64,000 bases of DNA, taken from positions 2,418,001-2,482,000 of the forward strand of contig NZ_CP046122.1 in the NCBI RefSeq assembly GCF_009707365.1. The letters are read 5' to 3'. Source of the stretch: Microlunatus sp. Gsoil 973. Its GTDB lineage: Bacteria > Actinomycetota > Actinomycetes > Propionibacteriales > Propionibacteriaceae. Each line of letters opens with the position of its first letter. Positions within the stretch are counted from its first letter, which is position 1. The translations under genes and the position numbers were made by a program. Under the pieces are notes generated by a model. That model had not been told where the DNA came from. It worked only from the letters and a program-made list of their open reading frames with translations, and ran no database searches. Shown piece by piece: positions 1-64,000 of this stretch.

Positions 1-29
1 CGCGTCGTCACAGGGAAGAACGCTCAACA

Positions 30-1390
30 ATGACCATTACATCCGGAACGATTCTGCTCGTCAGCGCGGCTCCCGACGTCGAAGAGTTGCTGACGGAAAC
101 CGGTGTGACCTTCGTCCCGGTCCTCTTCGGCGGCCTACCCGATCATCCAGATCCCGTCCTCCTCCAGCTCGCAGACCGGCCTCGCCCTGCAGTCGTGGTT
201 CTCGACGGGCTGAGCAATCCCATGATTTCGCTGCGTCTCATCGCCCGGCTCACCGCGGAGGATCCTTTGATCTCCGTGATCCTTGTCGTCGACCGAGATG
301 ATCTCGTTCTGGATGCGGTCAGGTCGGGGGCCCGTGACGTTGTCGTCCGAGGGTCAGGACCTGAAGAACTTCGGGCGGCGATCGACCGCGCGTTCCGGTC
401 GGCTCAGCACCTGCGTCCATCGATTGCCGAGCAGCAAGACATCGATGAACCCACTGGTTTCGGATCAACGAACGGGCGCATCGTTACGGTGGTTTCACCC
501 AAGGGTGGCGTCGGCAAAACCACTGTCGCCACCAATATCGCGGTCGGGCTGGCGCAGCGGTTTCCCGTCAGAACGGTATTGGTTGACCTGGATATCCAGT
601 TCGGCGACGTCGCCAGCGCGCTGGACCTCGACCCCGAGTACTTCCTCCCGGACACTGTGCAGGGTCAGGCCCGCCGGGATCCCATGGCACTGAAAACCAT
701 CCTCACTCAGCACAGCACGGGCCTTTATGTGATCTGTGCGCCCGACTCGCCGATCGAAGCGGACACCATTTCTGGGGAGGACGTTGCCCACTTGCTGCAG
801 ATGCTTGCCTCGGAGTTCATGTATGTCGTCGTCGACACGGCTCCGGGCCTCTCGGAACACACTTTGGCCGCGCTCGACCAAACCACGGACCTGATACTGC
901 TGAGCAGCATGGAAGTGCCGGGTGTCCGGGGTCTCCGGAAGGAGCTCGACACCCTCGACCAGCTCGACCTGCTGTCCACGAGTCGCCACGTCGTGATCAA
1001 CTTCGCTGAGACGCACGGGTTGCTCGGCATCGCCGATATCGAAGCGACGATCAAAGCACCGGTCGATCTCCAACTCCCGCGTTCCAAGGCCGCGAGCGAC
1101 TCTGTCAACCAAGGAGTTCCGTTGTTGCAGAGCGGGGTACGTGATCCACTGACCAAGCAACTGCGAGTGTTGGTCGACCGGCTGTTGACCAACAGCGATC
1201 GTGACCCGTTGCCCGGCCCAAGTAATTCGACGGTAGATTCCTCTTCGCTACGATCCTTTCGGCGACGTCCACCGGGGTCCGACGCGTCACCGACCATAGT
1301 TTTGGACTCTACAGACGCCGGCCGGACTGCGAAGTCCCGGCCACGTCGGGCAGCGTCTCGGTGGTCAAGGACTAGGAAGCTCGTGGCGAA

Positions 1391-1394
<4 letters not shown>
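30..1394 (+). CDS. cpaE: Flp/Tad pilus assembly ATPase, CpaE/TadZ-like
   Basis: A 454-residue protein of the MinD/ParA-like CpaE (TadZ) family, which places the Flp pilus assembly machine in the cell. Residues 1-130 look like a degenerate receiver domain. A P-loop NTPase follows with the deviant Walker A KGGVGKTT at residues 158-165 and a later VVVDTAPG segment of the Walker B type. The last 50 residues are basic and low in complexity. The ATG follows a GGGAAGAA ribosome binding site. Its TGA overlaps the next start as ATGA, so it is translationally coupled to cpaF. The order cpaE-cpaF-tadB-tadC-prepilin peptidase supports the call. The pilin gene is not in the window and may lie upstream. 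Confidence 0.88.
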
Positions 1395-2879
<1,485 letters not shown>

Positions 2880-2883
<4 letters not shown>

Positions 2884-3833
2884 CGGAGACGTTCGCCGGA
2901 CTACCCCCATCAGCACTTGTTGCGGCTGGACTCTTCACACTCGGCTTGCTGATCCTCTTCTATCTGATCATCGCGCCAGGACCGCAGAAGCTGTCGTGGC
3001 GGCGACGTCGACCAAGCAGCGAACCCGAGCCTGGCATCCTGAGCCGCACTGCAGACGGGATGATGCACCTCATTGTTCGGGTGATTGGCACGCGGGGCGC
3101 GGGCGGAGCGGAGCTCCTTGAGGAAGCCGGAATCCATCGGCGGTGGCAAGAGTTCGCCGCATTGCTGGTCATCGGCACCGTCTTCGCTGGTGCCCTCGGA
3201 CTATTGCTCGGCGGGATTCCCCTGGCCTTGATATTTGCGATCACCGTGCCGTTGGTCACTCGGCTCTGGCTCGGAGCAAGGATCCGTCGACGGCAACGCG
3301 CCTTCGCCGATCAATTGGAAGACTCGCTTCAGTTGCTGTCAAGCAGCCTGCGAGCCGGGCACAGCATGCTGCAGGCACTGAACTCGGTGGCCCGGGAAGC
3401 CGAAGCGCCGACCTCAGAAGAGTTCACCCGCATCATCAATCAAACCCGCGTCGGTCGCGAGGTCAGCGATGCCTTGGAAGATACGTCCCGCCGAATGCAG
3501 AGCGACGACTTTGGATGGGTCACCCAGGCAATCGCGATCAATCGCGAGGTGGGCGGTAACCTCGCGGAAGTCCTCGACGCGGTTGGGGCGACCATTCGAG
3601 AGCGGGCCCAGATTCGTGGACAGGTCAAGTCATTGGCTGCGGAAGGCAAGATTTCAGCGTACGTCCTCATAGCACTGCCTCTTGGCGTGGCAGCATTCCT
3701 GCTGCTAACGCAGCCCGCATACCTTGCGCCGTTCACCTCGAGCCTGCTCGGTTACGGGCTGATAGGTGTGTCAGCGGTGATGATGATCGCCGGGACACTC
3801 TGGTTGCGCAAAGTGATCACAATCAAGTTCTGA
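2880..3833 (+). CDS. tadB: Type II secretion F-domain membrane protein, TadB-like
   Basis: A 317-residue inner-membrane platform protein of the Flp/Tad pilus. Hydrophobic segments lie near residues 11-32, 95-130, 258-280 and 290-312. A T2SS F-type helical domain sits between, with the family-typical stretch FADQLEDSLQLLSSSLRAGH followed by a conserved VLDAVGATIRERAQIRGQV region. The ATG overlaps the cpaF stop by four bases and the gene ends 12 bp before tadC. It would pair with TadC to couple CpaF ATP hydrolysis to pilin extraction. The start is fixed by the ATGA overlap. Confidence 0.86.
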
Positions 3834-3845
3834 TCGGGACAACAC

Positions 3846-4748
3846 ATGACACTTTCCCTGGCCGCGATGACGATGATCGCCGGTCTGAGCCTGAGTAGCG
3901 GAATGATCGGCATGGTTCTGCTTGTCGGACCCGATCGTGCTCGCCAAGTGATGATCACGAATCTTCAACGCGGACTCCTTCGTACCGACCCGGAGGCTGC
4001 CGACCGGAAGCACGGGGCTCGTCGACGTAGCGGGTTGGCCGCACTGGCGCTCCGGTTGGCTCCTCGTACTGCCGTTCAGCGCATAGATCGGTTGCTGTCT
4101 CGCGCCGGTCGCCCACGGGGTTGGCCTGTCGAACGGGTGCTCGTGGCCAAACCGGTCCTTGCGGTACTTGCCGGCGGGCTCGGACTCCTGGTCGTGGGAT
4201 CAAATCCACAGCCACTGATCATCGTCATCGCGATTGTGGTTGCAGTGGCCAGCTATTTCGTGCCTGAACTGTTGCTCCACAGCCGGGCTCAGGAACGCAG
4301 CCAACAGATCGTCTTGGAACTGGCCGACACCCTGGACCAGATGACCATCGCAGTGGAAGCCGGCCTCGGCTTCGACGCGGCGATGGCGCGAGCCGGCAGG
4401 AACGGTCGAGGACCGCTCGCGGAAGAACTCGTGCGGACCCTGCAGGACGTCCAGATGGGCAGCTCCCGAAGGCAGGCCTACGAGTCCCTTGCCGCCCGGA
4501 CTGACGCAGCCGATCTACGTCGCTTCGTGCGCGCCGTGATCCAGGCGGATGCCTATGGAATCTCGATCGCTGACGTGTTGCGCACTCAGGCCGCCGAGAT
4601 GCGACGGAAGAGACGCCAGCGGGCCGAGGAGAAGGCGATGCAGATCCCGGTCAAAGTTGTCTTCCCGCTGATGTTCTGCATCCTGCCGGTCTTGCTCATC
4701 GTGACGCTGGCTCCGGTCGTCATGAATCTCATGAAAACCTTCGCGTGA
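3846..4748 (+). CDS. tadC: Type II secretion F-domain membrane protein, TadC-like
   Basis: A 300-residue partner of TadB. It has an N-terminal hydrophobic segment, two central ones (about residues 100-140) and a C-terminal one. The F-domain stretch LELADTLDQMTIAVEAGLGF and the conserved RKRRQRAEEKAMQIPVK region before the last membrane helix are typical of TadC. The stop overlaps the following prepilin peptidase start as TGATG (4746-4750), so both are probably translated from one message. TadB/TadC paralogy is clear from the shared domain layout. Confidence 0.85.
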   Translation: MTLSLAAMTMIAGLSLSSGMIGMVLLVGPDRARQVMITNLQRGLLRTDPEAADRKHGARRRSGLAALALRLAPRTAVQRIDRLLSRAGRPRGWPVERVLVAKPVLAVLAGGLGLLVVGSNPQPLIIVIAIVVAVASYFVPELLLHSRAQERSQQIVLELADTLDQMTIAVEAGLGFDAAMARAGRNGRGPLAEELVRTLQDVQMGSSRRQAYESLAARTDAADLRRFVRAVIQADAYGISIADVLRTQAAEMRRKRRQRAEEKAMQIPVKVVFPLMFCILPVLLIVTLAPVVMNLMKTFA

Positions 4749-5395
4749 TGTCAACCTCGCAGATCATCGGCGTTGCGCTCATTCCAACCGCCATCGGTGT
4801 CTTCGTAGCACCATTGCTGGCTCGCTTTGCTGATCGACCATGCCCGATGCTGAATCGCTGGCTCGTTGCTGCCGTGTCAGGTCTGACAGGAGGCTTTGCT
4901 GCTGTCATCGCGAGCAACCCAGTGGAGCTGATCACCTTCGTCATTCTTGCGATCGGTTGCGGTTGGTTGGCACTTGTCGACCTGGCGACGTACCGGCTGC
5001 CCAACCGCCTGGTTCTTCCGCTCTATGGGATCGCGATCCTCGGACTTGGCTGGAACGCAATCGCTGCAGCTGATCCGGGTCGCCTGCTCGCCGCCGTGAT
5101 CACCGGCGCCGCTATTCTGGCCGGCTACTTCCTGCTCGGGCTCGCAACGGGGCGGCTCGGTCTGGGCGACGTGAAACTGGCCGGTCTGATCGGCCTGACC
5201 CTTGGCTGGGCGGGGGTTCCGCAGACGGTACTGGGAGTCCTGGGTGGATTCGCCGTCGGCGCTGCGGTCGCCGCCGGGCTGCTGATCACCCGCCGTACCG
5301 ATCGGAAGGCCGACTTCCCGTTCGGGCCGTCCATGATCGCCGGGGCGGTCCTCGGGTTGATCTTCGGGCCGACAATCCTTCCGGCGCTGGGTTGA
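4748..5395 (+). CDS. Prepilin leader peptidase, A24 family (TadV/CpaA type)
   Basis: A polytopic aspartic protease of 215 residues that cleaves prepilin leaders at the membrane. Both catalytic motifs are visible: Asp78 in LVDLATYRLPN and Asp141 in GLGDVK. There is no N-terminal zinc/methyltransferase domain, as usual for short Tad-type enzymes. Hydrophobic helices fill most of the chain. ATG 4748 is preferred because it overlaps the tadC stop (TGATG); a GTG one codon earlier is also possible. It ends the pilus operon and converges tail-to-tail with smpB with no gap. A second, separate A24 peptidase lies at 31982-32695. Confidence 0.87.
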   Translation: MSTSQIIGVALIPTAIGVFVAPLLARFADRPCPMLNRWLVAAVSGLTGGFAAVIASNPVELITFVILAIGCGWLALVDLATYRLPNRLVLPLYGIAILGLGWNAIAAADPGRLLAAVITGAAILAGYFLLGLATGRLGLGDVKLAGLIGLTLGWAGVPQTVLGVLGGFAVGAAVAAGLLITRRTDRKADFPFGPSMIAGAVLGLIFGPTILPALG

Positions 5396-5947
5396 TCAGC
5401 CCCGGCCGCGCCGGTTACGGGCCGCGAGAGCCCGCTGAGCCTCACGTTCGGCGTCACGCTTGGCGATCGATTCCCGCTTGTCGTATTCCCGCTTACCGGT
5501 GGCGACGGCAAGTTCGATCTTGGCGTAGCCGTCCTTGAAGTAGATCGCCAAGGGGATCAGGGTGGTCCCGGCCGAACCGAGTTCGCGCTCGATCTTGGCG
5601 ATCTCCTTGCGGTTGAGCAGCAGTTTGCGGGTCCGCCGCGCGGCGTGATTCGTCCACGACCCGTGGCTGTATTCGCCGATGTGCGCGGCCCGCAGCCACA
5701 CCTCACCGTCATCGACCGTCGCGAAGGCGTCGGCCAGCGACGCTTTGCCGTCCCGCAGGGCCTTGACCTCGGTGCCGGCCAGCACCAGGCCGGCCTCGTA
5801 GGTGTCGTTGACCTGGTAGTCGTGGCGGGCACGCCGGTTCTGGGCAACCATCAGCCGGTCGCCGCCCTTGGTTCCGGGTGCGGCCTTGCCTGGGGTCTTG
5901 CTCTTCACTCCGGCCCCGGTCGGAGTCGCCTTGGTGCTCTTGGCCAT
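5396..5947 (-). CDS. smpB: SsrA-binding protein SmpB
   Basis: The tmRNA partner for trans-translation rescue of stalled ribosomes. The core from residue about 33 ([15 protein letters not shown]) is typical: [38 protein letters not shown], and the basic C-terminal tail that enters the mRNA channel. The N-terminal 32 residues are a Lys/Pro-rich extension seen in some actinobacterial SmpBs. ATG 5947 is chosen because GGGAGG stands eight bases upstream; an in-frame start further upstream would add unsupported sequence. 183 residues. No tmRNA (ssrA) gene was recognised near it. Confidence 0.93.
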
Positions 5948-6144
5948 TCCTCCATCCTCCCAGAAGGAGGCAAACGGGTTGTTGTCGCTCTCGATCGGGT
6001 CACGAACCTCACAGAAGGTCACAGCCTCCAAGACGTTGCGTCAAGTCAGGAGACCGATGTCGCGATTTGGCCACGCGTCGACCGTCGGATCGCCATGATC
6101 TCTTATCAACCGACTGTCGGACCACAATCACTGAAGGAACGCCC

Positions 6145-6882
6145 ATGATCAACCAGACGAGCCGCCTGCGCCGCGCCGGCATCGCCGGCGGAGCGATGGC
6201 AACCGTCGCCCTAGTCGCCGGACTGCTCACGCCGACCACCGCCGACGCTGCAGCCAAGAACGCCTGCTCGGGCGTCACTTCACACTGCAAGATCGTCGCT
6301 CACGTGGACGTCACCGGTGACGGCCGGCCGGACTCGGTCGGCATCGTCCGGCAGCGGACCGACGGCGACGTCGTGACCCGCTACCAGGTACGCATCCGCA
6401 CCGCCGGCGGCAAGCTGCTGCACAAGACCGACAAGTCGGCGGCCTGGATCGGACCGTTGTACCGCGGTGCGGCGAAGATCGACGGCCGGCGAGGCAAGGA
6501 ACTCGTCGTCGGTCACGTCCTGGGCGCGCACACGGCCTTCTACCGGGTCTACCGCTATCACAACGGAAAGCTGGTCCTGCTCAAGTCTCCGAAACTGCCG
6601 AAGAAGGTCAGTGCCACCACGCTGGACCGTTCCTGGGCCGTCGACTCTGCGGTCGCCTCCTTCGAGGGGATCCGCCGGACGCGCCACAACGGTCACGTGG
6701 TCCTCACCAACACCTTCGGCAGCCGCGACCCGAGCGCCCGGGTCTACTCCGGATGGAAGCTCAAGTACCGCTGGGAAGCCGGCCACTGGAAGTCGACCTC
6801 GGTGGTGAAGCGGACCTTCACCAACAAGCAGGCGGCCAAGGCATGGGGCTGGCACGTCAAGGGCATGCGCACCGGATTCTGA
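6145..6882 (+). CDS. Secreted hypothetical protein
   Basis: A 245-residue protein I do not recognise. It starts with a typical export signal: basic RLRRAG, a hydrophobic stretch, then TTADAAA, so cleavage is expected near residue 33. The mature part is rich in Arg, Lys and Tyr and contains HVDVTGDGRPDSVGIV near its start, which resembles the Asp-rich calcium loops of FG-GAP/VCBS-like or EF-hand-like secreted proteins. Two cysteines (CSGVTSHC) sit at the mature N-terminus and could form a disulfide. GAAGGA lies six bases before the ATG. It stands alone between smpB and trpS, and is convergent with trpS. Confidence 0.72.
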   Translation: MINQTSRLRRAGIAGGAMATVALVAGLLTPTTADAAAKNACSGVTSHCKIVAHVDVTGDGRPDSVGIVRQRTDGDVVTRYQVRIRTAGGKLLHKTDKSAAWIGPLYRGAAKIDGRRGKELVVGHVLGAHTAFYRVYRYHNGKLVLLKSPKLPKKVSATTLDRSWAVDSAVASFEGIRRTRHNGHVVLTNTFGSRDPSARVYSGWKLKYRWEAGHWKSTSVVKRTFTNKQAAKAWGWHVKGMRTGF

Positions 6883-6895
6883 CTTCGGATCGTCG

Positions 6896-7915
<1,020 letters not shown>

Positions 7916-7956
7916 TGGCTCTCCTCGGTCTCGCCGCCGAGGGATGCCGAACAAGA

Positions 7957-7982
7957 ACAGCCGCCCACGGCGGGGCGGCTGT
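7957..7982 (-). terminator. Attenuator hairpin of the trpS leader
   Basis: A perfect 10-bp stem (ACAGCCGCCC / GGGCGGCTGT) with a six-base loop, followed on the transcribed strand by TTCTTGTTC. The tail is only moderately T-rich, as is common in high-GC genomes. It lies 41 bp before the trpS ATG and is the 3:4 structure of the attenuator. Confidence 0.78.
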
Positions 7983-8010
7983 ATTCATCGCGTACGTGAA
8001 GCAGGCCGCC

Positions 8011-8046
8011 CTAGGCGGCCCACCAGCAACACGTACGCGAGGTCAT
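8011..8046 (-). CDS. trpS leader peptide MTSRTCCWWAA
   Basis: An 11-residue ORF: ATG at 8046-8044, two adjacent TGG codons at 8025-8020, TAG at 8013-8011. No Shine-Dalgarno sequence precedes it. A TACTCT hexamer at 8058-8053 would place the transcript start at or next to the ATG, so the leader is probably translated from a leaderless message. The Trp pair sits immediately before the first arm of the inner hairpin, exactly where a stalled ribosome would open it. Two Trp in 11 residues is far above chance for a random short ORF. Confidence 0.82.
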   Translation of the reverse strand: MTSRTCCWWAA

Positions 8047-8052
8047 GGGGAA

Positions 8053-8058
8053 AGAGTA
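8053..8058 (-). promoter_or_regulatory. -10 element of the trpS leader promoter
   Basis: TACTCT on the minus strand, six bases before the leader-peptide ATG. No convincing -35 hexamer was found at standard spacing, so this is a tentative promoter placed by the leaderless geometry. Confidence 0.45.
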
Positions 8059-8084
8059 CTGCATCGGCAGCAGAAAGCCGACGA

Positions 8085-9410
8085 TCAATACCACCGCATC
8101 GGGTTGATCATGTTTCCGTCCTCCCACACCATCAGGTGCAGGTGGCAGCCGGTCGCGTACCCGGTCTCGCCGACGTAGCCGACAACCTGGCCCTGGGAGA
8201 CGTGTTGACCGGGGCTGACGATGTACCGGATGGCGTGGTTCATAGCCGTCGTGATGTAGTGCCCGTCGACCCGGCCATGGTCGATGAACAGCCGGTTGCC
8301 ATAGCCGGCGTTGTAGTACTCCTCGGTCACCCGGCCCGGATACGGCGCCCTGATCGGCGTACCGCAGCCAACGCCGAAGTCGGTGCCGTCGTGCAGCTTC
8401 CAGACATGCAGGATCGGGTGCAACCGCATCCCGTACGGCGAGGTGATCGGGCCGTCGACAGGATAGATGAAGCCGTGGTGTGCCGAGTAGCTGCTGCTGG
8501 ACCCGCCACCGCCGCCACCGGAATGGCTGTGGCTGTGGCTGTGGTGTCGCGCTCGGGCGGCTGCTTCCGCCGCAGCTCTGCGCGCCGCTGCCCGGCGGGC
8601 GGCCGCCTTCTGGGCGGCGATCCGGGCGGCGATCCGCTTCTGAACCGCGGCGTCCTCCTTCTGCAGCTCGGCGAAGCGGGCCTTGTCCTGCGCCGCAGCC
8701 TGGTCGGCCGCCGCTTGCGCCGCGGCACGCTGCTTCACCAACTCCGCCACGGTCGCCTTCTGCGCCTCGGCCTGCTGCTCGAGAACCTTCTTGTGCTCGA
8801 GGTTCTTGGCAGCCTCTGCCTTGTCGGCGGCGATCTGCTTCTCCAGGGCCGCCTGTTTCGCCTTCTCGGCTTCGAGCTGCTTCTGCAGTGCGGTGTAGGT
8901 CTCGAACTTCGCCTGGTTGGTGTCGAGCATCGTCTGCGAAAGCTGGATCCGGTTGGCCAGGTCGCCCATCGAGGTGCTCGTGGTGAGCATCGCCAGCGGC
9001 AGCAGATTTGCATGCTTCTGTACGTCGTCCCGGACGATCGCGCCGACCACGGCCTTCTGTTTGTCGAGCCGCTTCTGCCCGGCCACGACCGCGGCCTTCG
9101 CCTTGGCGAGTGCCTCCTGTTGCTGCTTCAGCTTGGCGGCCAGCGCGTCGTCCTTCTTCTGGGCCGCGGCCACCTCCTGCTGGGTCTTGGCCAGCTCAGC
9201 CTGGGCATCCTTGAGTTGCTGCTCCGCCTTGGTCAGGGCCACCGCCGCGGCCGCCGCGGTCGCCGAGGACTCGCTCATGTCCTGCTTGGTCTTGCTGATG
9301 GCTTGCTGCAGCGCCTTGTGCCGGTCGTGCAGGCCGTCCGCGCTGGCCGTGGTGACCAAGCCGATGTTGCCGATGACGGCCAGGGCGGCCAATCCGACGG
9401 CCGTCCGCAT
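8085..9410 (-). CDS. Secreted M23 peptidase with N-terminal coiled coil
   Basis: A probable peptidoglycan endopeptidase or amidase activator of the EnvC/RipA-like kind. The start used gives a clean signal peptide (about residues 1-25, ending TTASADG). Residues 30-270 form a long Ala/Lys/Gln coiled coil. A His/Ser/Gly linker (HSHSHSHSGGGGGG) leads to a C-terminal LytM domain with the zinc-binding HDGTDF and HLHLMVWEDG motifs. All M23 metal ligands seem present, so it could be catalytic. The coiled coil and nearby ftsEX suggest activation by FtsX, as known for RipC and EnvC; that is inference. The reading frame is open to 9563 with GTG and TTG starts, which would add a cytoplasmic 50-residue tail; the start is therefore uncertain. 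Confidence 0.85.
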   Translation of the reverse strand: MRTAVGLAALAVIGNIGLVTTASADGLHDRHKALQQAISKTKQDMSESSATAAAAAVALTKAEQQLKDAQAELAKTQQEVAAAQKKDDALAAKLKQQQEALAKAKAAVVAGQKRLDKQKAVVGAIVRDDVQKHANLLPLAMLTTSTSMGDLANRIQLSQTMLDTNQAKFETYTALQKQLEAEKAKQAALEKQIAADKAEAAKNLEHKKVLEQQAEAQKATVAELVKQRAAAQAAADQAAAQDKARFAELQKEDAAVQKRIAARIAAQKAAARRAAARRAAAEAAARARHHSHSHSHSGGGGGGSSSSYSAHHGFIYPVDGPITSPYGMRLHPILHVWKLHDGTDFGVGCGTPIRAPYPGRVTEEYYNAGYGNRLFIDHGRVDGHYITTAMNHAIRYIVSPGQHVSQGQVVGYVGETGYATGCHLHLMVWEDGNMINPMRWY

Positions 9411-9683
9411 GACGGCGCGCCGGACTGATCCGGCGTGTTCAGTTGTGCCCTGTGACGCTGGCCGTCGTAGCCAGGCGAAGCGACCCTGTGCTGCTGGTGC
9501 CTCGCTGTCGTCCGGCGCGCCGGTTTCGGCGCAGGGAAGGTCCGGAACCACAGCATTCCCCAATCAGTATCTGGTTGTCCGGACACGATTTAACCGTACG
9601 GGTGTTACTGATGGAACTGCTGTGACTCGTGTGTTATTAGATTTGACCCTCAAACCTGAGGGTCTGTTGAGCGAATCGGGGCT

Positions 9684-9873
9684 GTAGAGGTCCCTTCTCG
9701 ACGGCGCACCGGTAACTCGACGGCGCACCGGCTGCAGCTGGTGCGAAGCCGATTACCTGGTGCGCGGACGACCAAATGCCGCGGGAACGAGTACTTGGTG
9801 CGGGACCGACCAAAGGGTGCGGGACCGACCAAAGGGGTGCGGGAACGCTCAGGCAGTCCTGGCCGGTCGGGGT
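9684..9873. repeat. Palindromic repeat array, CTGCAG-centred (copy 1)
   Basis: Between the M23 gene and ftsX. Units reading CTCGACGGCGCACCGG occur on the left, then a CTGCAG centre near 9732, then the same motif inverted and repeated on the right as GGTGCGGGACCGACCAAA. The same build recurs at 30395-31215. The rest of the gap 9564-9683 is AT-richer and probably holds the M23 gene promoter. Confidence 0.75.
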
Positions 9874-9886
9874 GCGCGGACCGGGC

Positions 9887-10801
9887 TCAGACCCGTAGGT
9901 ACTTGCGGGTGGTCACCAGCGTCGGAACGACGGCCAGCAGGATGCCGACCACGCCGACTGCGCCCATCGCCAGGAAGGTCTGGTCCCACCCGATCCAGGC
10001 CAGCGACTGGATGGAGACCTCGGCCTTCCGGATGATCACGAAGTAGACCCCGGCACCCAACGTCCCGCAGGCCAACGCGGCCCCGATCAACGCCGAGATC
10101 ACCGACTCGAGCAGGAACGGCAGCGTGATGTAGAAGTTGCTCGCGCCGACCAGCCTCATGATGCCGATCTCCCGGCGTCTGGCGAACGCCGTGAGTCGGA
10201 TCGTGTTGCCGATCTGCAACGCGGCGGCCAGCAGCAACAGTCCGGAGGCGATGATGGTGCCCCACTGGAGCAGGTTGATCCAGCTGAAGAGCGGGTCGAG
10301 AATCTGCTTGAGATCCTGAACAGCCTGGACGCCGGGCAGCTGAGCCACCGACGAGACCACGCCTTCGTACTGTTCGGGGTCCTTCAGCTTGACCCGGAAG
10401 GACTCCTGCATCTGGTCCTCGCTCAGCGAGCCCTCGAGCGGATTGCCCTTGTATGCCTTCTGGAACTCCTCATACGCCTGGTGCTTGTCCTCGAAGTAGA
10501 CACCCCCCGGTGCCACCTCCGGATTGGATTCCAGCGTCTGCCGGATGACCACCTTCTGTGCCTCGGTGGTGTCCTGGCCGGGCGTGCAGTTGTCCCCGGC
10601 GACCGCCTTGGAACACAGGAAGACGGTGATCTCGATCTTGTCGTACCACTTGCCCTTGGCGAGCTGGACCTCCTGCTGGGCCAGCAGGCCGGCGCCGAAC
10701 AGGGACAGCGACACCCACATCGTGACGATCACGGCCAGGGTCATCGTGAGGTTGCGCCGCAGACCGGCGCCCGCCTCGGCGAGGATGTGCCTCATGCGCA
10801 T
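9887..10801 (-). CDS. ftsX: Cell division protein FtsX
   Basis: Membrane subunit of the FtsEX divisome complex, 304 residues. One membrane helix lies near residues 20-45, then an extracytoplasmic domain of about 120 residues, then three helices in the C-terminal half, the standard FtsX topology. The external domain carries two cysteines (LCSKAVAGDNC) seen in mycobacterial FtsX, which bind coiled-coil hydrolases. It lies 51 bp after ftsE in one operon. The first ATG, preceded by AAGGA, is used; a second ATG two codons later is possible. The coiled-coil M23 protein next door is a plausible partner. Confidence 0.93.
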   Translation of the reverse strand: MRMRHILAEAGAGLRRNLTMTLAVIVTMWVSLSLFGAGLLAQQEVQLAKGKWYDKIEITVFLCSKAVAGDNCTPGQDTTEAQKVVIRQTLESNPEVAPGGVYFEDKHQAYEEFQKAYKGNPLEGSLSEDQMQESFRVKLKDPEQYEGVVSSVAQLPGVQAVQDLKQILDPLFSWINLLQWGTIIASGLLLLAAALQIGNTIRLTAFARRREIGIMRLVGASNFYITLPFLLESVISALIGAALACGTLGAGVYFVIIRKAEVSIQSLAWIGWDQTFLAMGAVGVVGILLAVVPTLVTTRKYLRV

Positions 10802-10852
10802 GGTGCTGCTGTCCTTGTTCCTTGCTGTCGTCTCGTCGGGGTCACGAAGCCA

Positions 10853-11542
10853 CTAGGTGGCGTATCCGTAGACGCCGCGGCTCTGGTCGCGAACCACCAG
10901 TCCGTCATCGAGTTCGATGACCCGCTTGCGCATCTGGTCGACGATCGTCTGGTCATGGGTGGCCATCAGTACGGTCGTGTCGGCCCGGTTGATCCGGTCC
11001 AGAAGCTTCATGATCCCTACGCTGGTCGCCGGGTCGAGGTTCCCGGTCGGCTCATCGGCGATCAGGATCATCGGCCGGTTGACGAACGCGCGGGCGATTG
11101 CCACCCGTTGCTGTTCGCCGCCGGACAACTCGTCAGGGCGCCGGTCCGCCTTGCCGTCCAGTCCGACCAGGTCGAGCACCTCGGGGACGACGCGGTTGAT
11201 GGTCGTCTTCGACTTGCCGATCACCTGCAGCGCGAACGCGACGTTCTCGTGCACGGTCTTATTGGGCAGCAACCGGAAATCCTGGAAGACCGTGCCGATC
11301 TGCCGGCGCATTCCGGGAACCTTCCAGCTGTGCAGTTTGGACAGGTCGCGGCCGGCGACGTACACATTGCCCCTGCTGGCCCGCAGCTCCCGCAGAATCA
11401 GTCGCAGGAAGGTGGACTTCCCCGAGCCGGAGGTCCCCACCAGGAAGACGAACTCGCCCTTGTCGATTTCGACGTTGACGTCGGCGAGCGCAGCACGACG
11501 CTGCCCGTCGTAGATCTTGGTGACGTTCTCGAATCGAATCAC
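10853..11542 (-). CDS. ftsE: Cell division ATP-binding protein FtsE
   Basis: ABC-type ATPase of 229 residues that drives conformational change in FtsX to switch on septal peptidoglycan hydrolases. Walker A is GTSGSGKST, the Q-loop is VFQDFRLL, the signature is LSGGEQQ, Walker B is [12 protein letters not shown] and the switch His is in MATHD. All catalytic residues are intact. Upstream in the same direction, beyond a 128-bp gap without visible features, is the PPOX gene. Confidence 0.95.
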
Positions 11543-11670
11543 GATGGTTTCTGTCGTTTCAGCTGGACTCCTCCGGGCGCACAGGACGTACGACCGGACC
11601 GCGCAAGCAGTCTAGGTGAGACCAGACCGTTATTCGGGAATTGCGATCCCGTCGGGGTGTGCAGCTTTGC

Positions 11671-12078
11671 TCAGGATTGCGCCAACCGGCCCCAGGCGTG
11701 CCAGGACTCGACCTGGACCCAGGCGATCACCCGTGGACGTTCCCGGTCGGCGTACGGATGACCGGTGTACAGCATGCTCACCCGGTCCGCACCGGCCAGA
11801 TCGGTGTCCTCGGCAAGCTCGGTGACCTTGCCCTGGAGGCTGACGTGGCTGTACCAGTCGTCACCGTCCAGCACCGTCAGCGAGACCCGCGGATCATTGC
11901 GCAGATGCTCCAGCCGCTTGCGCGCGGCATCCAGGCTCAGCAGCACCCGACCGTTCTCGTAGGCGTACCACGTCGCAACCGTGACCGGCTGGCCGTCCGG
12001 CCGAACCGTTGCAACGACCGCCGGGTTGGGCCGGGACAGCATCTCTTCCAATTGAGCGGGAATCGGACCCTTGGTCAT
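11671..12078 (-). CDS. PPOX-class F420-dependent oxidoreductase
   Basis: A 135-residue split-barrel flavin/F420-binding protein of the Rv1155-like PPOX family. MLSRPNPAVVATVRPDGQPV at the start is the family hallmark, and the central SLDAARKRLEHLRNDPRVSL strand-helix region fits. Substrate unknown; relatives reduce biliverdin or other conjugated substrates with F420H2. Its ATG overlaps the prfB stop (TGATG), so it is translationally coupled to prfB, which is probably positional and not functional. Confidence 0.85.
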   Translation of the reverse strand: MTKGPIPAQLEEMLSRPNPAVVATVRPDGQPVTVATWYAYENGRVLLSLDAARKRLEHLRNDPRVSLTVLDGDDWYSHVSLQGKVTELAEDTDLAGADRVSMLYTGHPYADRERPRVIAWVQVESWHAWGRLAQS

Positions 12079-13187
12079 CAGGCAGCTACCTCCTGGGTAC
12101 GGCGCCAGCGGATCCCGGCGTCGAGGAAATCGTCGATCTCTCCGTCGAAGACGGCGTCGGGGTTGGACGTCTCGTAGTTGGTGCGCAGGTCCTTGACCAT
12201 CTGGTAAGGATGCAGCACGTAGGACCGCATCTGGGCACCCCAGCTGTTGCCACCGTCGCCCTTGAGCGCGTTCATCTCGGCCTCGCGCTCCTGCCGGGCC
12301 CGCTCCAGCAGCCGGGACTGGAGGACCTGCAGAGCCGCGGCCTTGTTCTGCAGCTGGGATTTCTCGTTCTGGCAGGAGACCACGATGCCGGTCGGCAGGT
12401 GGGTGATCCGGACCGCGGAGTCGGTGGTGTTCACACTCTGACCGCCCGGCCCGGACGACCGGAAGACGTCGACCCGGATGTCCTGCTCGGGGATGTCGAT
12501 GTGGTCGGTCTGTTCGGTCACCGGCAACACCTCGACGCCGGCGAACGAGGTCTGCCGCCGGCCCTGGTTGTCGAAGGGTGAGATGCGCACCAGCCGGTGG
12601 GTCCCCTGCTCGACCGACAGCGTCCCGTAGGCGTACGGCGCCTTGATCGCGAAGGTCGCCGACTTGATGCCGGCTTCTTCGGCATAGGAGGTGTCGTAGA
12701 CCTCGGCGCCGTAGTGGTGCCGCTCCGCCCAGCGCAGATACATCCGCAGCAGCATGGCCGCGAAGTCGGCCGCATCGACGCCGCCCGCCTCGGATCGGAT
12801 GGTGACCAGAGCATCGCGCTGGTCGTACTCGCCGTTCAGCAGGGTACGGACCTCGAGCGAGTCGATCGCCTTCTTCAGATTGGCCAGCTCCCGGTCGGCC
12901 TCGGCCAGGCTGTCAGCGTCGCTTTCCGACTGCGCCAGTTCGATCAGCACCTGGACGTCGTCCAGCCGGGAGCGCAGCTTGTTCACCCGTTCCAGTTCGC
13001 CCTGCAGGGACGAGAGCCGGGAGGTCACCCGCTGGGCGTTCTCCTGGTCGTCCCACAGGTCGGGGCGGGCCACCTCAGTCTCCAGTTCGGCGATCTCAGC
13101 CTTCTTCGCGTCCGGATCGAGGACGGCTTCGATGGAGCTGAGCGATCGGTCGAGCTCGGACCAGACGGCCCCGTAGTCAGTAGCCAT
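12078..13187 (-). CDS. prfB: Peptide chain release factor 2
   Basis: RF2, 369 residues, terminates translation at UGA and UAA. The GGQ loop ([15 protein letters not shown]) that triggers hydrolysis lies near residue 248, and the SPF recognition tripeptide is in ISPFDNQ near residue 203. The N-terminal coiled coil is normal. The frame is continuous: the programmed +1 frameshift used by many bacteria for prfB is absent here. The GT4 gene ends 113 bp upstream. Confidence 0.96.
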
Positions 13188-13300
13188 ATCGAAGCGATCC
13201 TAGTCGACTCCGCCGAGCGATCGCTGGTTCTGGTCTCCGGGTGGTTCCGGTCCCGCTCGGTTCCCCCGATCGTCGGCTCCGGCAAGAATCCCCCGCCGGG

Positions 13301-14401
13301 TCAGTCGTGGAGTTCCAGCGCCTTGCGGAGGGCAGCGCGGACGACGTCGGAGCCGTACCGGTCCGCGACGAATCCGCGGCCGGCACGGCCCATGGCGGCC
13401 GCTCCGTCCGGGTCGCCCAGCAGGGTGTCGAGCCGCGATGCGAGTGCGGCCGGATCGTCCGGGTCGACGACGTAACCGGTGACGCCGTCGATGACGGCCT
13501 CCGGGGCGCCGCCGGAGCGGCCGGCGATCACGGGAAGTCCGCTGGCAGCCGCCTCGAGGAAGCCGAGCCCGAGTCCTTCGGGATTCAGTCCCGCCAGCCG
13601 GGATCGAACGGGCAGCGCGAAGACGTCCGCCCGGTGCAACAGCTCGGGGATCCTGTCGCGCGGTACCCGTCCGGTGAACGACACCGACTCCCGCAGGTCC
13701 AGTCGCCGGGCCAGCCGGCGAAGGCTCGCCGCCCGCGGGCCGTCTCCGACCAGCACCAACCGAGCATGATCGATCTCGCGGATCGCCCAGGCGCGGAGCA
13801 GGGTGTCGAAGCCCTTCTGGTGCACCATCCGACCGACCGCTATCACTGTCGGCGGACTTGCGATCGGGTGATCATCTGGGAGACGGAACCGTTCGGTGTC
13901 GATCGGTGGCGCGATCCTGATCATTCGCTCCCGTACCCTCGGCGAAAGTGCCGGAGCGATTCGGGTGGCTGCGTAGTCGGAGATCGTCGACACATGATCA
14001 ACCGCGTCCCCCATCCGGCGGAGCAGTGTCGAGGAGCCGGGCAACGTCGCCCACCAGATCTCGTGCCCATGGCTGATCGCCAACAGTTGCCGCGCACCCG
14101 AGGCGCGCAGCCCGGGTGCCAGCAGTGCCAGTGGTGCCATGGCACCGAAGATCACCCGGGTGATGCGGTGTTCGGTGATCAACTTGGTCGCCGTTCGCAG
14201 CACAGCCGGCGTAGGCAGCAGCAGCCTGCCCTGCCTGACCACCGGGTACGACAGTTGTCGATCATGGTCCGGCCAGCCCGGGGTCTGCCGGGTCATTACG
14301 ATCACATCGTCGTCAAGCAGTTCGCAGACGTCGGAGACAAAACCCTCGATCCCACCAACGGTCGGGGGGAAGTCATTGGTGATGATCATGGTCGGAGCCA
14401 T
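13301..14401 (-). CDS. pimB: GT4 glycosyltransferase, PimB'-like mannosyltransferase
   Basis: A GT-B fold enzyme of 366 residues. The N-terminal TNDFPPTVGGIE is the usual acceptor-domain start. The donor domain shows AVGRMVHQKGFDTLL and the EX7E-type motif NPEGLGLGFLEAAASGLPV. PimB' adds the second mannose to phosphatidylinositol mannosides from GDP-mannose at the cytoplasmic face. The assignment rests on similarity plus context: in M. tuberculosis pimB' (Rv2188c) sits beside an NlpC/P60 gene (Rv2190c) and the DEDDh/GIY-YIG gene (Rv2191), and the same set is here. It begins two bases after the stop of the lipoprotein gene, so they are cotranscribed. Confidence 0.75.
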   Translation of the reverse strand: MAPTMIITNDFPPTVGGIEGFVSDVCELLDDDVIVMTRQTPGWPDHDRQLSYPVVRQGRLLLPTPAVLRTATKLITEHRITRVIFGAMAPLALLAPGLRASGARQLLAISHGHEIWWATLPGSSTLLRRMGDAVDHVSTISDYAATRIAPALSPRVRERMIRIAPPIDTERFRLPDDHPIASPPTVIAVGRMVHQKGFDTLLRAWAIREIDHARLVLVGDGPRAASLRRLARRLDLRESVSFTGRVPRDRIPELLHRADVFALPVRSRLAGLNPEGLGLGFLEAAASGLPVIAGRSGGAPEAVIDGVTGYVVDPDDPAALASRLDTLLGDPDGAAAMGRAGRGFVADRYGSDVVRAALRKALELHD

Positions 14402-14403
14402 GA

Positions 14404-15783
14404 TCAGACCCGGCCCCGTGATGCGGCGGCGCGAAGATAGCGCTGCCAGCCGGCGATGAGTTGGTGATCACTGACCCCGAAGACCTTGTCCGCCGGTCGA
14501 GTGATCGATCCGTCCGCGGATGCATCGACGGCCCGGTAGAAGCGCCACAGCCTCCGATCACCGAAACGGTCGGCGAGATATCGGCAGGCCGTCCAGGCCT
14601 CGGCGTAGGAGCGATTGAGGTCGTGGTGACCGACGGCGAAGTCGGTCTCCTCCGGAAGTGCCGCCGGAGGACCATGCTTCTTCACCTCTGCCAGCAGACC
14701 GGCCGCGGCCGGCTGGACCGCCTGCGGATAGCTGAGGTAGGCGACGTAGTCGGCGTACCCCTCCACCAGCCAGCTGGGGGCCCGGGAGATCGGTGAGCGG
14801 GTGGCGACATGCACGGCCTCATGGGCCAGCACGATGGCTGTCGCCAGGGCGCTGGGCTGGCCGGCCGGATTGATCATGATCCGGATCGGCGGGTGATCAC
14901 CCGCGCCGTCGGGCCAGCTGACTGCCGCGAGCTGGGCATCGGAACCAGCCGGTGCACCGAGGGAGCGCTCCATCAATTGTTCGGTGCTGGGCACGATGAT
15001 CACCAGCTTCTGGTTCCAGTCGGTATCACGTAGCCGCGGCGCATCCCGGGCGACGGCGGTGTCGGCCGCGGTAAGCCACCGGCCGATGTCGACCCGTGCT
15101 CCGGCGATCACGGTTGCCGCCTTGTTGTGGCCGTAGCGCACCGGTTCGAGCCACCACAGCGGTGTCGGCTGCGGTGGGGACGGCCCGTCGGTGATGCCGC
15201 CCCACTGCAACCCGGTCCGGGTCCGGACGATCGTCATCCAGACACGTTGGTCACTCGCGGCGGTGTCGCCGGGCACTGCCCAGCGAACCCGGACCTCGAC
15301 GGCGTACGCGTCGTTGCCCAGGACCTGCGCCCGCGCGTTGGACAGTCGACGCTTGTTCCCGCTGGAGTGGAGTCCGAAGCGCACCGGGCGGATGCGGACC
15401 AGGTTGTCCCAGATCATTCCGGCGCTGGCGCGGAAAGCGGGGTCCCGGTGGGACACCAGTGCCGTGAAATCGGTGTGATTCCGGTTGCCGACCGCCCGGA
15501 CCAGACCGGTCAGCAGGCTGTCGAGGGTACGTGGTGCGGTCGGTGTGCGAGACGACTGCGGTGCCGTCGGCCGGTGAGGCGGTCGGGCGACGGCGGTGGC
15601 CGATGCGCTCGGCGAGTTGCCGGCCCCGTAACCGGGCGTGCGGCTGTTGGTCGGCGAGGTGTTGGTCGGCGACGTGTTGGTCTGCTGGCGACCGGCTCGG
15701 GACGGGCCGGAACAGGCAACGCCGGTCAGCGCGACCAGGAGTGCCAGCACCGCGGCCAGCAGCCGTACCGACCGTCGGCTCAC
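14404..15783 (-). CDS. Lipoprotein with gluzincin (HEXXH) metallopeptidase domain
   Basis: A 459-residue surface lipoprotein. The signal peptide ends in the lipobox LTGVAC, followed by a low-complexity Thr/Ser/Pro linker. The C-terminal third has H321-E-A-V-H325 and a glutamate at 341 in WLVEGYADY, the HEXXH-E ligand set of gluzincins of the peptidase-MA type. The middle part (about 130-270) resembles an NTF2-like or Tim44-like accessory domain but I cannot name it. It lies between an NlpC/P60 hydrolase and a PIM mannosyltransferase in one operon, so an envelope role is likely. Substrate unknown. Confidence 0.78.
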   Translation of the reverse strand: MSRRSVRLLAAVLALLVALTGVACSGPSRAGRQQTNTSPTNTSPTNSRTPGYGAGNSPSASATAVARPPHRPTAPQSSRTPTAPRTLDSLLTGLVRAVGNRNHTDFTALVSHRDPAFRASAGMIWDNLVRIRPVRFGLHSSGNKRRLSNARAQVLGNDAYAVEVRVRWAVPGDTAASDQRVWMTIVRTRTGLQWGGITDGPSPPQPTPLWWLEPVRYGHNKAATVIAGARVDIGRWLTAADTAVARDAPRLRDTDWNQKLVIIVPSTEQLMERSLGAPAGSDAQLAAVSWPDGAGDHPPIRIMINPAGQPSALATAIVLAHEAVHVATRSPISRAPSWLVEGYADYVAYLSYPQAVQPAAAGLLAEVKKHGPPAALPEETDFAVGHHDLNRSYAEAWTACRYLADRFGDRRLWRFYRAVDASADGSITRPADKVFGVSDHQLIAGWQRYLRAAASRGRV

Positions 15784-15811
15784 CTGATGCCGGTCTGCAG
15801 CTATCTCGTGA

Positions 15812-16918
15812 TCACGCAGGGCGGCGGGCGCCGACGTACGGCATGTAGCTCATCTTGGTGTACTCGACCGACGAGCCCGGATGCGGTGCGTGGATGATCG
15901 TGTCATTGCCGACGTAGATGCCGACGTGACTCGGTGCCGAGCTGTCGTAGAAGAACACAAGGTCGCCCGGCTGCAGCTGATCACGGCTGACCGGAGTGCC
16001 GTCGTGGAACTGTGCCTGCGAGGTGCGATCCAATTGCACACCGGCCGCGCGCCAGGCGGCCAGGGTCAGTCCGGAACAGTCGTACGAGCTCGGACCGCTG
16101 GCGCCGAAGACGTACGGCTTGCCCACCTGTGCCTTGGCGAAGGCCACCGCTGCTGCGCCCTTGCCCGAACTCGGTGCACTCGAATCGGCGAGGTTGCTAC
16201 TGCTACTGCTACTTCCCCCGGTCGAACCGTTGTCGGTCGCGCTGGCGGCTTCGGCGTCCTTCTTGGCCTGGTCCGCCGCCTTGGTCTCGGCATCCTGAAT
16301 GGCTTGCCGCTGCTCGGCGGTCAGCTTGTCCAGCACGGACTTGGCGTCCTCGACCTTGCTGTCCGCCTTCTCGCGCAGTGCGGCGAGCTGGGTCTTGTCC
16401 TCTTTGAGCGTGGCGATATCGGCCTGCGTCGAGCGCTGCAGATCGGCGAGGTTGGCCTGCTCGACCTGGTAGTTCTGCAGGATCGTGGCCTGGTTCTCGT
16501 TGATCTTCTCGATCGTCGCGAACTGGTTGAGGAATCCGGCGGGATCGCGGGTGAGGAAGAGCTGGGCGCGGGTGTCCAGTCCGCGGTTCTGGAACTGGGC
16601 AAGGGCGACCTTGGAGATCTGCTCGCGCATCTGAGCGACCTTCTTGGACTCCGCGTCGAGATCCGCCTGCTTGTCCTGGAGGTCCTGACGGCTCCTCTGC
16701 AGCTTCTCCTTCAGCGCCAGGTAATCCTGGTCGGCGACCTCGGCCTCCTGCTGCAGCTTGCTGACCTGCGCTTTCGCCTGGGCGATGGTCTCCGGCGCCG
16801 GATCGGCAGCGGCCTCGAGTGGGGACATGACGAAGCCTGCCGCTGTCACCGCCATTCCCAGGCCCACGGCAACGACGCTCCGCCGAATTCCCCGCTGCTG
16901 CAGCCAGCGTGAGATCAC
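15812..16918 (-). CDS. NlpC/P60 peptidoglycan endopeptidase, RipC-like
   Basis: A secreted cell-wall hydrolase of about 368 residues. A signal peptide (cleavage near AAADPAPE) leads to a coiled coil (about 35-210), a Ser/Gly linker, and a C-terminal NlpC/P60 domain with the catalytic Cys in SSYDCSGLTLAAW and the His in SAPSHVGIYV. RipC of mycobacteria has the same layout and is activated by FtsX. GTG 16918 is chosen because AAAGGA lies six bases upstream; an ATG at 16945 is also open but has a weak binding site. It leads a three-gene operon with the gluzincin lipoprotein and the GT4 enzyme. Confidence 0.88.
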   Translation of the reverse strand: MISRWLQQRGIRRSVVAVGLGMAVTAAGFVMSPLEAAADPAPETIAQAKAQVSKLQQEAEVADQDYLALKEKLQRSRQDLQDKQADLDAESKKVAQMREQISKVALAQFQNRGLDTRAQLFLTRDPAGFLNQFATIEKINENQATILQNYQVEQANLADLQRSTQADIATLKEDKTQLAALREKADSKVEDAKSVLDKLTAEQRQAIQDAETKAADQAKKDAEAASATDNGSTGGSSSSSSNLADSSAPSSGKGAAAVAFAKAQVGKPYVFGASGPSSYDCSGLTLAAWRAAGVQLDRTSQAQFHDGTPVSRDQLQPGDLVFFYDSSAPSHVGIYVGNDTIIHAPHPGSSVEYTKMSYMPYVGARRPA

Positions 16919-17030
16919 GCGCAGTCCTTTCCCACTGTTCGACATGCCCCAACGGGCGTGTGGATCCGCTCCCCGACGGCATCTGGTTCCCGACCTGCCG
17001 CTGTCCCCCGACGTGCGGAGCGCTGCCAGA

Positions 17031-17059
17031 ACTCTAGGTCACGATTTGGTCACTGGCAA
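17031..17059 (-). promoter_or_regulatory. Promoter of the NlpC/P60 operon
   Basis: On the minus strand, TTGCCA (17059-17054) and TAGAGT (17036-17031) are separated by 17 bp, a good vegetative sigma factor match. Transcription would start near 17024, about 105 bases before the gene, leaving a sizeable leader. I looked for a c-di-AMP (ydaO-type) riboswitch here and could not fold one convincingly. Confidence 0.6.
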
Positions 17060-17125
17060 TCCAGAGTTGGAAATTCAATCGAATCCTTACCGACCGACTG
17101 GGGGAAATCTGGGTACAGCCTTGGG

Positions 17126-17311
17126 TCAAGCTCCGCCGTCGGGCCACGGCTCCGCTGCCAGGAAGACCGTGACGACGCACTCGGCGCAACTGGCGTCGGG
17201 AACTTCGCCCGCCGCCACCGGGCAACCATCACAATCGAGCCGCGTGTGGACCGGCGGCTCAGCGTCGGCGTACAGCCAACGAGGATCACTCGCAGGGGTC
17301 AAGTCATTCAT
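17126..17311 (-). CDS. Small double-CxxC protein (candidate gene)
   Basis: A 61-residue ORF with DCDGCPVA and, 15 residues after its first Cys, CAECVVTVFL, two CxxC pairs that could hold one zinc ion. The CxxCVVT pattern recalls small conserved actinobacterial proteins, but I cannot name a family. The Cys spacing and the codon bias with GC-rich third positions argue for coding. Against it, AGGAGG is 16 bases from the ATG and the C-terminus ends abruptly, so a longer parent frame may have been lost. It lies just upstream of the NlpC/P60 promoter on the same strand. Confidence 0.45.
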   Translation of the reverse strand: MNDLTPASDPRWLYADAEPPVHTRLDCDGCPVAAGEVPDASCAECVVTVFLAAEPWPDGGA

Positions 17312-17339
17312 GTCACAAAGAGTGAGACCTCCTACTGAC

Positions 17340-17601
17340 AGTCCTCCTCCCATCCGTACTCCCCGAGCACCGGCTCCCCGATCCCGGGCCCATCCCGTCC
17401 CCGGTCCCGACCACGCGATCCCAGGCTCCTCGATGCGCGGCTCACCGATCCCGGATCCTCGAGCCGGTTCCTCGACCAGGTGCCCGGCTCCCCGGGCCCA
17501 GGCTCACCGATCCCGAAGGTCAAAGCTTGACCCTCCGGCTGGCGCGTTCGGCATGTCCCGATCCCGATCCGAGCTCCACCAACCCGATTCGCCCTCCCCG
17601 C
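17340..17601. repeat. Degenerate low-complexity intergenic DNA
   Basis: Pyrimidine/GC-rich sequence with recurring GGCTCACCGATCCCG and CTCGATCC-like words and one diverged copy of the 73-bp unit (near 17529). No gene with coding bias and a start could be supported here. Confidence 0.5.
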
Positions 17602-17802
17602 CATCCCGAGAATCAAGGTTTGACCGTACGGCTGGCGCGCTCGGCGTGTCTCCGACCCTCGCCAGGATCCCCACCATCCCGAAGATCAAGGTTTGACCGT
17701 ACGGCTGGCGCGCTCGGCGTGTCTCCGACCCTCGCCAGGATCCCCGCCATCCCGAAGATCAAGGTTTGACCGTACGGCTGGCGCGCTCGGCGTGTCGGAG
17801 CC
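17602..17802 (+). repeat. 73-bp tandem repeat
   Basis: The word TTTGACCGTACGGCTGGCGC recurs with its G at 17622, 17695 and 17768, an exact 73-bp period over nearly three copies. Copies two and three differ by only a base or so across the full unit, which indicates recent duplication. Confidence 0.88.
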
Positions 17803-17952
17803 ACTGGATCGAACCTTGAGCTTGCGAACCCGGTGGACGGCTCCGGGGCCCGCCGGTGGATCGAACTCTGAGCTTGCGAACCCGGCGGCCGGCTCCGGGG
17901 TCAGCCGATGGATCAAAGTTTGAGCTTCCGTACTCGACGACCGGCTCCCCGT
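17803..17952 (+). repeat. 52-bp tandem repeat, GGATC(G/A)AA(C/G)TTTGAG type
   Basis: GGATC starts at 17806, 17858 and 17910, a 52-bp period over three copies. Each is followed by a TTGAGCTTGCGAACCCGG-like core. A related word, GGATCAAACTTTGAGGTTCG, occurs at about 55153, so this is a dispersed family. Confidence 0.8.
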
Positions 17953-17954
17953 CC

Positions 17955-18236
17955 CCACGGACCGACCCACGAACCGACCCACGAACCGACCCACGAACCG
18001 ACCCACCGACCGACCCACCGACCGACCCACCGACCGACCCACCGACCGACCGACCCACCGACCGACCCACCGACCGACCCACCGACCGACCCACCGACCG
18101 ACCCACCGACCGACCCACCGACCGACCCACCGACCGACCCACGAACCGACCCACCGACCGACCCACCGACCGACCCACCGACCGACCCACCGACCGACCC
18201 CACCGACCGACCCACCGACCCCACGGACCGACCCCA
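17955..18236 (+). repeat. 12-bp tandem array (ACCGACCCACCG)n
   Basis: About 23 copies of a 12-base unit with small variants (ACCGACCCACGA early, one copy shortened by four bases near 18045, and a phase change near 18200). Because 12 is a multiple of three, all six frames stay open and simulate Pro-Thr-Asp or Gly-Val-Gly proteins. It sits 110 bp before the nuclease gene start. Confidence 0.92.
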
Positions 18237-18345
18237 CGGGGGCGAGTCGACGGAACGACCCGTAGCACCAGGTTGGACCCCGATGGCGCGACACGCATTC
18301 GAACTTCTGAGTGCTTTGTCAGTGGGTTGTCGTACGGTCCTGGCT

Positions 18346-20127
18346 ATGTCGGTCGCCGGTCGCCATCCCGCCAAGAACACGCTGCAGGATTCGTTCGAAG
18401 ATCTCGGCGTGCCCCTGGCGGAGACCACCTTCTGCGTCGTCGATCTGGAAACCACTGGCGGTGCCGAGACTGACGCGATCACCGAGTTCGGCGCGGTCAA
18501 GGTCCGCGGCGGAGAGGTGCTCGCCGAGTTCCAGACCCTGGTCAATCCGCACACCCACATCCCGCCGCTGGTCGCCGTGCTGACCGGGATCACCAACCAG
18601 ATGGTGGCTTCCGCGCCACCGATCGACCAGGTGCTCCCGGCCTTTCTTGAATTCGCCCAGGGCAGCGTCCTGGTGGCCCACAACGCCCGCTTCGACGTCG
18701 GCTTCCTGCGCCGCAACTGCGCCGAGCTCGGCTATCCGTGGCCGAAGCTCGGGGTGCTGGACACGGTCGCCCTGGCCCGCTGCATCCTGCTCGCCGACGA
18801 GGTTCCGGACTGCCGGCTGGCCACGCTGGCCCGGCACTTCCACGCGACCGTCTCCCCCGACCACCGCGCCCTGCACGACGCCCAGGCGACGGTCGACGTG
18901 CTGCACGGCCTGATCGAGCGGGTCGGCAATCTCGGCGTCGGGACCTATGAGGAGTTGCGCGAGTTCACTCTCAAGGTGTCGCCGCAACGCCGGTCCAAAC
19001 GCACCTGGGCCAACAACCTGCCCGAAGAGCCCGGCGTCTACTTCTTCGTCGCCGACGACCAACTCTCCGGTGATCCCGCCGATCGGCAGATTCTCTACGT
19101 CGGCAAGAGCGGCAACCTCCGCAAGCGAGTGCGCAGCTATTTCACCGCGTCGGAGAAGCGGCCCCGGATCGAGGAGATGATCCGCGTCGCCACCGGCGTC
19201 GAGGCGTACCCCTGCCAGACGCCGCTGCATGCCGAGGTGACCGAGCTGCGGATGATCGCTGCCCACGCACCGCGCTACAACCGCCGCTCCAAGTTTCCGG
19301 AGCGGCAGCATTGGATCAAGATCACCTCCGAGGCGTTCCCGCGGCTGTCCCGGGTCACTCAGATCAAGGGCGACGGCACCACCTACTTCGGCCCGTTCAG
19401 CCGACGGCAGCAGACCGATGACGTGATCGATGCGCTGTACGACGCCTTCCCGATCCGGCAGTGCACGGCCAAGCTGTCCAAGACCAAACACACCGCGTCC
19501 TGTGCGCTGGCCGGCATGCACCGGTGCGTCTCACCCTGCGACGGATCGGTGTCCTTCGACACCTACGCCGACCTCGTCGAGCAGGTCCGCACCACCCTGA
19601 CAAGCGACGTACGCCCGGCGTGTCGTGCCTTGCGCGGCCGTCTGCGGCGACTGGTCGGCGAACAGCGGTACGAGGAAGCCGAACTGTTGCGCCGCCGATT
19701 GGCCGCACTGCTGGACTCCGCACGCCGGTTTCACCGGGTCACCAGCCTTGCCGCATGTCCGCAGATCGTCGCCGCCCGCTGGGAAGCGGCGCCGGGTTCG
19801 CCCGGAGAGTGGCAGATCCACGTCATCCGGCACGGCCGCTTGGCGGCGGCGGGAGTGTCCCGACCCGGCGAGGTGCCGCAGGCCGTCGCGCGGATGCTGG
19901 TGGCGACCGCAGAGACGGTTCCGGCGCCCACCGGGCCCCAATCCGCAGCCACCGTCGAGGAGACCCTGCGGATCGCCGACTGGCTGGAGCGGCCCGGCGT
20001 ACGCCTCATCGACATCGACGGCGACTGGGCCTGGCCGTTGTACGGCGTGCTCAGCCACGATGCCCTCGTCGACCATCTGCTCGGCCCGGACGCCCCGACC
20101 CGGGAGCGCACCGAACTCGTCGGCTGA
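18346..20127 (+). CDS. DEDDh exonuclease / GIY-YIG endonuclease fusion (Rv2191-like)
   Basis: A 593-residue two-nuclease protein. Residues 20-200 are a DnaQ-like 3'-5' exonuclease with VVDLETTGG (D and E), LVAHNARFDVGF (D) and HRALHDAQ (H and D). Residues 225-320 are a UvrC/Cho-like GIY-YIG domain with GVYFF, ILYVGKSGNLRKRVRSYF and later the conserved Glu in HAEVTELRMI. A Cys-containing region (CAGMHRCVSPCDG type) and UVR-like segment follow. Actinobacteria keep this fusion (Rv2191 in M. tuberculosis) and it is thought to act in DNA repair. ATG 18346 is chosen by homology to the exonuclease start; the frame is open far upstream only because of the 12-bp array. Confidence 0.9.
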   Translation: MSVAGRHPAKNTLQDSFEDLGVPLAETTFCVVDLETTGGAETDAITEFGAVKVRGGEVLAEFQTLVNPHTHIPPLVAVLTGITNQMVASAPPIDQVLPAFLEFAQGSVLVAHNARFDVGFLRRNCAELGYPWPKLGVLDTVALARCILLADEVPDCRLATLARHFHATVSPDHRALHDAQATVDVLHGLIERVGNLGVGTYEELREFTLKVSPQRRSKRTWANNLPEEPGVYFFVADDQLSGDPADRQILYVGKSGNLRKRVRSYFTASEKRPRIEEMIRVATGVEAYPCQTPLHAEVTELRMIAAHAPRYNRRSKFPERQHWIKITSEAFPRLSRVTQIKGDGTTYFGPFSRRQQTDDVIDALYDAFPIRQCTAKLSKTKHTASCALAGMHRCVSPCDGSVSFDTYADLVEQVRTTLTSDVRPACRALRGRLRRLVGEQRYEEAELLRRRLAALLDSARRFHRVTSLAACPQIVAARWEAAPGSPGEWQIHVIRHGRLAAAGVSRPGEVPQAVARMLVATAETVPAPTGPQSAATVEETLRIADWLERPGVRLIDIDGDWAWPLYGVLSHDALVDHLLGPDAPTRERTELVG

Positions 20128-20143
20128 CCTGGGAAACCGACCA

Positions 20144-20162
20144 GACCAGTGCGACACTGGTC
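20144..20162. promoter_or_regulatory. Inverted repeat upstream of phenylalanine hydroxylase
   Basis: GACCAGTG-CGA-CACTGGTC, perfect 8-bp arms with a three-base spacer, 54 bp before the start. It may be an operator for the downstream gene or a terminator stem of the nuclease gene; no T-tract follows, so operator is favoured. Confidence 0.5.
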
Positions 20163-20215
20163 CGATCAGGGCACCGCGATCCGGTGTCGATCACCTTTGA
20201 TTGGGGGCAGCAGCG

Positions 20216-21109
20216 ATGTTCGAAGAGGGACAGCTGTACTCGCCGGTCACCCGCAAGGCAGACGGAAAGGTCGAGGTCCATCTGGGTGAGAACCACCCGG
20301 GATTCCGCGACCAGCGCTACCGGGACCGGCGCAACCAGATCGCCGAGGCCGCGGTCAACTGGAGACCGGGCGAACCCGTGCCGAGGGTGGACTACCTGCC
20401 CGGCGAGAACGACATCTGGGCCACGGTGAGCAGGGAGCTTGCGCCCAAGCACGAGCGGTACGCCCACAGCGAGTATCTGACGGCCAAGGCAGCCCTCGGT
20501 CTGCCGACGGGCCACGTTCCGCAGCTGGACGAGGTCACCGAGCTGATGACGGCGCAGACCGGCTGGACCTACGTCGCCGCGCCCGGCCTGGTCGAGTTGC
20601 GCGAGTTCTACTCGTCACTGGGCGACCAACTGTTCCACTCGACGCAGTACCTGCGGCATCCGTCCGAACCGCTGTACACGCCCGAGCCCGATGTCATCCA
20701 CGAGGTGATCGGTCACGGCAACCAGTTGGCCAGCCCGCGGTTCTCCGCGCTGACCAGGGCCGCGGGCCGCGCCGCCCAGCGTCTGGAGACCGAGGACGCG
20801 CTGAAGTTCCTCGCCGACGTCTTCTGGTTCTCGCTGGAGTTCGGCGTGATCTACGAGGACGGGCAGCTGAAGGCGTACGGTGCCGGGATCCTCTCGTCCT
20901 ACGGCGAGATGGACGAGTTCTCCCGGATGGAGATCCGCCCGCTGGACGTCGGCCAGATGGGCACCCTGAACTACGACATCACCAGCTATCAGCCGATCCT
21001 CTTCGCCGCCGACTCGCTGGATCAGCTCGACGACGTGGTGGGGTTGTTCTTCGACACCTGCGACGACGACACCCATGCCAGGATCAAACGGGAGTTGCAC
21101 CTCGTCTGA
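20216..21109 (+). CDS. phhA: Phenylalanine 4-monooxygenase
   Basis: Pterin-dependent aromatic amino acid hydroxylase, 297 residues, converting Phe to Tyr with Fe(II) and tetrahydrobiopterin. The iron-binding facial triad is visible: His162 and His167 in DVIHEVIGHGNQ and Glu208 in FWFSLEFGVI. The length matches bacterial PhhA enzymes that lack the regulatory ACT domain. GGGGG lies eight bases before ATG 20216. An inverted repeat lies in its promoter. A stand-alone RAM-domain protein follows 43 bp later and could sense an amino acid. Confidence 0.93.
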   Translation: MFEEGQLYSPVTRKADGKVEVHLGENHPGFRDQRYRDRRNQIAEAAVNWRPGEPVPRVDYLPGENDIWATVSRELAPKHERYAHSEYLTAKAALGLPTGHVPQLDEVTELMTAQTGWTYVAAPGLVELREFYSSLGDQLFHSTQYLRHPSEPLYTPEPDVIHEVIGHGNQLASPRFSALTRAAGRAAQRLETEDALKFLADVFWFSLEFGVIYEDGQLKAYGAGILSSYGEMDEFSRMEIRPLDVGQMGTLNYDITSYQPILFAADSLDQLDDVVGLFFDTCDDDTHARIKRELHLV

Positions 21110-21152
21110 CGGTCCGCCGGATAACGACACGCAGAGCACTAAGATCACGGAC

Positions 21153-21431
21153 ATGGTGACCGCGATCGTTTTCGTGAAGGCCGAAGTGGCCAGGATTCCC
21201 GAGGTGGCCGAGGAGATCGCGGCACTGCAGGGAGTGAGCGAGGTCTACTCGGTTACCGGCGCCGTCGATCTGATCGTCATGGTTCGGGTCAGCAACCACG
21301 ACCAGGTCGCCGAGGTGGTCGCCGATCAGCTCAACAAGGTGCCGGGTGTGCTCAGCACCGAGACCCACATCGCCTTCCGCGCCTACTCGACCCACGACCT
21401 CGAGGCGGCGTTCTCGCTGGGCTCGTCGTGA
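21153..21431 (+). CDS. Stand-alone Lrp/AsnC ligand-binding (RAM) domain protein
   Basis: A 92-residue protein that is only the effector domain of Lrp/AsnC regulators: MVTAIVFVKAEVARIPEVAE, VYSVTGAVDLIVMVRV and the C-terminal VLSTETHIAFRAYS. It has no helix-turn-helix. Such proteins bind amino acids and can tune full-length Lrp partners by co-assembly. In actinobacteria single-domain RAM proteins are common near amino-acid and respiratory genes. The following gene may start with a GTG overlapping its stop. Confidence 0.85.
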   Translation: MVTAIVFVKAEVARIPEVAEEIAALQGVSEVYSVTGAVDLIVMVRVSNHDQVAEVVADQLNKVPGVLSTETHIAFRAYSTHDLEAAFSLGSS

Positions 21432-21442
21432 CGGAAGGCCGG

Positions 21443-21730
21443 ATGAGCCACGAGTGGGCGCCCCCGACGCGGGCGCAGCGCGGCGACGTCCCGGCGCCCG
21501 ACTGGGTGGTTCAGGTCGACACCTACCGGCTGCCGTGGGACGAGGCCGCCGACGAGCTGGCTCCGGTGGACCGCCAGGCGGATCCGGCGCGCTGGCTGCC
21601 CGGCAGGGCGCTGCTGATCACGGCTGCCGTCATCGGTGTGCTGCTGCTTGCCACGATCGTCGTCTGCCTGATCATCTGGCTCACCCCACCGATGCATTAT
21701 CTGGACGTGCCCTCGGTCCCGAAGAGCTGA
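21443..21730 (+). CDS. Small single-pass membrane protein
   Basis: A 95-residue protein of unknown function. The N-terminal 55 residues are soluble and rich in Pro, Asp and Trp. One hydrophobic helix spans about residues 57-81 (LLITAAVIGVLLLATIVV), with a short outside tail. ATG 21443 follows GGAAGG by four bases; a GTG at 21428, overlapping the previous stop, would add five residues. It is likely cotranscribed with the RAM-domain gene. Confidence 0.6.
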   Translation: MSHEWAPPTRAQRGDVPAPDWVVQVDTYRLPWDEAADELAPVDRQADPARWLPGRALLITAAVIGVLLLATIVVCLIIWLTPPMHYLDVPSVPKS

Positions 21731-21756
21731 TCCGTCGGGTTGACGAGTCGCGTCGC

Positions 21757-22602
21757 TCAAACGACGGCGACCACCGTACGGAGCGCCATCGCGGCGAGGC
21801 AGAGGACGACGACCCCGACCAGTCCCAGCACCTGCAGTTGGTTGCGGCGGGGACGACGCGGGAAGACCAACGCCACGGCCGCCAGCCCGCCGACAATGAT
21901 GCCGCCGACCAGCGAGGGCCAGCCCGGACCCTGTAGACCGCCGAGCACCAGATTGAGCGCGATCAGGATCGCGAACAGCCCGAGATCGGGTTTGATGTCC
22001 TCACGCCGACGGATCTTGATCACCGTGTGTACCGCGATCAGCCCGATCGCTGCCGGCGATGCGCCGGCGGCGACCGTGTAGCCCGGGAAGGCGAGGAACA
22101 GCGCAGTCGCGCCGCCCAGACCGCCCAGGACGTACAGGATCAGGTATCGGACGGTGCCGAACTGCTCCTCCAGTGGCCGGCCGACGCCCCAGAGGATCAA
22201 TGCGACGAACAGCGTGTTGATCAGGCCATTGGACAGGAAGGAGTAGCTGACCAGACGCCAGAGCTGACCGCTCAACACGGCCGCGCCGTTCATTCCCAGC
22301 AGGTTGCCGATCATGCCCTGACTGATCAGATCGAGCACGTACAGGCCGATCACGACGCCGATCAGCACCTTGGTCACCAGGCCGCCGCGGGTGGACAGTG
22401 CACCTCCGAACGCGGTGCGCGGTGCGCGGACCGTCGTCCGGCCGGACCGGATGCAGTCCGGGCACTGGAAGCCGACCGAGGCGGGATTCATGCATTCGCC
22501 ACAGATCGGCTTGCCACAGCGCTGGCAGCGGATACCGGTGAACCGGTCCGGATGCCGGTAACACCCCTCGAAACTCGGTGCTTGGAAGTCCGGACGGCTC
22601 AC
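21757..22602 (-). CDS. Rhomboid-family membrane protein, probably catalytically dead
   Basis: A 281-residue protein with an N-terminal zinc-binding B-box-like segment (C14, H17, C26, C29, then CGEC and CPDC) and a six-helix rhomboid fold, as in actinobacterial Rv0110-type rhomboids. WRLVSYSF, GRPLEEQFG and the GAS motif (Ser182) mark the fold. However GASG is GASP, the catalytic His of the last helix (normally W..HLGG) is Leu231 in WPSLVGG, and the loop histidines of FLHxxxxH are Ser124 and Ile128. It therefore looks like a pseudoprotease. It starts with GTG at 22602 and converges with the small membrane protein gene. Confidence 0.82.
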   Translation of the reverse strand: MSRPDFQAPSFEGCYRHPDRFTGIRCQRCGKPICGECMNPASVGFQCPDCIRSGRTTVRAPRTAFGGALSTRGGLVTKVLIGVVIGLYVLDLISQGMIGNLLGMNGAAVLSGQLWRLVSYSFLSNGLINTLFVALILWGVGRPLEEQFGTVRYLILYVLGGLGGATALFLAFPGYTVAAGASPAAIGLIAVHTVIKIRRREDIKPDLGLFAILIALNLVLGGLQGPGWPSLVGGIIVGGLAAVALVFPRRPRRNQLQVLGLVGVVVLCLAAMALRTVVAVV

Positions 22603-22684
22603 CGATCCACCTCATAAACCACGGCACGAACTGTACGTGCCACCGGCAACCCGCACCGGTATCCGCTGCCTGTCGGCCTGTTCC

Positions 22685-23195
22685 TCAGGCGAGGTCGACG
22701 CTCTCGATCACCACTGGCTCGGTCGGCTGGTCGTTGCGGCCGGTCGACGTATTGGCGATCGCGTCCACCACGTCCCGGCTGGCCTGGTCGGCGACCTCAC
22801 CGAAGATGGTGTGCCGACGGTTCAGGTGCGGGGTCGGGCCGACGGTGATGAAGAACTGCGACCCGTTCGTGCCTGGACCGGCATTGGCCATCGCCAGCAG
22901 GTACGGCCGGTCGAACTGCAACTCGGGGTGGAACTCGTCGGCGAAGGTGTAGCCCGGTCCGCCCCGCCCGTCACCCATCGGGTCACCGCCCTGGATCATG
23001 AACCCGGCGATCACCCGGTGGAAGGTCAGGCCGTCATAGAAGTTGCCGGTGGTCTTGGCACCGGTCTGGGGATCGCGGTACTCCCTTGGTGCCGCCGGCC
23101 AAGCCGGTGAAGTTGGCCACCGTCTTCGGGGCGTGGTTGTCGAACAGGTTGATGACGATGTCGCCGCGGTTGGTGTGCAGCGTGGCTGTGCTCAT
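22685..23195 (-). pseudogene. Cyclophilin-type peptidyl-prolyl isomerase, one-base frameshift
   Basis: A cytosolic PpiA/PpiB-like isomerase. From ATG 23195 (GAGAGGA five bases upstream) the frame reads [20 protein letters not shown] and FTGLAGGTK, then slips. Removing one G from the GGG at 23083-23085 gives [19 protein letters not shown] and joins the intact catalytic part [35 protein letters not shown] and HTIFGEV. The repaired protein would be 169 residues, the normal size. The arginine, Phe and His active-site motifs remain. As elsewhere in this window, the fault is in a homopolymer and may be a sequencing error. Confidence 0.85.
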
Positions 23196-23346
23196 CGGGT
23201 CCTCTCGGATAATTCAGGGTCGGATACGGGAATCTTCCGACATTTCGCCCTGAGACTCTAAAGCCTGGGTAACGCTACGGTTGCTCCATCGCAACGGGCC
23301 GCCCGGGTCAGCCGCGCCGCCCGACGTCGATCGAATCGGAGGAAAA

Positions 23347-24537
23347 GTGAGCAGCAAGACCAAGAAGGGCCGCCGCGCCAACGCCGCCGCCCAGGACAAC
23401 CTGCCAGTCGCACCGTTCGTGCATCAGACCGCCGACCGGATCGGTCCGTTGGCCCACGGGGCCGCCGACCGGATCGGGCCGATGGCACAAGAGGCCGCCG
23501 AACGGGTCGGGCCGATGGCCCACCAGGCCGCGGACCGGATCGGGCCGATGGCCCAGGAGGCCGCCGAACGGGTTGCGCCGCTGGCACAGGCTGCTGCCGA
23601 CCGCATCCAGCCGCTGGCACACCAGGCCACCGAACGTGTTCGACCGTATGCCGAACAGGCCGCCGAACGCGTGCAGTCGTACGCCGGACAAGCCGCCGAC
23701 TGGATCGAACCGCGCGCCCACGACGCGGCCGACAGGCTCGGGCCGTACGCCGAGAGTGCGCGCAAGAAGGGTGCCGCAGCCGCCGCCCAGGCGGTGGAGA
23801 AGCTGGGACCACGACTCGACGACGCGGCAGGTCGGATCGCCCCGGCGGTCGACGTGGCTCGCGAACGGTTGCAGTCCGATGTCCTGCCGAAGATCTCGGA
23901 GAAGCTGTCCGAGATCGCCGGGTCCGAGGCACCCGCGGCAGTGGTCGCGGCCGCCGAGAAGGGCAAGGAGCTGCTCCCGGCAGGCAAGAAGAAGCGGAAG
24001 TGGCCCAAGGTGTTGGCGATCGTGGCCGGCGCGTTGACGGTCGGCGGTGCCGCCTACTACGCGGCCAAGAAGTTCTTCGGCAGCGACGAGCCCGACTGGC
24101 AGACGACCCGGCCGTCCACTCCGTACGCCTCGACGACGATCACCGAGCCGCATCCGCCGGAGGCGGCCAAGCCGGCCGGCGAGGAGGAGGTCGCCGCCAG
24201 CGCGAGTACGGCTCCGAGCCCGGACGAGGTCACACCCGCCCATGCCGCCGACGGGTCCGAGGCGCCGGACAGCTCCATCGAATCGGACAGCACCGCCGAG
24301 TCGGCCGGGGGCGGGGCGTCCGACAGCCCCGCCGACACGACGGAACCGGAATCGAAGTACGGCGACGGTTCCTACGTCGGCGCCGAGCCGCCCGAGGGCT
24401 TCACCATCAAGGGCAACGAGCGGTCCAAGAAGTACCACGTCACCGGCACTGAGGGCTACGAGCGGACCAATGCCGATGTCTGGTTCAACAACGAGGCCGC
24501 GGCCGAGGCCGCCGGTTTCACCAGGGCCCAGCGCTAG
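23347..24537 (+). CDS. Membrane protein with 11-residue amphipathic repeats and sunset-type C-terminal domain
   Basis: A 396-residue protein. From about residue 30 to 140 there are ten head-to-tail 11-mers of the form DRIGPMAQEAA / ERVGPMAHQAA, the period of extended 3-11 amphipathic helices as in LEA proteins, apolipoproteins and synuclein. A long Ala/Glu helix, a Lys-rich stretch, and one membrane helix (KVLAIVAGALTVGGAAYYAA) follow. Then comes a disordered Ala/Pro/Ser/Glu linker. The last 50 residues (FTIKGNERSKKYHVTGTEGY, ADVWFNNEAAAEAAGF) match the small domain called sunset or ArfC-like in actinobacterial proteins. GTG 23347 follows GGAGGAAAA. Function unknown; membrane or lipid association is likely. 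Confidence 0.75.
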   Translation: MSSKTKKGRRANAAAQDNLPVAPFVHQTADRIGPLAHGAADRIGPMAQEAAERVGPMAHQAADRIGPMAQEAAERVAPLAQAAADRIQPLAHQATERVRPYAEQAAERVQSYAGQAADWIEPRAHDAADRLGPYAESARKKGAAAAAQAVEKLGPRLDDAAGRIAPAVDVARERLQSDVLPKISEKLSEIAGSEAPAAVVAAAEKGKELLPAGKKKRKWPKVLAIVAGALTVGGAAYYAAKKFFGSDEPDWQTTRPSTPYASTTITEPHPPEAAKPAGEEEVAASASTAPSPDEVTPAHAADGSEAPDSSIESDSTAESAGGGASDSPADTTEPESKYGDGSYVGAEPPEGFTIKGNERSKKYHVTGTEGYERTNADVWFNNEAAAEAAGFTRAQR

Positions 24538-24567
24538 ACGCAGCGGCGCCGCCCACAACCCGACGAA

Positions 24568-24607
24568 CGACAAGCGCCCCGGACCATACGGTTCGGGGCG
24601 CTTGTCG
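24568..24607. terminator. Strong hairpin terminator
   Basis: A perfect 14-bp stem (CGACAAGCGCCCCG with CGGGGCGCTTGTCG) and 12-base loop, 30 bp after the preceding stop. No long T-tract, as is common in this GC range. It separates the repeat-protein gene from helR. Confidence 0.8.
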
Positions 24608-24639
24608 TGTGCCTGCATTTTCAAGGTACCGCGACCATG

Positions 24640-24658
24640 GGGGCTTGCCGCAAGCCCC
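24640..24658 (+). promoter_or_regulatory. Rifamycin-associated element (RAE)
   Basis: GGGGCTTGCCGCAAGCCCC, a perfect 19-bp palindrome identical to the element known upstream of rifamycin-resistance genes (rph, rox, rgt, arr, helR) in actinomycetes. The dyad extends one base further on each side. It lies 83 bp before the HelR-like gene start and points to induction by rifamycins. Confidence 0.9.
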
Positions 24659-24741
24659 CTGTCGGGGTGCAGAATCGGGGCCCTTCCCAATCTCTCGGGC
24701 GTCGCCTGCGCCCATTTCCCCACCGGAGCGCGACCATTTCC

Positions 24742-26895
24742 ATGACCACCAGCGTGTTCCAACTCGCCCCGCACCATCCCGCAACCTGTCACCCAGAGCT
24801 GGTCGCCGATGACGAGCAGCTCTTCACCGCGATGGCCACGAATCTGGACCGACAACTGGCCACCCTGTCCGGGCAGCTCGACCAACTCCGCCGATCACCG
24901 GGCGGCAAGGGCCGGGCGGCGGCGGATCGCGACATCGAGATCCATCGGATCTCGGCAAGGCTGCGGCTGCTCCGCCGCTTCGGTCTTGACCTGTGTCTTG
25001 GCCGGATGGTGCCCGCGGACGGATCCGAACCCGTCTACATCGGGCGACTCGGGCTCACCGACGACTCCGACCGCCGGCTGCTGATCGACTGGCGGACTCC
25101 CGCCGCGGAGCCGTACTTCGCAGCCACCGCAGCCGACCCGATGGGCCTGGCCAGTCGCCGGAGATATCGCTGGTCCCGGGGACGGATCACCGACTTCTGG
25201 GACGAAGTCTTCCCGACCGAAGGCCGGGACATTCCTGCGGACGGACTGGTGCTGGACGAGGACTCGGCGTTCATCGCCAGCCTGGCCGGCAGCCGCTCAC
25301 CACGGATGCGGGACGTGTTGGGGACCATCCAGGCCGACCAGGACGCGGCCATCCGCGCCGGGTCCCGCGGCGCACTGGTCGTCGCCGGCGGTCCGGGCAC
25401 GGGAAAGACCGTCGTTGCGCTGCATCGGGCAGCGTTCCTGCTGTACTCCGACCCACGGATCAGCGACCGGCGCGGCGGCGTCCTGTTCGTCGGTCCGCAT
25501 CGGCCGTACCTGGCCTACGTCTCCGACGTACTGCCGAGTCTCGGTGAGGAGGGGGTGCAGATCTGTACGTTGGCCGATCTGCTGCCCCAGGGCGCCACGG
25601 CCGCGGTCGAGGCCGACCCGGCGGTCGCCCGGCTGAAGTCATCGGCCGGAATGGTCTCGGCGATCGAGCCCGCGGTACGGCTCTACGAGGAGCCGCCGAG
25701 CAGAGGATTCCTCATCGGCACCGACTGGGGTGACGTCCGACTGACCACCGACGACTGGGCCGAGGCCTTCGAATCGGTTGATCCCGGCACGCCGCACAAC
25801 GAGGCGCACGCCGAGATCTGGGACGCGCTGGTGACGGTCCTGCTCGACAAGCTCGGTGATCAACAGGCCGAGGACGTCGACCCGAAGCAGTTCGCCCGCG
25901 ATTTGCGGAACAACGACAACGTGGCGGACGCGCTCAGCCGGGCGTGGACCCTGATCGATGCCAAGGACCTCGTCGGTGACCTGTGGTCGGTGCCCGCCTA
26001 CCTGCGCCGCTGCGCACCGTGGCTCCAGGCGGACGAGGTGGCCGTACTGCAACGCGACGACCCGCAGGCCTGGACGGTCTCCGACCTACCGTTGTTGGAC
26101 GCCGCACGCCAACGATTGGGCGATCGTCACGCGTCGGCGCGCAACCGGCGCCGGGCGGCAGCCATCGCTGCCGAGCGGGAACTGATGGACCGGGTGGTCG
26201 ACGACATCATCGCCGCCGACGACGATCCGGAGACGTCGATGTACATGTTGCGCGGTGAGGATCTGCGCCAGGCGCTGGTCGACGAGTCCGGGCTGCCGAG
26301 CCCAACCGCGGACCGACTTGCCGGACCCTTCGCGCACATCATGGTCGACGAGGCGCAGGAGCTGACCGATGCCGAATGGCAGATGCTGCTGCGGCGCTGT
26401 CCGTCGCGGAGTTTCACCATCGTCGGCGACCGTGCGCAGGCGCGGCACGGTTTCGCCGAGACCTGGCAGGAACGGCTCCGACGGGTCGGCTTCGACGCCA
26501 TCGAGCAGATCACCCTGACGATCAACTACCGCACGCCGCGCGAGGTGATGGCCAGCGCCGAGCCGGTCATCCGCGCCGCACTGCCCGACGCGAACGTACC
26601 GACTTCGATCCGCAGCAGCGGTCTGCCGGTGATCACGGGTTCGGCGACGGAGTTGGAAGGCATCGTCGACGACTGGCTGGCCGACAACCCCGAAGGCATC
26701 GGCTGTGTGATCGGCGATCCCGGCTTCACCGGCAGGCAGCGGCTGCGCTCCCTGACCCCGGCCGAGGCGAAGGGAATGGAGTTCGATCTTGTGGTGCTCG
26801 TCCGGCCGGACTCGTTCGGCACCGGGATCGAAGGCGCGGTCGACCGTTACGTCGCCATGACCCGGGCCACCCGGCAACTGGTGATCCTCGACTGA
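24742..26895 (+). CDS. helR: HelR/HelD-type RNA polymerase recycling ATPase
   Basis: A 717-residue superfamily 1 (UvrD-like) motor that dislodges stalled RNA polymerase. An N-terminal coiled coil (about residues 15-80) enters the polymerase channel in this family. Walker A is GGPGTGKTVVAL with Lys222, Walker B is HIMVDEAQELTD, motif III is FTIVGDRAQ, and the C-terminal motif VAMTRATRQLVIL is intact. HelR proteins displace rifamycin from RNA polymerase and give resistance; the RAE upstream (24640-24658) makes HelR the likeliest identity over plain HelD. ATG 24742 is used; there is no strong Shine-Dalgarno. Convergent with the tricorn protease gene. Confidence 0.9.
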   Translation: MTTSVFQLAPHHPATCHPELVADDEQLFTAMATNLDRQLATLSGQLDQLRRSPGGKGRAAADRDIEIHRISARLRLLRRFGLDLCLGRMVPADGSEPVYIGRLGLTDDSDRRLLIDWRTPAAEPYFAATAADPMGLASRRRYRWSRGRITDFWDEVFPTEGRDIPADGLVLDEDSAFIASLAGSRSPRMRDVLGTIQADQDAAIRAGSRGALVVAGGPGTGKTVVALHRAAFLLYSDPRISDRRGGVLFVGPHRPYLAYVSDVLPSLGEEGVQICTLADLLPQGATAAVEADPAVARLKSSAGMVSAIEPAVRLYEEPPSRGFLIGTDWGDVRLTTDDWAEAFESVDPGTPHNEAHAEIWDALVTVLLDKLGDQQAEDVDPKQFARDLRNNDNVADALSRAWTLIDAKDLVGDLWSVPAYLRRCAPWLQADEVAVLQRDDPQAWTVSDLPLLDAARQRLGDRHASARNRRRAAAIAAERELMDRVVDDIIAADDDPETSMYMLRGEDLRQALVDESGLPSPTADRLAGPFAHIMVDEAQELTDAEWQMLLRRCPSRSFTIVGDRAQARHGFAETWQERLRRVGFDAIEQITLTINYRTPREVMASAEPVIRAALPDANVPTSIRSSGLPVITGSATELEGIVDDWLADNPEGIGCVIGDPGFTGRQRLRSLTPAEAKGMEFDLVVLVRPDSFGTGIEGAVDRYVAMTRATRQLVILD

Positions 26896-26934
26896 GGGCC
26901 GGTTGCCGGATGGGTCCCGGGAATTCGGGAACCG

Positions 26935-29900
26935 TCAGCGGCGGACCCGCGGCGGAGCGGGCTCTGGCGGAGTCGCTGCCGGGGTCTGTTCAAGACTCCG
27001 CAGCGCCTCGGCGATCGCCCGGTCGAGCTGCGGATCCGCCTCGCCGTGCCACTGGTCGGGAGTGATCGGCACCTCGATGTCGGGATCGACGCCGTGGTTC
27101 TCCACATCCCAACCCTGGCCGTCGATCCAGTAGGCGTAACGCGGCTGGGTGACGCCGGTCCCGTCGATCAGGTCGAACCGCCCGTCGATGCCGACCACAC
27201 CGCCCCAGGTCCGGGTGCCGATGATCGGCCCGATACCCAGCGCCCGGGCCGAGGCGTTGACGATGTCCCCGTCCGACCCCGCGTACTCGTTGGCCAGGTA
27301 GACCACCGGTCCGCGGACACCCTGCGAGGGATACTCCGTGGTCGCGCCGTGGCGTGCGAGGTCCCAGGCGATCACCTTGCGCCCGAGCCGCTCGTTGACC
27401 AGTTGGCTGAGATGCCCGCCGCCGTTGAAGCGGACATCGGCGATCACACCCTCGTGCCGGGTCGCCTCCTCGAGGTCGCGATGCAGTTGGGCCCAGCCGG
27501 TCGCGACCATGTCCGGAACGTGCACGTAGCCGAGCCGACCATCGGAGTGTTGGGCGACGTACGCCTTCCGAGCGGCGACCCACGCCTGGTAGCGCAGCGC
27601 CGACTCGTCGGCGACCGGAACCACCACCACGCGACGGTCCTCGTCGCGGCCGGGACGGCGCAGCACCAGTTCGATCGGCTTGTCAGCTGCGCCGATCAGG
27701 CCCGCGTTCGGGCCGATCACCGGGTCGACGGGTAGCCCGCCGATCCGGATGATCCGGTCACCCGGTTGGGCGTCGACGCCGGCAGCCCGCAACGGTGACC
27801 GGGCGTCGGGGTCGGAGCTCTCACCGGGCAGAATGCGATCGATCACCCACTCCTCGCCGTCCTTGGAGAAGTCCGCGCCGAGCAGTCCGAGCGCCCTGGA
27901 CGTGTCGCCGTAGGGCTTGACCGCCCGTGCGTAGGCGTGCGAGGTGTTCATCTCCGCCCCGACCTCCCAGAGCAGCGAGATCAGGTCGTCGTAGCTGCCC
28001 AGCAGGTCGACCACCGGCCGGTAGTGATCGGCGACCGCCTCGAGGTCGACACCGTCCAGGTCGGCGCGCCAGTAGTGATCACGCATCAGCCGTACGTTCT
28101 CGTTCAGCATCTGGTGCCACTCGGCGACCGGATCGAGCTCGAACCGCAACCGGCCCAGATCGACGTTCACCTTGGCCGGGTCGTCGTCCTTGACCTCGCG
28201 ATCGGCCGGCCGCACCGTGACGGAGTCGCCATCACGGGTGACGATCCAGGCCAGGTCACCGCTGACGGCGTACGAGTCGATCTTGCCGACCAGCTTCTCG
28301 ACCGCTCGCTTGCCGAAGTCGAAGCGCTCGAGCTGGTCCGTCGGCTTCTCCCCCGGTACGCCGGCTCGCGCCGTGCCCAGCACACCATGGGTCGGCGCCT
28401 CACGGATCCACAGCACGCCACCCTTGGCGGCCTGCAGCGACCGGTAGTCCCCGGCCGGCACGGGGAACGGAACGAGCCGGTCCTCGAAACCGTCAACGGC
28501 AAGATCAGAGCTGGCAGGCACCTCGGGCTTCTTCTGATCCGCGGACTTCCCGCCCGCCTGATCGTCCTTCTGCTGATCGTCCTTCTGTTCATCGCCGGCC
28601 TGACCGTCGGACGCCACGGGCCACCCGTCGACACTCGGACCGAACGGTGGCGGCTCGGTCGCGGCGAGCGGCACCAGATAGGGCCGGGTGCCGTACGGGA
28701 AGTTGATGTCGAAGACATGGCTGTCGTAGTGCGGATCGAAGGTCCGCACCGACAGGAACGCCAGATACTTGCCGTCGGCGGTGAACGCCGGTGAGCTGTC
28801 GGCGAAGCGTCCGCTGGTCAGCGGCACAGGATCGGAGTCCTGGGAAAGATCAACAGCCACCAACTGGGAATGCGACGAACCGACCGGCTGGGTCCAGGCC
28901 AGGTAGCGGCCGTCGGGGGAGAAGACGGGATCCTTGGCCTCGCCGTCGGCGCTGACGCCGAGCGACCGTACGGTTCCGGTGCCGACCTCGAGCAAGGAGA
29001 TCCGTCCGTCGTGACTGATCAGGCCGACGCGTTCGCCGGCGGGGTCGGAGGCCACATGCAGGATCCGGCCGAGGTCGATGTCGATGATCTGCGGGTCACC
29101 CTGGCCGTTGAGCGGGTGGAGCTCCACCCGGTCTGTGCCCGACTCGTCGCTGATCATGATCGCCTTGCCGGTGCGGCCGAGCGGGCGCGGTTCGCGGATC
29201 CGGACCGACGACGACGCCGCCAGCGCCCGAGCCGGACCCTCCCGGTGACTGAGGTAGAAGGCCTTGCCACGCCAGGAGACGACTGAGCCGGTCGCCGTGC
29301 GGTCCGGAACAACCGCGGTCAGGTTCTCGGTCGGGCTCAACGACTGCGGCTGTCGGGCGGTGATCATCGGCAGGGAGATCTCCAGCGGACGCGGCTCGGC
29401 ACCCAGCTCGTCCATCAGATAAATGACACCCCGGGCGTGGTAGGCGATCCGGGTGCCGTCGGTGACCGGTTCCTTGACGTAACCCTGCTCGATGCTGTGG
29501 AAGGTGCGCTGGGTCAGGTCGGCCGCGGTCGCCGAACCGAGTCGGTCGGCGGCGACCGAGAACAGGTTGGCCTGCTCGTCGGCGGGACCGGGAATCTCGG
29601 CGAGCAGGTCGGAGCTGAAGATCAACTCGTCGCCGACCCAGCTCGGGCTCTCCAGTCCGGCGGTGACGTCGGCCAGCACCCGCTGGTGGTCATCGCCGGC
29701 GCCGGACGGATCCCACCACAGCTTTCCGGCCGTTCCACCGCGATAGCGCTTCTGGTCCGCGACGTTGCGGATCGCCTTGCTGGATACGACAAGGCCGGCA
29801 TCGCCGCGGGCGACTCCAGCAACCGGACCGTACGGCAGATCGGTCACCCCACCATCCAGTCCGATCCGGTAGCCGAAGGTCACGAACCGTTCGTGGGTGC

Positions 29901-30231
29901 GGGCCGCGCTGGAAACGATCACCGACTCGTCGTCGTACCAGCCGAGCAACGCAGTCGAAGCAGATCCGAAATAGGTCAACCGCCGGGCCGATCCACCGTC
30001 GAGATCGACGACGTGAACCTCGAACCCGCTGTCCTTCGATGTCGCCCAGGCGATCCTGCTGCCGTCGGGAGAGAAACGCGGGTTGCGGACCGGCACGTTG
30101 TCCGAGGTCAACCGCCAGGCGCGACCACCAGTGACGGGGGCCAGCCAGATGTCATCGGCGGCGGCGAAGGTGATCAGATCGGCATGGATGTCAGGAGAGC
30201 GAAGGTAGCCAGAAGTCACGTTCGCTGACAT
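26935..30231 (-). CDS. Tricorn-type protease, S41 family
   Basis: A 1,098-residue cytosolic protease that trims oligopeptides downstream of the proteasome. The first about 640 residues are WD40/TolB-like beta-propeller blades (repeated FSPDG motifs such as NPRFSPDGSRIAW). A charged Asp/Gln/Lys linker lies near residues 545-575. Then come the helical C1 domain with the catalytic His in NTSHAYAR, a PDZ domain, and the S41 core with the nucleophile Ser in NEYAGSDGDIVNASA and the Glu region GTRTWGGVVG. All tricorn catalytic motifs seem present. It stands alone in its transcription unit; the 3' end is 40 bp from helR. Confidence 0.93.
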   Translation of the reverse strand: MSANVTSGYLRSPDIHADLITFAAADDIWLAPVTGGRAWRLTSDNVPVRNPRFSPDGSRIAWATSKDSGFEVHVVDLDGGSARRLTYFGSASTALLGWYDDESVIVSSAARTHERFVTFGYRIGLDGGVTDLPYGPVAGVARGDAGLVVSSKAIRNVADQKRYRGGTAGKLWWDPSGAGDDHQRVLADVTAGLESPSWVGDELIFSSDLLAEIPGPADEQANLFSVAADRLGSATAADLTQRTFHSIEQGYVKEPVTDGTRIAYHARGVIYLMDELGAEPRPLEISLPMITARQPQSLSPTENLTAVVPDRTATGSVVSWRGKAFYLSHREGPARALAASSSVRIREPRPLGRTGKAIMISDESGTDRVELHPLNGQGDPQIIDIDLGRILHVASDPAGERVGLISHDGRISLLEVGTGTVRSLGVSADGEAKDPVFSPDGRYLAWTQPVGSSHSQLVAVDLSQDSDPVPLTSGRFADSSPAFTADGKYLAFLSVRTFDPHYDSHVFDINFPYGTRPYLVPLAATEPPPFGPSVDGWPVASDGQAGDEQKDDQQKDDQAGGKSADQKKPEVPASSDLAVDGFEDRLVPFPVPAGDYRSLQAAKGGVLWIREAPTHGVLGTARAGVPGEKPTDQLERFDFGKRAVEKLVGKIDSYAVSGDLAWIVTRDGDSVTVRPADREVKDDDPAKVNVDLGRLRFELDPVAEWHQMLNENVRLMRDHYWRADLDGVDLEAVADHYRPVVDLLGSYDDLISLLWEVGAEMNTSHAYARAVKPYGDTSRALGLLGADFSKDGEEWVIDRILPGESSDPDARSPLRAAGVDAQPGDRIIRIGGLPVDPVIGPNAGLIGAADKPIELVLRRPGRDEDRRVVVVPVADESALRYQAWVAARKAYVAQHSDGRLGYVHVPDMVATGWAQLHRDLEEATRHEGVIADVRFNGGGHLSQLVNERLGRKVIAWDLARHGATTEYPSQGVRGPVVYLANEYAGSDGDIVNASARALGIGPIIGTRTWGGVVGIDGRFDLIDGTGVTQPRYAYWIDGQGWDVENHGVDPDIEVPITPDQWHGEADPQLDRAIAEALRSLEQTPAATPPEPAPPRVRR

Positions 30232-30394
30232 TACTTCCCGGCCCCGACACGCGGGACCCCAATTTGTCCGATCGCCGACTTATCTCCGAATCGCCCGGCG
30301 CTCGACCGAGGACGCTGGTGGTTCGGCCCACCGGTTGTTGGTCTCCCACTACTTTCTCGACGACGCCTGACGGTCGCGCATCTGGAGGTCCCTC

Positions 30395-31215
30395 CCCTGG
30401 TGGATGCCGCACCACTTCCTCGACGGCGCACGCACCAGTTCCACGACGGCGCACCCGCTCCACGACGGCGCACCTGCTCCACGAGGGCGCACCCGCTCCG
30501 TCGCCCCTGCCGCAGCGGCTGGTCGGCCGCCTCGGCTGATTCCCGCACCAGTTCCTCGACGGCGCACCACTTCCTCGACGGCGCACCAGTTCCTCGACGG
30601 TTCCCGCACCAGTTGCCACTCCCCCTGACCGTTCGCGCACCACTTCCTCGACCGCGCACCAGTTCCTCGGCCGCGCACCCACTGCAGCCGGTGCGAGGCC
30701 GACCAACCGGTGCGCCAACGAGCAATTGGTGCGTCGCCGACGAAGTGGTGCGGGAACACCCGCGCCGGAGCGCAACGACAGACCCGTTCCACGAGCAACC
30801 GGTGCGACGCACGACCAAGAGCGGACTCCTGCATCCCGACGGCCCCTCCCGGACCACCGCTCGACCGCGGCGTCGCTCGCCACCCATTCCTGCACCGGTT
30901 GACCGCTCCCCTGGCCGTACACGCACCAGTTCCTCGACGCCGCAGCAGTTCCTCGGCCTCGCACCCGATGCAGCCGGTGCGAGGCCGACCAACCGGTGCG
31001 CCACCGAGCAACTGGTGCGCCGCCGACCAACTGGTGCGGGAACAACCGCGCGGAGCGCAACGAACAGACCCGCACCACGAGCAACCGGTGCGCCACCGAG
31101 CAACTGGTGCGCCGCCGATCAACTGGTGCGGGAACAACCGCGCGGAGCGCAACGAACAGACCCGCCCCACGAGCAACCGGTGCGCCGCCGACCAACTGGT
31201 GCGGGAGCGACCGAG
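30395..31215. repeat. Palindromic repeat array, CTGCAG- and ATGCAG-centred (copies 2 and 3)
   Basis: The left part has many GCACCAGTTCCTCGACGGC units. The right part carries the same unit inverted (GCCGACCAACTGGTGCGGG). Two centres are visible: a CTGCAG at about 30681-30686 and a perfect 11-bp palindrome with a 10-base loop at 30955-30986 (GGCCTCGCACC / GGTGCGAGGCC). A 92-bp direct repeat runs from about 31030 to 31215 (GGGAACAACCGCGCGG at 31038 and 31130). No gene is supported between 30232 and 31347. Confidence 0.85.
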
Positions 31216-31347
31216 TGGCGTGGCGATCCACCGACCGGCACCCCTCACAGCCCGCTCGGACAACACCTCCGCCAACCGGGCAACACCGGCCTCGTACGGC
31301 CAACACCGACGGCTCACAGGCAACACCTCTGCAGGGCCTACCAGAGC

Positions 31348-31944
31348 ATGACGATCCAGATGATGGCGCCGCGACCGACCGGTGGCTGGGACGGTCGTGA
31401 ACTGCTCGACGCCGATTTCGATTCGCTCGGCGATGCCGATGACCACGGCCCGTGGGTCGACGCTGCCCCGTTCCGCGCACATGTACGACACCTGATGGCC
31501 GAGACCGGTGTGGCCTGGCGGACCATCGCAGTGCTCGCCGACGTGCCGTCGCAATCGGTGGACCACCTCTTGCGCGGGCGTAACGGCCGCCCGGTCCCCC
31601 GGCTGCATCCGCTGATCGCCGAGCGACTGTTCCACCTGACCAGGACGGCCGTCGCCGATTCCGCGCACCGACAGATCCACGCCGCTCGGACGCAGCGGCT
31701 GCTGCAGTACCTCGCCGCTCGGGGTTGGGTGGTCCGAGACCTCTCCCGGCGCACCAGGATTCCCGAGGGTCAGCTCGCCGACCTCGTCGCGGGCAGGTCC
31801 GCGGCCTGCAGCCAACTCGTCGCGGCCACGGTCAAGGCCGCCGCCCAGGCGCTGTGGGACCTGCGCCCGGCGACCGGACCGGTCCAACCGTCCCAGCTGG
31901 AACGGCGTACGGAAGGCACACGCGTGATGATGGCCGCGGCCTGA
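31348..31944 (+). CDS. Hypothetical protein with two helix-turn-helix-like segments
   Basis: A 198-residue protein I do not recognise. Two segments look like helix-turn-helix: about residues 45-75 (VAWRTIAVLADVPSQSVDHL) and 128-155 (VVRDLSRRTRIPEGQLADLV), each followed by an Arg-rich or Ala-rich helix. Leu and Arg are abundant. The start is uncertain: ATG 31348 has only a weak AGGG upstream and two further ATGs follow at once. The frame is open upstream because of the repeats. It ends 37 bp before the second prepilin peptidase. A DNA-binding role is inferred only from the helix pattern. Confidence 0.6.
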   Translation: MTIQMMAPRPTGGWDGRELLDADFDSLGDADDHGPWVDAAPFRAHVRHLMAETGVAWRTIAVLADVPSQSVDHLLRGRNGRPVPRLHPLIAERLFHLTRTAVADSAHRQIHAARTQRLLQYLAARGWVVRDLSRRTRIPEGQLADLVAGRSAACSQLVAATVKAAAQALWDLRPATGPVQPSQLERRTEGTRVMMAAA

Positions 31945-31981
31945 TCACCGCTGCCGGACCCGGCATCGCTAGTGTCGCGGA

Positions 31982-32695
31982 ATGGCCGCCAACCAGGGTC
32001 TGCTCGTCGCGCCGGCGCTGGTCGTCGTTGTCGGAGTCGCGGTGGGCCTCGGAGGCCCCGCCCTGCTGCGCCGGCTGCCCGAACCCGTTCCACCGGCCGA
32101 CGCCGACGACGACACCCGGTCGGACTACCTGACCAAGATCAGCTACCGGTCGCTGGCCACCGGCCGGTTCGGACTGATCACCGGCCTGGTCGCCGCAGCG
32201 CTGACCGCCGTTGCTGTACTCACCCAGCCACCTGGCTACTGGGCGGTGTGGGCGGTTGTCGGCACCATCGGAGTACTACTCGCCGCGGTCGACGCCATCA
32301 CGACCTGGCTCCCGTCGCCGGCGATGCGGTTGGGCTGGGTCGCCGGAGCGGTGGCCGTGCTCGCCTGCCTCGCGGCAGACCCGGACCGGATCGCGATGGC
32401 GATCAGGATCGGCGGCAGCGTGCTGATCGCAGGAGGCGGTTACCTGCTGCTCTGGATGATCACCCGCGGCCGGGCGATCGCCTTCGGGGACGTGAGGTTG
32501 ATGCCGCTGATCGGCGCCGTCGCCGGCACCATGGGCTGGGCGGGCCTCTACTGGTCGCTGCTGTTGGGCAGCCTGATCGGGGCGGTGATCGGAGTCGTCT
32601 GGTTGACCACCGGTCGACGTGGCCCGTTCCCTTACGGTCCGGCGTTGGTCTCCGGACCGTACGCTGCCGCCGTCCTGATCAGCGTGCTGCAGTGA
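31982..32695 (+). CDS. Second prepilin peptidase, A24 family
   Basis: A polytopic aspartic protease of 237 residues. The catalytic Asp pair lies in AAVDAITTWLPS and AFGDVRLMPLIG. The first motif has the unusual TTWLP instead of TYRLPN. It has no zinc-binding N-terminal domain. It is well separated from the Tad operon at the left end, so it may serve a different pilin or type II-like system. The stop overlaps the 3' end of the gene on the other strand by 17 bp. Confidence 0.82.
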   Translation: MAANQGLLVAPALVVVVGVAVGLGGPALLRRLPEPVPPADADDDTRSDYLTKISYRSLATGRFGLITGLVAAALTAVAVLTQPPGYWAVWAVVGTIGVLLAAVDAITTWLPSPAMRLGWVAGAVAVLACLAADPDRIAMAIRIGGSVLIAGGGYLLLWMITRGRAIAFGDVRLMPLIGAVAGTMGWAGLYWSLLLGSLIGAVIGVVWLTTGRRGPFPYGPALVSGPYAAAVLISVLQ

Positions 32696-33125
32696 TCACC
32701 TGATCGGTTCCCGACGGCACCGAATCGTCACCGCCGAGGACGTGCAGCAGTGCCAGCGCGTACGCGTCCGAGGCGTCGGACATCGCCGGCGTGTGATGAG
32801 CGCCGTCCGGACCGGTGACACTGACCACGAAGCCGTCGCCGACGCGGTCCAATGACAGGAAGGCCGCACCCAGAGCGTCCCGCAGCTGGTGCTCCGACGG
32901 GAGCCACACCGCGATGTCGGACTCGATGGAGTCAAGTGCCCACTCGGTGGTGCCGTTGAAATGGAAGTTCGACTCCCCCTGCGCCCGGATCAGTTCGACC
33001 ACCATGTCGCTGACCATGAAAACAGCGTCGACGATCTCCTCCCGCGGGATGAAGAATCGGTCGGCGTTCTGCGGAGTCCAGTCCAACAGAGGCCGAAGGC
33101 GTACGGCGAGCTCACGGGAGATCAC
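32679..33125 (-). CDS. Conserved actinobacterial protein of unknown function
   Basis: A 148-residue soluble protein with no signal peptide. ELAVRLRPLL, DRFFIPREEIVDAVFMVSDM and FNGTTEWALDSI, AVWLPSEHQLRDAL are conserved-looking blocks that recall an actinobacterial family often found near pilus-type genes, but no function is known to me. GTG start at 33125. It is convergent with the second prepilin peptidase and overlaps its 3' end. Confidence 0.7.
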   Translation of the reverse strand: MISRELAVRLRPLLDWTPQNADRFFIPREEIVDAVFMVSDMVVELIRAQGESNFHFNGTTEWALDSIESDIAVWLPSEHQLRDALGAAFLSLDRVGDGFVVSVTGPDGAHHTPAMSDASDAYALALLHVLGGDDSVPSGTDQVITAAR

Positions 33126-33187
33126 GCTCCCAGGTTAGTTCGGCTGTTCCGGCCGCGGCCCTCGCCCGCCGGGTAGTCTCGGAGGGC

Positions 33188-34030
33188 GTGACTGTCCCGC
33201 GTCCCGGCTGGTACCCGGATCCGTCGAGCCGCGGCGAAACCTTCCGCTGGTGGGACGGCTCGGAGTGGACCGACCGGACGCGTACCAAGCTCCCGTCCCG
33301 CAACAACCGGCCGAACAATCGGCTGATCGTTCTGCTCCTCGGATTCAGCCTGGTGGTCGGCGGCGGTGTCGTCGGTCTGTTCGGTTGGCGGACCTTCTCC
33401 GACACCCGGCAGACCGACCGGCAGCAGGCTTCAGGAGCGGCCAGCCCGACGCCCCGGCACACCGCGCGGACCACCGGCCGCTCCCCCGGGCAACCGGACG
33501 GACAGCTGGACGAGACCACCCGGGAGGCGACTCTCGCCGGCGCCCGGATGATCCTCCCCGGTGCTCCGTACGAGCTGGTGACCGATCCGGTGACCGTGCC
33601 GCACGTCTTCGATGCCATGTTCGTCGCCAATGCGCCGGTCCACGCCCGCTTCAACGGATCGGACACTTGGGCCGCGACCGTCGGGCTCGGACACATCCCG
33701 GCCGACGCGTGGTCAAGGGATGATCTCCCGGGGTTCGCCCGCAAGGTCCTCTACGGATTCTCCGAACAGTTCTTCGGCTACCACCCGAGCTCGGTCGAAC
33801 GGCTCGACTACGGGGCGGCGACGGTGAGCGGACGTCCCTGCGCCAAGATCACCGCCAACGTCGTCTACCGGGCCAAGAAGCCGGCCGGTCGCCACGACCG
33901 CTTGGTGATCATCGGTTGTCCGGCCGCGGACGGTTCGGTCATCGCGGCAATCAGTTCGGTTCCCGACGACGCGCGGCCGCTGCTGTCCCGGCTGGCCTCG
34001 AAATCCCTGGCGTCGCTGACGCTCTCCTGA
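33188..34030 (+). CDS. DUF2510 membrane-anchored protein
   Basis: A 280-residue protein with an N-terminal DUF2510 motif (PGWYPDPSSRGETFRWWDGSEW), then one transmembrane helix near residues 46-68, a Thr/Arg/Pro-rich linker and an extracytoplasmic C-terminal domain of about 160 residues. The outer domain has two cysteines (GRPCAKITA and IIGCPAAD) that may form a disulfide. DUF2510 proteins are common in actinobacteria and unassigned in function. Starts with GTG. Confidence 0.75.
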   Translation: MTVPRPGWYPDPSSRGETFRWWDGSEWTDRTRTKLPSRNNRPNNRLIVLLLGFSLVVGGGVVGLFGWRTFSDTRQTDRQQASGAASPTPRHTARTTGRSPGQPDGQLDETTREATLAGARMILPGAPYELVTDPVTVPHVFDAMFVANAPVHARFNGSDTWAATVGLGHIPADAWSRDDLPGFARKVLYGFSEQFFGYHPSSVERLDYGAATVSGRPCAKITANVVYRAKKPAGRHDRLVIIGCPAADGSVIAAISSVPDDARPLLSRLASKSLASLTLS

Positions 34031-34059
34031 GCCCAACCCTCGCCTACCGACCCTCCGGA

Positions 34060-35103
34060 TCAGGCCGTCGCGGCGATCCACCGATCGAGCAGTTCCGCCG
34101 TGGCGCCGGTGTCGATCGCCTCGGCCGCGCGCTCCAGCCGCGCGGCAAGGGTCTCTCGAAGAGAGTCCGCCGGGCCCGGACCGTCGAAAGCCGCCAGCGC
34201 CGCGGCCGCGTTGAGCAGCACGATGTCGCGGACCGGACCGGTCTCACCCGAGAACACCCGGCGGGCGATCGCGGCATTGTCCGCTGGACCGCCGCCCACC
34301 AGCTCCGAGACGCTCGCCGGGGCGATGCCGAGTTCCTGTGGATCGAGCAGCGTGCGGTCGATCTTGTCACCGTCGAACACGAAGACCGTCGACGTCGTCG
34401 TCGTCGTCAACTCGTCCAGTCCGTCGGTGCCGTGGAACACCAGACCTTGATCACCGCGCTCGGCCAGCACCCGAGCGCTCAGTTCCGCCATCCGTTCGTC
34501 TGCGACACCGACGGCGTGAGCGTTCGGGCGACCGGGATTGGTCAGCGGGCCGAGGAAGTTGAAGGTCGTCGCGATGCCCAGCTGACTCCGGGCGCTCGCC
34601 GTGTTGCGCAGCGATCCGTGGTAGTGGGGCGCGAAAAGGAAGCCGATCCCGATCCGCTCGATCACCCGCTGCTGGTCCTCCGGCGACAGATCAAGCCGTA
34701 CGCCGAGCGCCTCCAGTACGTCGGCAGACCCGCAGGCCGATGAGGCCGCCCGGTTGCCGTGCTTGACCACCCGGGCACCTGCGGATGCCGCAACCACAGC
34801 CGCCATGGTCGAGATATTGACTGTGTTGGTCCGATCTCCACCCGAGCCGACGATGTCGACCGACGGGTTGGGCGCCTCGATCGGCCTCGCGACCTCGAGC
34901 ATCGCGGCCGCCAGGCCGCTGAGCTCCGAAACCGACTCGCCCTTGCTGCGCAGCGCGACCGCAAAGCCGGCGATCTGCACGTCGCTTGCCTCGCCGGCAA
35001 GGATCCGACTCATCGCCCAGGTCGCGGTCTCGGCGTCAAGATCATTTCCGGCGACCAGCGAGGACAACACCCCGGGCCAGGTCGGACCGGGCGGGACGAC
35101 CAT
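34060..35103 (-). CDS. trpD: Anthranilate phosphoribosyltransferase
   Basis: Second step of tryptophan synthesis, 347 residues: anthranilate plus PRPP gives phosphoribosylanthranilate. The PRPP-binding signature GSGGDRTNTVNISTMAA, the KHGNRAASSACGSADVLEAL segment and FLGPLTNP are intact. ATG 35103 starts at the family position. It follows the receiver-like gene by ten bases on the same strand and is divergent from ctaE, the same arrangement as trpD (Rv2192c) and ctaE (Rv2193) in M. tuberculosis. Other trp genes are not in the window. Confidence 0.95.
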   Translation of the reverse strand: MVVPPGPTWPGVLSSLVAGNDLDAETATWAMSRILAGEASDVQIAGFAVALRSKGESVSELSGLAAAMLEVARPIEAPNPSVDIVGSGGDRTNTVNISTMAAVVAASAGARVVKHGNRAASSACGSADVLEALGVRLDLSPEDQQRVIERIGIGFLFAPHYHGSLRNTASARSQLGIATTFNFLGPLTNPGRPNAHAVGVADERMAELSARVLAERGDQGLVFHGTDGLDELTTTTTSTVFVFDGDKIDRTLLDPQELGIAPASVSELVGGGPADNAAIARRVFSGETGPVRDIVLLNAAAALAAFDGPGPADSLRETLAARLERAAEAIDTGATAELLDRWIAATA

Positions 35104-35113
35104 CTCCGCCGGC

Positions 35114-35551
35114 CTAGGCCGGACGGCCGGTGGCCGTCCCGAGCCGCTGCCGCAACAGGGCAGCGATCGCGCCGGGGAGCGTGATCGGATCGATCGGGTG
35201 CGGCACGACCGCGTCGGCGCGTGACCAGGTCGCGAGCCAGGCGTCGTCGGCACGGCCGGCGACGATCGCGACGGGCGGGCAGTTGTAGATCTCGTCCTTG
35301 AGCTGGCGGCAGATGCCCATCCCGCCCGGGCGGGCCTCACCGTCCAGCAGCATCAGGTCGATGCCACCGGCGTCCGCGGCCTTGATCACCGCAGCCTGGG
35401 TGGCTGCCTCGACGATCCGGATCTCGGGCAGATCCGAGGCGACCTTGCGGCCGAGGGCGGCGCGCACCTGGGCCCGGACCGTCCGGTCACTTGCGTAAAC
35501 CAGGATGGTCGCAACCGGGGCGGAAGTCTGCTCGCTAGTCACGCCCGGCAT
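35114..35551 (-). CDS. Atypical response-regulator receiver-like protein
   Basis: A 145-residue stand-alone CheY-like domain. ILVYASDRTVRAQVRAAL takes the place of the usual acidic DD pair with only one Asp. The candidate phospho-acceptor is in LMLLDGEARPGGMGICRQL and VAIVAGRADD replaces the Thr/Lys switch region. Because the acidic pocket is degraded it may be a pseudo-receiver. It sits between ctaE (divergent) and trpD, a place where many actinobacteria keep a homologue. No output domain. Confidence 0.7.
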   Translation of the reverse strand: MPGVTSEQTSAPVATILVYASDRTVRAQVRAALGRKVASDLPEIRIVEAATQAAVIKAADAGGIDLMLLDGEARPGGMGICRQLKDEIYNCPPVAIVAGRADDAWLATWSRADAVVPHPIDPITLPGAIAALLRQRLGTATGRPA

Positions 35552-35608
35552 CGTATCGCGAAGGCGTACTGAGGAATTCGCCAGGCCGAGAACGCCCCCG
35601 GGGATGTG

Positions 35609-35621
35609 CTACACGCTGTAG
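35609..35621. promoter_or_regulatory. CTACA-CGC-TGTAG operator-like motif before ctaE
   Basis: A perfect 5-bp inverted repeat with a three-base spacer. It lies just upstream of an AATAAT -10 candidate (35627-35632), i.e. between the -35 and -10 positions. A related copy precedes ctaC at 58384-58396. Confidence 0.6.
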
Positions 35622-35638
35622 TTGGCAATAATGAGCCC

Positions 35639-36349
35639 GTGGCGATTCACACTCACGCAGCATCGACCCCCGCGCCGAAACCGCATTCGGCCCTGCACGA
35701 CCTCCCGCAGTCGCGGCTGCTCGGCCGTCCGGGGCGGCCTGATGCCGTCGCGGTCGGCACGATCATCTGGCTGGCCAGCGAGTTGATGTTCTTCGCGGGG
35801 CTGTTCGCCGCGTACTTCACGATCAAGAACGTCACCACCGCGGCCGCCGTCAAGGCCGGCCTGACGCCGCTGTGGGAGCAGGGTGCCGGACTGCTCAACG
35901 TCCGCTTCTCCCTGATCAACACCACGGTGCTGGTGCTGAGCTCGGTGACCTGCCAGATGGGCGTGTTCGCCGCGGAGAAGGGCCGCGTCGGCCGGGTCGG
36001 TTCCGTCCTCAACCCCGGCAAGTGGGGCATGCGGGAGTGGTACGTACTGACCTTCATCATGGGCGCCTTCTTCATCGGCGGCCAGGTCTATGAGTACGCC
36101 CACCTTGTTCACGACGGCCTGACCTTGTCCTCCGACCCGTACGGGTCCATCTTCTACCTGGCAACCGGGTTCCACGGTTTGCACGTGACCGGCGGTCTGG
36201 TCGCCTTCGTCCTGCTCATCGGCCGGACCTACCTCGCCCGGACGTTCACCCACGAACAGGCCGTCAGCGCGATCGCGGTGTCCTACTACTGGCACTTCGT
36301 CGACGTGGTCTGGATCGCCCTGTTCGGTGTGATCTACATCCTTCAGTGA
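35639..36349 (+). CDS. ctaE: Cytochrome c oxidase subunit III
   Basis: Subunit III of the aa3 terminal oxidase, 236 residues. The seven-helix protein is clear: [20 protein letters not shown] with the lipid-binding Glu, [27 protein letters not shown] and [12 protein letters not shown] at the end. GTG 35639 is chosen because an AATAAT -10 ends seven bases before it, giving a leaderless message; a GTG at 35606 is also open. It is the first gene of the ctaE-qcrCAB cluster for the bcc-aa3 supercomplex. Confidence 0.94.
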
Positions 36350-36464
36350 CGTCACCCCGCATCCTTCGATGACGACGGAGCAGGTATGGGATAGCCTCAG
36401 AATCAACACCTCCGACGACTCGTAGTAGATCCTCTGCGGATCTGGTAATCAGAGAGGCAAACAC

Positions 36465-37268
36465 GTGCGATTGCTGTCCTCCCGACGACGGCACCCGGCA
36501 GCAAAGGCGCTGCTCCTGGTGGCCGCGCTGTTCGTCATCGGCGCGGTGTACGCGGCCGTGGCGCCGACGCAACAGTCCGCTGCGGAGCCGAACACAAGCC
36601 AGCAGGTGACCAAGGGCAAGGAGCTGTTCTCGGTGAACTGCTCGTCCTGCCACGGCCTGAACGGTGAAGGTACGAGCCAGGGCCCGAGCCTCGTCGGCGT
36701 CGGCGCAGCCGCAGTCAACTTCCAGGTCTCCACCGGCCGGATGCCGCTGGCGCAGCCGGGCGCACAGGCGCCGGTCAAGCCGCGTGAGTTCGATGACGAG
36801 GAGGTCGCCGCGCTGGCCGCCTATGTCGCCACCCTCGGCCCCGGCCCGGCAATCCCGAACGCGTCACAGTATTCGACCGACGGTCTGACCGATGAGGAGA
36901 TCGCCCGCGGAGGCGAGCTGTTCCGGACCAACTGCTCGGCCTGCCACAACTTCACCGGCCGCGGCGGCGCACTCCCGGGCGGCAAGCATGCACCGTCCCT
37001 GTTCGGCGTCTCCAACCTGCACATCTACGAGGCGATGCTGACCGGCCCGCAGCAGATGCCGGTGTTCTCCGATCAGGTGCTGCCCTCGCAGCAGAAGCGC
37101 CAGATCATCGCCTATCTGGAGGCGATCCACCAGGAGCCGAACCATGGCGGGCTGGATCTCGGCGGACTAGGCCCGGTCTCGGAGGGCATCGTCGGCTGGG
37201 CGATCGGCATCGGGTGCCTGATCGGCTTCGCCATCTGGATCACAGCACGAGGGGCGCGGGCACGATGA
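36465..37268 (+). CDS. qcrC: Cytochrome bc1 (bcc) complex diheme cytochrome c subunit
   Basis: Membrane-anchored diheme cytochrome c of 267 residues. A signal/anchor helix spans about residues 14-34. Two CxxCH heme sites occur at C59-C62-H63 and C157-C160-H161, with Met ligands later in each lobe, and a C-terminal membrane helix. It passes electrons from the Rieske centre straight to the aa3 oxidase CuA, so no soluble cytochrome c is needed. GTG follows GAGAGG by seven bases. The stop overlaps qcrA (ATGA). The gap after ctaE (115 bp) has a GATCC-TCTGC-GGATC hairpin and may hold an internal promoter. Confidence 0.95.
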   Translation: MRLLSSRRRHPAAKALLLVAALFVIGAVYAAVAPTQQSAAEPNTSQQVTKGKELFSVNCSSCHGLNGEGTSQGPSLVGVGAAAVNFQVSTGRMPLAQPGAQAPVKPREFDDEEVAALAAYVATLGPGPAIPNASQYSTDGLTDEEIARGGELFRTNCSACHNFTGRGGALPGGKHAPSLFGVSNLHIYEAMLTGPQQMPVFSDQVLPSQQKRQIIAYLEAIHQEPNHGGLDLGGLGPVSEGIVGWAIGIGCLIGFAIWITARGARAR

Positions 37269-38410
37269 GCAGCAGCGGAACCAGCGGGGTCACCGACCAG
37301 AGCCCCGAGGAGTTCAACCCCGAGCAGCAGATCGCTCGTGAGGACTACGCCGGCCACGACATGCCGGTCCACGAGCCGTCGGCCCCTGTTCCGGATCCGG
37401 GCGTCGAGGAGCATCTGCCGCGGTGGACCGATGTCGACCAAGCGGCAGCCGACCGGGCCGAACGGCAGGTCGTCACCATGTTCCTGCTGGTGCCGGTGAT
37501 GGCGGTGCTCTTCGTCCTGGCCTACTACCTCATCCCCCGGGACGCCTACGTCGACTTCGGGCCGCTGCACGCCTCGGCGACCCACGTCGCTCTCGGCCTC
37601 ACACTTGGCATCGGCGTGCTGCTGATAGGTCTGGCCACCCAGCAATGGGCCCGTCAGTTGATGGCCAACAACGAGATCGTCGAGGAACGCCATCCCGGGC
37701 ACTCGCCCGCGGACGCCGCCGAGGATGCGATGACGCAGCTGACGGTGGGTATCGAGGAGTCCGGTGTACCGCGACGGAAGATGCTGATCTACACCGCTCT
37801 CGGCGCCGTCGGCATCCTGGCCGCCCCGGCCCTGGTGCTGCTGACCGACCTCGGCCCGGTGGCCGGACCGAACTACCGGCGCCGCACCTTCGAGACCACG
37901 CTGTGGAAAGAAGGCATCCGGCTGGTCAACGACATCACCTACACCCCGATCCGGCCGGAGGATCTGGAGATCGGCCAGTTGGTCAACGGCGTTCCGGAGA
38001 ACCTGAAGGACCTCACCGGGGCCGAGTTCAACGACGCCAAGGCCAAGGCCCCGATCGTCATCGTCCGGATGAACCCGGCCGACATCAAGATCCCGGCCGA
38101 TCGCAAGGACTGGCAGGTGGCGGGCATCCTCGTCTACTCCAAGATCTGCACCCACGTCGGCTGCCCGATCAGCCTGTGGGAACAGCAGACCCATCATCTG
38201 CTGTGCCCGTGTCACCAGTCGACCTTCGACCTGGCCGACTCCGGGAAGGTCGTGTTCGGACCAGCGGCCCGGGCGCTGCCGCAGCTGCCGATCAAGATCA
38301 ACGACGAGGGTTTCCTGGTCGCCCGCAGCGGATTCCCGGTTCCGGTCGGCCCGAGCTACTTCGAACGTGATTCCCGGAACGACCTGGGTCAGAGTGGGGA
38401 GTACCGCTGA
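37265..38410 (+). CDS. qcrA: Cytochrome bc1 (bcc) complex Rieske iron-sulfur subunit
   Basis: Rieske protein of 381 residues with an N-terminal soluble tail, three membrane helices (about residues 80-105, 115-135, 175-200) and a C-terminal 2Fe-2S domain. Cluster ligands are C295 and H297 (CTHVGC) and C314 and H317 (CPCHQS); C300 and C316 form the disulfide. The long, three-helix form is characteristic of actinobacteria. The start overlaps the qcrC stop and the stop overlaps qcrB (TGATG). Confidence 0.95.
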   Translation: MSSSGTSGVTDQSPEEFNPEQQIAREDYAGHDMPVHEPSAPVPDPGVEEHLPRWTDVDQAAADRAERQVVTMFLLVPVMAVLFVLAYYLIPRDAYVDFGPLHASATHVALGLTLGIGVLLIGLATQQWARQLMANNEIVEERHPGHSPADAAEDAMTQLTVGIEESGVPRRKMLIYTALGAVGILAAPALVLLTDLGPVAGPNYRRRTFETTLWKEGIRLVNDITYTPIRPEDLEIGQLVNGVPENLKDLTGAEFNDAKAKAPIVIVRMNPADIKIPADRKDWQVAGILVYSKICTHVGCPISLWEQQTHHLLCPCHQSTFDLADSGKVVFGPAARALPQLPIKINDEGFLVARSGFPVPVGPSYFERDSRNDLGQSGEYR

Positions 38411-40170
38411 TGGCGAAGCCAGCCAAGACCGCGACGGAGGCGCCACAGCGCCCCGAACAGCCGGATCGGCAGCTCGGGCCGGTGATGAAGTTCTTCTCCG
38501 GGCCGGCCAAGTGGGCCGATGACCGGACCGGCGTCGGCGGCATCATGTCGGGCCGGATCCCGAACATCTTCAACCTCCGCAAGGTGTTCCCGGACCACTG
38601 GTCCTTCATGCTCGGTGAGATCGCGCTCTACTCCTTCATCGTGCTGCTGCTCACCGGTGTCTTCCTGACGCTGTGGTTCAAGCCGTCGATGGGTGAGATC
38701 GAGTACAACGGCAGCTACCAGCTGCTGCGTGGCCTGCCGATGTCGGAGGCGTACGCCTCCACCCTGAACATCTCCTTCGACGTGCGGGGCGGCCTGCTGA
38801 TCCGGCAGATCCACCACTGGGCGGCGCTGCTGTTCGTCGCGGCGATGCTGACCCACTCGATGCGGATCTTCTTCACCGGCGGCTTCCGCAAGCCGCGGGA
38901 GATCAACTGGGTGATCGGCGCGACGCTGCTCTTCCTCGGCATGACCGAGGGCTTCCTGGGCTACTCCATCCCCGACGACCTGCTCTCCGGTGTCGGCGTC
39001 CGGATCATCTTCGGCGCGGTGCTGTCCATCCCGTTGGTGGGCACCTACCTCTTCACCTGGTTCCTGGGAGGGGAGTATCCGGGCGATCTTCTGGTGCCGC
39101 GGATGTACATGCTGCACATCCTGTTGATCCCGGCCGTCATCCTGGCGCTGGTCGGCTTGCACCTGATCTTGATCTTCTATCACAAGCACACCCAGTTCCC
39201 GGGCCAGGGACGTACCGAGAAGAACGTCGTCGGCTACCCCTTCTTCCCCGTGTACACGGCGAAGGCCGGCGGATTCTTCTTCATCGTCTTCGGTGTGATC
39301 GTCCTGATGGCCGGGTTGATGCAGATCAACCCGATCTGGACGTACGGGCCGTACAACCCTGCCGAGGTCAGTGCCGGCTCGCAGCCCGACTGGTATATCG
39401 GCTATCTGGAGGGTGCGCTGCGACTGATGCCCAACTGGGAGTGGCACATCGGCCACACCACGTGGTCGTGGAATGTCTTCATCCCGGCCATCCTGGGCTT
39501 CGTCGCACTGCCCGCCGCGCTGGCCGTCTACCCGTTCCTGGAGAAGTGGGTCACCGGTGACGATCTGGAGCACCATGTGCTGGACCGTCCGCGGAACGCA
39601 CCGAACCGGACCGCGATCGGGGTTGCCGCCATCGCGGTGTACGTGGTGTTGATGATCGGCGGTGCCAACGACATCGTCGCAACGCACTTCCACATCTCGT
39701 TGAACTCGATCACGCTGGTGTTGCGCTGGGGCATCTTCATCCTGCCGATCCTGACGTTCATCATCACCAAGAGGATCTGTATCGGTCTGCAGCGGTCGGC
39801 GTACGACCGGGTGTTGCACGGCTCGGAGTCCGGTGTCATCCACCGCTCCCCGGCCGGCGGCTACTCAGAGCCGCACACGCCGATCACCCAGGGCGAGGCC
39901 TTCGCGATCACCCAGCACCACGAGTACCAGCCGATCACATCCGGTCCGGTCACCGACGCCAATGGCGTCGCCCGCAAGGGCACCGCGAAGGACCGCGCCA
40001 GGCGGCCGTTCACCCGTTGGTACTTCGGGCACAACGTGGCCAAGCCCACCGCTGCCGAGATCGAGGCGGCCGCCCACCACCACGGCGGTCACGAGGTCGA
40101 GGGCGACGGCCGAGCGGCCATCGAGAGCGAGCGCGCCGATGAGCAAGTCGGTGCCGGCCACTCGGACTGA
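38410..40170 (+). CDS. qcrB: Cytochrome bc1 (bcc) complex cytochrome b subunit
   Basis: Menaquinol-oxidising cytochrome b, 586 residues. It has eight or nine membrane helices, heme-ligand histidines in QIHHWAALLFVAAMLTHSMR and in the second pair (LHILLIPAVILALVGLHLIL), the quinol-site motif SQPDWY (the actinobacterial form of PEWY), and a long soluble C-terminal tail that supports the supercomplex. Last gene of the operon; a strong hairpin follows 18 bp after the stop. QcrB is the target of telacebec-type inhibitors in mycobacteria. Confidence 0.96.
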   Translation: MAKPAKTATEAPQRPEQPDRQLGPVMKFFSGPAKWADDRTGVGGIMSGRIPNIFNLRKVFPDHWSFMLGEIALYSFIVLLLTGVFLTLWFKPSMGEIEYNGSYQLLRGLPMSEAYASTLNISFDVRGGLLIRQIHHWAALLFVAAMLTHSMRIFFTGGFRKPREINWVIGATLLFLGMTEGFLGYSIPDDLLSGVGVRIIFGAVLSIPLVGTYLFTWFLGGEYPGDLLVPRMYMLHILLIPAVILALVGLHLILIFYHKHTQFPGQGRTEKNVVGYPFFPVYTAKAGGFFFIVFGVIVLMAGLMQINPIWTYGPYNPAEVSAGSQPDWYIGYLEGALRLMPNWEWHIGHTTWSWNVFIPAILGFVALPAALAVYPFLEKWVTGDDLEHHVLDRPRNAPNRTAIGVAAIAVYVVLMIGGANDIVATHFHISLNSITLVLRWGIFILPILTFIITKRICIGLQRSAYDRVLHGSESGVIHRSPAGGYSEPHTPITQGEAFAITQHHEYQPITSGPVTDANGVARKGTAKDRARRPFTRWYFGHNVAKPTAAEIEAAAHHHGGHEVEGDGRAAIESERADEQVGAGHSD

Positions 40171-40187
40171 CGCAGCCTGAACAAGCC

Positions 40188-40219
40188 AACGCCCGCGGAT
40201 CAGCCGATCCGCGGGCGTT
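40188..40219 (+). terminator. Rho-independent-type terminator of ctaE-qcrCAB
   Basis: A perfect 14-bp stem (AACGCCCGCGGATC with GATCCGCGGGCGTT) and AGCC loop, 18 bp after the qcrB stop; a short T-containing tail (GTCGTTCC) follows. Confidence 0.85.
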
Positions 40220-40283
40220 GTCGTTCCTGCCCTCTCCCCTGCCCGGGTCAACGGCAAGCCCGGCCATTGGCCGGTTCAACTGC

Positions 40284-40522
40284 GTCGAATTGGTAACGCG
40301 CGGCACCATCCCGCACCCGAACCCGCGCGCCGCCGTCGAATCGGTAACACGCGGCACCATCCCGCACCCGAACCCGGCCGCCGCCGTCGAATCGGTAACA
40401 CACGGCACCATCCCGCACCCAAACCCGGCCGCCGCCGAATGTGGTAACACGCGGCGCGAAATCGCACCCGATCCCAGCGGTACGGTGCGATTCGGCAGCA
40501 CGTGTTACCAATTCGACGGCGG
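40284..40522. repeat. 51-bp tandem repeats with inverted final copy
   Basis: GGTAACACGCGGCACCATCC-type units start at 40292, 40343, 40394 and 40443 (periods 51, 51, 49). The last block (CACGTGTTACCAATTCGACG and GCGG, 40498-40522) is the inverted complement of the CCGCCGTCGAATTGGTAAC word, so the array could fold into a large hairpin. Confidence 0.85.
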
Positions 40523-40562
40523 GGAGGACTGCCGGATCGGACCAGCTGCCAGTGACCAGCGG

Positions 40563-40612
40563 CAGGGACGCCCGAACAGGGACGCCCGAACAGGGACGCC
40601 CGAACAGGGACG
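40563..40612 (+). repeat. 14-bp tandem repeat (CAGGGACGCCCGAA)
   Basis: Three identical copies at 40563, 40577 and 40591 and a fourth diverged copy at 40605, directly before the stop codon side of the GST-like gene. Confidence 0.9.
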
Positions 40613-40627
40613 CGCGGAAGGAGACGG

Positions 40628-41671
40628 TCAGGCGGCCGCGCTGTGTTCGGTCGGCACCGCTTCGTCGGGGCTCGGCGGCCCGGGCGGCGTACCGTCGCCG
40701 AACGGTCGGCCGCCCAGTTGCTCACGGTGATGCGGCGTCAGCCAATTGGCCAGATCCGGCCCCTTCGGGACGATCCGGGTCGGATTGATGTCGGCGTGAA
40801 CGATGTAGTAGTGCTGCTTGATCTGGGTGAAGTCGATCGTGTCGCCGAAGCCCGGGGTCTGGAACAGGTCGCGCGCGTAGCCCCAGAGGGCGGCGTACTC
40901 GGACAGCTTGCTCCGATTGCACTTGAAGTGCCCGTGGTAGACGGGATCGAAGCGGGCCAGGGTGGTGAACAGCCGGACGTCGGCCTCGGTGATCGTCTCA
41001 CCGACCAGGTACCGCTGGCCGGACAACCGCTCCTCCAACCAGTCCAGCGCGGTGAACAACCGGTCGTAGGCGCTCTCGTACGCCTGCTGTGAGCCGGCGA
41101 ACCCACAACGGTAGACGCCGTTGTTGATCTCGGTGAAGACGCGGTCGTTGACCTCGTCGATCTCGTCGCGCAGCGGCTCCGGGTAGAGCTCGGGTGCCCC
41201 GCCGCGATGGAGCTTGGTCCATTCCAGCGAGAAGTCGATGGTGATCGACGGGAAGTCGTTGGTGACCACGGCCTTGGTCGGGATGTCGACGATCGCCGGT
41301 ACGGTGATCCCCCGCGGGTAGTCCGGATAGCGGGCGAAGTAGGCCTGCTGCAGCCTCTCGTAGCCCAGCACCGGGTCGACACCACCGGGATCGAGATCGA
41401 ATGTCCAGCTCCGCTGGTCGTGTGTCGGTCCGCACAGGCCGAGGGAGATCGCGTCCTCGAGGCCGAGCAGTCGGCGGACGATCAGCGTCCGGTTCGCCCA
41501 CGGGCAGGCCCGGGCCGCGATCAACCGGTACCGGCCGGACTCCACCGGCCAGCCGTCCCGACCGTCGGCGGTGATCCGGTCCGGGATGTAGTTCATGTCC
41601 CGGTTGAATTCCTGTCCCGCGCGCACGTATTCCGAGAGCGACGAACCGGACCCCTGCTGTGTGTCGGACAT
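40628..41671 (-). CDS. Xi-class glutathione/mycothiol S-transferase (ECM4/YqjG-like reductase)
   Basis: A 347-residue member of the glutathionyl-hydroquinone reductase family. A thioredoxin-fold N-terminal domain carries the catalytic Cys in ARACPWANRT and a helical C-terminal domain holds ETITEADVRLF and PGFGDTIDF. The family reduces conjugated hydroquinones; in actinobacteria, which lack glutathione, mycothiol is the likely thiol. ATG 41671 is used, with GTG 41677 as alternative; neither has a strong Shine-Dalgarno. A short dyad (GAGGT-N7-ACCTC, 41685-41701) lies just upstream. Confidence 0.85.
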   Translation of the reverse strand: MSDTQQGSGSSLSEYVRAGQEFNRDMNYIPDRITADGRDGWPVESGRYRLIAARACPWANRTLIVRRLLGLEDAISLGLCGPTHDQRSWTFDLDPGGVDPVLGYERLQQAYFARYPDYPRGITVPAIVDIPTKAVVTNDFPSITIDFSLEWTKLHRGGAPELYPEPLRDEIDEVNDRVFTEINNGVYRCGFAGSQQAYESAYDRLFTALDWLEERLSGQRYLVGETITEADVRLFTTLARFDPVYHGHFKCNRSKLSEYAALWGYARDLFQTPGFGDTIDFTQIKQHYYIVHADINPTRIVPKGPDLANWLTPHHREQLGGRPFGDGTPPGPPSPDEAVPTEHSAAA

Positions 41672-41733
41672 GCGCACAGCCTAGGAGGTCGTTAAAACCT
41701 CAATGAAGAGGGTTGCCAAATGCCGCCATGTGG

Positions 41734-44010
41734 TCAGACCTCGCCGGCCTGTTCGTTGAAGTCGGGGACGCCGACGTCGACATCCTCCTCGGTGCGTGGC
41801 CTGATCAGCAATGACTTGCCGCCGAACGGCCCGAGCGCGACGCTGAAGGTGTTCAGGTTGTCGATCTCGCCGATCACCTCGTCGGTGACCATGTCGACGA
41901 CCAGCGACGACGGCTCCAGCTTTTCGGAGCGGACGTGGCCGAAAACCGTCCGGTCGGCGAAGTTGAGCACCGTGACCTGCCGCTCGTCCGGGTCCTCCAG
42001 TTGGTGCACCATCACCAGCATCGCGTTCGTCGACGTCTGCGGTACGTCGATCTGGGTGCTGGTGGCGATCTTGTACACCTTCCGGATGCGCAGGATGTCG
42101 GCCAACTGGGAGACGAACGACTCCGGGTCCTCCAACTGGGCGGGCAGTGCGCCGTACAGGCTGACTCCGCGCGGCATCAGCGACGACGACTGCGTGGCAT
42201 CGGGCTGGTAGTCCATCAGATCGTAGGCCGCACGGTGGATCCAGCGCGTGTCGCCGGTGCTCAGCAGTGGTGCGACCTGCTTGCGATCGAGGGTGAGCAT
42301 GCCGACCAGATCCCAACCAGACAAGGCGAAAACGCCCGGCTGCAACGCGTTGAACATGACCAGCAGCAGGTGCGCCCGGCGGATCTGCTCGATCTGTTCG
42401 GCATCAAGATCATCGATGCTGGTGTATCCGAGCGCGGCCGCAATGACGGTCGCCGACGTCGAGGCGATCCCGTTGGTGGTGAAGGTCAGGTTGTACGGCG
42501 CATGGTCGCCGGTCAGTTTGTCGATCAGGTCCGAACGGATCTGTACCGCCAGACCCTCGCCGGTGTACTCGCCGTGGCGGAACCGGAACAGGTCCTGGCC
42601 GTGCACGGTCGCGAAGTGCACCAGTTCGTAGGTCATCTCGTCGTGGTTCTGCAACGCGTGCACCAGCGACACCGCCTCGACCCCGAGGTCGAGGGCCAGG
42701 TTCAATGTCATCCGGAGGAACTCGGTGTCCCCGGTCGCCAAGGCGTGATGGTAGGCCGGCCGGTTGACGAAGTCGTAGGACAGGTCGGCACCCCGGGCCG
42801 AGGTGTTCCGGATGTCGTCGATCGACAGGTTCAACTCCTGGAAGGTGAAGCCGCCGACCTTGCGTACCATCGAGGCGATCAGTTGATTGGCCGCCTCCGA
42901 CAGCGGGTGCCCCTCCGACCAGGCGGGCACATCCTCCGCGGTCTTCTCCACTCCGAGGAAGCCGTTGGCGTCCAGCCGCAACGCGCCGGTTCCAAGATCA
43001 CCAAGGGAATGCAGGGCATCGCCGATCACCAACCGCATCCCCGCGAACGTCGGGTCGAGCCAGTTGATCGTCGGCTGACCCTCCTTGAAGTAATGCAGAT
43101 ACACCCAGCGCCGCTCGACACCGTCCGGTCCGATCACCGGCGCCGTCGCGCTCCAGTTGGTGTCCTTGACCCCGGGCTCGGCGAAGATCACCCGCTGCAT
43201 CTGGCCGATGATGTAGCCGGCCTTCTGCAACCGGGATTCGGCCTCGTTGTCGAGGTTGATCGAGTCCCTGCCACGGGGAACCCTCGGCAACATGTGCCAG
43301 TCCTCGGGAGGGATCTCCACCATGTGGTAGATCCCGGGGTAGTCGCCGACCTTCATCTCGGCCAGCCGGAAGTCAGCACCCTTGCCGGTGTGGCCGGGGA
43401 CGATGTCGTCGATCACCGTGCCGCCGAAGTTGGCGGCAACCTCACACAGGCCGCGGAACTCGTCCTCGGTGCCGAAGATCTCGTCGATCTTGGTGCTGAT
43501 CCGGTCGAAGTGGCCGTCGACGCTCGGTGTCTTGTCCCAGCCGTTGAGACCGCCGGCCTGTTTCACCGGGCCGGTGTGGATGGCATCAATGCCGATCCTC
43601 TGGAAGATCTCCCACAGGTCGGGGTCGCCGAGTGTCCCCAGGAACGACCTGCCCTTGGGCGTGATCATCGAGATCGGGTACGCGGTGAACCAGACCGACG
43701 CCTTCTCGATCGCCGATCGTGGATCGGGATTGGCGTACGGGTTCTGGAACATGCTCGGCAGGCCCTCGAACTGCCGCGCCATGTCGGTGGCATCGAAGAG
43801 CATCGACTCCTCGTGCAGCCAGTCGACGTACTCCGGATTGGATCCGACCGGCTTGCCGGATCGCGGCGATCGCTGGCGCAGTGGGAACAGCCGCGTCAGC
43901 CGAGCTCGCGGGCGCAGCCGTCGCGGCCTCGCCGGATAGAACTGCTCGTCGTAGTTGATCTCCGGCGGCTCGTGCTCACCGGCGGGTTGGTTGACCTGGT
44001 CGTCGGCCAT
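41734..44010 (-). CDS. GH13 alpha-glucan enzyme, trehalose synthase-like
   Basis: A 758-residue glycoside hydrolase 13 protein. Region I is DDIVPGHTG, the nucleophile Asp is in [10 protein letters not shown], the acid/base Glu in FTFQELNLS and the transition-state Asp in [10 protein letters not shown], so the triad is complete. An N-terminal Arg/Pro-rich tail precedes the barrel and a C-terminal beta domain ([13 protein letters not shown]) follows. It resembles TreS-type maltose alpha-glucosyltransferases but is longer, and regions I and IV deviate from classic TreS. Substrate is therefore uncertain: maltose/trehalose interconversion is the best guess. It stands alone. Confidence 0.75.
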
Positions 44011-44042
44011 GGGTCGACGTTAGTGGCGAGGGGAAACCGACA

Positions 44043-44681
44043 TCAAGCGACAGGCTGTGCAACACTCAGCCGCTTCTGTGCCGCGACGCTGGTACGCACC
44101 GTCCACACCACCAGAGCGGTGATCAGCACCGGAGTGAAGAACGGCACCAACGGCGCTGCCACGGCGAGCGGCAGAGCCAGCACCAAGATCAGCTTGACCG
44201 CGGCTTCGGCCAGGAATGCGATTCCCCATACCACCGTCATACCCCGGAAGAAGGACCGAAAACCTGCGTTGACCGGCCACCGGCGAGCCCACTCCTCGCG
44301 CTCCGCGTCACCGGTCGCGCCGAAACGCTGCGCCAGGTAGTACATCATCGGCCTTCCGGCCACCAGGGTGCCCAGGAAGATGACGCCGGACACCGCGGTC
44401 GAGATCGAGTCCTTGGCGAGCAGGAACCGGGGGCTGCCGGTCACCAGGCTGAGTACAAGACCGATCCCGAAGGTTGCGATCATGAAGAGGGCGAAGGCGT
44501 CCACCTCGCGTCGCCGGATGATCACATACAGCGCCCGGAGTCCGGCGACGATGGTGCCGATCAACAGCGCAAGGAACATGCCGGCGCCGAGTTGCCGGGC
44601 GATGAGGTAGGCCGCCACTGCGAGTCCGGCGTCCAGGAAGAGGGTCCAGACGATTCGCCCGATCATGGCCCTGCTGTTCAT
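44043..44681 (-). CDS. Conserved integral membrane protein, VC0807-like
   Basis: A 212-residue protein with about six hydrophobic helices (residues 10-30, 33-52, 60-80, 95-112, 150-172, 178-200) and a basic loop RFGATGDAEREEWARRW between helices four and five. It resembles the VC0807/DUF3159-type family of unknown function. Its ATG overlaps the carotenoid oxygenase stop by four bases, so the two are coupled; a carotenoid- or apocarotenoid-related role is possible but unproven. Confidence 0.7.
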   Translation of the reverse strand: MNSRAMIGRIVWTLFLDAGLAVAAYLIARQLGAGMFLALLIGTIVAGLRALYVIIRRREVDAFALFMIATFGIGLVLSLVTGSPRFLLAKDSISTAVSGVIFLGTLVAGRPMMYYLAQRFGATGDAEREEWARRWPVNAGFRSFFRGMTVVWGIAFLAEAAVKLILVLALPLAVAAPLVPFFTPVLITALVVWTVRTSVAAQKRLSVAQPVA

Positions 44682-46008
44682 CCCTGCGTCCTTTGCGTTG
44701 AGCCGGGTTCGGGGATCCAGGAGCCGTGGAAACCGGCTGGTACCCGGCGTGGAAGTCCTACGGTTGCGATCGGGCCGTGGGCGACGTCGGTGGCATCCAG
44801 CACGACCAAGGATGACGCACCACCGTGTCGCGGGGTGACGATGCTGATGAGCCAGCCGGCATCTTCGGTCGTCGCGCCGGTCGCCGGCACGAAGACCGCT
44901 TCGCCGACGTGGACCGGCTCGGTGAACGGGTGGGACCGTGCGGTCTGCTGTTGGGTGTCGTACTTGATCAGGCCGCCGTTGTCCTCGTCGGTGACCGCGT
45001 AGAGGTACCGGTTGGCCCGACCGACGTGCTGATCATTCAGGCTCGGGAACTCGACGCTGCGATCGTCCAATTGCAGTTCGCTGATCGTTCCACGCCCCGG
45101 ATCGATGCTCCACCGGTGCAGCACGCCGGTCACGCCGCCGCCTTCCGGATCGGTGCCGAGCTGCCAGAACCTGCCGAACTCCGCCGGGCTGTACCGGACC
45201 ACATCCAGCACCACTCGGCCGCGCTCGTCCTCCCGGGCGTTGCCGACGTGGAACACGTAACAGGGATCGATCCCGATCCAGTGCACCGGTCCCCCGCTGC
45301 GCGGCATCACGCCGAGCCGGGCGCCGTACGCGTCCTGCCAGGTGAAGGGCAGCGACCGACCCAGCCGCTCACGGTCGAAGACCACCGGCAGGTCGAGCCA
45401 GATCACGTGATGCTCGGTGATCGCGAAGTCGTGCATCATCGTCGGCGCCGGAACGTCGACCGGGATCGACTTCATCAACCGACCCGCCGCGTCGGCGACA
45501 TGGAAGGTCAGGTACGGCCGGGCCATCGAGATGCCGTAGAAGAACAGTTCACCGGTCACCGGATCGGTCTTCGGGTGAGCGGTCATCGCAGTACGCAGCC
45601 GGCCACCGAAGTCGTAGGCGCCCTTGGTCTCCAGCTCCCCCGTGACCTCATAAGGCAGGCCGCCCTCGCAGAGCGCAAGCAGCGAGCCGCCGTGCTCGAT
45701 CAGATGCGTGTTGGCCACAGTGTGCCGCAGGTCGCGACCGTCCGGACCGATGGCCGGTTCGCCGCCCCCACCCGGGTGTCGATCCAGCGGTTGCGGTACC
45801 ACTCCGCACGGCCGCCGCTGAGCCGGACACCGTGCAGCATGCCGGCTCCGCCGAACCAGTGCCCCGGGTCACTGCCGAGCCGCGGGTTGGGGCCGTTGCG
45901 CAGGTACCGGCCGTCCAGTTCGGGCGGGAGGGTGCCGGTGACCTCGAGGTCGTACGCGTCGATCTCGTCTGGGACCGGGGCGAAGACGCCGTCCAGATAG
46001 AAACTCAT
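44678..46008 (-). pseudogene. Carotenoid cleavage oxygenase, one-base frameshift
   Basis: A non-heme iron dioxygenase that splits polyene chains to apocarotenals. The N-terminal part (46008 leftward) reads ELDGRYLRNGPNPRLGSD as in the family. After WIDTRVG it shifts frame at the C run 45765-45769; adding one base there restores GGGEPAIGPDGRDLRHTVAN. The rest has all four iron-ligand His regions: TAHPKTDP, MMHDFAITEH, YVFHVGN and GFHGSW. Repaired length 443 residues, normal. The gene is divergent from a PadR regulator only 57 bp away and shares its operator. As with cpaF and the cyclophilin, a homopolymer sequencing error is a real possibility. Confidence 0.85.
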
Positions 46009-46018
46009 AAGGTGAGAG

Positions 46019-46042
46019 TGACATGTCTATTTCGACATGTCA
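46019..46042. promoter_or_regulatory. PadR operator and divergent promoter
   Basis: TGACATGTC-TATTTC-GACATGTCA, a perfect 9-bp inverted repeat with six-base spacer, between the carotenoid oxygenase and padR starts. It overlaps the TCGACA -35 of padR; a TACGAT -10 at 46054-46059 would start transcription at the padR ATG (46066). A further half-site, TGTCATGT, lies at 46047-46054. Confidence 0.8.
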
Positions 46043-46065
46043 ATAGTGTCATGTACGATTCAGGC

Positions 46066-46635
46066 ATGTCTCTCCGGTTCGCCCTTCTCGGCCTGCTCAA
46101 CGAACGACCGGCCAGCGGGTACGACCTCACCCGGCGGTTCGCCCAGGGCATCGGCTCGTACGCCTGGGATGCCAAGCACAGCCAGATCTATCCGGAGTTG
46201 AAGAAGCTCACCGAGGCCGGCCTGATCGAGATCGCCGAGGAAGGCGCCCGGGGCCGGAAGACGTACGCGATCACCGCCGACGGCCGGGCGCAGTTGCGGC
46301 AATGGCTGCTGACACCGGCCGGCAACGCCGGCGTGCGGAACGAGTACGTGCTGCGGCTGTTCCTGTTGTCGGCGCTGCGCCGAGACGAGGCCCGGACGAT
46401 CCTGGAACACACCATCGAGTACTCGACCGAACAGTTGCAGGCGATCACCCAGGACTTCCAGGACAGCGTCGCCGACGGCGGGCCGACCCGGGGCCACGGT
46501 GCGCTGGCCGCGCAGTACGGGATCCGGGTCTTCCAGGCAACGATCGACTGGGCACACTGGGCGATCGAGCAGATCGATGCCGATCCGGGCTTCGGCCACG
46601 GTGCAGACGGCTGCGCAACCGCGCCTACACGCTGA
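46066..46635 (+). CDS. PadR-family transcriptional regulator
   Basis: A 189-residue repressor. MSLRFALLGLLNERPASGYD and DAKHSQIYPELKKLTEAGLI are the winged helix typical of PadR, and the C-terminal half is the helical dimerisation domain of the Vir/PadR-s2 type. The message is likely leaderless (see operator). A divergent carotenoid oxygenase gene and a 9-bp inverted repeat in the 57-bp gap imply autoregulation and control of that gene. The last few codons may be altered, since a gene-like fragment follows in the same frame. Confidence 0.9.
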   Translation: MSLRFALLGLLNERPASGYDLTRRFAQGIGSYAWDAKHSQIYPELKKLTEAGLIEIAEEGARGRKTYAITADGRAQLRQWLLTPAGNAGVRNEYVLRLFLLSALRRDEARTILEHTIEYSTEQLQAITQDFQDSVADGGPTRGHGALAAQYGIRVFQATIDWAHWAIEQIDADPGFGHGADGCATAPTR

Positions 46636-46656
46636 GCCAGGCGTCGCAGTCGAAGC

Positions 46657-49886
<3,230 letters not shown>

Positions 49887-49935
49887 GGGACGATCGTAGT
49901 GTCGGTGCCGGTCTCCCCGTTGGCTCGACGCCGGT

Positions 49936-50415
49936 TCAGCCCTTCAGCAGCTCGTCGAGCTTGGCGTAGCCGTCATTGATGCCGACTTCCATGCCGCTGG
50001 CGAGCATGGCGGCCTGGGCCTCCATCGAGTCGACCAGTGACACCGAGGTGAGCAGGCTGCGACCGTCCGGCAGATCGGTGACTGTGCAGGTCTCCAGGCT
50101 GACTGCGCCGGGCAGCCCTTCCCAGCCCCAGGTCTGGACGATCCGGCGCTGGTCCGGCTGCACCTCGTGGAAGGACCCGAAGAACCATTCCTCACCGGTG
50201 GCGTACCGGTAGCTGCCGCCGGTTGTGGCCTCCCAGCGGTCGATGGTCACGTCGTACTGGTTGGGGCCGATCCACCGGGCGAAGATGTCCGGATCGACGT
50301 GCGCTGTGAAAACCTTGTCGGCCGGGGCGTCGAACTCCCGGGTGATGGTGACCTTGGGCAGATCCGGATCGGCAATGATCGTTGCTTCCCGGGTCTGATT
50401 GGTGTTGGTGCTCAT
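49936..50415 (-). CDS. SRPBCC (AHSA1-like) family protein
   Basis: A 159-residue START-like fold protein. VTITREFDAPADKVFTAHVD, WIGPNQYDVTIDRWEATTGG and LETCTVTDLPDGRSLLT are typical of the Aha1/SRPBCC family, whose members bind hydrophobic ligands. Its ATG overlaps the arsR stop by four bases (ATGA), so it is the coupled target or partner of the regulator. ArsR-SRPBCC pairs are common in actinobacteria; the ligand is unknown. GGAGGAGA precedes the start. Confidence 0.88.
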   Translation of the reverse strand: MSTNTNQTREATIIADPDLPKVTITREFDAPADKVFTAHVDPDIFARWIGPNQYDVTIDRWEATTGGSYRYATGEEWFFGSFHEVQPDQRRIVQTWGWEGLPGAVSLETCTVTDLPDGRSLLTSVSLVDSMEAQAAMLASGMEVGINDGYAKLDELLKG

Positions 50416-50786
50416 CCCGCTTCTCCTCCGTGATCGACTGTGCGATGGTCGCCGGTCTCTTGATCGCCGGCTTGTTCGGTGAGGACGGCATCCAGCCGGC
50501 GGTAGCGCTCTTCGGCCCGGCGTTGGTAGCGGTCGATCCATTTGGTCATCAGATCGAACACCTCGGCCTCCAGGTGCACCGGACGCCGCTGGGCATCGCG
50601 CGACCGGCTGACCAGCCCCGCGTCCTCCAGCACCCGGATGTGCTTGGACACCGCCTGCAGAGACATGTCGTACGGCTCCGCCAACTCCCCGACCGTTGCG
50701 TCGGCGAGTGTCAATCGGACCACCATGTCCCGGCGGGTCGGCTCGGCCAGAGCCGCGAACACCTTCGACAACGCGTCCTGGGCCAT
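50412..50786 (-). CDS. ArsR-family transcriptional regulator
   Basis: A 124-residue winged-helix regulator. FAALAEPTRRDMVVRLTLAD and VGELAEPYDMSLQAVSKHIR are the recognition core. There is no metal-binding Cys cluster (ELCVCDL is missing), so it is not a metal sensor but of the kind paired with SRPBCC proteins. The C-terminal tail is acidic and disordered. Two matching inverted repeats (50796-50813 and 50842-50857) lie upstream. Confidence 0.9.
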   Translation of the reverse strand: MAQDALSKVFAALAEPTRRDMVVRLTLADATVGELAEPYDMSLQAVSKHIRVLEDAGLVSRSRDAQRRPVHLEAEVFDLMTKWIDRYQRRAEERYRRLDAVLTEQAGDQETGDHRTVDHGGEAG

Positions 50787-50795
50787 CCTGCCCTC

Positions 50796-50857
50796 CTCAA
50801 CCGATTGGTTGAGTACAGTTCAGCACCTCGACCAGCGGTTGTCAACCCAAAGGTTGA
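50796..50857. promoter_or_regulatory. Paired ArsR operators
   Basis: CTCAACC-GATT-GGTTGAG (50796-50813) and TCAACC-CAAA-GGTTGA (50842-50857), two dyads with the same TCAACC-N4-GGTTGA core, centres about 45 bp apart. A TTGACA hexamer on the minus strand lies within the distal site, so binding would block the arsR promoter. Confidence 0.8.
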
Positions 50858-50873
50858 GGAACCGTGGTGTGAA

Positions 50874-51146
50874 TCAGGCGGTGGCGTACCGCTGCGCGGA
50901 GCGTGCGCGGCGCTTGGCCGCCTCCTCCTCGCGATTCTTCGGCGGCGCCGTGGTCACCAGATGATCGAGCAGGTGCTGGGTGCTGTGTGCGATCTCGGCG
51001 ACCGCCCGATCGAAGGCATCCTGATTGGCCTTGGACGGCTTGGTGGTGCCGGCGATCTTGCGGACGTACTGCAGCGCCGCCTCGTACACCTCCCCACTGG
51101 TGGCCGGCGGATCGAAGTTGTGCAGCTGGCGAATGTTGCGACACAT
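50874..51146 (-). CDS. DUF2277 family protein
   Basis: A 90-residue conserved small protein starting MCRNIRQLHNFDPPAT, the near-invariant beginning of DUF2277. The conserved histidines and Cys2 hint at metal or nucleic-acid binding, but the function is unknown. ATG 51146 is the family start. It ends near the ArsR operators on the same strand and begins four bases after the MFS gene. Confidence 0.9.
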   Translation of the reverse strand: MCRNIRQLHNFDPPATSGEVYEAALQYVRKIAGTTKPSKANQDAFDRAVAEIAHSTQHLLDHLVTTAPPKNREEEAAKRRARSAQRYATA

Positions 51147-51150
51147 GACT

Positions 51151-52644
51151 TCAGTGTGACCCACCGGCGCGGCCGGCGACCAGGTGCTTGGGGGCGACCA
51201 GGAAGATCGTGACGATGAATCCGAGGAAGATGACCGCTGCCGGCAGCAGCAAGGACTGCGACATCGCGGTGGCGAACCCGTCCTGAAGTTGGGGAGGCAG
51301 CGTTCCGAACTCCGACTCCGACGGCGAGGCGCCGCCGGGCATCGCCGGCAGCTCGGCAGCCAGCCGGGATTCCATCAGAGCGGCGATCGCGGCACTGCCG
51401 AGCACGGAGCCGACCTGCCGGGTGGCGTTGAACACGCCGGACCCGGCACCGGCCTGATGCAGCGGCAGGTTGCGGTTGGCCGACACACCGATCGGGCCGA
51501 AGGTGAAGGCTGTGCCGACGCCCAGCAGGGTGAGCGGCAACAGCAGTTGCCAGACCGGGGTGTCCGGCCGCAGCACCAGGCTCGCCCAGACGAGTGCGAC
51601 CGCGTCGACCAGCAGCCCGAAGCCCGCCAGGTAGCGGGGGTGGTAGCGGTCGACCAGGCGCCCGACGATCGGAGCCAGGATGATGCCGACGATCGCGTTG
51701 GGCAGCATCAACAGGGCGGCCTGGGTCGGGGTGAAACCGCGAACGGTCTGGGCGTACAACATGAACGGCAGCTGCATCGCCAGGATCATGAAGCCGACGG
51801 TCAGGATCGCGCCGTTGGACAGGGAGAAGTTGCGGTCCCGGAAGAGCGCCAGCGGGACGAGCGGCTCCGACCTGTTGAGTCGCTGCCAGACCACGAAGGC
51901 GATCATCAGCGCCACGCCGGATCCGATCAACCCCCAGATCCACGTGTCCCAGTTGTACGACTCCCCCTGCTGGATGCCGAAGACGATGGCGAACATGCCG
52001 CCGGCGCTGAGCAGCACGCCGAGGATGTCGAAGCGGTGGCTGTGGGTCTCCAGGCGCGGAACCAGGCGCAGCGCCAGCACGAAGGCGACGGCGCCGACCG
52101 GCACGTTGATGAAGAAGATCCACTCCCAACCCGGACCGTCGATCAGCAGGCCACCGGCGATCGGACCGACGATTCCCGCGATCCCGGCGACCGCACCCCA
52201 CAGCGCCATCGCCCGCCCGCGCTGTTCCGGTGGGAAGGTTCGGGTGATCACCGTCATCGTCTGCGGTGTCATCATGGACGCGCCCAGACCTTGGAAAACC
52301 CGGGCGACGATCAACAGGGTGATGGTCCCCGCGAAACCGCACCACAGGGACGACAGGGTGAAGACGGTGAGTCCGATCAGGTAGATCCACTTGGGACCCA
52401 CCCGGTCTCCGAGCCGCCCGGTGATCAGCAGTGGCACGGCGTAGGCCAGCAGGTAGGAACTGGTCACCCAGATCACCGAGTTGACGTCGGCGTCGAGCCC
52501 CCGCATGATCGCCGGCACGCCGACGGCGACGATGGTGGCGTCGACCAGGATCATGAAGAAGCCGATCACCAACGCCCACAGCGCCGGCCATGAGCTGCGG
52601 GTCTGCTGGGCAGACGAACTCAGTGTTGTGGTTTCCTGTGCCAT
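51151..52644 (-). CDS. MFS drug transporter, DHA2 (14-helix) family
   Basis: A 497-residue efflux pump with 14 hydrophobic helices. Motif A is GRLGDRVGPKWIY and the antiporter motif C region is GAVAGIAGIVGPIAGGLLID. DHA2 members export drugs, dyes and siderophores using the proton gradient. ATG 52644 lies 25 bp inside the 3' end of the padR gene, so it is coupled to it. Open frame upstream of the start lies in another gene and is not counted. Substrate unknown. Confidence 0.9.
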   Translation of the reverse strand: MAQETTTLSSSAQQTRSSWPALWALVIGFFMILVDATIVAVGVPAIMRGLDADVNSVIWVTSSYLLAYAVPLLITGRLGDRVGPKWIYLIGLTVFTLSSLWCGFAGTITLLIVARVFQGLGASMMTPQTMTVITRTFPPEQRGRAMALWGAVAGIAGIVGPIAGGLLIDGPGWEWIFFINVPVGAVAFVLALRLVPRLETHSHRFDILGVLLSAGGMFAIVFGIQQGESYNWDTWIWGLIGSGVALMIAFVVWQRLNRSEPLVPLALFRDRNFSLSNGAILTVGFMILAMQLPFMLYAQTVRGFTPTQAALLMLPNAIVGIILAPIVGRLVDRYHPRYLAGFGLLVDAVALVWASLVLRPDTPVWQLLLPLTLLGVGTAFTFGPIGVSANRNLPLHQAGAGSGVFNATRQVGSVLGSAAIAALMESRLAAELPAMPGGASPSESEFGTLPPQLQDGFATAMSQSLLLPAAVIFLGFIVTIFLVAPKHLVAGRAGGSH

Positions 52645-53189
52645 AGGAGGTCCCCCGTCTTGATTCTTTCGATGGTGTCGGCGATCCACTGCCGCTGGGC
52701 CCGGCGCACTGCCAGGACGTAGTCGACGTCGAGCCAGTACATCTCGGGCACGTCCCGGCACCTGGCCAGCGAGCCGCCCGATTCGAGCAGTTCGATGTCC
52801 TGGTCGATCGTCTGCAAGTGAGCCGAGAGGAGTTCCGCGACTTCGTCCCTCGGCAGATTGTGTGCCTCGGTGAGTGCCACCGGGAACCGGGGAAACTCCT
52901 CGTACGGCCCGGAAAGGGTCTGTCGGATCCAGCTGTGCATCGCGTCCTCGCCGGACGACGTGATCTCGTACGTCGTCCGCTCCGGTCGCGCTCCGGCACG
53001 CTCGGTTCCGGTCGCTTCGATGAACTTGTCCCGCGCCAGTCGGTCGACGGTGTGGTAGAGCGACCCGGGCCGCAACTTCAGCAGTCGATCCTGGCGGCGC
53101 TCGAGCATCAGCGAATACATCTCGTAGGGATGCATCGGCCGTTCGGCGACGAGGGCGAGGATGCCCACCGCCAGCGGCGTCAGCGCCAT
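52620..53189 (-). CDS. PadR-family regulator of the MFS pump
   Basis: A 189-residue winged-helix repressor. TPLAVGILALVAERPMHPYE and LKLRPGSLYHTVDRLARDKF form the PadR DNA-binding part, and a long C-terminal helical domain follows. It overlaps the MFS gene start by 25 bp, the usual order of a self-repressing regulator with its efflux pump. A TATTCCA-GG-TGGAATA inverted repeat (53217-53232) lies 28 bp upstream of its start. Confidence 0.9.
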   Translation of the reverse strand: MALTPLAVGILALVAERPMHPYEMYSLMLERRQDRLLKLRPGSLYHTVDRLARDKFIEATGTERAGARPERTTYEITSSGEDAMHSWIRQTLSGPYEEFPRFPVALTEAHNLPRDEVAELLSAHLQTIDQDIELLESGGSLARCRDVPEMYWLDVDYVLAVRRAQRQWIADTIERIKTGDLLWHRKPQH

Positions 53190-53216
53190 GTCGCCCTCCG
53201 ATCAGCCCAGCTGAAT

Positions 53217-53232
53217 TATTCCAGGTGGAATA
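53217..53232. promoter_or_regulatory. PadR operator of the regulator/MFS operon
   Basis: TATTCCA-GG-TGGAATA, a perfect 7-bp dyad, in an AT-rich patch upstream of padR. TATATT on the minus strand next to it is a candidate -10. Confidence 0.75.
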
Positions 53233-53409
53233 TACGACGTGGAACACAGGGGCCGCAAACGGCTTTCCGTTCCTCGTTCCGGGGACCATCCGCCGGCTCA
53301 TACGCCGCGGCCGTCTCGCGTCCGGCCGAGGTGGCGCAGACCGTAGTCGAGGCACTTGAGCACTGCCGCGTACCTGGGACCGTGTGACGCAACTATCACC
53401 TGCTGCCCC

Positions 53410-53477
53410 GATGCCGGCCGTCACAGAATCCGGCCCGACGACGTCGTGTCTGTGAGGGCGAAATGAAGGCCGGCATC
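53410..53477. other. Long-range inverted repeat in the leader of the second qcrB
   Basis: GATGCCGGCC at 53410-53419 and its exact complement GGCCGGCATC at 53468-53477 flank 48 bases. It could form a long-loop stem in the mRNA just before the gene. The rest of the gap 53233-53518 shows no gene. Confidence 0.45.
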
Positions 53478-53518
53478 CGGCGCCGACCGGTTCGTACCGA
53501 ATCCGAGCTAGGAGAATC

Positions 53519-55117
53519 GTGGCCAAAGATGATCTTGCCCCAGCAGTGGTGAAGATCGGCAGCGCTCTGGATGTCGTCTTCGGCAGACTGCGTGGCCGGG
53601 CGTTCGGCAGCCCGTGGTCGGTGCTCTTCGGGATCATCGCGGCCGCCTGTCTGGTGGTGTTGATCATCACCGGCGTGATGTTGATGTTCCTGTACGTTCC
53701 GTCGGTCGACCCTGTCCGCTATCACGGTTCGTACCGACCGCTGTTCGGCGTGGAGATGTCGAAGGCATTTGCCTCGATGCTGCACATGTCGTTCGACGTC
53801 CAGGGTGGGCTTTTGCTCCGGCAGGTTCATCACTGGGCTGCCTTGTTGCTGCCCGCCGCGCTCGCGCTGCAGTTGTTGAGCATCTTCTTCACCGGTGCGT
53901 TCCGGCGGCCACGACAGTTGGCCTGGGTGCTGCTGGTCGGGGTCTTCCTGTTGGCGCTGGCCGCCGGCTGGAGTGGTTATGCCCTGCCGGACGACACGCT
54001 GTCCGGTACCGGTCTGCGAATCACCGAAGGGGTGCTGCTCGGCATCCCACTGATCGGCACGGCGTTGGAGCGGATCCTCTTCGGCGGCGCGTTCCCAGGC
54101 GTAGCGATCGAACATCTGTACGCCGTCCATCTGGCCGTGTCGGTGACTCTGGTCGTACTGGCGGCGTACTGGATCCGACTGTTGATCAAGCAACGGCTGC
54201 CGCAACCGGTGGCGCCGGGTCGCACCGAGTCCAACCTGGTCGGTATCCCGACGTGGCCCAGTGGCGTTGCTCGAACGACCGGGTTGTTCTTCACCACCGC
54301 CGGCGTGATCATCCTGCTGGGCACCTTCGCGCAGATCGCGCCGATCTGGCTGTACGGACCGTCCTCCCCCGCCAGCGCGTCCGCGGGCAGCCAGCCCGAC
54401 TGGTACACCGCATTCCTTGACGGCGCCTTGCGTCTGGTCCCACCCGGTTGGGAATTCAGCTGGTTGGGCAGGACCTGGACCATGGCGGTCATCGTGCCGT
54501 TGGCGGCAGTGGCACTGTTCTTCATGATCGTTGCGGCCTACCCGTTCGTCGAGCAGTGGATCAGCAACGACCGTTCTGATCACCATCTTCTTGATCGACC
54601 TCGGAACACGCCGAACCGCACCGGCATCGGCGTCGCCGGCATGACGTTCTTCGGTGCACTGTGGCTCGCTGGTGGCGCCGACATCGAAGCGACGACGTTC
54701 CACATCGCGTTCGAGAACATCATCGTGGTCCTGCGCTGCGTGACCGTCCTCGGCCCGATCGTCGCGTACGGCCTGACCCGGTCGATCTGCCGCGCTCTGC
54801 AAGTAGCTGATCATGATCGGCTGGCGCACGGAACCGAGTCGGGAGTGATCGTCAGGGGCCCGGGCGGCGGCTACTCCGAAGAGCATCGACCGTTGAGCCC
54901 GCAGCAGGTGTGGTCCCTGACCCCGCGCCCGTCGTACCGCACCATGTTCGATCCCGACCCGCACGGCGCCACGATGTCAGCCCGGCTCCGCGCCCGGTTG
55001 CAGCGAGCCCTCCTCGACGCACCGCCGAGCACATCGGTCTCGTCGGAGGTGGAGGCGCCGGACGAATCGATCACTGGGCGCCCCGAGGCCCCGTCGGGTC
55101 GCAAGCTCGAAGTTTGA
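53519..55117 (+). CDS. Second (orphan) cytochrome b subunit, QcrB paralogue
   Basis: A 532-residue cytochrome b of the actinobacterial QcrB type. Heme-ligand histidines (QVHHWAALLLPAAL and IEHLYAVHLAV), the PDWY quinol motif (SQPDWYTAF) and the C-terminal tail GGGYSEEHRPLSPQQ are all present. It has no QcrA or QcrC beside it. It could replace QcrB in the supercomplex under other conditions, or form an alternative complex. GTG 53519 follows AGGAGA by four bases. It converges on the ctaC-ctaD-ctaF operon; the 197-bp gap between them holds a copy of the GGATCAAA(C/G)TTTGAG repeat. Confidence 0.9.
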   Translation: MAKDDLAPAVVKIGSALDVVFGRLRGRAFGSPWSVLFGIIAAACLVVLIITGVMLMFLYVPSVDPVRYHGSYRPLFGVEMSKAFASMLHMSFDVQGGLLLRQVHHWAALLLPAALALQLLSIFFTGAFRRPRQLAWVLLVGVFLLALAAGWSGYALPDDTLSGTGLRITEGVLLGIPLIGTALERILFGGAFPGVAIEHLYAVHLAVSVTLVVLAAYWIRLLIKQRLPQPVAPGRTESNLVGIPTWPSGVARTTGLFFTTAGVIILLGTFAQIAPIWLYGPSSPASASAGSQPDWYTAFLDGALRLVPPGWEFSWLGRTWTMAVIVPLAAVALFFMIVAAYPFVEQWISNDRSDHHLLDRPRNTPNRTGIGVAGMTFFGALWLAGGADIEATTFHIAFENIIVVLRCVTVLGPIVAYGLTRSICRALQVADHDRLAHGTESGVIVRGPGGGYSEEHRPLSPQQVWSLTPRPSYRTMFDPDPHGATMSARLRARLQRALLDAPPSTSVSSEVEAPDESITGRPEAPSGRKLEV

Positions 55118-55175
55118 GCCAGCGGCTCGAAATCGTCGAAAATCCAGCCACGGGATCAAACTTTGAGGTTCGCGG
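55085..55175. repeat. Dispersed GGATCAAA-TTTGAG repeat copy
   Basis: CGCAAGCTCGAAGTTTGAGC and GGATCAAACTTTGAGGTTCG at the end of and just after the second qcrB. They match the 52-bp units at 17803-17952. The first overlaps the last codons of the gene. Confidence 0.65.
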
Positions 55176-55314
55176 ACACAGGGAGCGACCCCCGACGGGC
55201 GGCAGGGGTAGGCGCGGTTGTCGAGCCCGCGGTGCAACCGCGCGCGACAATTCAGATCACGCGTGACCGACCCGGGGTGCGGGGGTCGTCCCCCGGGAAG
55301 CCGACGACAATGGT

Positions 55315-55710
55315 TCAGTGCTGGAATTCGCCCCGGTAGTACTGGTAGAGCAAGCCGGTCAGCGAGATCATCCCGAGCGCACCCCCGATGATCACCAGCC
55401 ACCAGCCGATCACCAGGCCGACCATCACCAGCGCCAGGCAGAGCCCGCAGAACAGCGGCCAGATGCTGTGCGGCGAGAAGAAGCCGACCTCACCGGCGCC
55501 CTCGACGATCTCGCCCTCACGCTTGTCCTCCGGCCGGGCGTCGATCCGTCGGGAGATCAACGTCAGGTAACCGGCGATCATCAGCGACAGGAAGAACGTC
55601 AGGGTGAGCGCTGCCGTACCGGTCGTCTCATGGGTGATCAGCCAGTACGCCGGCGTGACGATCAGGAAAAACACCGTCAGGATCGCGAAGATCCAGGCTT
55701 CCATCCTCAT
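55315..55710 (-). CDS. ctaF: Cytochrome c oxidase subunit IV, CtaF
   Basis: A 131-residue four-helix membrane subunit special to actinobacterial aa3 oxidase. [20 protein letters not shown] starts the first helix and [20 protein letters not shown] the third. The start overlaps the ctaD stop by four bases (ATGA), so stoichiometric synthesis is likely. Last gene of the ctaC-ctaD-ctaF operon. Confidence 0.92.
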
Positions 55711-57485
55711 CGCTGGTCACCCTCTCCGCTTCGGGCCTCGGCGTGCTCGATCAGCGCGCCGACCCGGCCGGTGTGCTCACCGGCGTCAATGAATTCACCT
55801 TCGGCCGCCATATTGGAGGCGTACTCCTCCAGCGCGATCTCCGGGTGGTGCAGGTCGAAGGCCGGGGACTCGGACCGGATCCGCGGCAGTGAATCGAAGT
55901 TGTGCCGCGGCGGCGGGCAGGACGTCGCCCACTCCAGCGACCGGCCCCAACCCCACGGGTCGTCGACATTGACCAGCGGGTTCTTCCGGCTCTTCCAGAC
56001 GTTGTACATGAACGGCAGCATCGAGGCGCCGAGCAGGAACGCGCCGACCGAGGAGATCTGGTTGAACAGAGTGAATCCCTCGTTGGGCAGATAGTCCGCA
56101 TACCGGCGCGGCATGCCCTCCACACCCAGCCAATGCTGCACCAGGAACGTGGTGTGGAAGCCGACGAACAACAGCCAGAAGTGCACCTTGCCCCACTTCT
56201 CATCCAACATCCGCCCGGTCAGCTTCGGCCACCAGAAGTAGAAGCCCGCAAACATCGCGAACACCACCGTGCCGAACACCACGTAGTGGAAATGCGCGAC
56301 CACGAAATAGGAGTCGGACAACTGGAAGTCCAGCGGCGGGCTGGCCAGGATGATCCCGGTCAGGCCACCGAACAGGAAGGTGGTCAGGAAGCCGATGCAC
56401 CACAGCATCGGTGTGTCGAAACTCAGGGAGCCGCCCCACATCGTGCCGATCCAGTCGAAGAACTTCACCCCGGTCGGCACCGCGATCAGGAAGGTCATGA
56501 AGGAGAAGAACGGCAGGTTCACCGCACCGGTCACATACATGTGGTGTGCCCAAACAGCCACCGACAGTGCCGCGATCGACAGCGTGGCGCCGACCAGCGT
56601 CATGTAGCCGAACAACGGCTTGCGGCTGAACACCGGCAGGATCTCGGTGATGATGCCGAAGAACGGCAACGCGATGATGTACACCTCGGGGTGGCCGAAG
56701 AACCAGAACAGATGCTGCCACAACAACGCACCCCCGTTGGCCGCATCGAAGATGTGCGCCCCGAACTTCCGATCCGCCTCCAACATCAAGAACGCCGCAG
56801 CCAGGATCGGGAACGCGATCAACACCAGCAGCGCGGTGATCAGCGTGTTCCAGGTGAAGATCGGCATCCGGAACATCGTCATGCCCGGCGCCCGCATGGT
56901 CAGGATCGTGGTGATGAAGTTCACCGAGCCAAGGATCGAGGACAGACCGACCAGATACAGGCCGACGATCCACAGATCCCCACCCACTCCCGGAGAGTTG
57001 ACCTCGTTGCTCAACGGCGAGTAGGCGAACCAGCCGAAGCTCGCCGCACCCTCCGGCGACAGGAAACCAGAGATCGTGATCAGACCACCGAACAGGAACA
57101 ACCAGTACGACAACATGTTCAACCGCGGAAACGCCACATCCGGCGCACCGATCTGCAACGGCATGATCGCGTTCGCGAACGCCGAGAACAACGGCGTCGC
57201 GAACATCAGCAACATGATCGTGCCGTGCATCGTGAAGAACTGGTTGTACGTCTCATAAGACAGGAACTGCAGCCCCGGGAACGCCAACTCCGCACGGATC
57301 CCCAGCGCCAATACACCACCGAACAGGAAAAAGACGAAACTGGTGATGAAGTACAGATTGCCGATCATCTTGTGATCGGTCGTGGTCAGCCACTTCCAGG
57401 CCACCATGCCCATCGGCCGCGGCCTGCTGACCTCCCGCGCCGGGGCGGCGGCAGTCCGCTCGGCGGTTCCCTCGAAGGTCGTCAC
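55707..57485 (-). CDS. ctaD: Cytochrome c oxidase subunit I
   Basis: Catalytic subunit of aa3 oxidase, 592 residues, 12 helices. Heme a ligand region [12 protein letters not shown], the cross-linked His-Tyr and CuB site in [26 protein letters not shown] with the other CuB histidines, and the heme a3 ligand in [11 protein letters not shown] are intact. GTG 57485 is chosen with AGGACGATGAC upstream and because it starts one base after the ctaC stop. Its stop overlaps ctaF. Together with ctaC, ctaE and ctaF it forms the terminal oxidase of the bcc-aa3 branch. Confidence 0.95.
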
Positions 57486-57486
57486 G

Positions 57487-58359
57487 TCATCGTCCTTCCT
57501 GCTCGGTTGCCGGCCGTTGCGGCACAGCAACCGTGTTACTCAATGTCTGCAGCTGACCGGTCTGGCCCCTGGCGACCAGCGACTTCAAATGGGCCTCGTA
57601 CTCACTCTGCGACACGATGTGGACGTTGAACAACATCGCGGAATGGTAGGTGCCGCACAGCTCGGCGCACTTTCCGGCGAACACGCCTTCCTTGGTCGGA
57701 GTCAGGTCCAGGCTGTTGTTCCGGCCCGGCACGACGTCGAGCTTCTCGTAGAAGGCCGGCACCCAGAACGAGTGGATGACATCGACCGACTTGAGATTGA
57801 AGCGGACGCTCTGTCCCACCGGCAGGTAGAGGTCGGCCGGATGCTCGATGGTGCCCGACTCCCAGACCGCCTGGCCGATGTCGGGGTTGTTCTGCTCCTG
57901 GTAGTTGAACGACCAGTTCCACTTCTGGGCGACAACCGTGATGGTGTGGTCCGGGCGTTCGACCCGCGCCTGGACCTTGTCCTGGGCCAGCACGGTGAAG
58001 TAGAAGAGCACGCCGATCAGGATGAACGGCGTCACGGTGTAGAAGATCTCGATCGGCAGGTTGTAGCGGTTCTGCCTCGGCACGCCCGGCTTGCGCCGGC
58101 GATACCTGATCACACACCAAACGATCATGCCCCACACGGCTGCGCCGACACCGAAGGCCGCGATCCAGGCACCGATCCACAGGTGATGGGTGTAGGGGGT
58201 CCGATCACTCGCGGCGGGCGGCAGCCCGAGTCGGCTCGGCAGGCCGGGACCGGTGTGGGCACAGCCGGCAAGAGCCAGCGCGCCAACGCCGAGACCTGCC
58301 AGCAGCAGCCGGGACGCTGTCCGGGAAACCCGGATCCGCCGGCGGGAGTCTGGTGCCAC
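57487..58359 (-). CDS. ctaC: Cytochrome c oxidase subunit II
   Basis: Subunit II, a 290-residue lipoprotein. The signal peptide ends in the lipobox LALAGCAH. Two membrane helices (about 62-85 and 105-130) precede the cupredoxin domain with the CuA site [12 protein letters not shown] and the conserved [14 protein letters not shown] with AAAGGG five bases upstream. A motif related to that of ctaE lies 25-37 bp upstream, and TTGACA overlaps it. Confidence 0.95.
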
Positions 58360-58383
58360 GTCGACCCTTTCTGATGCGTACTA

Positions 58384-58396
58384 CTACAGCGTGTCA
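58384..58396. promoter_or_regulatory. CTACA-GCG-TGTCA motif before ctaC
   Basis: On the minus strand it reads TGACA-CGC-TGTAG and shares ACACGCTGTAGT with the ctaE promoter site (35609-35621). It coincides with the TTGACA hexamer upstream of ctaC, so a regulator bound here would compete with or touch RNA polymerase. Confidence 0.6.
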
Positions 58397-58476
58397 AACC
58401 TATCAGCACCCTAACGCAGCGCGCCCCCGGTCACCCCTTGGGGAGTCGCTGGGAACGGTGCCGACGAAGCATGATC

Positions 58477-58525
58477 GAAGTCCTGCCTCAGGACTTCCCC
58501 ACTTCTTCGGACTTTCGGCACTTCC
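58477..58525. promoter_or_regulatory. Inverted repeat and DosR-box-like site before the PPOX gene
   Basis: GAAGTCCT-GCCTC-AGGACTTC (58477-58497), a perfect 8-bp dyad, is followed by TTCGGACTTTCGGCACTTCC (58506-58525), which resembles half of the GGGACTTTCGGCCC-type DosR/DevR box. The gene starts at 58598 and a DevR-like regulator lies two genes downstream. Confidence 0.5.
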
Positions 58526-58597
58526 CGGGGCCATTCAGCAGATGATCGACTGGATGAGACTGCGTATGAGGCACGGCGCCTGGGAGGGGAGCCGACC

Positions 58598-59023
58598 ATG
58601 CTGACAACCTCGGGGAACGGGAGCATCGACCGCCAACGGTGCATCGAACTGCTTCTAGGGGTGCAGATCGGACGGATCGCCTGGCGGGCGGCCGATGGCA
58701 TCCACATCCTTCCGGTGACCTACATCTGGTACCAGGAGACGGTTGTCTTCCGCACCTCCCCGTACGGAGTCCTGTCCGAACTGGTGCACGAGGCCGACGT
58801 CGCCTTCGAGATCGATCACGTGGACGAACGGACGCGTTCAGGCTGGAGTGTTGTGGTCCGCGGCCGGGCGAGAGCGACCGCCGAACCGGAGGAACTGCGT
58901 CGGCTGTGGCGCCTCGACGACCCGGTGCCGTGGGCCGCCGGGACCCGGAACCTGTTCATCCAGATCACCCCGAGCCAGATCACCGGGCGCAGGGTGGGTC
59001 CGGATCCGCTTCCGGAGTCGTAA
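58598..59023 (+). CDS. Pyridoxamine 5'-phosphate oxidase-family protein
   Basis: A 141-residue split-barrel flavoprotein-like protein. CIELLLGVQIGRIAWRAADG and ILPVTYIWYQETVVFRTSPY are typical of PPOX proteins often found in DosR-type regulons. No enzymatic role is known. GGAGGGGA lies seven bases before the ATG. It ends nine bases before the histidine kinase and may be cotranscribed with it. A DosR-like box is upstream. Confidence 0.82.
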   Translation: MLTTSGNGSIDRQRCIELLLGVQIGRIAWRAADGIHILPVTYIWYQETVVFRTSPYGVLSELVHEADVAFEIDHVDERTRSGWSVVVRGRARATAEPEELRRLWRLDDPVPWAAGTRNLFIQITPSQITGRRVGPDPLPES

Positions 59024-59032
59024 TCTCATCCC

Positions 59033-60772
59033 ATGGCCGCGGAATCCCCCCGACCAGGCCGCGAGCTGTCCTCACCGGCCTCGCCGACGTCCCAGTTCGG
59101 CGTGCAGCTGTCCATCGACCAGCTGATGCGACTGGTGTCCGAGCGCGCCTCGGACCTGATGCGGACCCAGGAGCGGTTGCGCAGCCTGCTCCAGGCGAAC
59201 CGCTCGATCGTCAGCGAACTGTCCCTTCCCGGCGTACTGACCCGGATCGTGGAGGCAGCCCGTGACGTGGCCGATGCCCGCTTCGCCGCCCTCGGAGTGA
59301 TCGGCCCCGACGGCACGCTGGAGCAGTTCATCACCGTCGGCATGGACGACGACACGGTTCACGCCATCGGCGAGCTCCCCAAGGGCCGCGGCCTGCTCGG
59401 CGCGCTGATCGCCGACCCGAGGCCGATCCGCCTGCAGCGAATCAGCGACGACCCGCGGTCGTTCGGCCTGCCACCCAACCATCCGCCGATCGAATCGTTC
59501 CTCGGCGTGCCCATCCAGGTGCCGGGCGCGGTCTTCGGGAACCTGTACCTCGCGGAGAGCCGCGGCGGGTCCTTCACCGAGGAGGATGAGGAACTCGTCC
59601 TCGGACTGGCGGCCACGGCAGGCATCGCCATCGAGAATGCCCGGCACTACGAGGAGTCCCGGCAGCGCCAGGAGTGGCTGCGCGCCCGGGCAGAGGTCGG
59701 ACGGAATCTCACCACCGACGATCCGATCGCCAATCTGCATCGGATCGCGGAGAGCGTTCTGCGGCTGGCTGCCGCCGACGTCGTCTCGGTCGTGGTTCCC
59801 GAGCCGGAAAGCAACCTGGTGCGGGTGGTCGCCGCAATCGGGACCGGGGCCGACGATCTGCAGGGTGCCCGGTACCTGGTGCCGGGTTCGCTGGCCGGCG
59901 CCGCGATGGCCCGCGGTTCTGGGGTGATCGTCGACAACGCCGAGCAGTACGTCGAGACCACGATCTGCCCGGCCTACGCCGACGTGCTGGGTGCGGTGAT
60001 GGCGCTGCCGCTGGCCACCGAACAAGGGATGGCCGGCGCTGTCGTGGTCGGCCGGGCCCGAAGTGGTCGGCAGTTCACCGGCTCCGATCTCGAAATGGCC
60101 GAGAGCTTCGCCGGGCAGGCCGCGCTGGCGATGCAATTGGCTGATGCCCGGGCCAATGAGGAGCGGTTGGCCTTGTTGCAGGACCGCGACCGGATCGCCC
60201 GGGATCTGCACGATCACGTCATCCAGCGGTTGTTCGCGATCGGGTTGAGCGTGCAGAGCATTGCGGCGAGCTTGTCAAGTTCCGAACACGGTGCCCGGTT
60301 GATCGACGTCGTGGGTGATCTTGACGAGACCATTCGGGAGATCAGGACAGCGATCTTCGCGCTGCGGGAGAATCCCGGTGCCGAGCACAGTCTGCGCAGC
60401 GCGGTGATGTCGGTGGTCTCCGACGTGGGACCGGCCCTGCCCGAACGCCCGGACGTGATCTTCGTCGGCCCGTTGGACACGATGGTCGACCCAGGCGTGA
60501 TCTCCGATGTCGGCGCCGTCGTCCGGGAAGGTCTGACGAATATCGCCAGACACGCTAACGCCATGCACGCCGGGGTAAGGGTCGAGGCGACCCCCGAGGA
60601 ACTCGAGGTCTACATCAACGACGACGGCCGGGGTATCGGTGATACCCGACGCCGCAGCGGTCTGGACAATCTCCGCCGGCGCGCCGAGGAGTACGGTGGT
60701 GGCCTGACCGTCACGTCGTCCCCGGGAGCCGGCACGGCCCTGTCCTGGACGATTCCACTGGAGGCAAGATGA
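59033..60772 (+). CDS. GAF sensor histidine kinase, DevS/DosT-like
   Basis: A 579-residue kinase with two GAF domains (about residues 65-210 and 230-375), a HisKA_3 dimerisation helix with phospho-acceptor His393 in ARDLHDHVIQRLFAIGL, and an HATPase domain (REGLTNIARHA, INDDGRGIG, SGLDNLRRRAEEYGGG). The first GAF has FGLPPNHPPIESFLGVPI; His150 falls where mycobacterial DosS has its heme-ligand His149, so it may bind heme and sense oxygen, NO, CO or redox state. That is inference. Its stop overlaps the response regulator start (ATGA). Confidence 0.9.
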   Translation: MAAESPRPGRELSSPASPTSQFGVQLSIDQLMRLVSERASDLMRTQERLRSLLQANRSIVSELSLPGVLTRIVEAARDVADARFAALGVIGPDGTLEQFITVGMDDDTVHAIGELPKGRGLLGALIADPRPIRLQRISDDPRSFGLPPNHPPIESFLGVPIQVPGAVFGNLYLAESRGGSFTEEDEELVLGLAATAGIAIENARHYEESRQRQEWLRARAEVGRNLTTDDPIANLHRIAESVLRLAAADVVSVVVPEPESNLVRVVAAIGTGADDLQGARYLVPGSLAGAAMARGSGVIVDNAEQYVETTICPAYADVLGAVMALPLATEQGMAGAVVVGRARSGRQFTGSDLEMAESFAGQAALAMQLADARANEERLALLQDRDRIARDLHDHVIQRLFAIGLSVQSIAASLSSSEHGARLIDVVGDLDETIREIRTAIFALRENPGAEHSLRSAVMSVVSDVGPALPERPDVIFVGPLDTMVDPGVISDVGAVVREGLTNIARHANAMHAGVRVEATPEELEVYINDDGRGIGDTRRRSGLDNLRRRAEEYGGGLTVTSSPGAGTALSWTIPLEAR

Positions 60773-61410
60773 TCAAGGTCTTCATCCTCGATGATCATGA
60801 GCTGGTTCGACGTGGCCTGGTCGACCTGCTGAACACAACCGACGATCTCCAGGTGGTGGGTGAGGCGGCGACCGCTGCCGAGGCCAGAGCCAGGATCCCG
60901 GCGACGATGCCGGATGTCGCACTGCTCGACGGACGGCTGTCCGACGGGTCGGGGATCGATGTCTGCCGGGACATGCGGTCCGCCCTGCCTGACCTGCGCT
61001 GCCTGATCCTCACCTCCTACGATGACGACGAGGCACTGTTCGCCGCGGTGATGGCCGGAGCGTCGGGCTATCTGCTGAAGCAGATCGGTGGGTCCTCGTT
61101 GACCGATGCGATCCGGGAGACCGCACGCGGCGCATCGCTGATCGATCCGGCGGTGACCAAGAAGCTGATGGCGAAACTGCAGAAGCCGGTGCCGCAGACC
61201 GACCCGAAACTGCACAACCTGACCGAGCGGGAACGCGAGATCCTCGACCTGATCGCGCAGGGTCTGACCAACCGGCAGATCGGCGAGCGGATGTTCCTGG
61301 CGGAGAAGACGATCAAGAACTACGTCTCCACGCTGCTGACCAAACTCGGCATGCAGCGCCGGACGCAGGTCGCCGTATACGGCGCGACCCTGCGGCAGCC
61401 GCGGCAGTAG
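60769..61410 (+). CDS. NarL/LuxR-family response regulator, DevR-like
   Basis: A 213-residue regulator: receiver domain with phospho-acceptor Asp54 (VALLDGRLSDG), acidic pair D8-D9, the switch Thr in LTSYDDDE and Lys in YLLKQIGG, then a C-terminal LuxR helix-turn-helix (LTEREREILDLIAQGLTNRQ). Asp54 and the layout match DosR/DevR of mycobacteria, which control hypoxia and dormancy genes. Its partner is the adjacent kinase. The gene is the last of the unit. Confidence 0.92.
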   Translation: MIKVFILDDHELVRRGLVDLLNTTDDLQVVGEAATAAEARARIPATMPDVALLDGRLSDGSGIDVCRDMRSALPDLRCLILTSYDDDEALFAAVMAGASGYLLKQIGGSSLTDAIRETARGASLIDPAVTKKLMAKLQKPVPQTDPKLHNLTEREREILDLIAQGLTNRQIGERMFLAEKTIKNYVSTLLTKLGMQRRTQVAVYGATLRQPRQ

Positions 61411-61742
61411 CCCTACCCCGGCACGGCGTCGCGGCCACGCCGCTTGACCGCCGGAACACACCGCAGCCGGACCTCCGCGGCACGCATTCATCGTTTAATG
61501 CCTGCGTTCACCGTTTCAACCGCCCGGGCATCGGATTCGCCGCAACAGTAATCGGGACCTTGGACCCTGCCAGAAAGATCTACGGCACCCAAGAATGCTG
61601 GAGTGATCATCGGGAGATGCTCACATTTGAGTTTCGGCAGGATCGTCCGGGTCCGGTCTGCTCGTTCGACAACGGGGGAAGTCGTATGAGGCGGACACAC
61701 CCGGTCGGTCCTGCCGAATCGTTAACACACCTGGCACGTACC
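61411..61742. other. Intergenic region without a recognisable gene
   Basis: AT-richer than its surroundings. I found no ORF with coding bias plus a start site. GAATCGTTAACACACC near 61720 recalls the GGTAACACG units at 40.3-40.5 kb. Confidence 0.4.
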
Positions 61743-61772
61743 AAAGCCCGCCACGATTCCGTGGCGGGCTTT
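61743..61772. terminator. Bidirectional hairpin terminator
   Basis: AAAGCCCGCCAC-GATTCC-GTGGCGGGCTTT, a perfect 12-bp stem with A/T runs at both ends, 38 bp after the erpA-like stop; suited to ending transcription from either side. Confidence 0.9.
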
Positions 61773-61810
61773 GTGATCTTGCTGCGTTCGACGCTCCGGC
61801 GGCTGACGGC

Positions 61811-62164
61811 TCAGTTGAAGGAGTCGCCGCAGGCGCAGGAACTGGTCGCGTTCGGGTTGTCGATCGTGAAGCCCTGCTTCTCGATGCTGTCGACGAAATC
61901 GATGGTGGCACCCAGCAGGTACGGGGCGCTCATCCGATCGGTCACCACATTGACGCCGCCGAACGTCTTCACCACGTCGCCCTCGAGGCTGCGCTCGTCG
62001 AAGAAGAGCTGGTAGCGCAGGCCGGAGCAACCACCCGGCTGCACGGCGACCCGAAGCGCCAGGTCATCGCGACCCTCACTGTCCAGCAGCGCCTTGACCT
62101 TGGCGGCCGCTTCGTCGGTGAGAATGATGCCGTCGCTGACCGGTGCCTGGATGGTGTCCGTCAT
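61811..62164 (-). CDS. Iron-sulfur cluster insertion protein, ErpA/IscA family
   Basis: A 117-residue A-type carrier that passes Fe-S clusters to target enzymes. ITLTDEAAAKV-type start, Cys in QPGGCSGLRYQLFF and the CAC pair in SSCACGDSF give the three-cysteine cluster site. ATG 62164 follows GAGG; a start further upstream is open but not family-like. Ends in the bidirectional terminator. Rieske and other Fe-S proteins of the window are possible clients. Confidence 0.93.
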   Translation of the reverse strand: MTDTIQAPVSDGIILTDEAAAKVKALLDSEGRDDLALRVAVQPGGCSGLRYQLFFDERSLEGDVVKTFGGVNVVTDRMSAPYLLGATIDFVDSIEKQGFTIDNPNATSSCACGDSFN

Positions 62165-62269
62165 GTCGTCCTCGCTAACCAGATACGCGAATGTTGTATC
62201 CAGTGTAAGCAGACCGCGGCCTGCCACCAACCGCTACCCGCCGAGCGAGACGCAGCTCACCCGCCGCGC

Positions 62270-63349
62270 TCACCAGGTCCAGCTGCGAGCCACCCGGCGG
62301 ACTGTGGAGGCCAGCGCGTCGGCGGTGACGTTCTCCGACGGCTGACCGACCCGGGACTCGTGCACCCCGTAGGCCGACTCAACCCCCATCGAGCGCATCT
62401 CGCGTGAGCCGATGACCACCTCACCGGCCACCAGGATCACCGGAACGTTGCCGCGGGCTCCCAGGTCGGCGACCCGGGCGACAACGCCTCCGCCCCGCTC
62501 GGCGAAATCGAAGACCGTACAGCCGGTGACCAGCAGGTCCGATCCGCGGACCCGCGCCTGCAGCCCGCCGATCTCGGCGCAGTACTCTGCACCGGTCGTG
62601 ACCCGTCCGCCGAGCAGGTCAGCGACGAACCCCAAGCCACCTGCCGCGCCCCAGTCAGCCCCCTCGGGCATGCCGGGTGCCGCGGCCAGGGTGAAGGACT
62701 GCAGGCTCGCATCGGTGGCCAGCAACAACTCCGGATGCCAGCCCTGGTCGCGGCCGAACCGCGAGGTGATCCCCCGCAGCCCGAGCAGCGGCAGCCCGCG
62801 CTGCACCTGCGGTACGACCAACGTCAGGCGGCGACCGGCCAGCAACCGCCGTACCGGCTTCAGGTCCACCCGGGAGACACCGTGCAATCCGGCGACGCCC
62901 AAGTCCAGGGGCACGTCGGCGGTCGCCCCGAGCGCCCCGAGCAGGCCGGCGCCGGCGTCGTGGGCACGATTGGCCGAGACATCGAGGACGATCTCCGGAG
63001 CACGGTACGGACTGTCGGCAAGCGCCTGGTTGAGCGCCGACCCGAATCCTGCCGACGACGCGTTCCGATCGATCCCCAACTGAGGTCCCGACGTGGCAGG
63101 TTCGAATCCGATCACCAACCGCTCCGGGGTGTCGACGATCGTGGTCAGACCGCCCTCGGACACCCCGCCGGCGGGTTCCACGCCGGCGCTGTCGGCCACG
63201 GCAACCGTGAACCCGCCGCCCGCCTCCCCCATCGGCACCACCTCGACATCAGCCGGGACATCGGCCCGCCGCCAGCCCTCGGCGAGGATCTCCCCTGCCC
63301 GGGCCGAGCTGAGCGGACCGATGGTGTCGGTCGCGATGATCACCCGCAT
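62270..63349 (-). CDS. Glycerate kinase family protein
   Basis: A 359-residue member of the GlxK/GarK-like glycerate kinase family (glycerate plus ATP to phosphoglycerate). The start MRVIIATDTIGPLSSARAGE is a variant of the usual APDSFKGSLSA motif. GMPEGADWGAAGGLGFVADLL and the PG/GAEYCAEIGGL regions match. RGSDLLVTGCTVFDFAERGG is the nucleotide-site block, with GxE-D variations: the usual TGEGxxDxQS is TGCTVFDFAE, so the catalytic set is altered and activity is uncertain. It is divergent from the DinB gene across a 55-bp gap with a dyad. Confidence 0.8.
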   Translation of the reverse strand: MRVIIATDTIGPLSSARAGEILAEGWRRADVPADVEVVPMGEAGGGFTVAVADSAGVEPAGGVSEGGLTTIVDTPERLVIGFEPATSGPQLGIDRNASSAGFGSALNQALADSPYRAPEIVLDVSANRAHDAGAGLLGALGATADVPLDLGVAGLHGVSRVDLKPVRRLLAGRRLTLVVPQVQRGLPLLGLRGITSRFGRDQGWHPELLLATDASLQSFTLAAAPGMPEGADWGAAGGLGFVADLLGGRVTTGAEYCAEIGGLQARVRGSDLLVTGCTVFDFAERGGGVVARVADLGARGNVPVILVAGEVVIGSREMRSMGVESAYGVHESRVGQPSENVTADALASTVRRVARSWTW

Positions 63350-63367
63350 GGGCCCATGATCGCAGTG

Positions 63368-63385
63368 CATCAGAAATGTCTGATG
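63368..63385. promoter_or_regulatory. Dyad between glycerate kinase and DinB genes
   Basis: CATCAGA-AATG-TCTGATG, a perfect 7-bp inverted repeat with four-base spacer in the middle of a 55-bp divergent gap. Likely an operator or overlapping promoters. Confidence 0.55.
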
Positions 63386-63404
63386 TCGGTGCCATGGTCG
63401 GGGC

Positions 63405-63965
63405 ATGACCTTTGACCTGGCTGAAGAGCTGTCCAAGCAGTTGTCCTGGCACTGGGACTTCCAGCTCCGCCCGCGATTGGACGGTCTCAGCGACGAGGAG
63501 TACCTGTGGGAGCCGGTGCCCGGCTCGTGGAATCTGCATCGCCGCGGCCAGGGCAGAACCGACCTGCAGGACGGATCGGGTGAGTTCACCGTCGACTACG
63601 CCTATCCGCCACCCGAACCCGCTCCGATGACCACGATCGCCTGGCAGCTGGCCCACCTACTGGTTGGCATCTTCGGCGACCGGAACGCCCGACACTTCGG
63701 CGCACCGCCGGTCGACTACCAGAGCTATGACTACCCGGGCACCGCTGCCGCCGCACTGATCGACCTCGATGCCCGCTACCAGACCTGGATCACCGGCGTC
63801 CGCGGCCTGACCGATGATGAGCTCGCCGCACCGTGCGGTGAGCCCGGCTTCGAGGCCGACCCGATGATCGGCCTGGTGCTGCACATTCACCGCGAGGTGA
63901 TCCACCACGGCGCGATGATCTCCCAGTTGCGGGATCTGTGGGCGCACCGATCCGATCCCGGCTAG
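63405..63965 (+). CDS. DinB-family protein (mycothiol transferase fold)
   Basis: A 186-residue four-helix-bundle protein. His in WQLAHLL and the C-terminal HREVIHHGAM give the three-His metal site of DinB/MST-like proteins, some of which transfer mycothiol or bacillithiol. Substrate unknown. GGGGC lies before the ATG. It has its own promoter space facing the glycerate kinase gene and is complete at the window end. Confidence 0.85.
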   Translation: MTFDLAEELSKQLSWHWDFQLRPRLDGLSDEEYLWEPVPGSWNLHRRGQGRTDLQDGSGEFTVDYAYPPPEPAPMTTIAWQLAHLLVGIFGDRNARHFGAPPVDYQSYDYPGTAAAALIDLDARYQTWITGVRGLTDDELAAPCGEPGFEADPMIGLVLHIHREVIHHGAMISQLRDLWAHRSDPG

Positions 63966-64000
63966 CTGGTCGCCGGTACGCCGGACCGGCCTCCTTGAGA

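Follow-up and report, generated by a model that had tools for sequence, protein, structure and literature searches.

Background

Does the short stretch of DNA in front of the second trpS gene of Microlunatus sp. Gsoil 973 regulate that gene, and by what means? A sequence-only reading of the 64,000 nt analysed here (hereafter the window) had proposed a complete ribosome-mediated Trp attenuator, probably with a leaderless leader mRNA, and had likened it to trpS attenuation in Streptomyces. Such attenuation is indeed described there, in the relevant passages of two reports (PMC1262725, PMC8079986). Attenuators of this design before trpS have been in print since 2005, a candidate having been given for S. 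avermitilis trpS2 in the section of Seliverstov et al. 2005 (PMC1262725) that concerns this gene.

Leader locus and its parts

The leader and the gene behind it comprise the following parts.

6896..7915, minus strand: trpS (second copy), tryptophan--tRNA ligase, 339 aa (TIGR00233, 280.6 bits against a cut-off of 176.75); ATG at 7915, stop at 6896, with a GAGGAG-type ribosome site immediately upstream
8046-7957, minus strand: whole attenuator, in front of trpS (7915-6896)
8053..8058, minus strand: -10-like box TACTCT, 6 nt ahead of the leader ATG, which would imply a leaderless leader mRNA
8011..8046, minus strand: leader ORF, MTSRTCCWWAA and stop, ATG to TAG, 11 codons, with tandem Trp codons at nt 22-27 (8025-8020)
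8030..8040, minus strand: outer 5' arm of hairpin 1:2, TCGCGTACGTG, encoding SRT and part of C
8014..8021, minus strand: strand 1 core, GGGCCGCC, spanning both Ala codons and the final 2 nt of the Trp codon before them
8003..8011, minus strand: strand 2, GGGCGGCCT, which starts with the final base of the stop codon and has strand 1 or strand 3 as its partner
7988..7998, minus strand: outer 3' arm of hairpin 1:2, CACGTACGCGA
7973..7982, minus strand: strand 3, the 5' arm of the terminator, ACAGCCGCCC
7957..7966, minus strand: strand 4, the 3' arm of the terminator, GGGCGGCTGT, with TCTTGTT next

The terminator (7982-7957) is a perfect 10-pair stem with a 6-nt loop and the tail TCTTGTTCGG, and the outer extension of hairpin 1:2 adds 11 pairs (8040-8030 with 7998-7988). 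The leader ORF begins 38 nt past the stop codon (8087-8085) of an M23 peptidase gene (PF01551), likewise on the minus strand. No consensus promoter was found at this leader, and a -35 box is not evident. When the whole window was compared with Rfam, no family reached its gathering score; a loose threshold returned only matches far under the gathering scores, which were judged to be chance.

The second trpS and its leader sit between a group made up of an ABC-ATPase (ftsE-like), ftsX and the M23 peptidase and, on the other side, smpB (5396-11542). An M23-like gene also ends directly ahead of two orthologues from the genus (L006 and L009), as judged by eye. These surroundings may mark an insertion site.

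A predicted folding switch

The RNA from 8046 to 7930 has a predicted folding energy of -65.8 kcal/mol against a mean of -48.9 for shuffled sequences (z -4.9), and none of 200 shuffles was as low. Unmasked, the leader RNA is predicted to fold into 1:2 plus 3:4. If nt 1-34 are masked, as by a ribosome held on the Trp codons, the lowest-energy structure of nt 35-90 is the 2:3 antiterminator (-25.2); if nt 1-46 are masked, as by a ribosome that has come to the stop codon, the terminator is predicted instead. Both mask limits follow from the size of the ribosome footprint. Masked folding thus yields mutually exclusive 1:2, 2:3 and 3:4 pairings that fit the geometry of a ribosome on the leader. The sequence, the coordinates and the pairings given in the sequence-only reading were all confirmed.

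Conservation of the leader

At the E-value limits given below under copy number, orthologues of this trpS were found in six of 198 family genomes, every one of them a member of the genus itself (six of 20 genus genomes), and in 102 of 391 order and 45 of 394 class genomes, with 10 genomes common to the latter two lists. A search for related loci among genome contigs returned two, one in Nocardioides (L003), which groups in the tree among f3 genomes of the same order, and one in Corynebacterium (L004, 42% identity), which has no WW leader and was used in the tree alone. Upstream DNA was collected from 137 distinct genomes plus the Nocardioides locus, 138 in all. A leader was called if an ORF with a Trp codon at most six codons from its stop lay 40-330 nt before the matched start and had either a WW pair or a GRCGG strand 2 past the stop.

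By this script, 129 of the 138 orthologues carry a Trp-codon leader, with a WW pair in 126 and a single Trp codon in three; GRCGG stands within 12 nt of the stop in 115. One of the nine misses (L156) is masked with N, and the other eight (L041, L157-L163) are, by eye, variants whose leader contains Trp and whose stop codon lies past strand 2. A short leader ORF with Trp codons is thus seen both in the window and across relatives, its translation being predicted. All six own-genus orthologues have such a leader: MTSRTCCWWAA in two genomes, and MTSRTSCWWAV, MQLRTNQWWAA, MSTTARTWWSA and MRMTGQWRSA. Ahead of the other trpS genes of the genus, 19 of 20 upstream regions held no WW leader, single-Trp leaders lying outside the query; the exception is L030, described below.

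A covariance model (R1) was built from 40 leaders, that of the window included. Within the own genome it scored this site, the sole one to rise above noise, at 70.4 bits (E 4.7e-12) and the next at 22.3 bits (E 0.13); the two weak matches there (E 0.13 and 0.41) resemble coding sequence by eye and were set aside. Seven of the 20 genus genomes have R1 matches: G019, on which the model was not trained, and the six that carry this trpS, all represented in the training set. Among 296 genomes of the phylum, R1 gave 16 matches in 11 genomes. Six are trpS sites (five f22 genomes and the own genome); of the ten others, six were inspected and each is a W-containing leader ahead of a long ORF, and the two ORFs tested behind non-trpS matches both match chorismate-binding enzymes.

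Both sites in G019 merit description. At L030:1240-1372, a trpS of another TrpRS lineage (GDRPTG...HLGHYFG) has a WW leader, MHRSSCLSWWRSF and stop, with an 11-pair hairpin, matched by R1 at E 7.1e-5 although L030 is outside the training set, which suggests that the switch was gained twice or moved. On the minus strand of L191 (G019:C21:3714-3812), an R1 match (E 3.7e-5) has the leader MQLRSMDRWPAT and stop ahead of a Glycos_transf_3-domain gene, which we take to be trpD-like. A biosynthetic gene of the genus may thus be under a switch of this type.

Covariation of the pairings

The outer arms of hairpin 1:2 vary by family, with complementarity kept: TCGCGTACGTG/CACGTACGCGA here, GAACACG/CGTGTTC in f2, GTGCTG/CAGCAC in f3 (the GTG start codon included) and TACGTG/CACGTA in f22. 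Helix lengths add up to 822 over the 129 leaders; none of 5,000 permutations gave more than 721, and permuting arms within families gave at most 796. The outer helix has at least 6 pairs in 3/6 leaders of f1 (own genus), 37/38 of f2, 26/51 of f3, 4/7 of f4, 21/24 of f22, 2/2 of f20 and 0/1 of f49. The 5' arms of f22 pair with the 3' arms of f1 about as well as with those of their own family, because both have a self-complementary, CGTACG-like stretch that makes them largely interchangeable.

Within the terminator, 80 of 127 leaders have C-G and 39 have A-T at the pair three positions out from the core anchor, two of the 129 (L072, L131) being left out of the position table for a missing anchor, with the wrong hairpin picked in L131. 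That position is paired in 120 of 126 leaders against at most 84 in shuffles; at offsets 5-8, pairing in the terminator is not above shuffles. The GGCCGCC/GGCGGCC core contributes little covariation, since it is nearly invariant. The strand 2:3 pairing is also widespread, with a Watson-Crick run of at least 5 in 121 of 129 leaders and a longest run below 5 in eight.

Forty rows were aligned (A1), three of the 43 chosen (L073, L090, L096) being left out. RNAalifold on A1 gave 17 pairs, with both sides changed in five. For inner 1:2 plus 3:4 over the 40 rows, 97.9% of cells are paired, double-sided changes number 34 against 8.5 in shuffles, and the covariation score is 0.165 against 0.077; none of 500 shuffles was as high for paired cells, doubly changed cells or the score. 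Two other measures did not exceed chance on these rows. Four pairs show a double change, compared with 2.7 in shuffles (41 of 500 shuffles reached this value), and there are 11 further pair types, compared with 11.7 (486 of 500). The check that had been proposed in relatives, for conserved Trp codons and stems with compensatory changes, was thus run and came out in favour of the attenuator.

Start of the leader mRNA

In 96 of 129 leaders a TANNNT box ends 6 nt (65 leaders) or 7 nt (31 leaders) ahead of an in-frame start codon (ATG or GTG), a spacing seen in at most 6 of 129 shuffled upstream regions over 50 rounds. A Shine-Dalgarno-like motif is present in eight of the 96 boxed leaders. The box is missing from 33 leaders, namely 32 of the 51 in f3 and the sole one in f49. 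Because this spacing is fixed at 6-7 nt, the leader mRNA is probably leaderless, as had been guessed from the window alone. The S. lividans trpS leader, MMTRTCTQLWRAA and stop, is given as leaderless by RNA-seq in the account of it in PMC8079986.

Copy number of trpS

The single 4.91-Mb contig of the own genome carries two trpS genes above the family cut-off. The other copy, for which the sequence-only reading had advised a search, lies at 4,829,167 and has no WW leader upstream. Copy number was tallied from hand-copied lists for 196 sampled genomes of the order, a trpS being taken as of the window type at E of at most 1e-82 (order list) or at most 1e-85 (family list). It occurs in 67 of these genomes, and all 67 also carry another trpS, with two trpS genes in 25 and three in 42; among the 129 genomes lacking it, 128 have one trpS and one (G302) has two. 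The window-type gene is therefore an auxiliary copy beside another trpS, as in the Streptomyces type. Family f2 has three trpS genes in 36 of 38 genomes. One window-type trpS (G292:C11:72636-73583) has an in-frame TAG and has kept its leader (L101); it is either a broken copy or a sequence error.

In a tree of 76 proteins (56 of the attenuated type and 20 others), all 56 fall on one side of one branch, with support of 94/80 and recovery in 92% of 200 bootstrap trees. The attenuated-type part mostly tracks taxonomy; one f20 row and one f49 row sit inside other families, a hint of some transfer.

The enzyme and TrpRS inhibitors

This trpS may be a drug-inducible copy, as the sequence-only reading had put forward: it is an extra copy, it shares a clade with the attenuated copies of the f22 genomes, whose leaders resemble that of S. 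lividans, and its active-site Gln is changed. It is a real possibility, though one to which we give somewhat less than an even chance, that natural TrpRS inhibitors (indolmycin, chuangxinmycin) act less strongly on the second TrpRS and that the attenuator serves as the sensor of a self-protection gene, turning it on once the housekeeping enzyme is blocked. This would supplement the attenuator explanation and not replace it.

The constant company of another trpS throughout the 196-genome sample speaks for such a role, as does the residue at the active-site Gln9 position (numbering of the B. stearothermophilus enzyme, read by alignment). It could be read by script in 124 of 138 attenuated-type proteins, where it is Thr in 69, Lys in 43, Met in three, Val in one, Ala in one and Gln in seven; the own copy, among the 14 unreadable by script, has Thr. 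Housekeeping-type copies have Gln in 16 of 16, L013 and L015 being read from the printed sequence. In S. aureus TrpRS, Gln9 adds to the computed chuangxinmycin binding energy, according to the binding calculations in PMC12093056, and one of the two TrpRS of S. griseus is indolmycin-resistant, according to PMC6804068. The known indolmycin contacts point the other way. These are His43, Asp132 and Gln147, and His43 to Asn confers resistance, in the relevant passage of PMC4899734. Alignment to 5dk4 shows none of the three altered in the own copy, and His43, the Asp132 motif and the Gln147 motif are each retained in 55 of 56 full proteins.

We put forward only tentatively the wider idea that the extra-TrpRS clade, patchy over several actinobacterial families, with its leaderless Trp attenuator and a mostly Gln9 to Thr/Lys change, might be a widespread inhibitor-sensing tolerance cassette, far beyond Streptomyces. 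If the extra copies do tolerate TrpRS inhibitors, the leader would be a sequence mark for such genes.

Proposed mechanism

Returning to the leader itself, the anatomy, the in silico folding switch, the conservation, the covariation and the second gene copy documented above make it very probable that a classical ribosome-mediated transcription attenuator controls this auxiliary tryptophanyl-tRNA synthetase gene. We infer the transcription start, the coupling, the termination and the induction by Trp-tRNA shortage to run as follows. RNA polymerase would initiate at, or very close to, the leader ATG. With ample Trp-tRNA, the ribosome would get to the TAG stop and cover strand 2, so that 3:4 pairs and transcription stops ahead of trpS. 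If charged tRNA-Trp were scarce, the ribosome would be held on the two UGG codons and cover strand 1, leaving 2:3 to pair and RNA polymerase to continue into trpS. Without translation, 1:2 would form, and termination would be the default.

The comparison of leaders suggests that the leader start is the transcription start, that the switch accompanies the extra gene copy, and that the AA/PA end and RTC-like start of the leader peptide are fixed through RNA pairing and not by the peptide; the AA/PA end would be set by strand 1 RNA.

The leader might instead act mainly through translation or Rho rather than through an intrinsic terminator, which we consider improbable. The intrinsic terminator ahead of the gene is present as sequence and as a covarying stem, with predicted termination and a modest T-tract, and the weakness of this tract (on average 3.6 T in 8 across the 129 leaders) speaks for the alternative; so does S. 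lividans trpL2, for which the passage on this leader in PMC8079986 gives no U-rich tract downstream. Against it, the terminator hairpin ends 41 nt ahead of the trpS start codon, with the GAGGAG site unobstructed, and its stem covaries and, at 98.6% of cells paired compared with 97.1%, is slightly the better conserved of the two helices.

Chance was gauged with a script that required a start codon, two adjacent Trp codons close to a stop, and a hairpin. On both strands of the 64-kb window it returned one site, this leader. In 20,000 shuffles of the 201-nt leader region, a WW leader ORF arose in 73 and the hairpin as well in three. The genome is GC-rich and the motifs are short, yet a chance WW run among GC-rich inverted repeats of high-GC DNA can be dismissed in view of those three shuffles in 20,000, the 129 of 138 conserved orthologues, the covariation and the fixed -10 spacing.

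Comparison with known systems

An experimental precedent is S. coelicolor trpRS1, an auxiliary, indolmycin-resistant trpS for which Vecchione and Sello reportedly showed ribosome-mediated attenuation by experiment, whereas the case made here is one of sequence analysis. The likeness to the Streptomyces type extends to leader position and layout and to a synthetase of the same clade, as seen in the tree and in f22 leaders such as MTTRTCTQLWWAA; we take f22 to be Streptomyces from the resemblance of its leaders to what is published of the S. lividans leader.

In the description of S. lividans TK24 trpL2 given in PMC8079986, the gene type, the leaderless short leader, the TRTC...W.AA peptide, the two hairpins and the monocistronic trpS are all as here. 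That leader has one Trp codon whereas ours has two, and the same passage reports no U-rich stretch. The likeness rests on this published description, DNA aside, and we read the two leaders as homologous. S. avermitilis trpS2 likewise has a classical Trp attenuator before a second trpS (PMC1262725, in its section on this gene), though in a different order of bacteria; the likeness is one of published description. The GGCC-type complementary triples seen here are given for trp operon attenuators in the corresponding part of PMC1262725. The Streptomyces trpE leader trpL1 (MFAHSTRNWWWTAHPAAH and stop) has the same layout in the account in PMC8079986, but is longer, has three Trp codons and precedes a biosynthetic gene. 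R1, trained on trpS leaders only, also matches leaders of the trpL1 kind before chorismate-binding enzymes.

A search of titles and the opening lines of abstracts found no literature on this leader in Propionibacteriales, though Lopatovskaya 2010 and Korolev 2015 may describe it. The attenuator is of a known kind, and its range is wider than what we found in print. It offers a clean, testable case, outside Streptomyces, of a duplicated synthetase that would be under attenuation.
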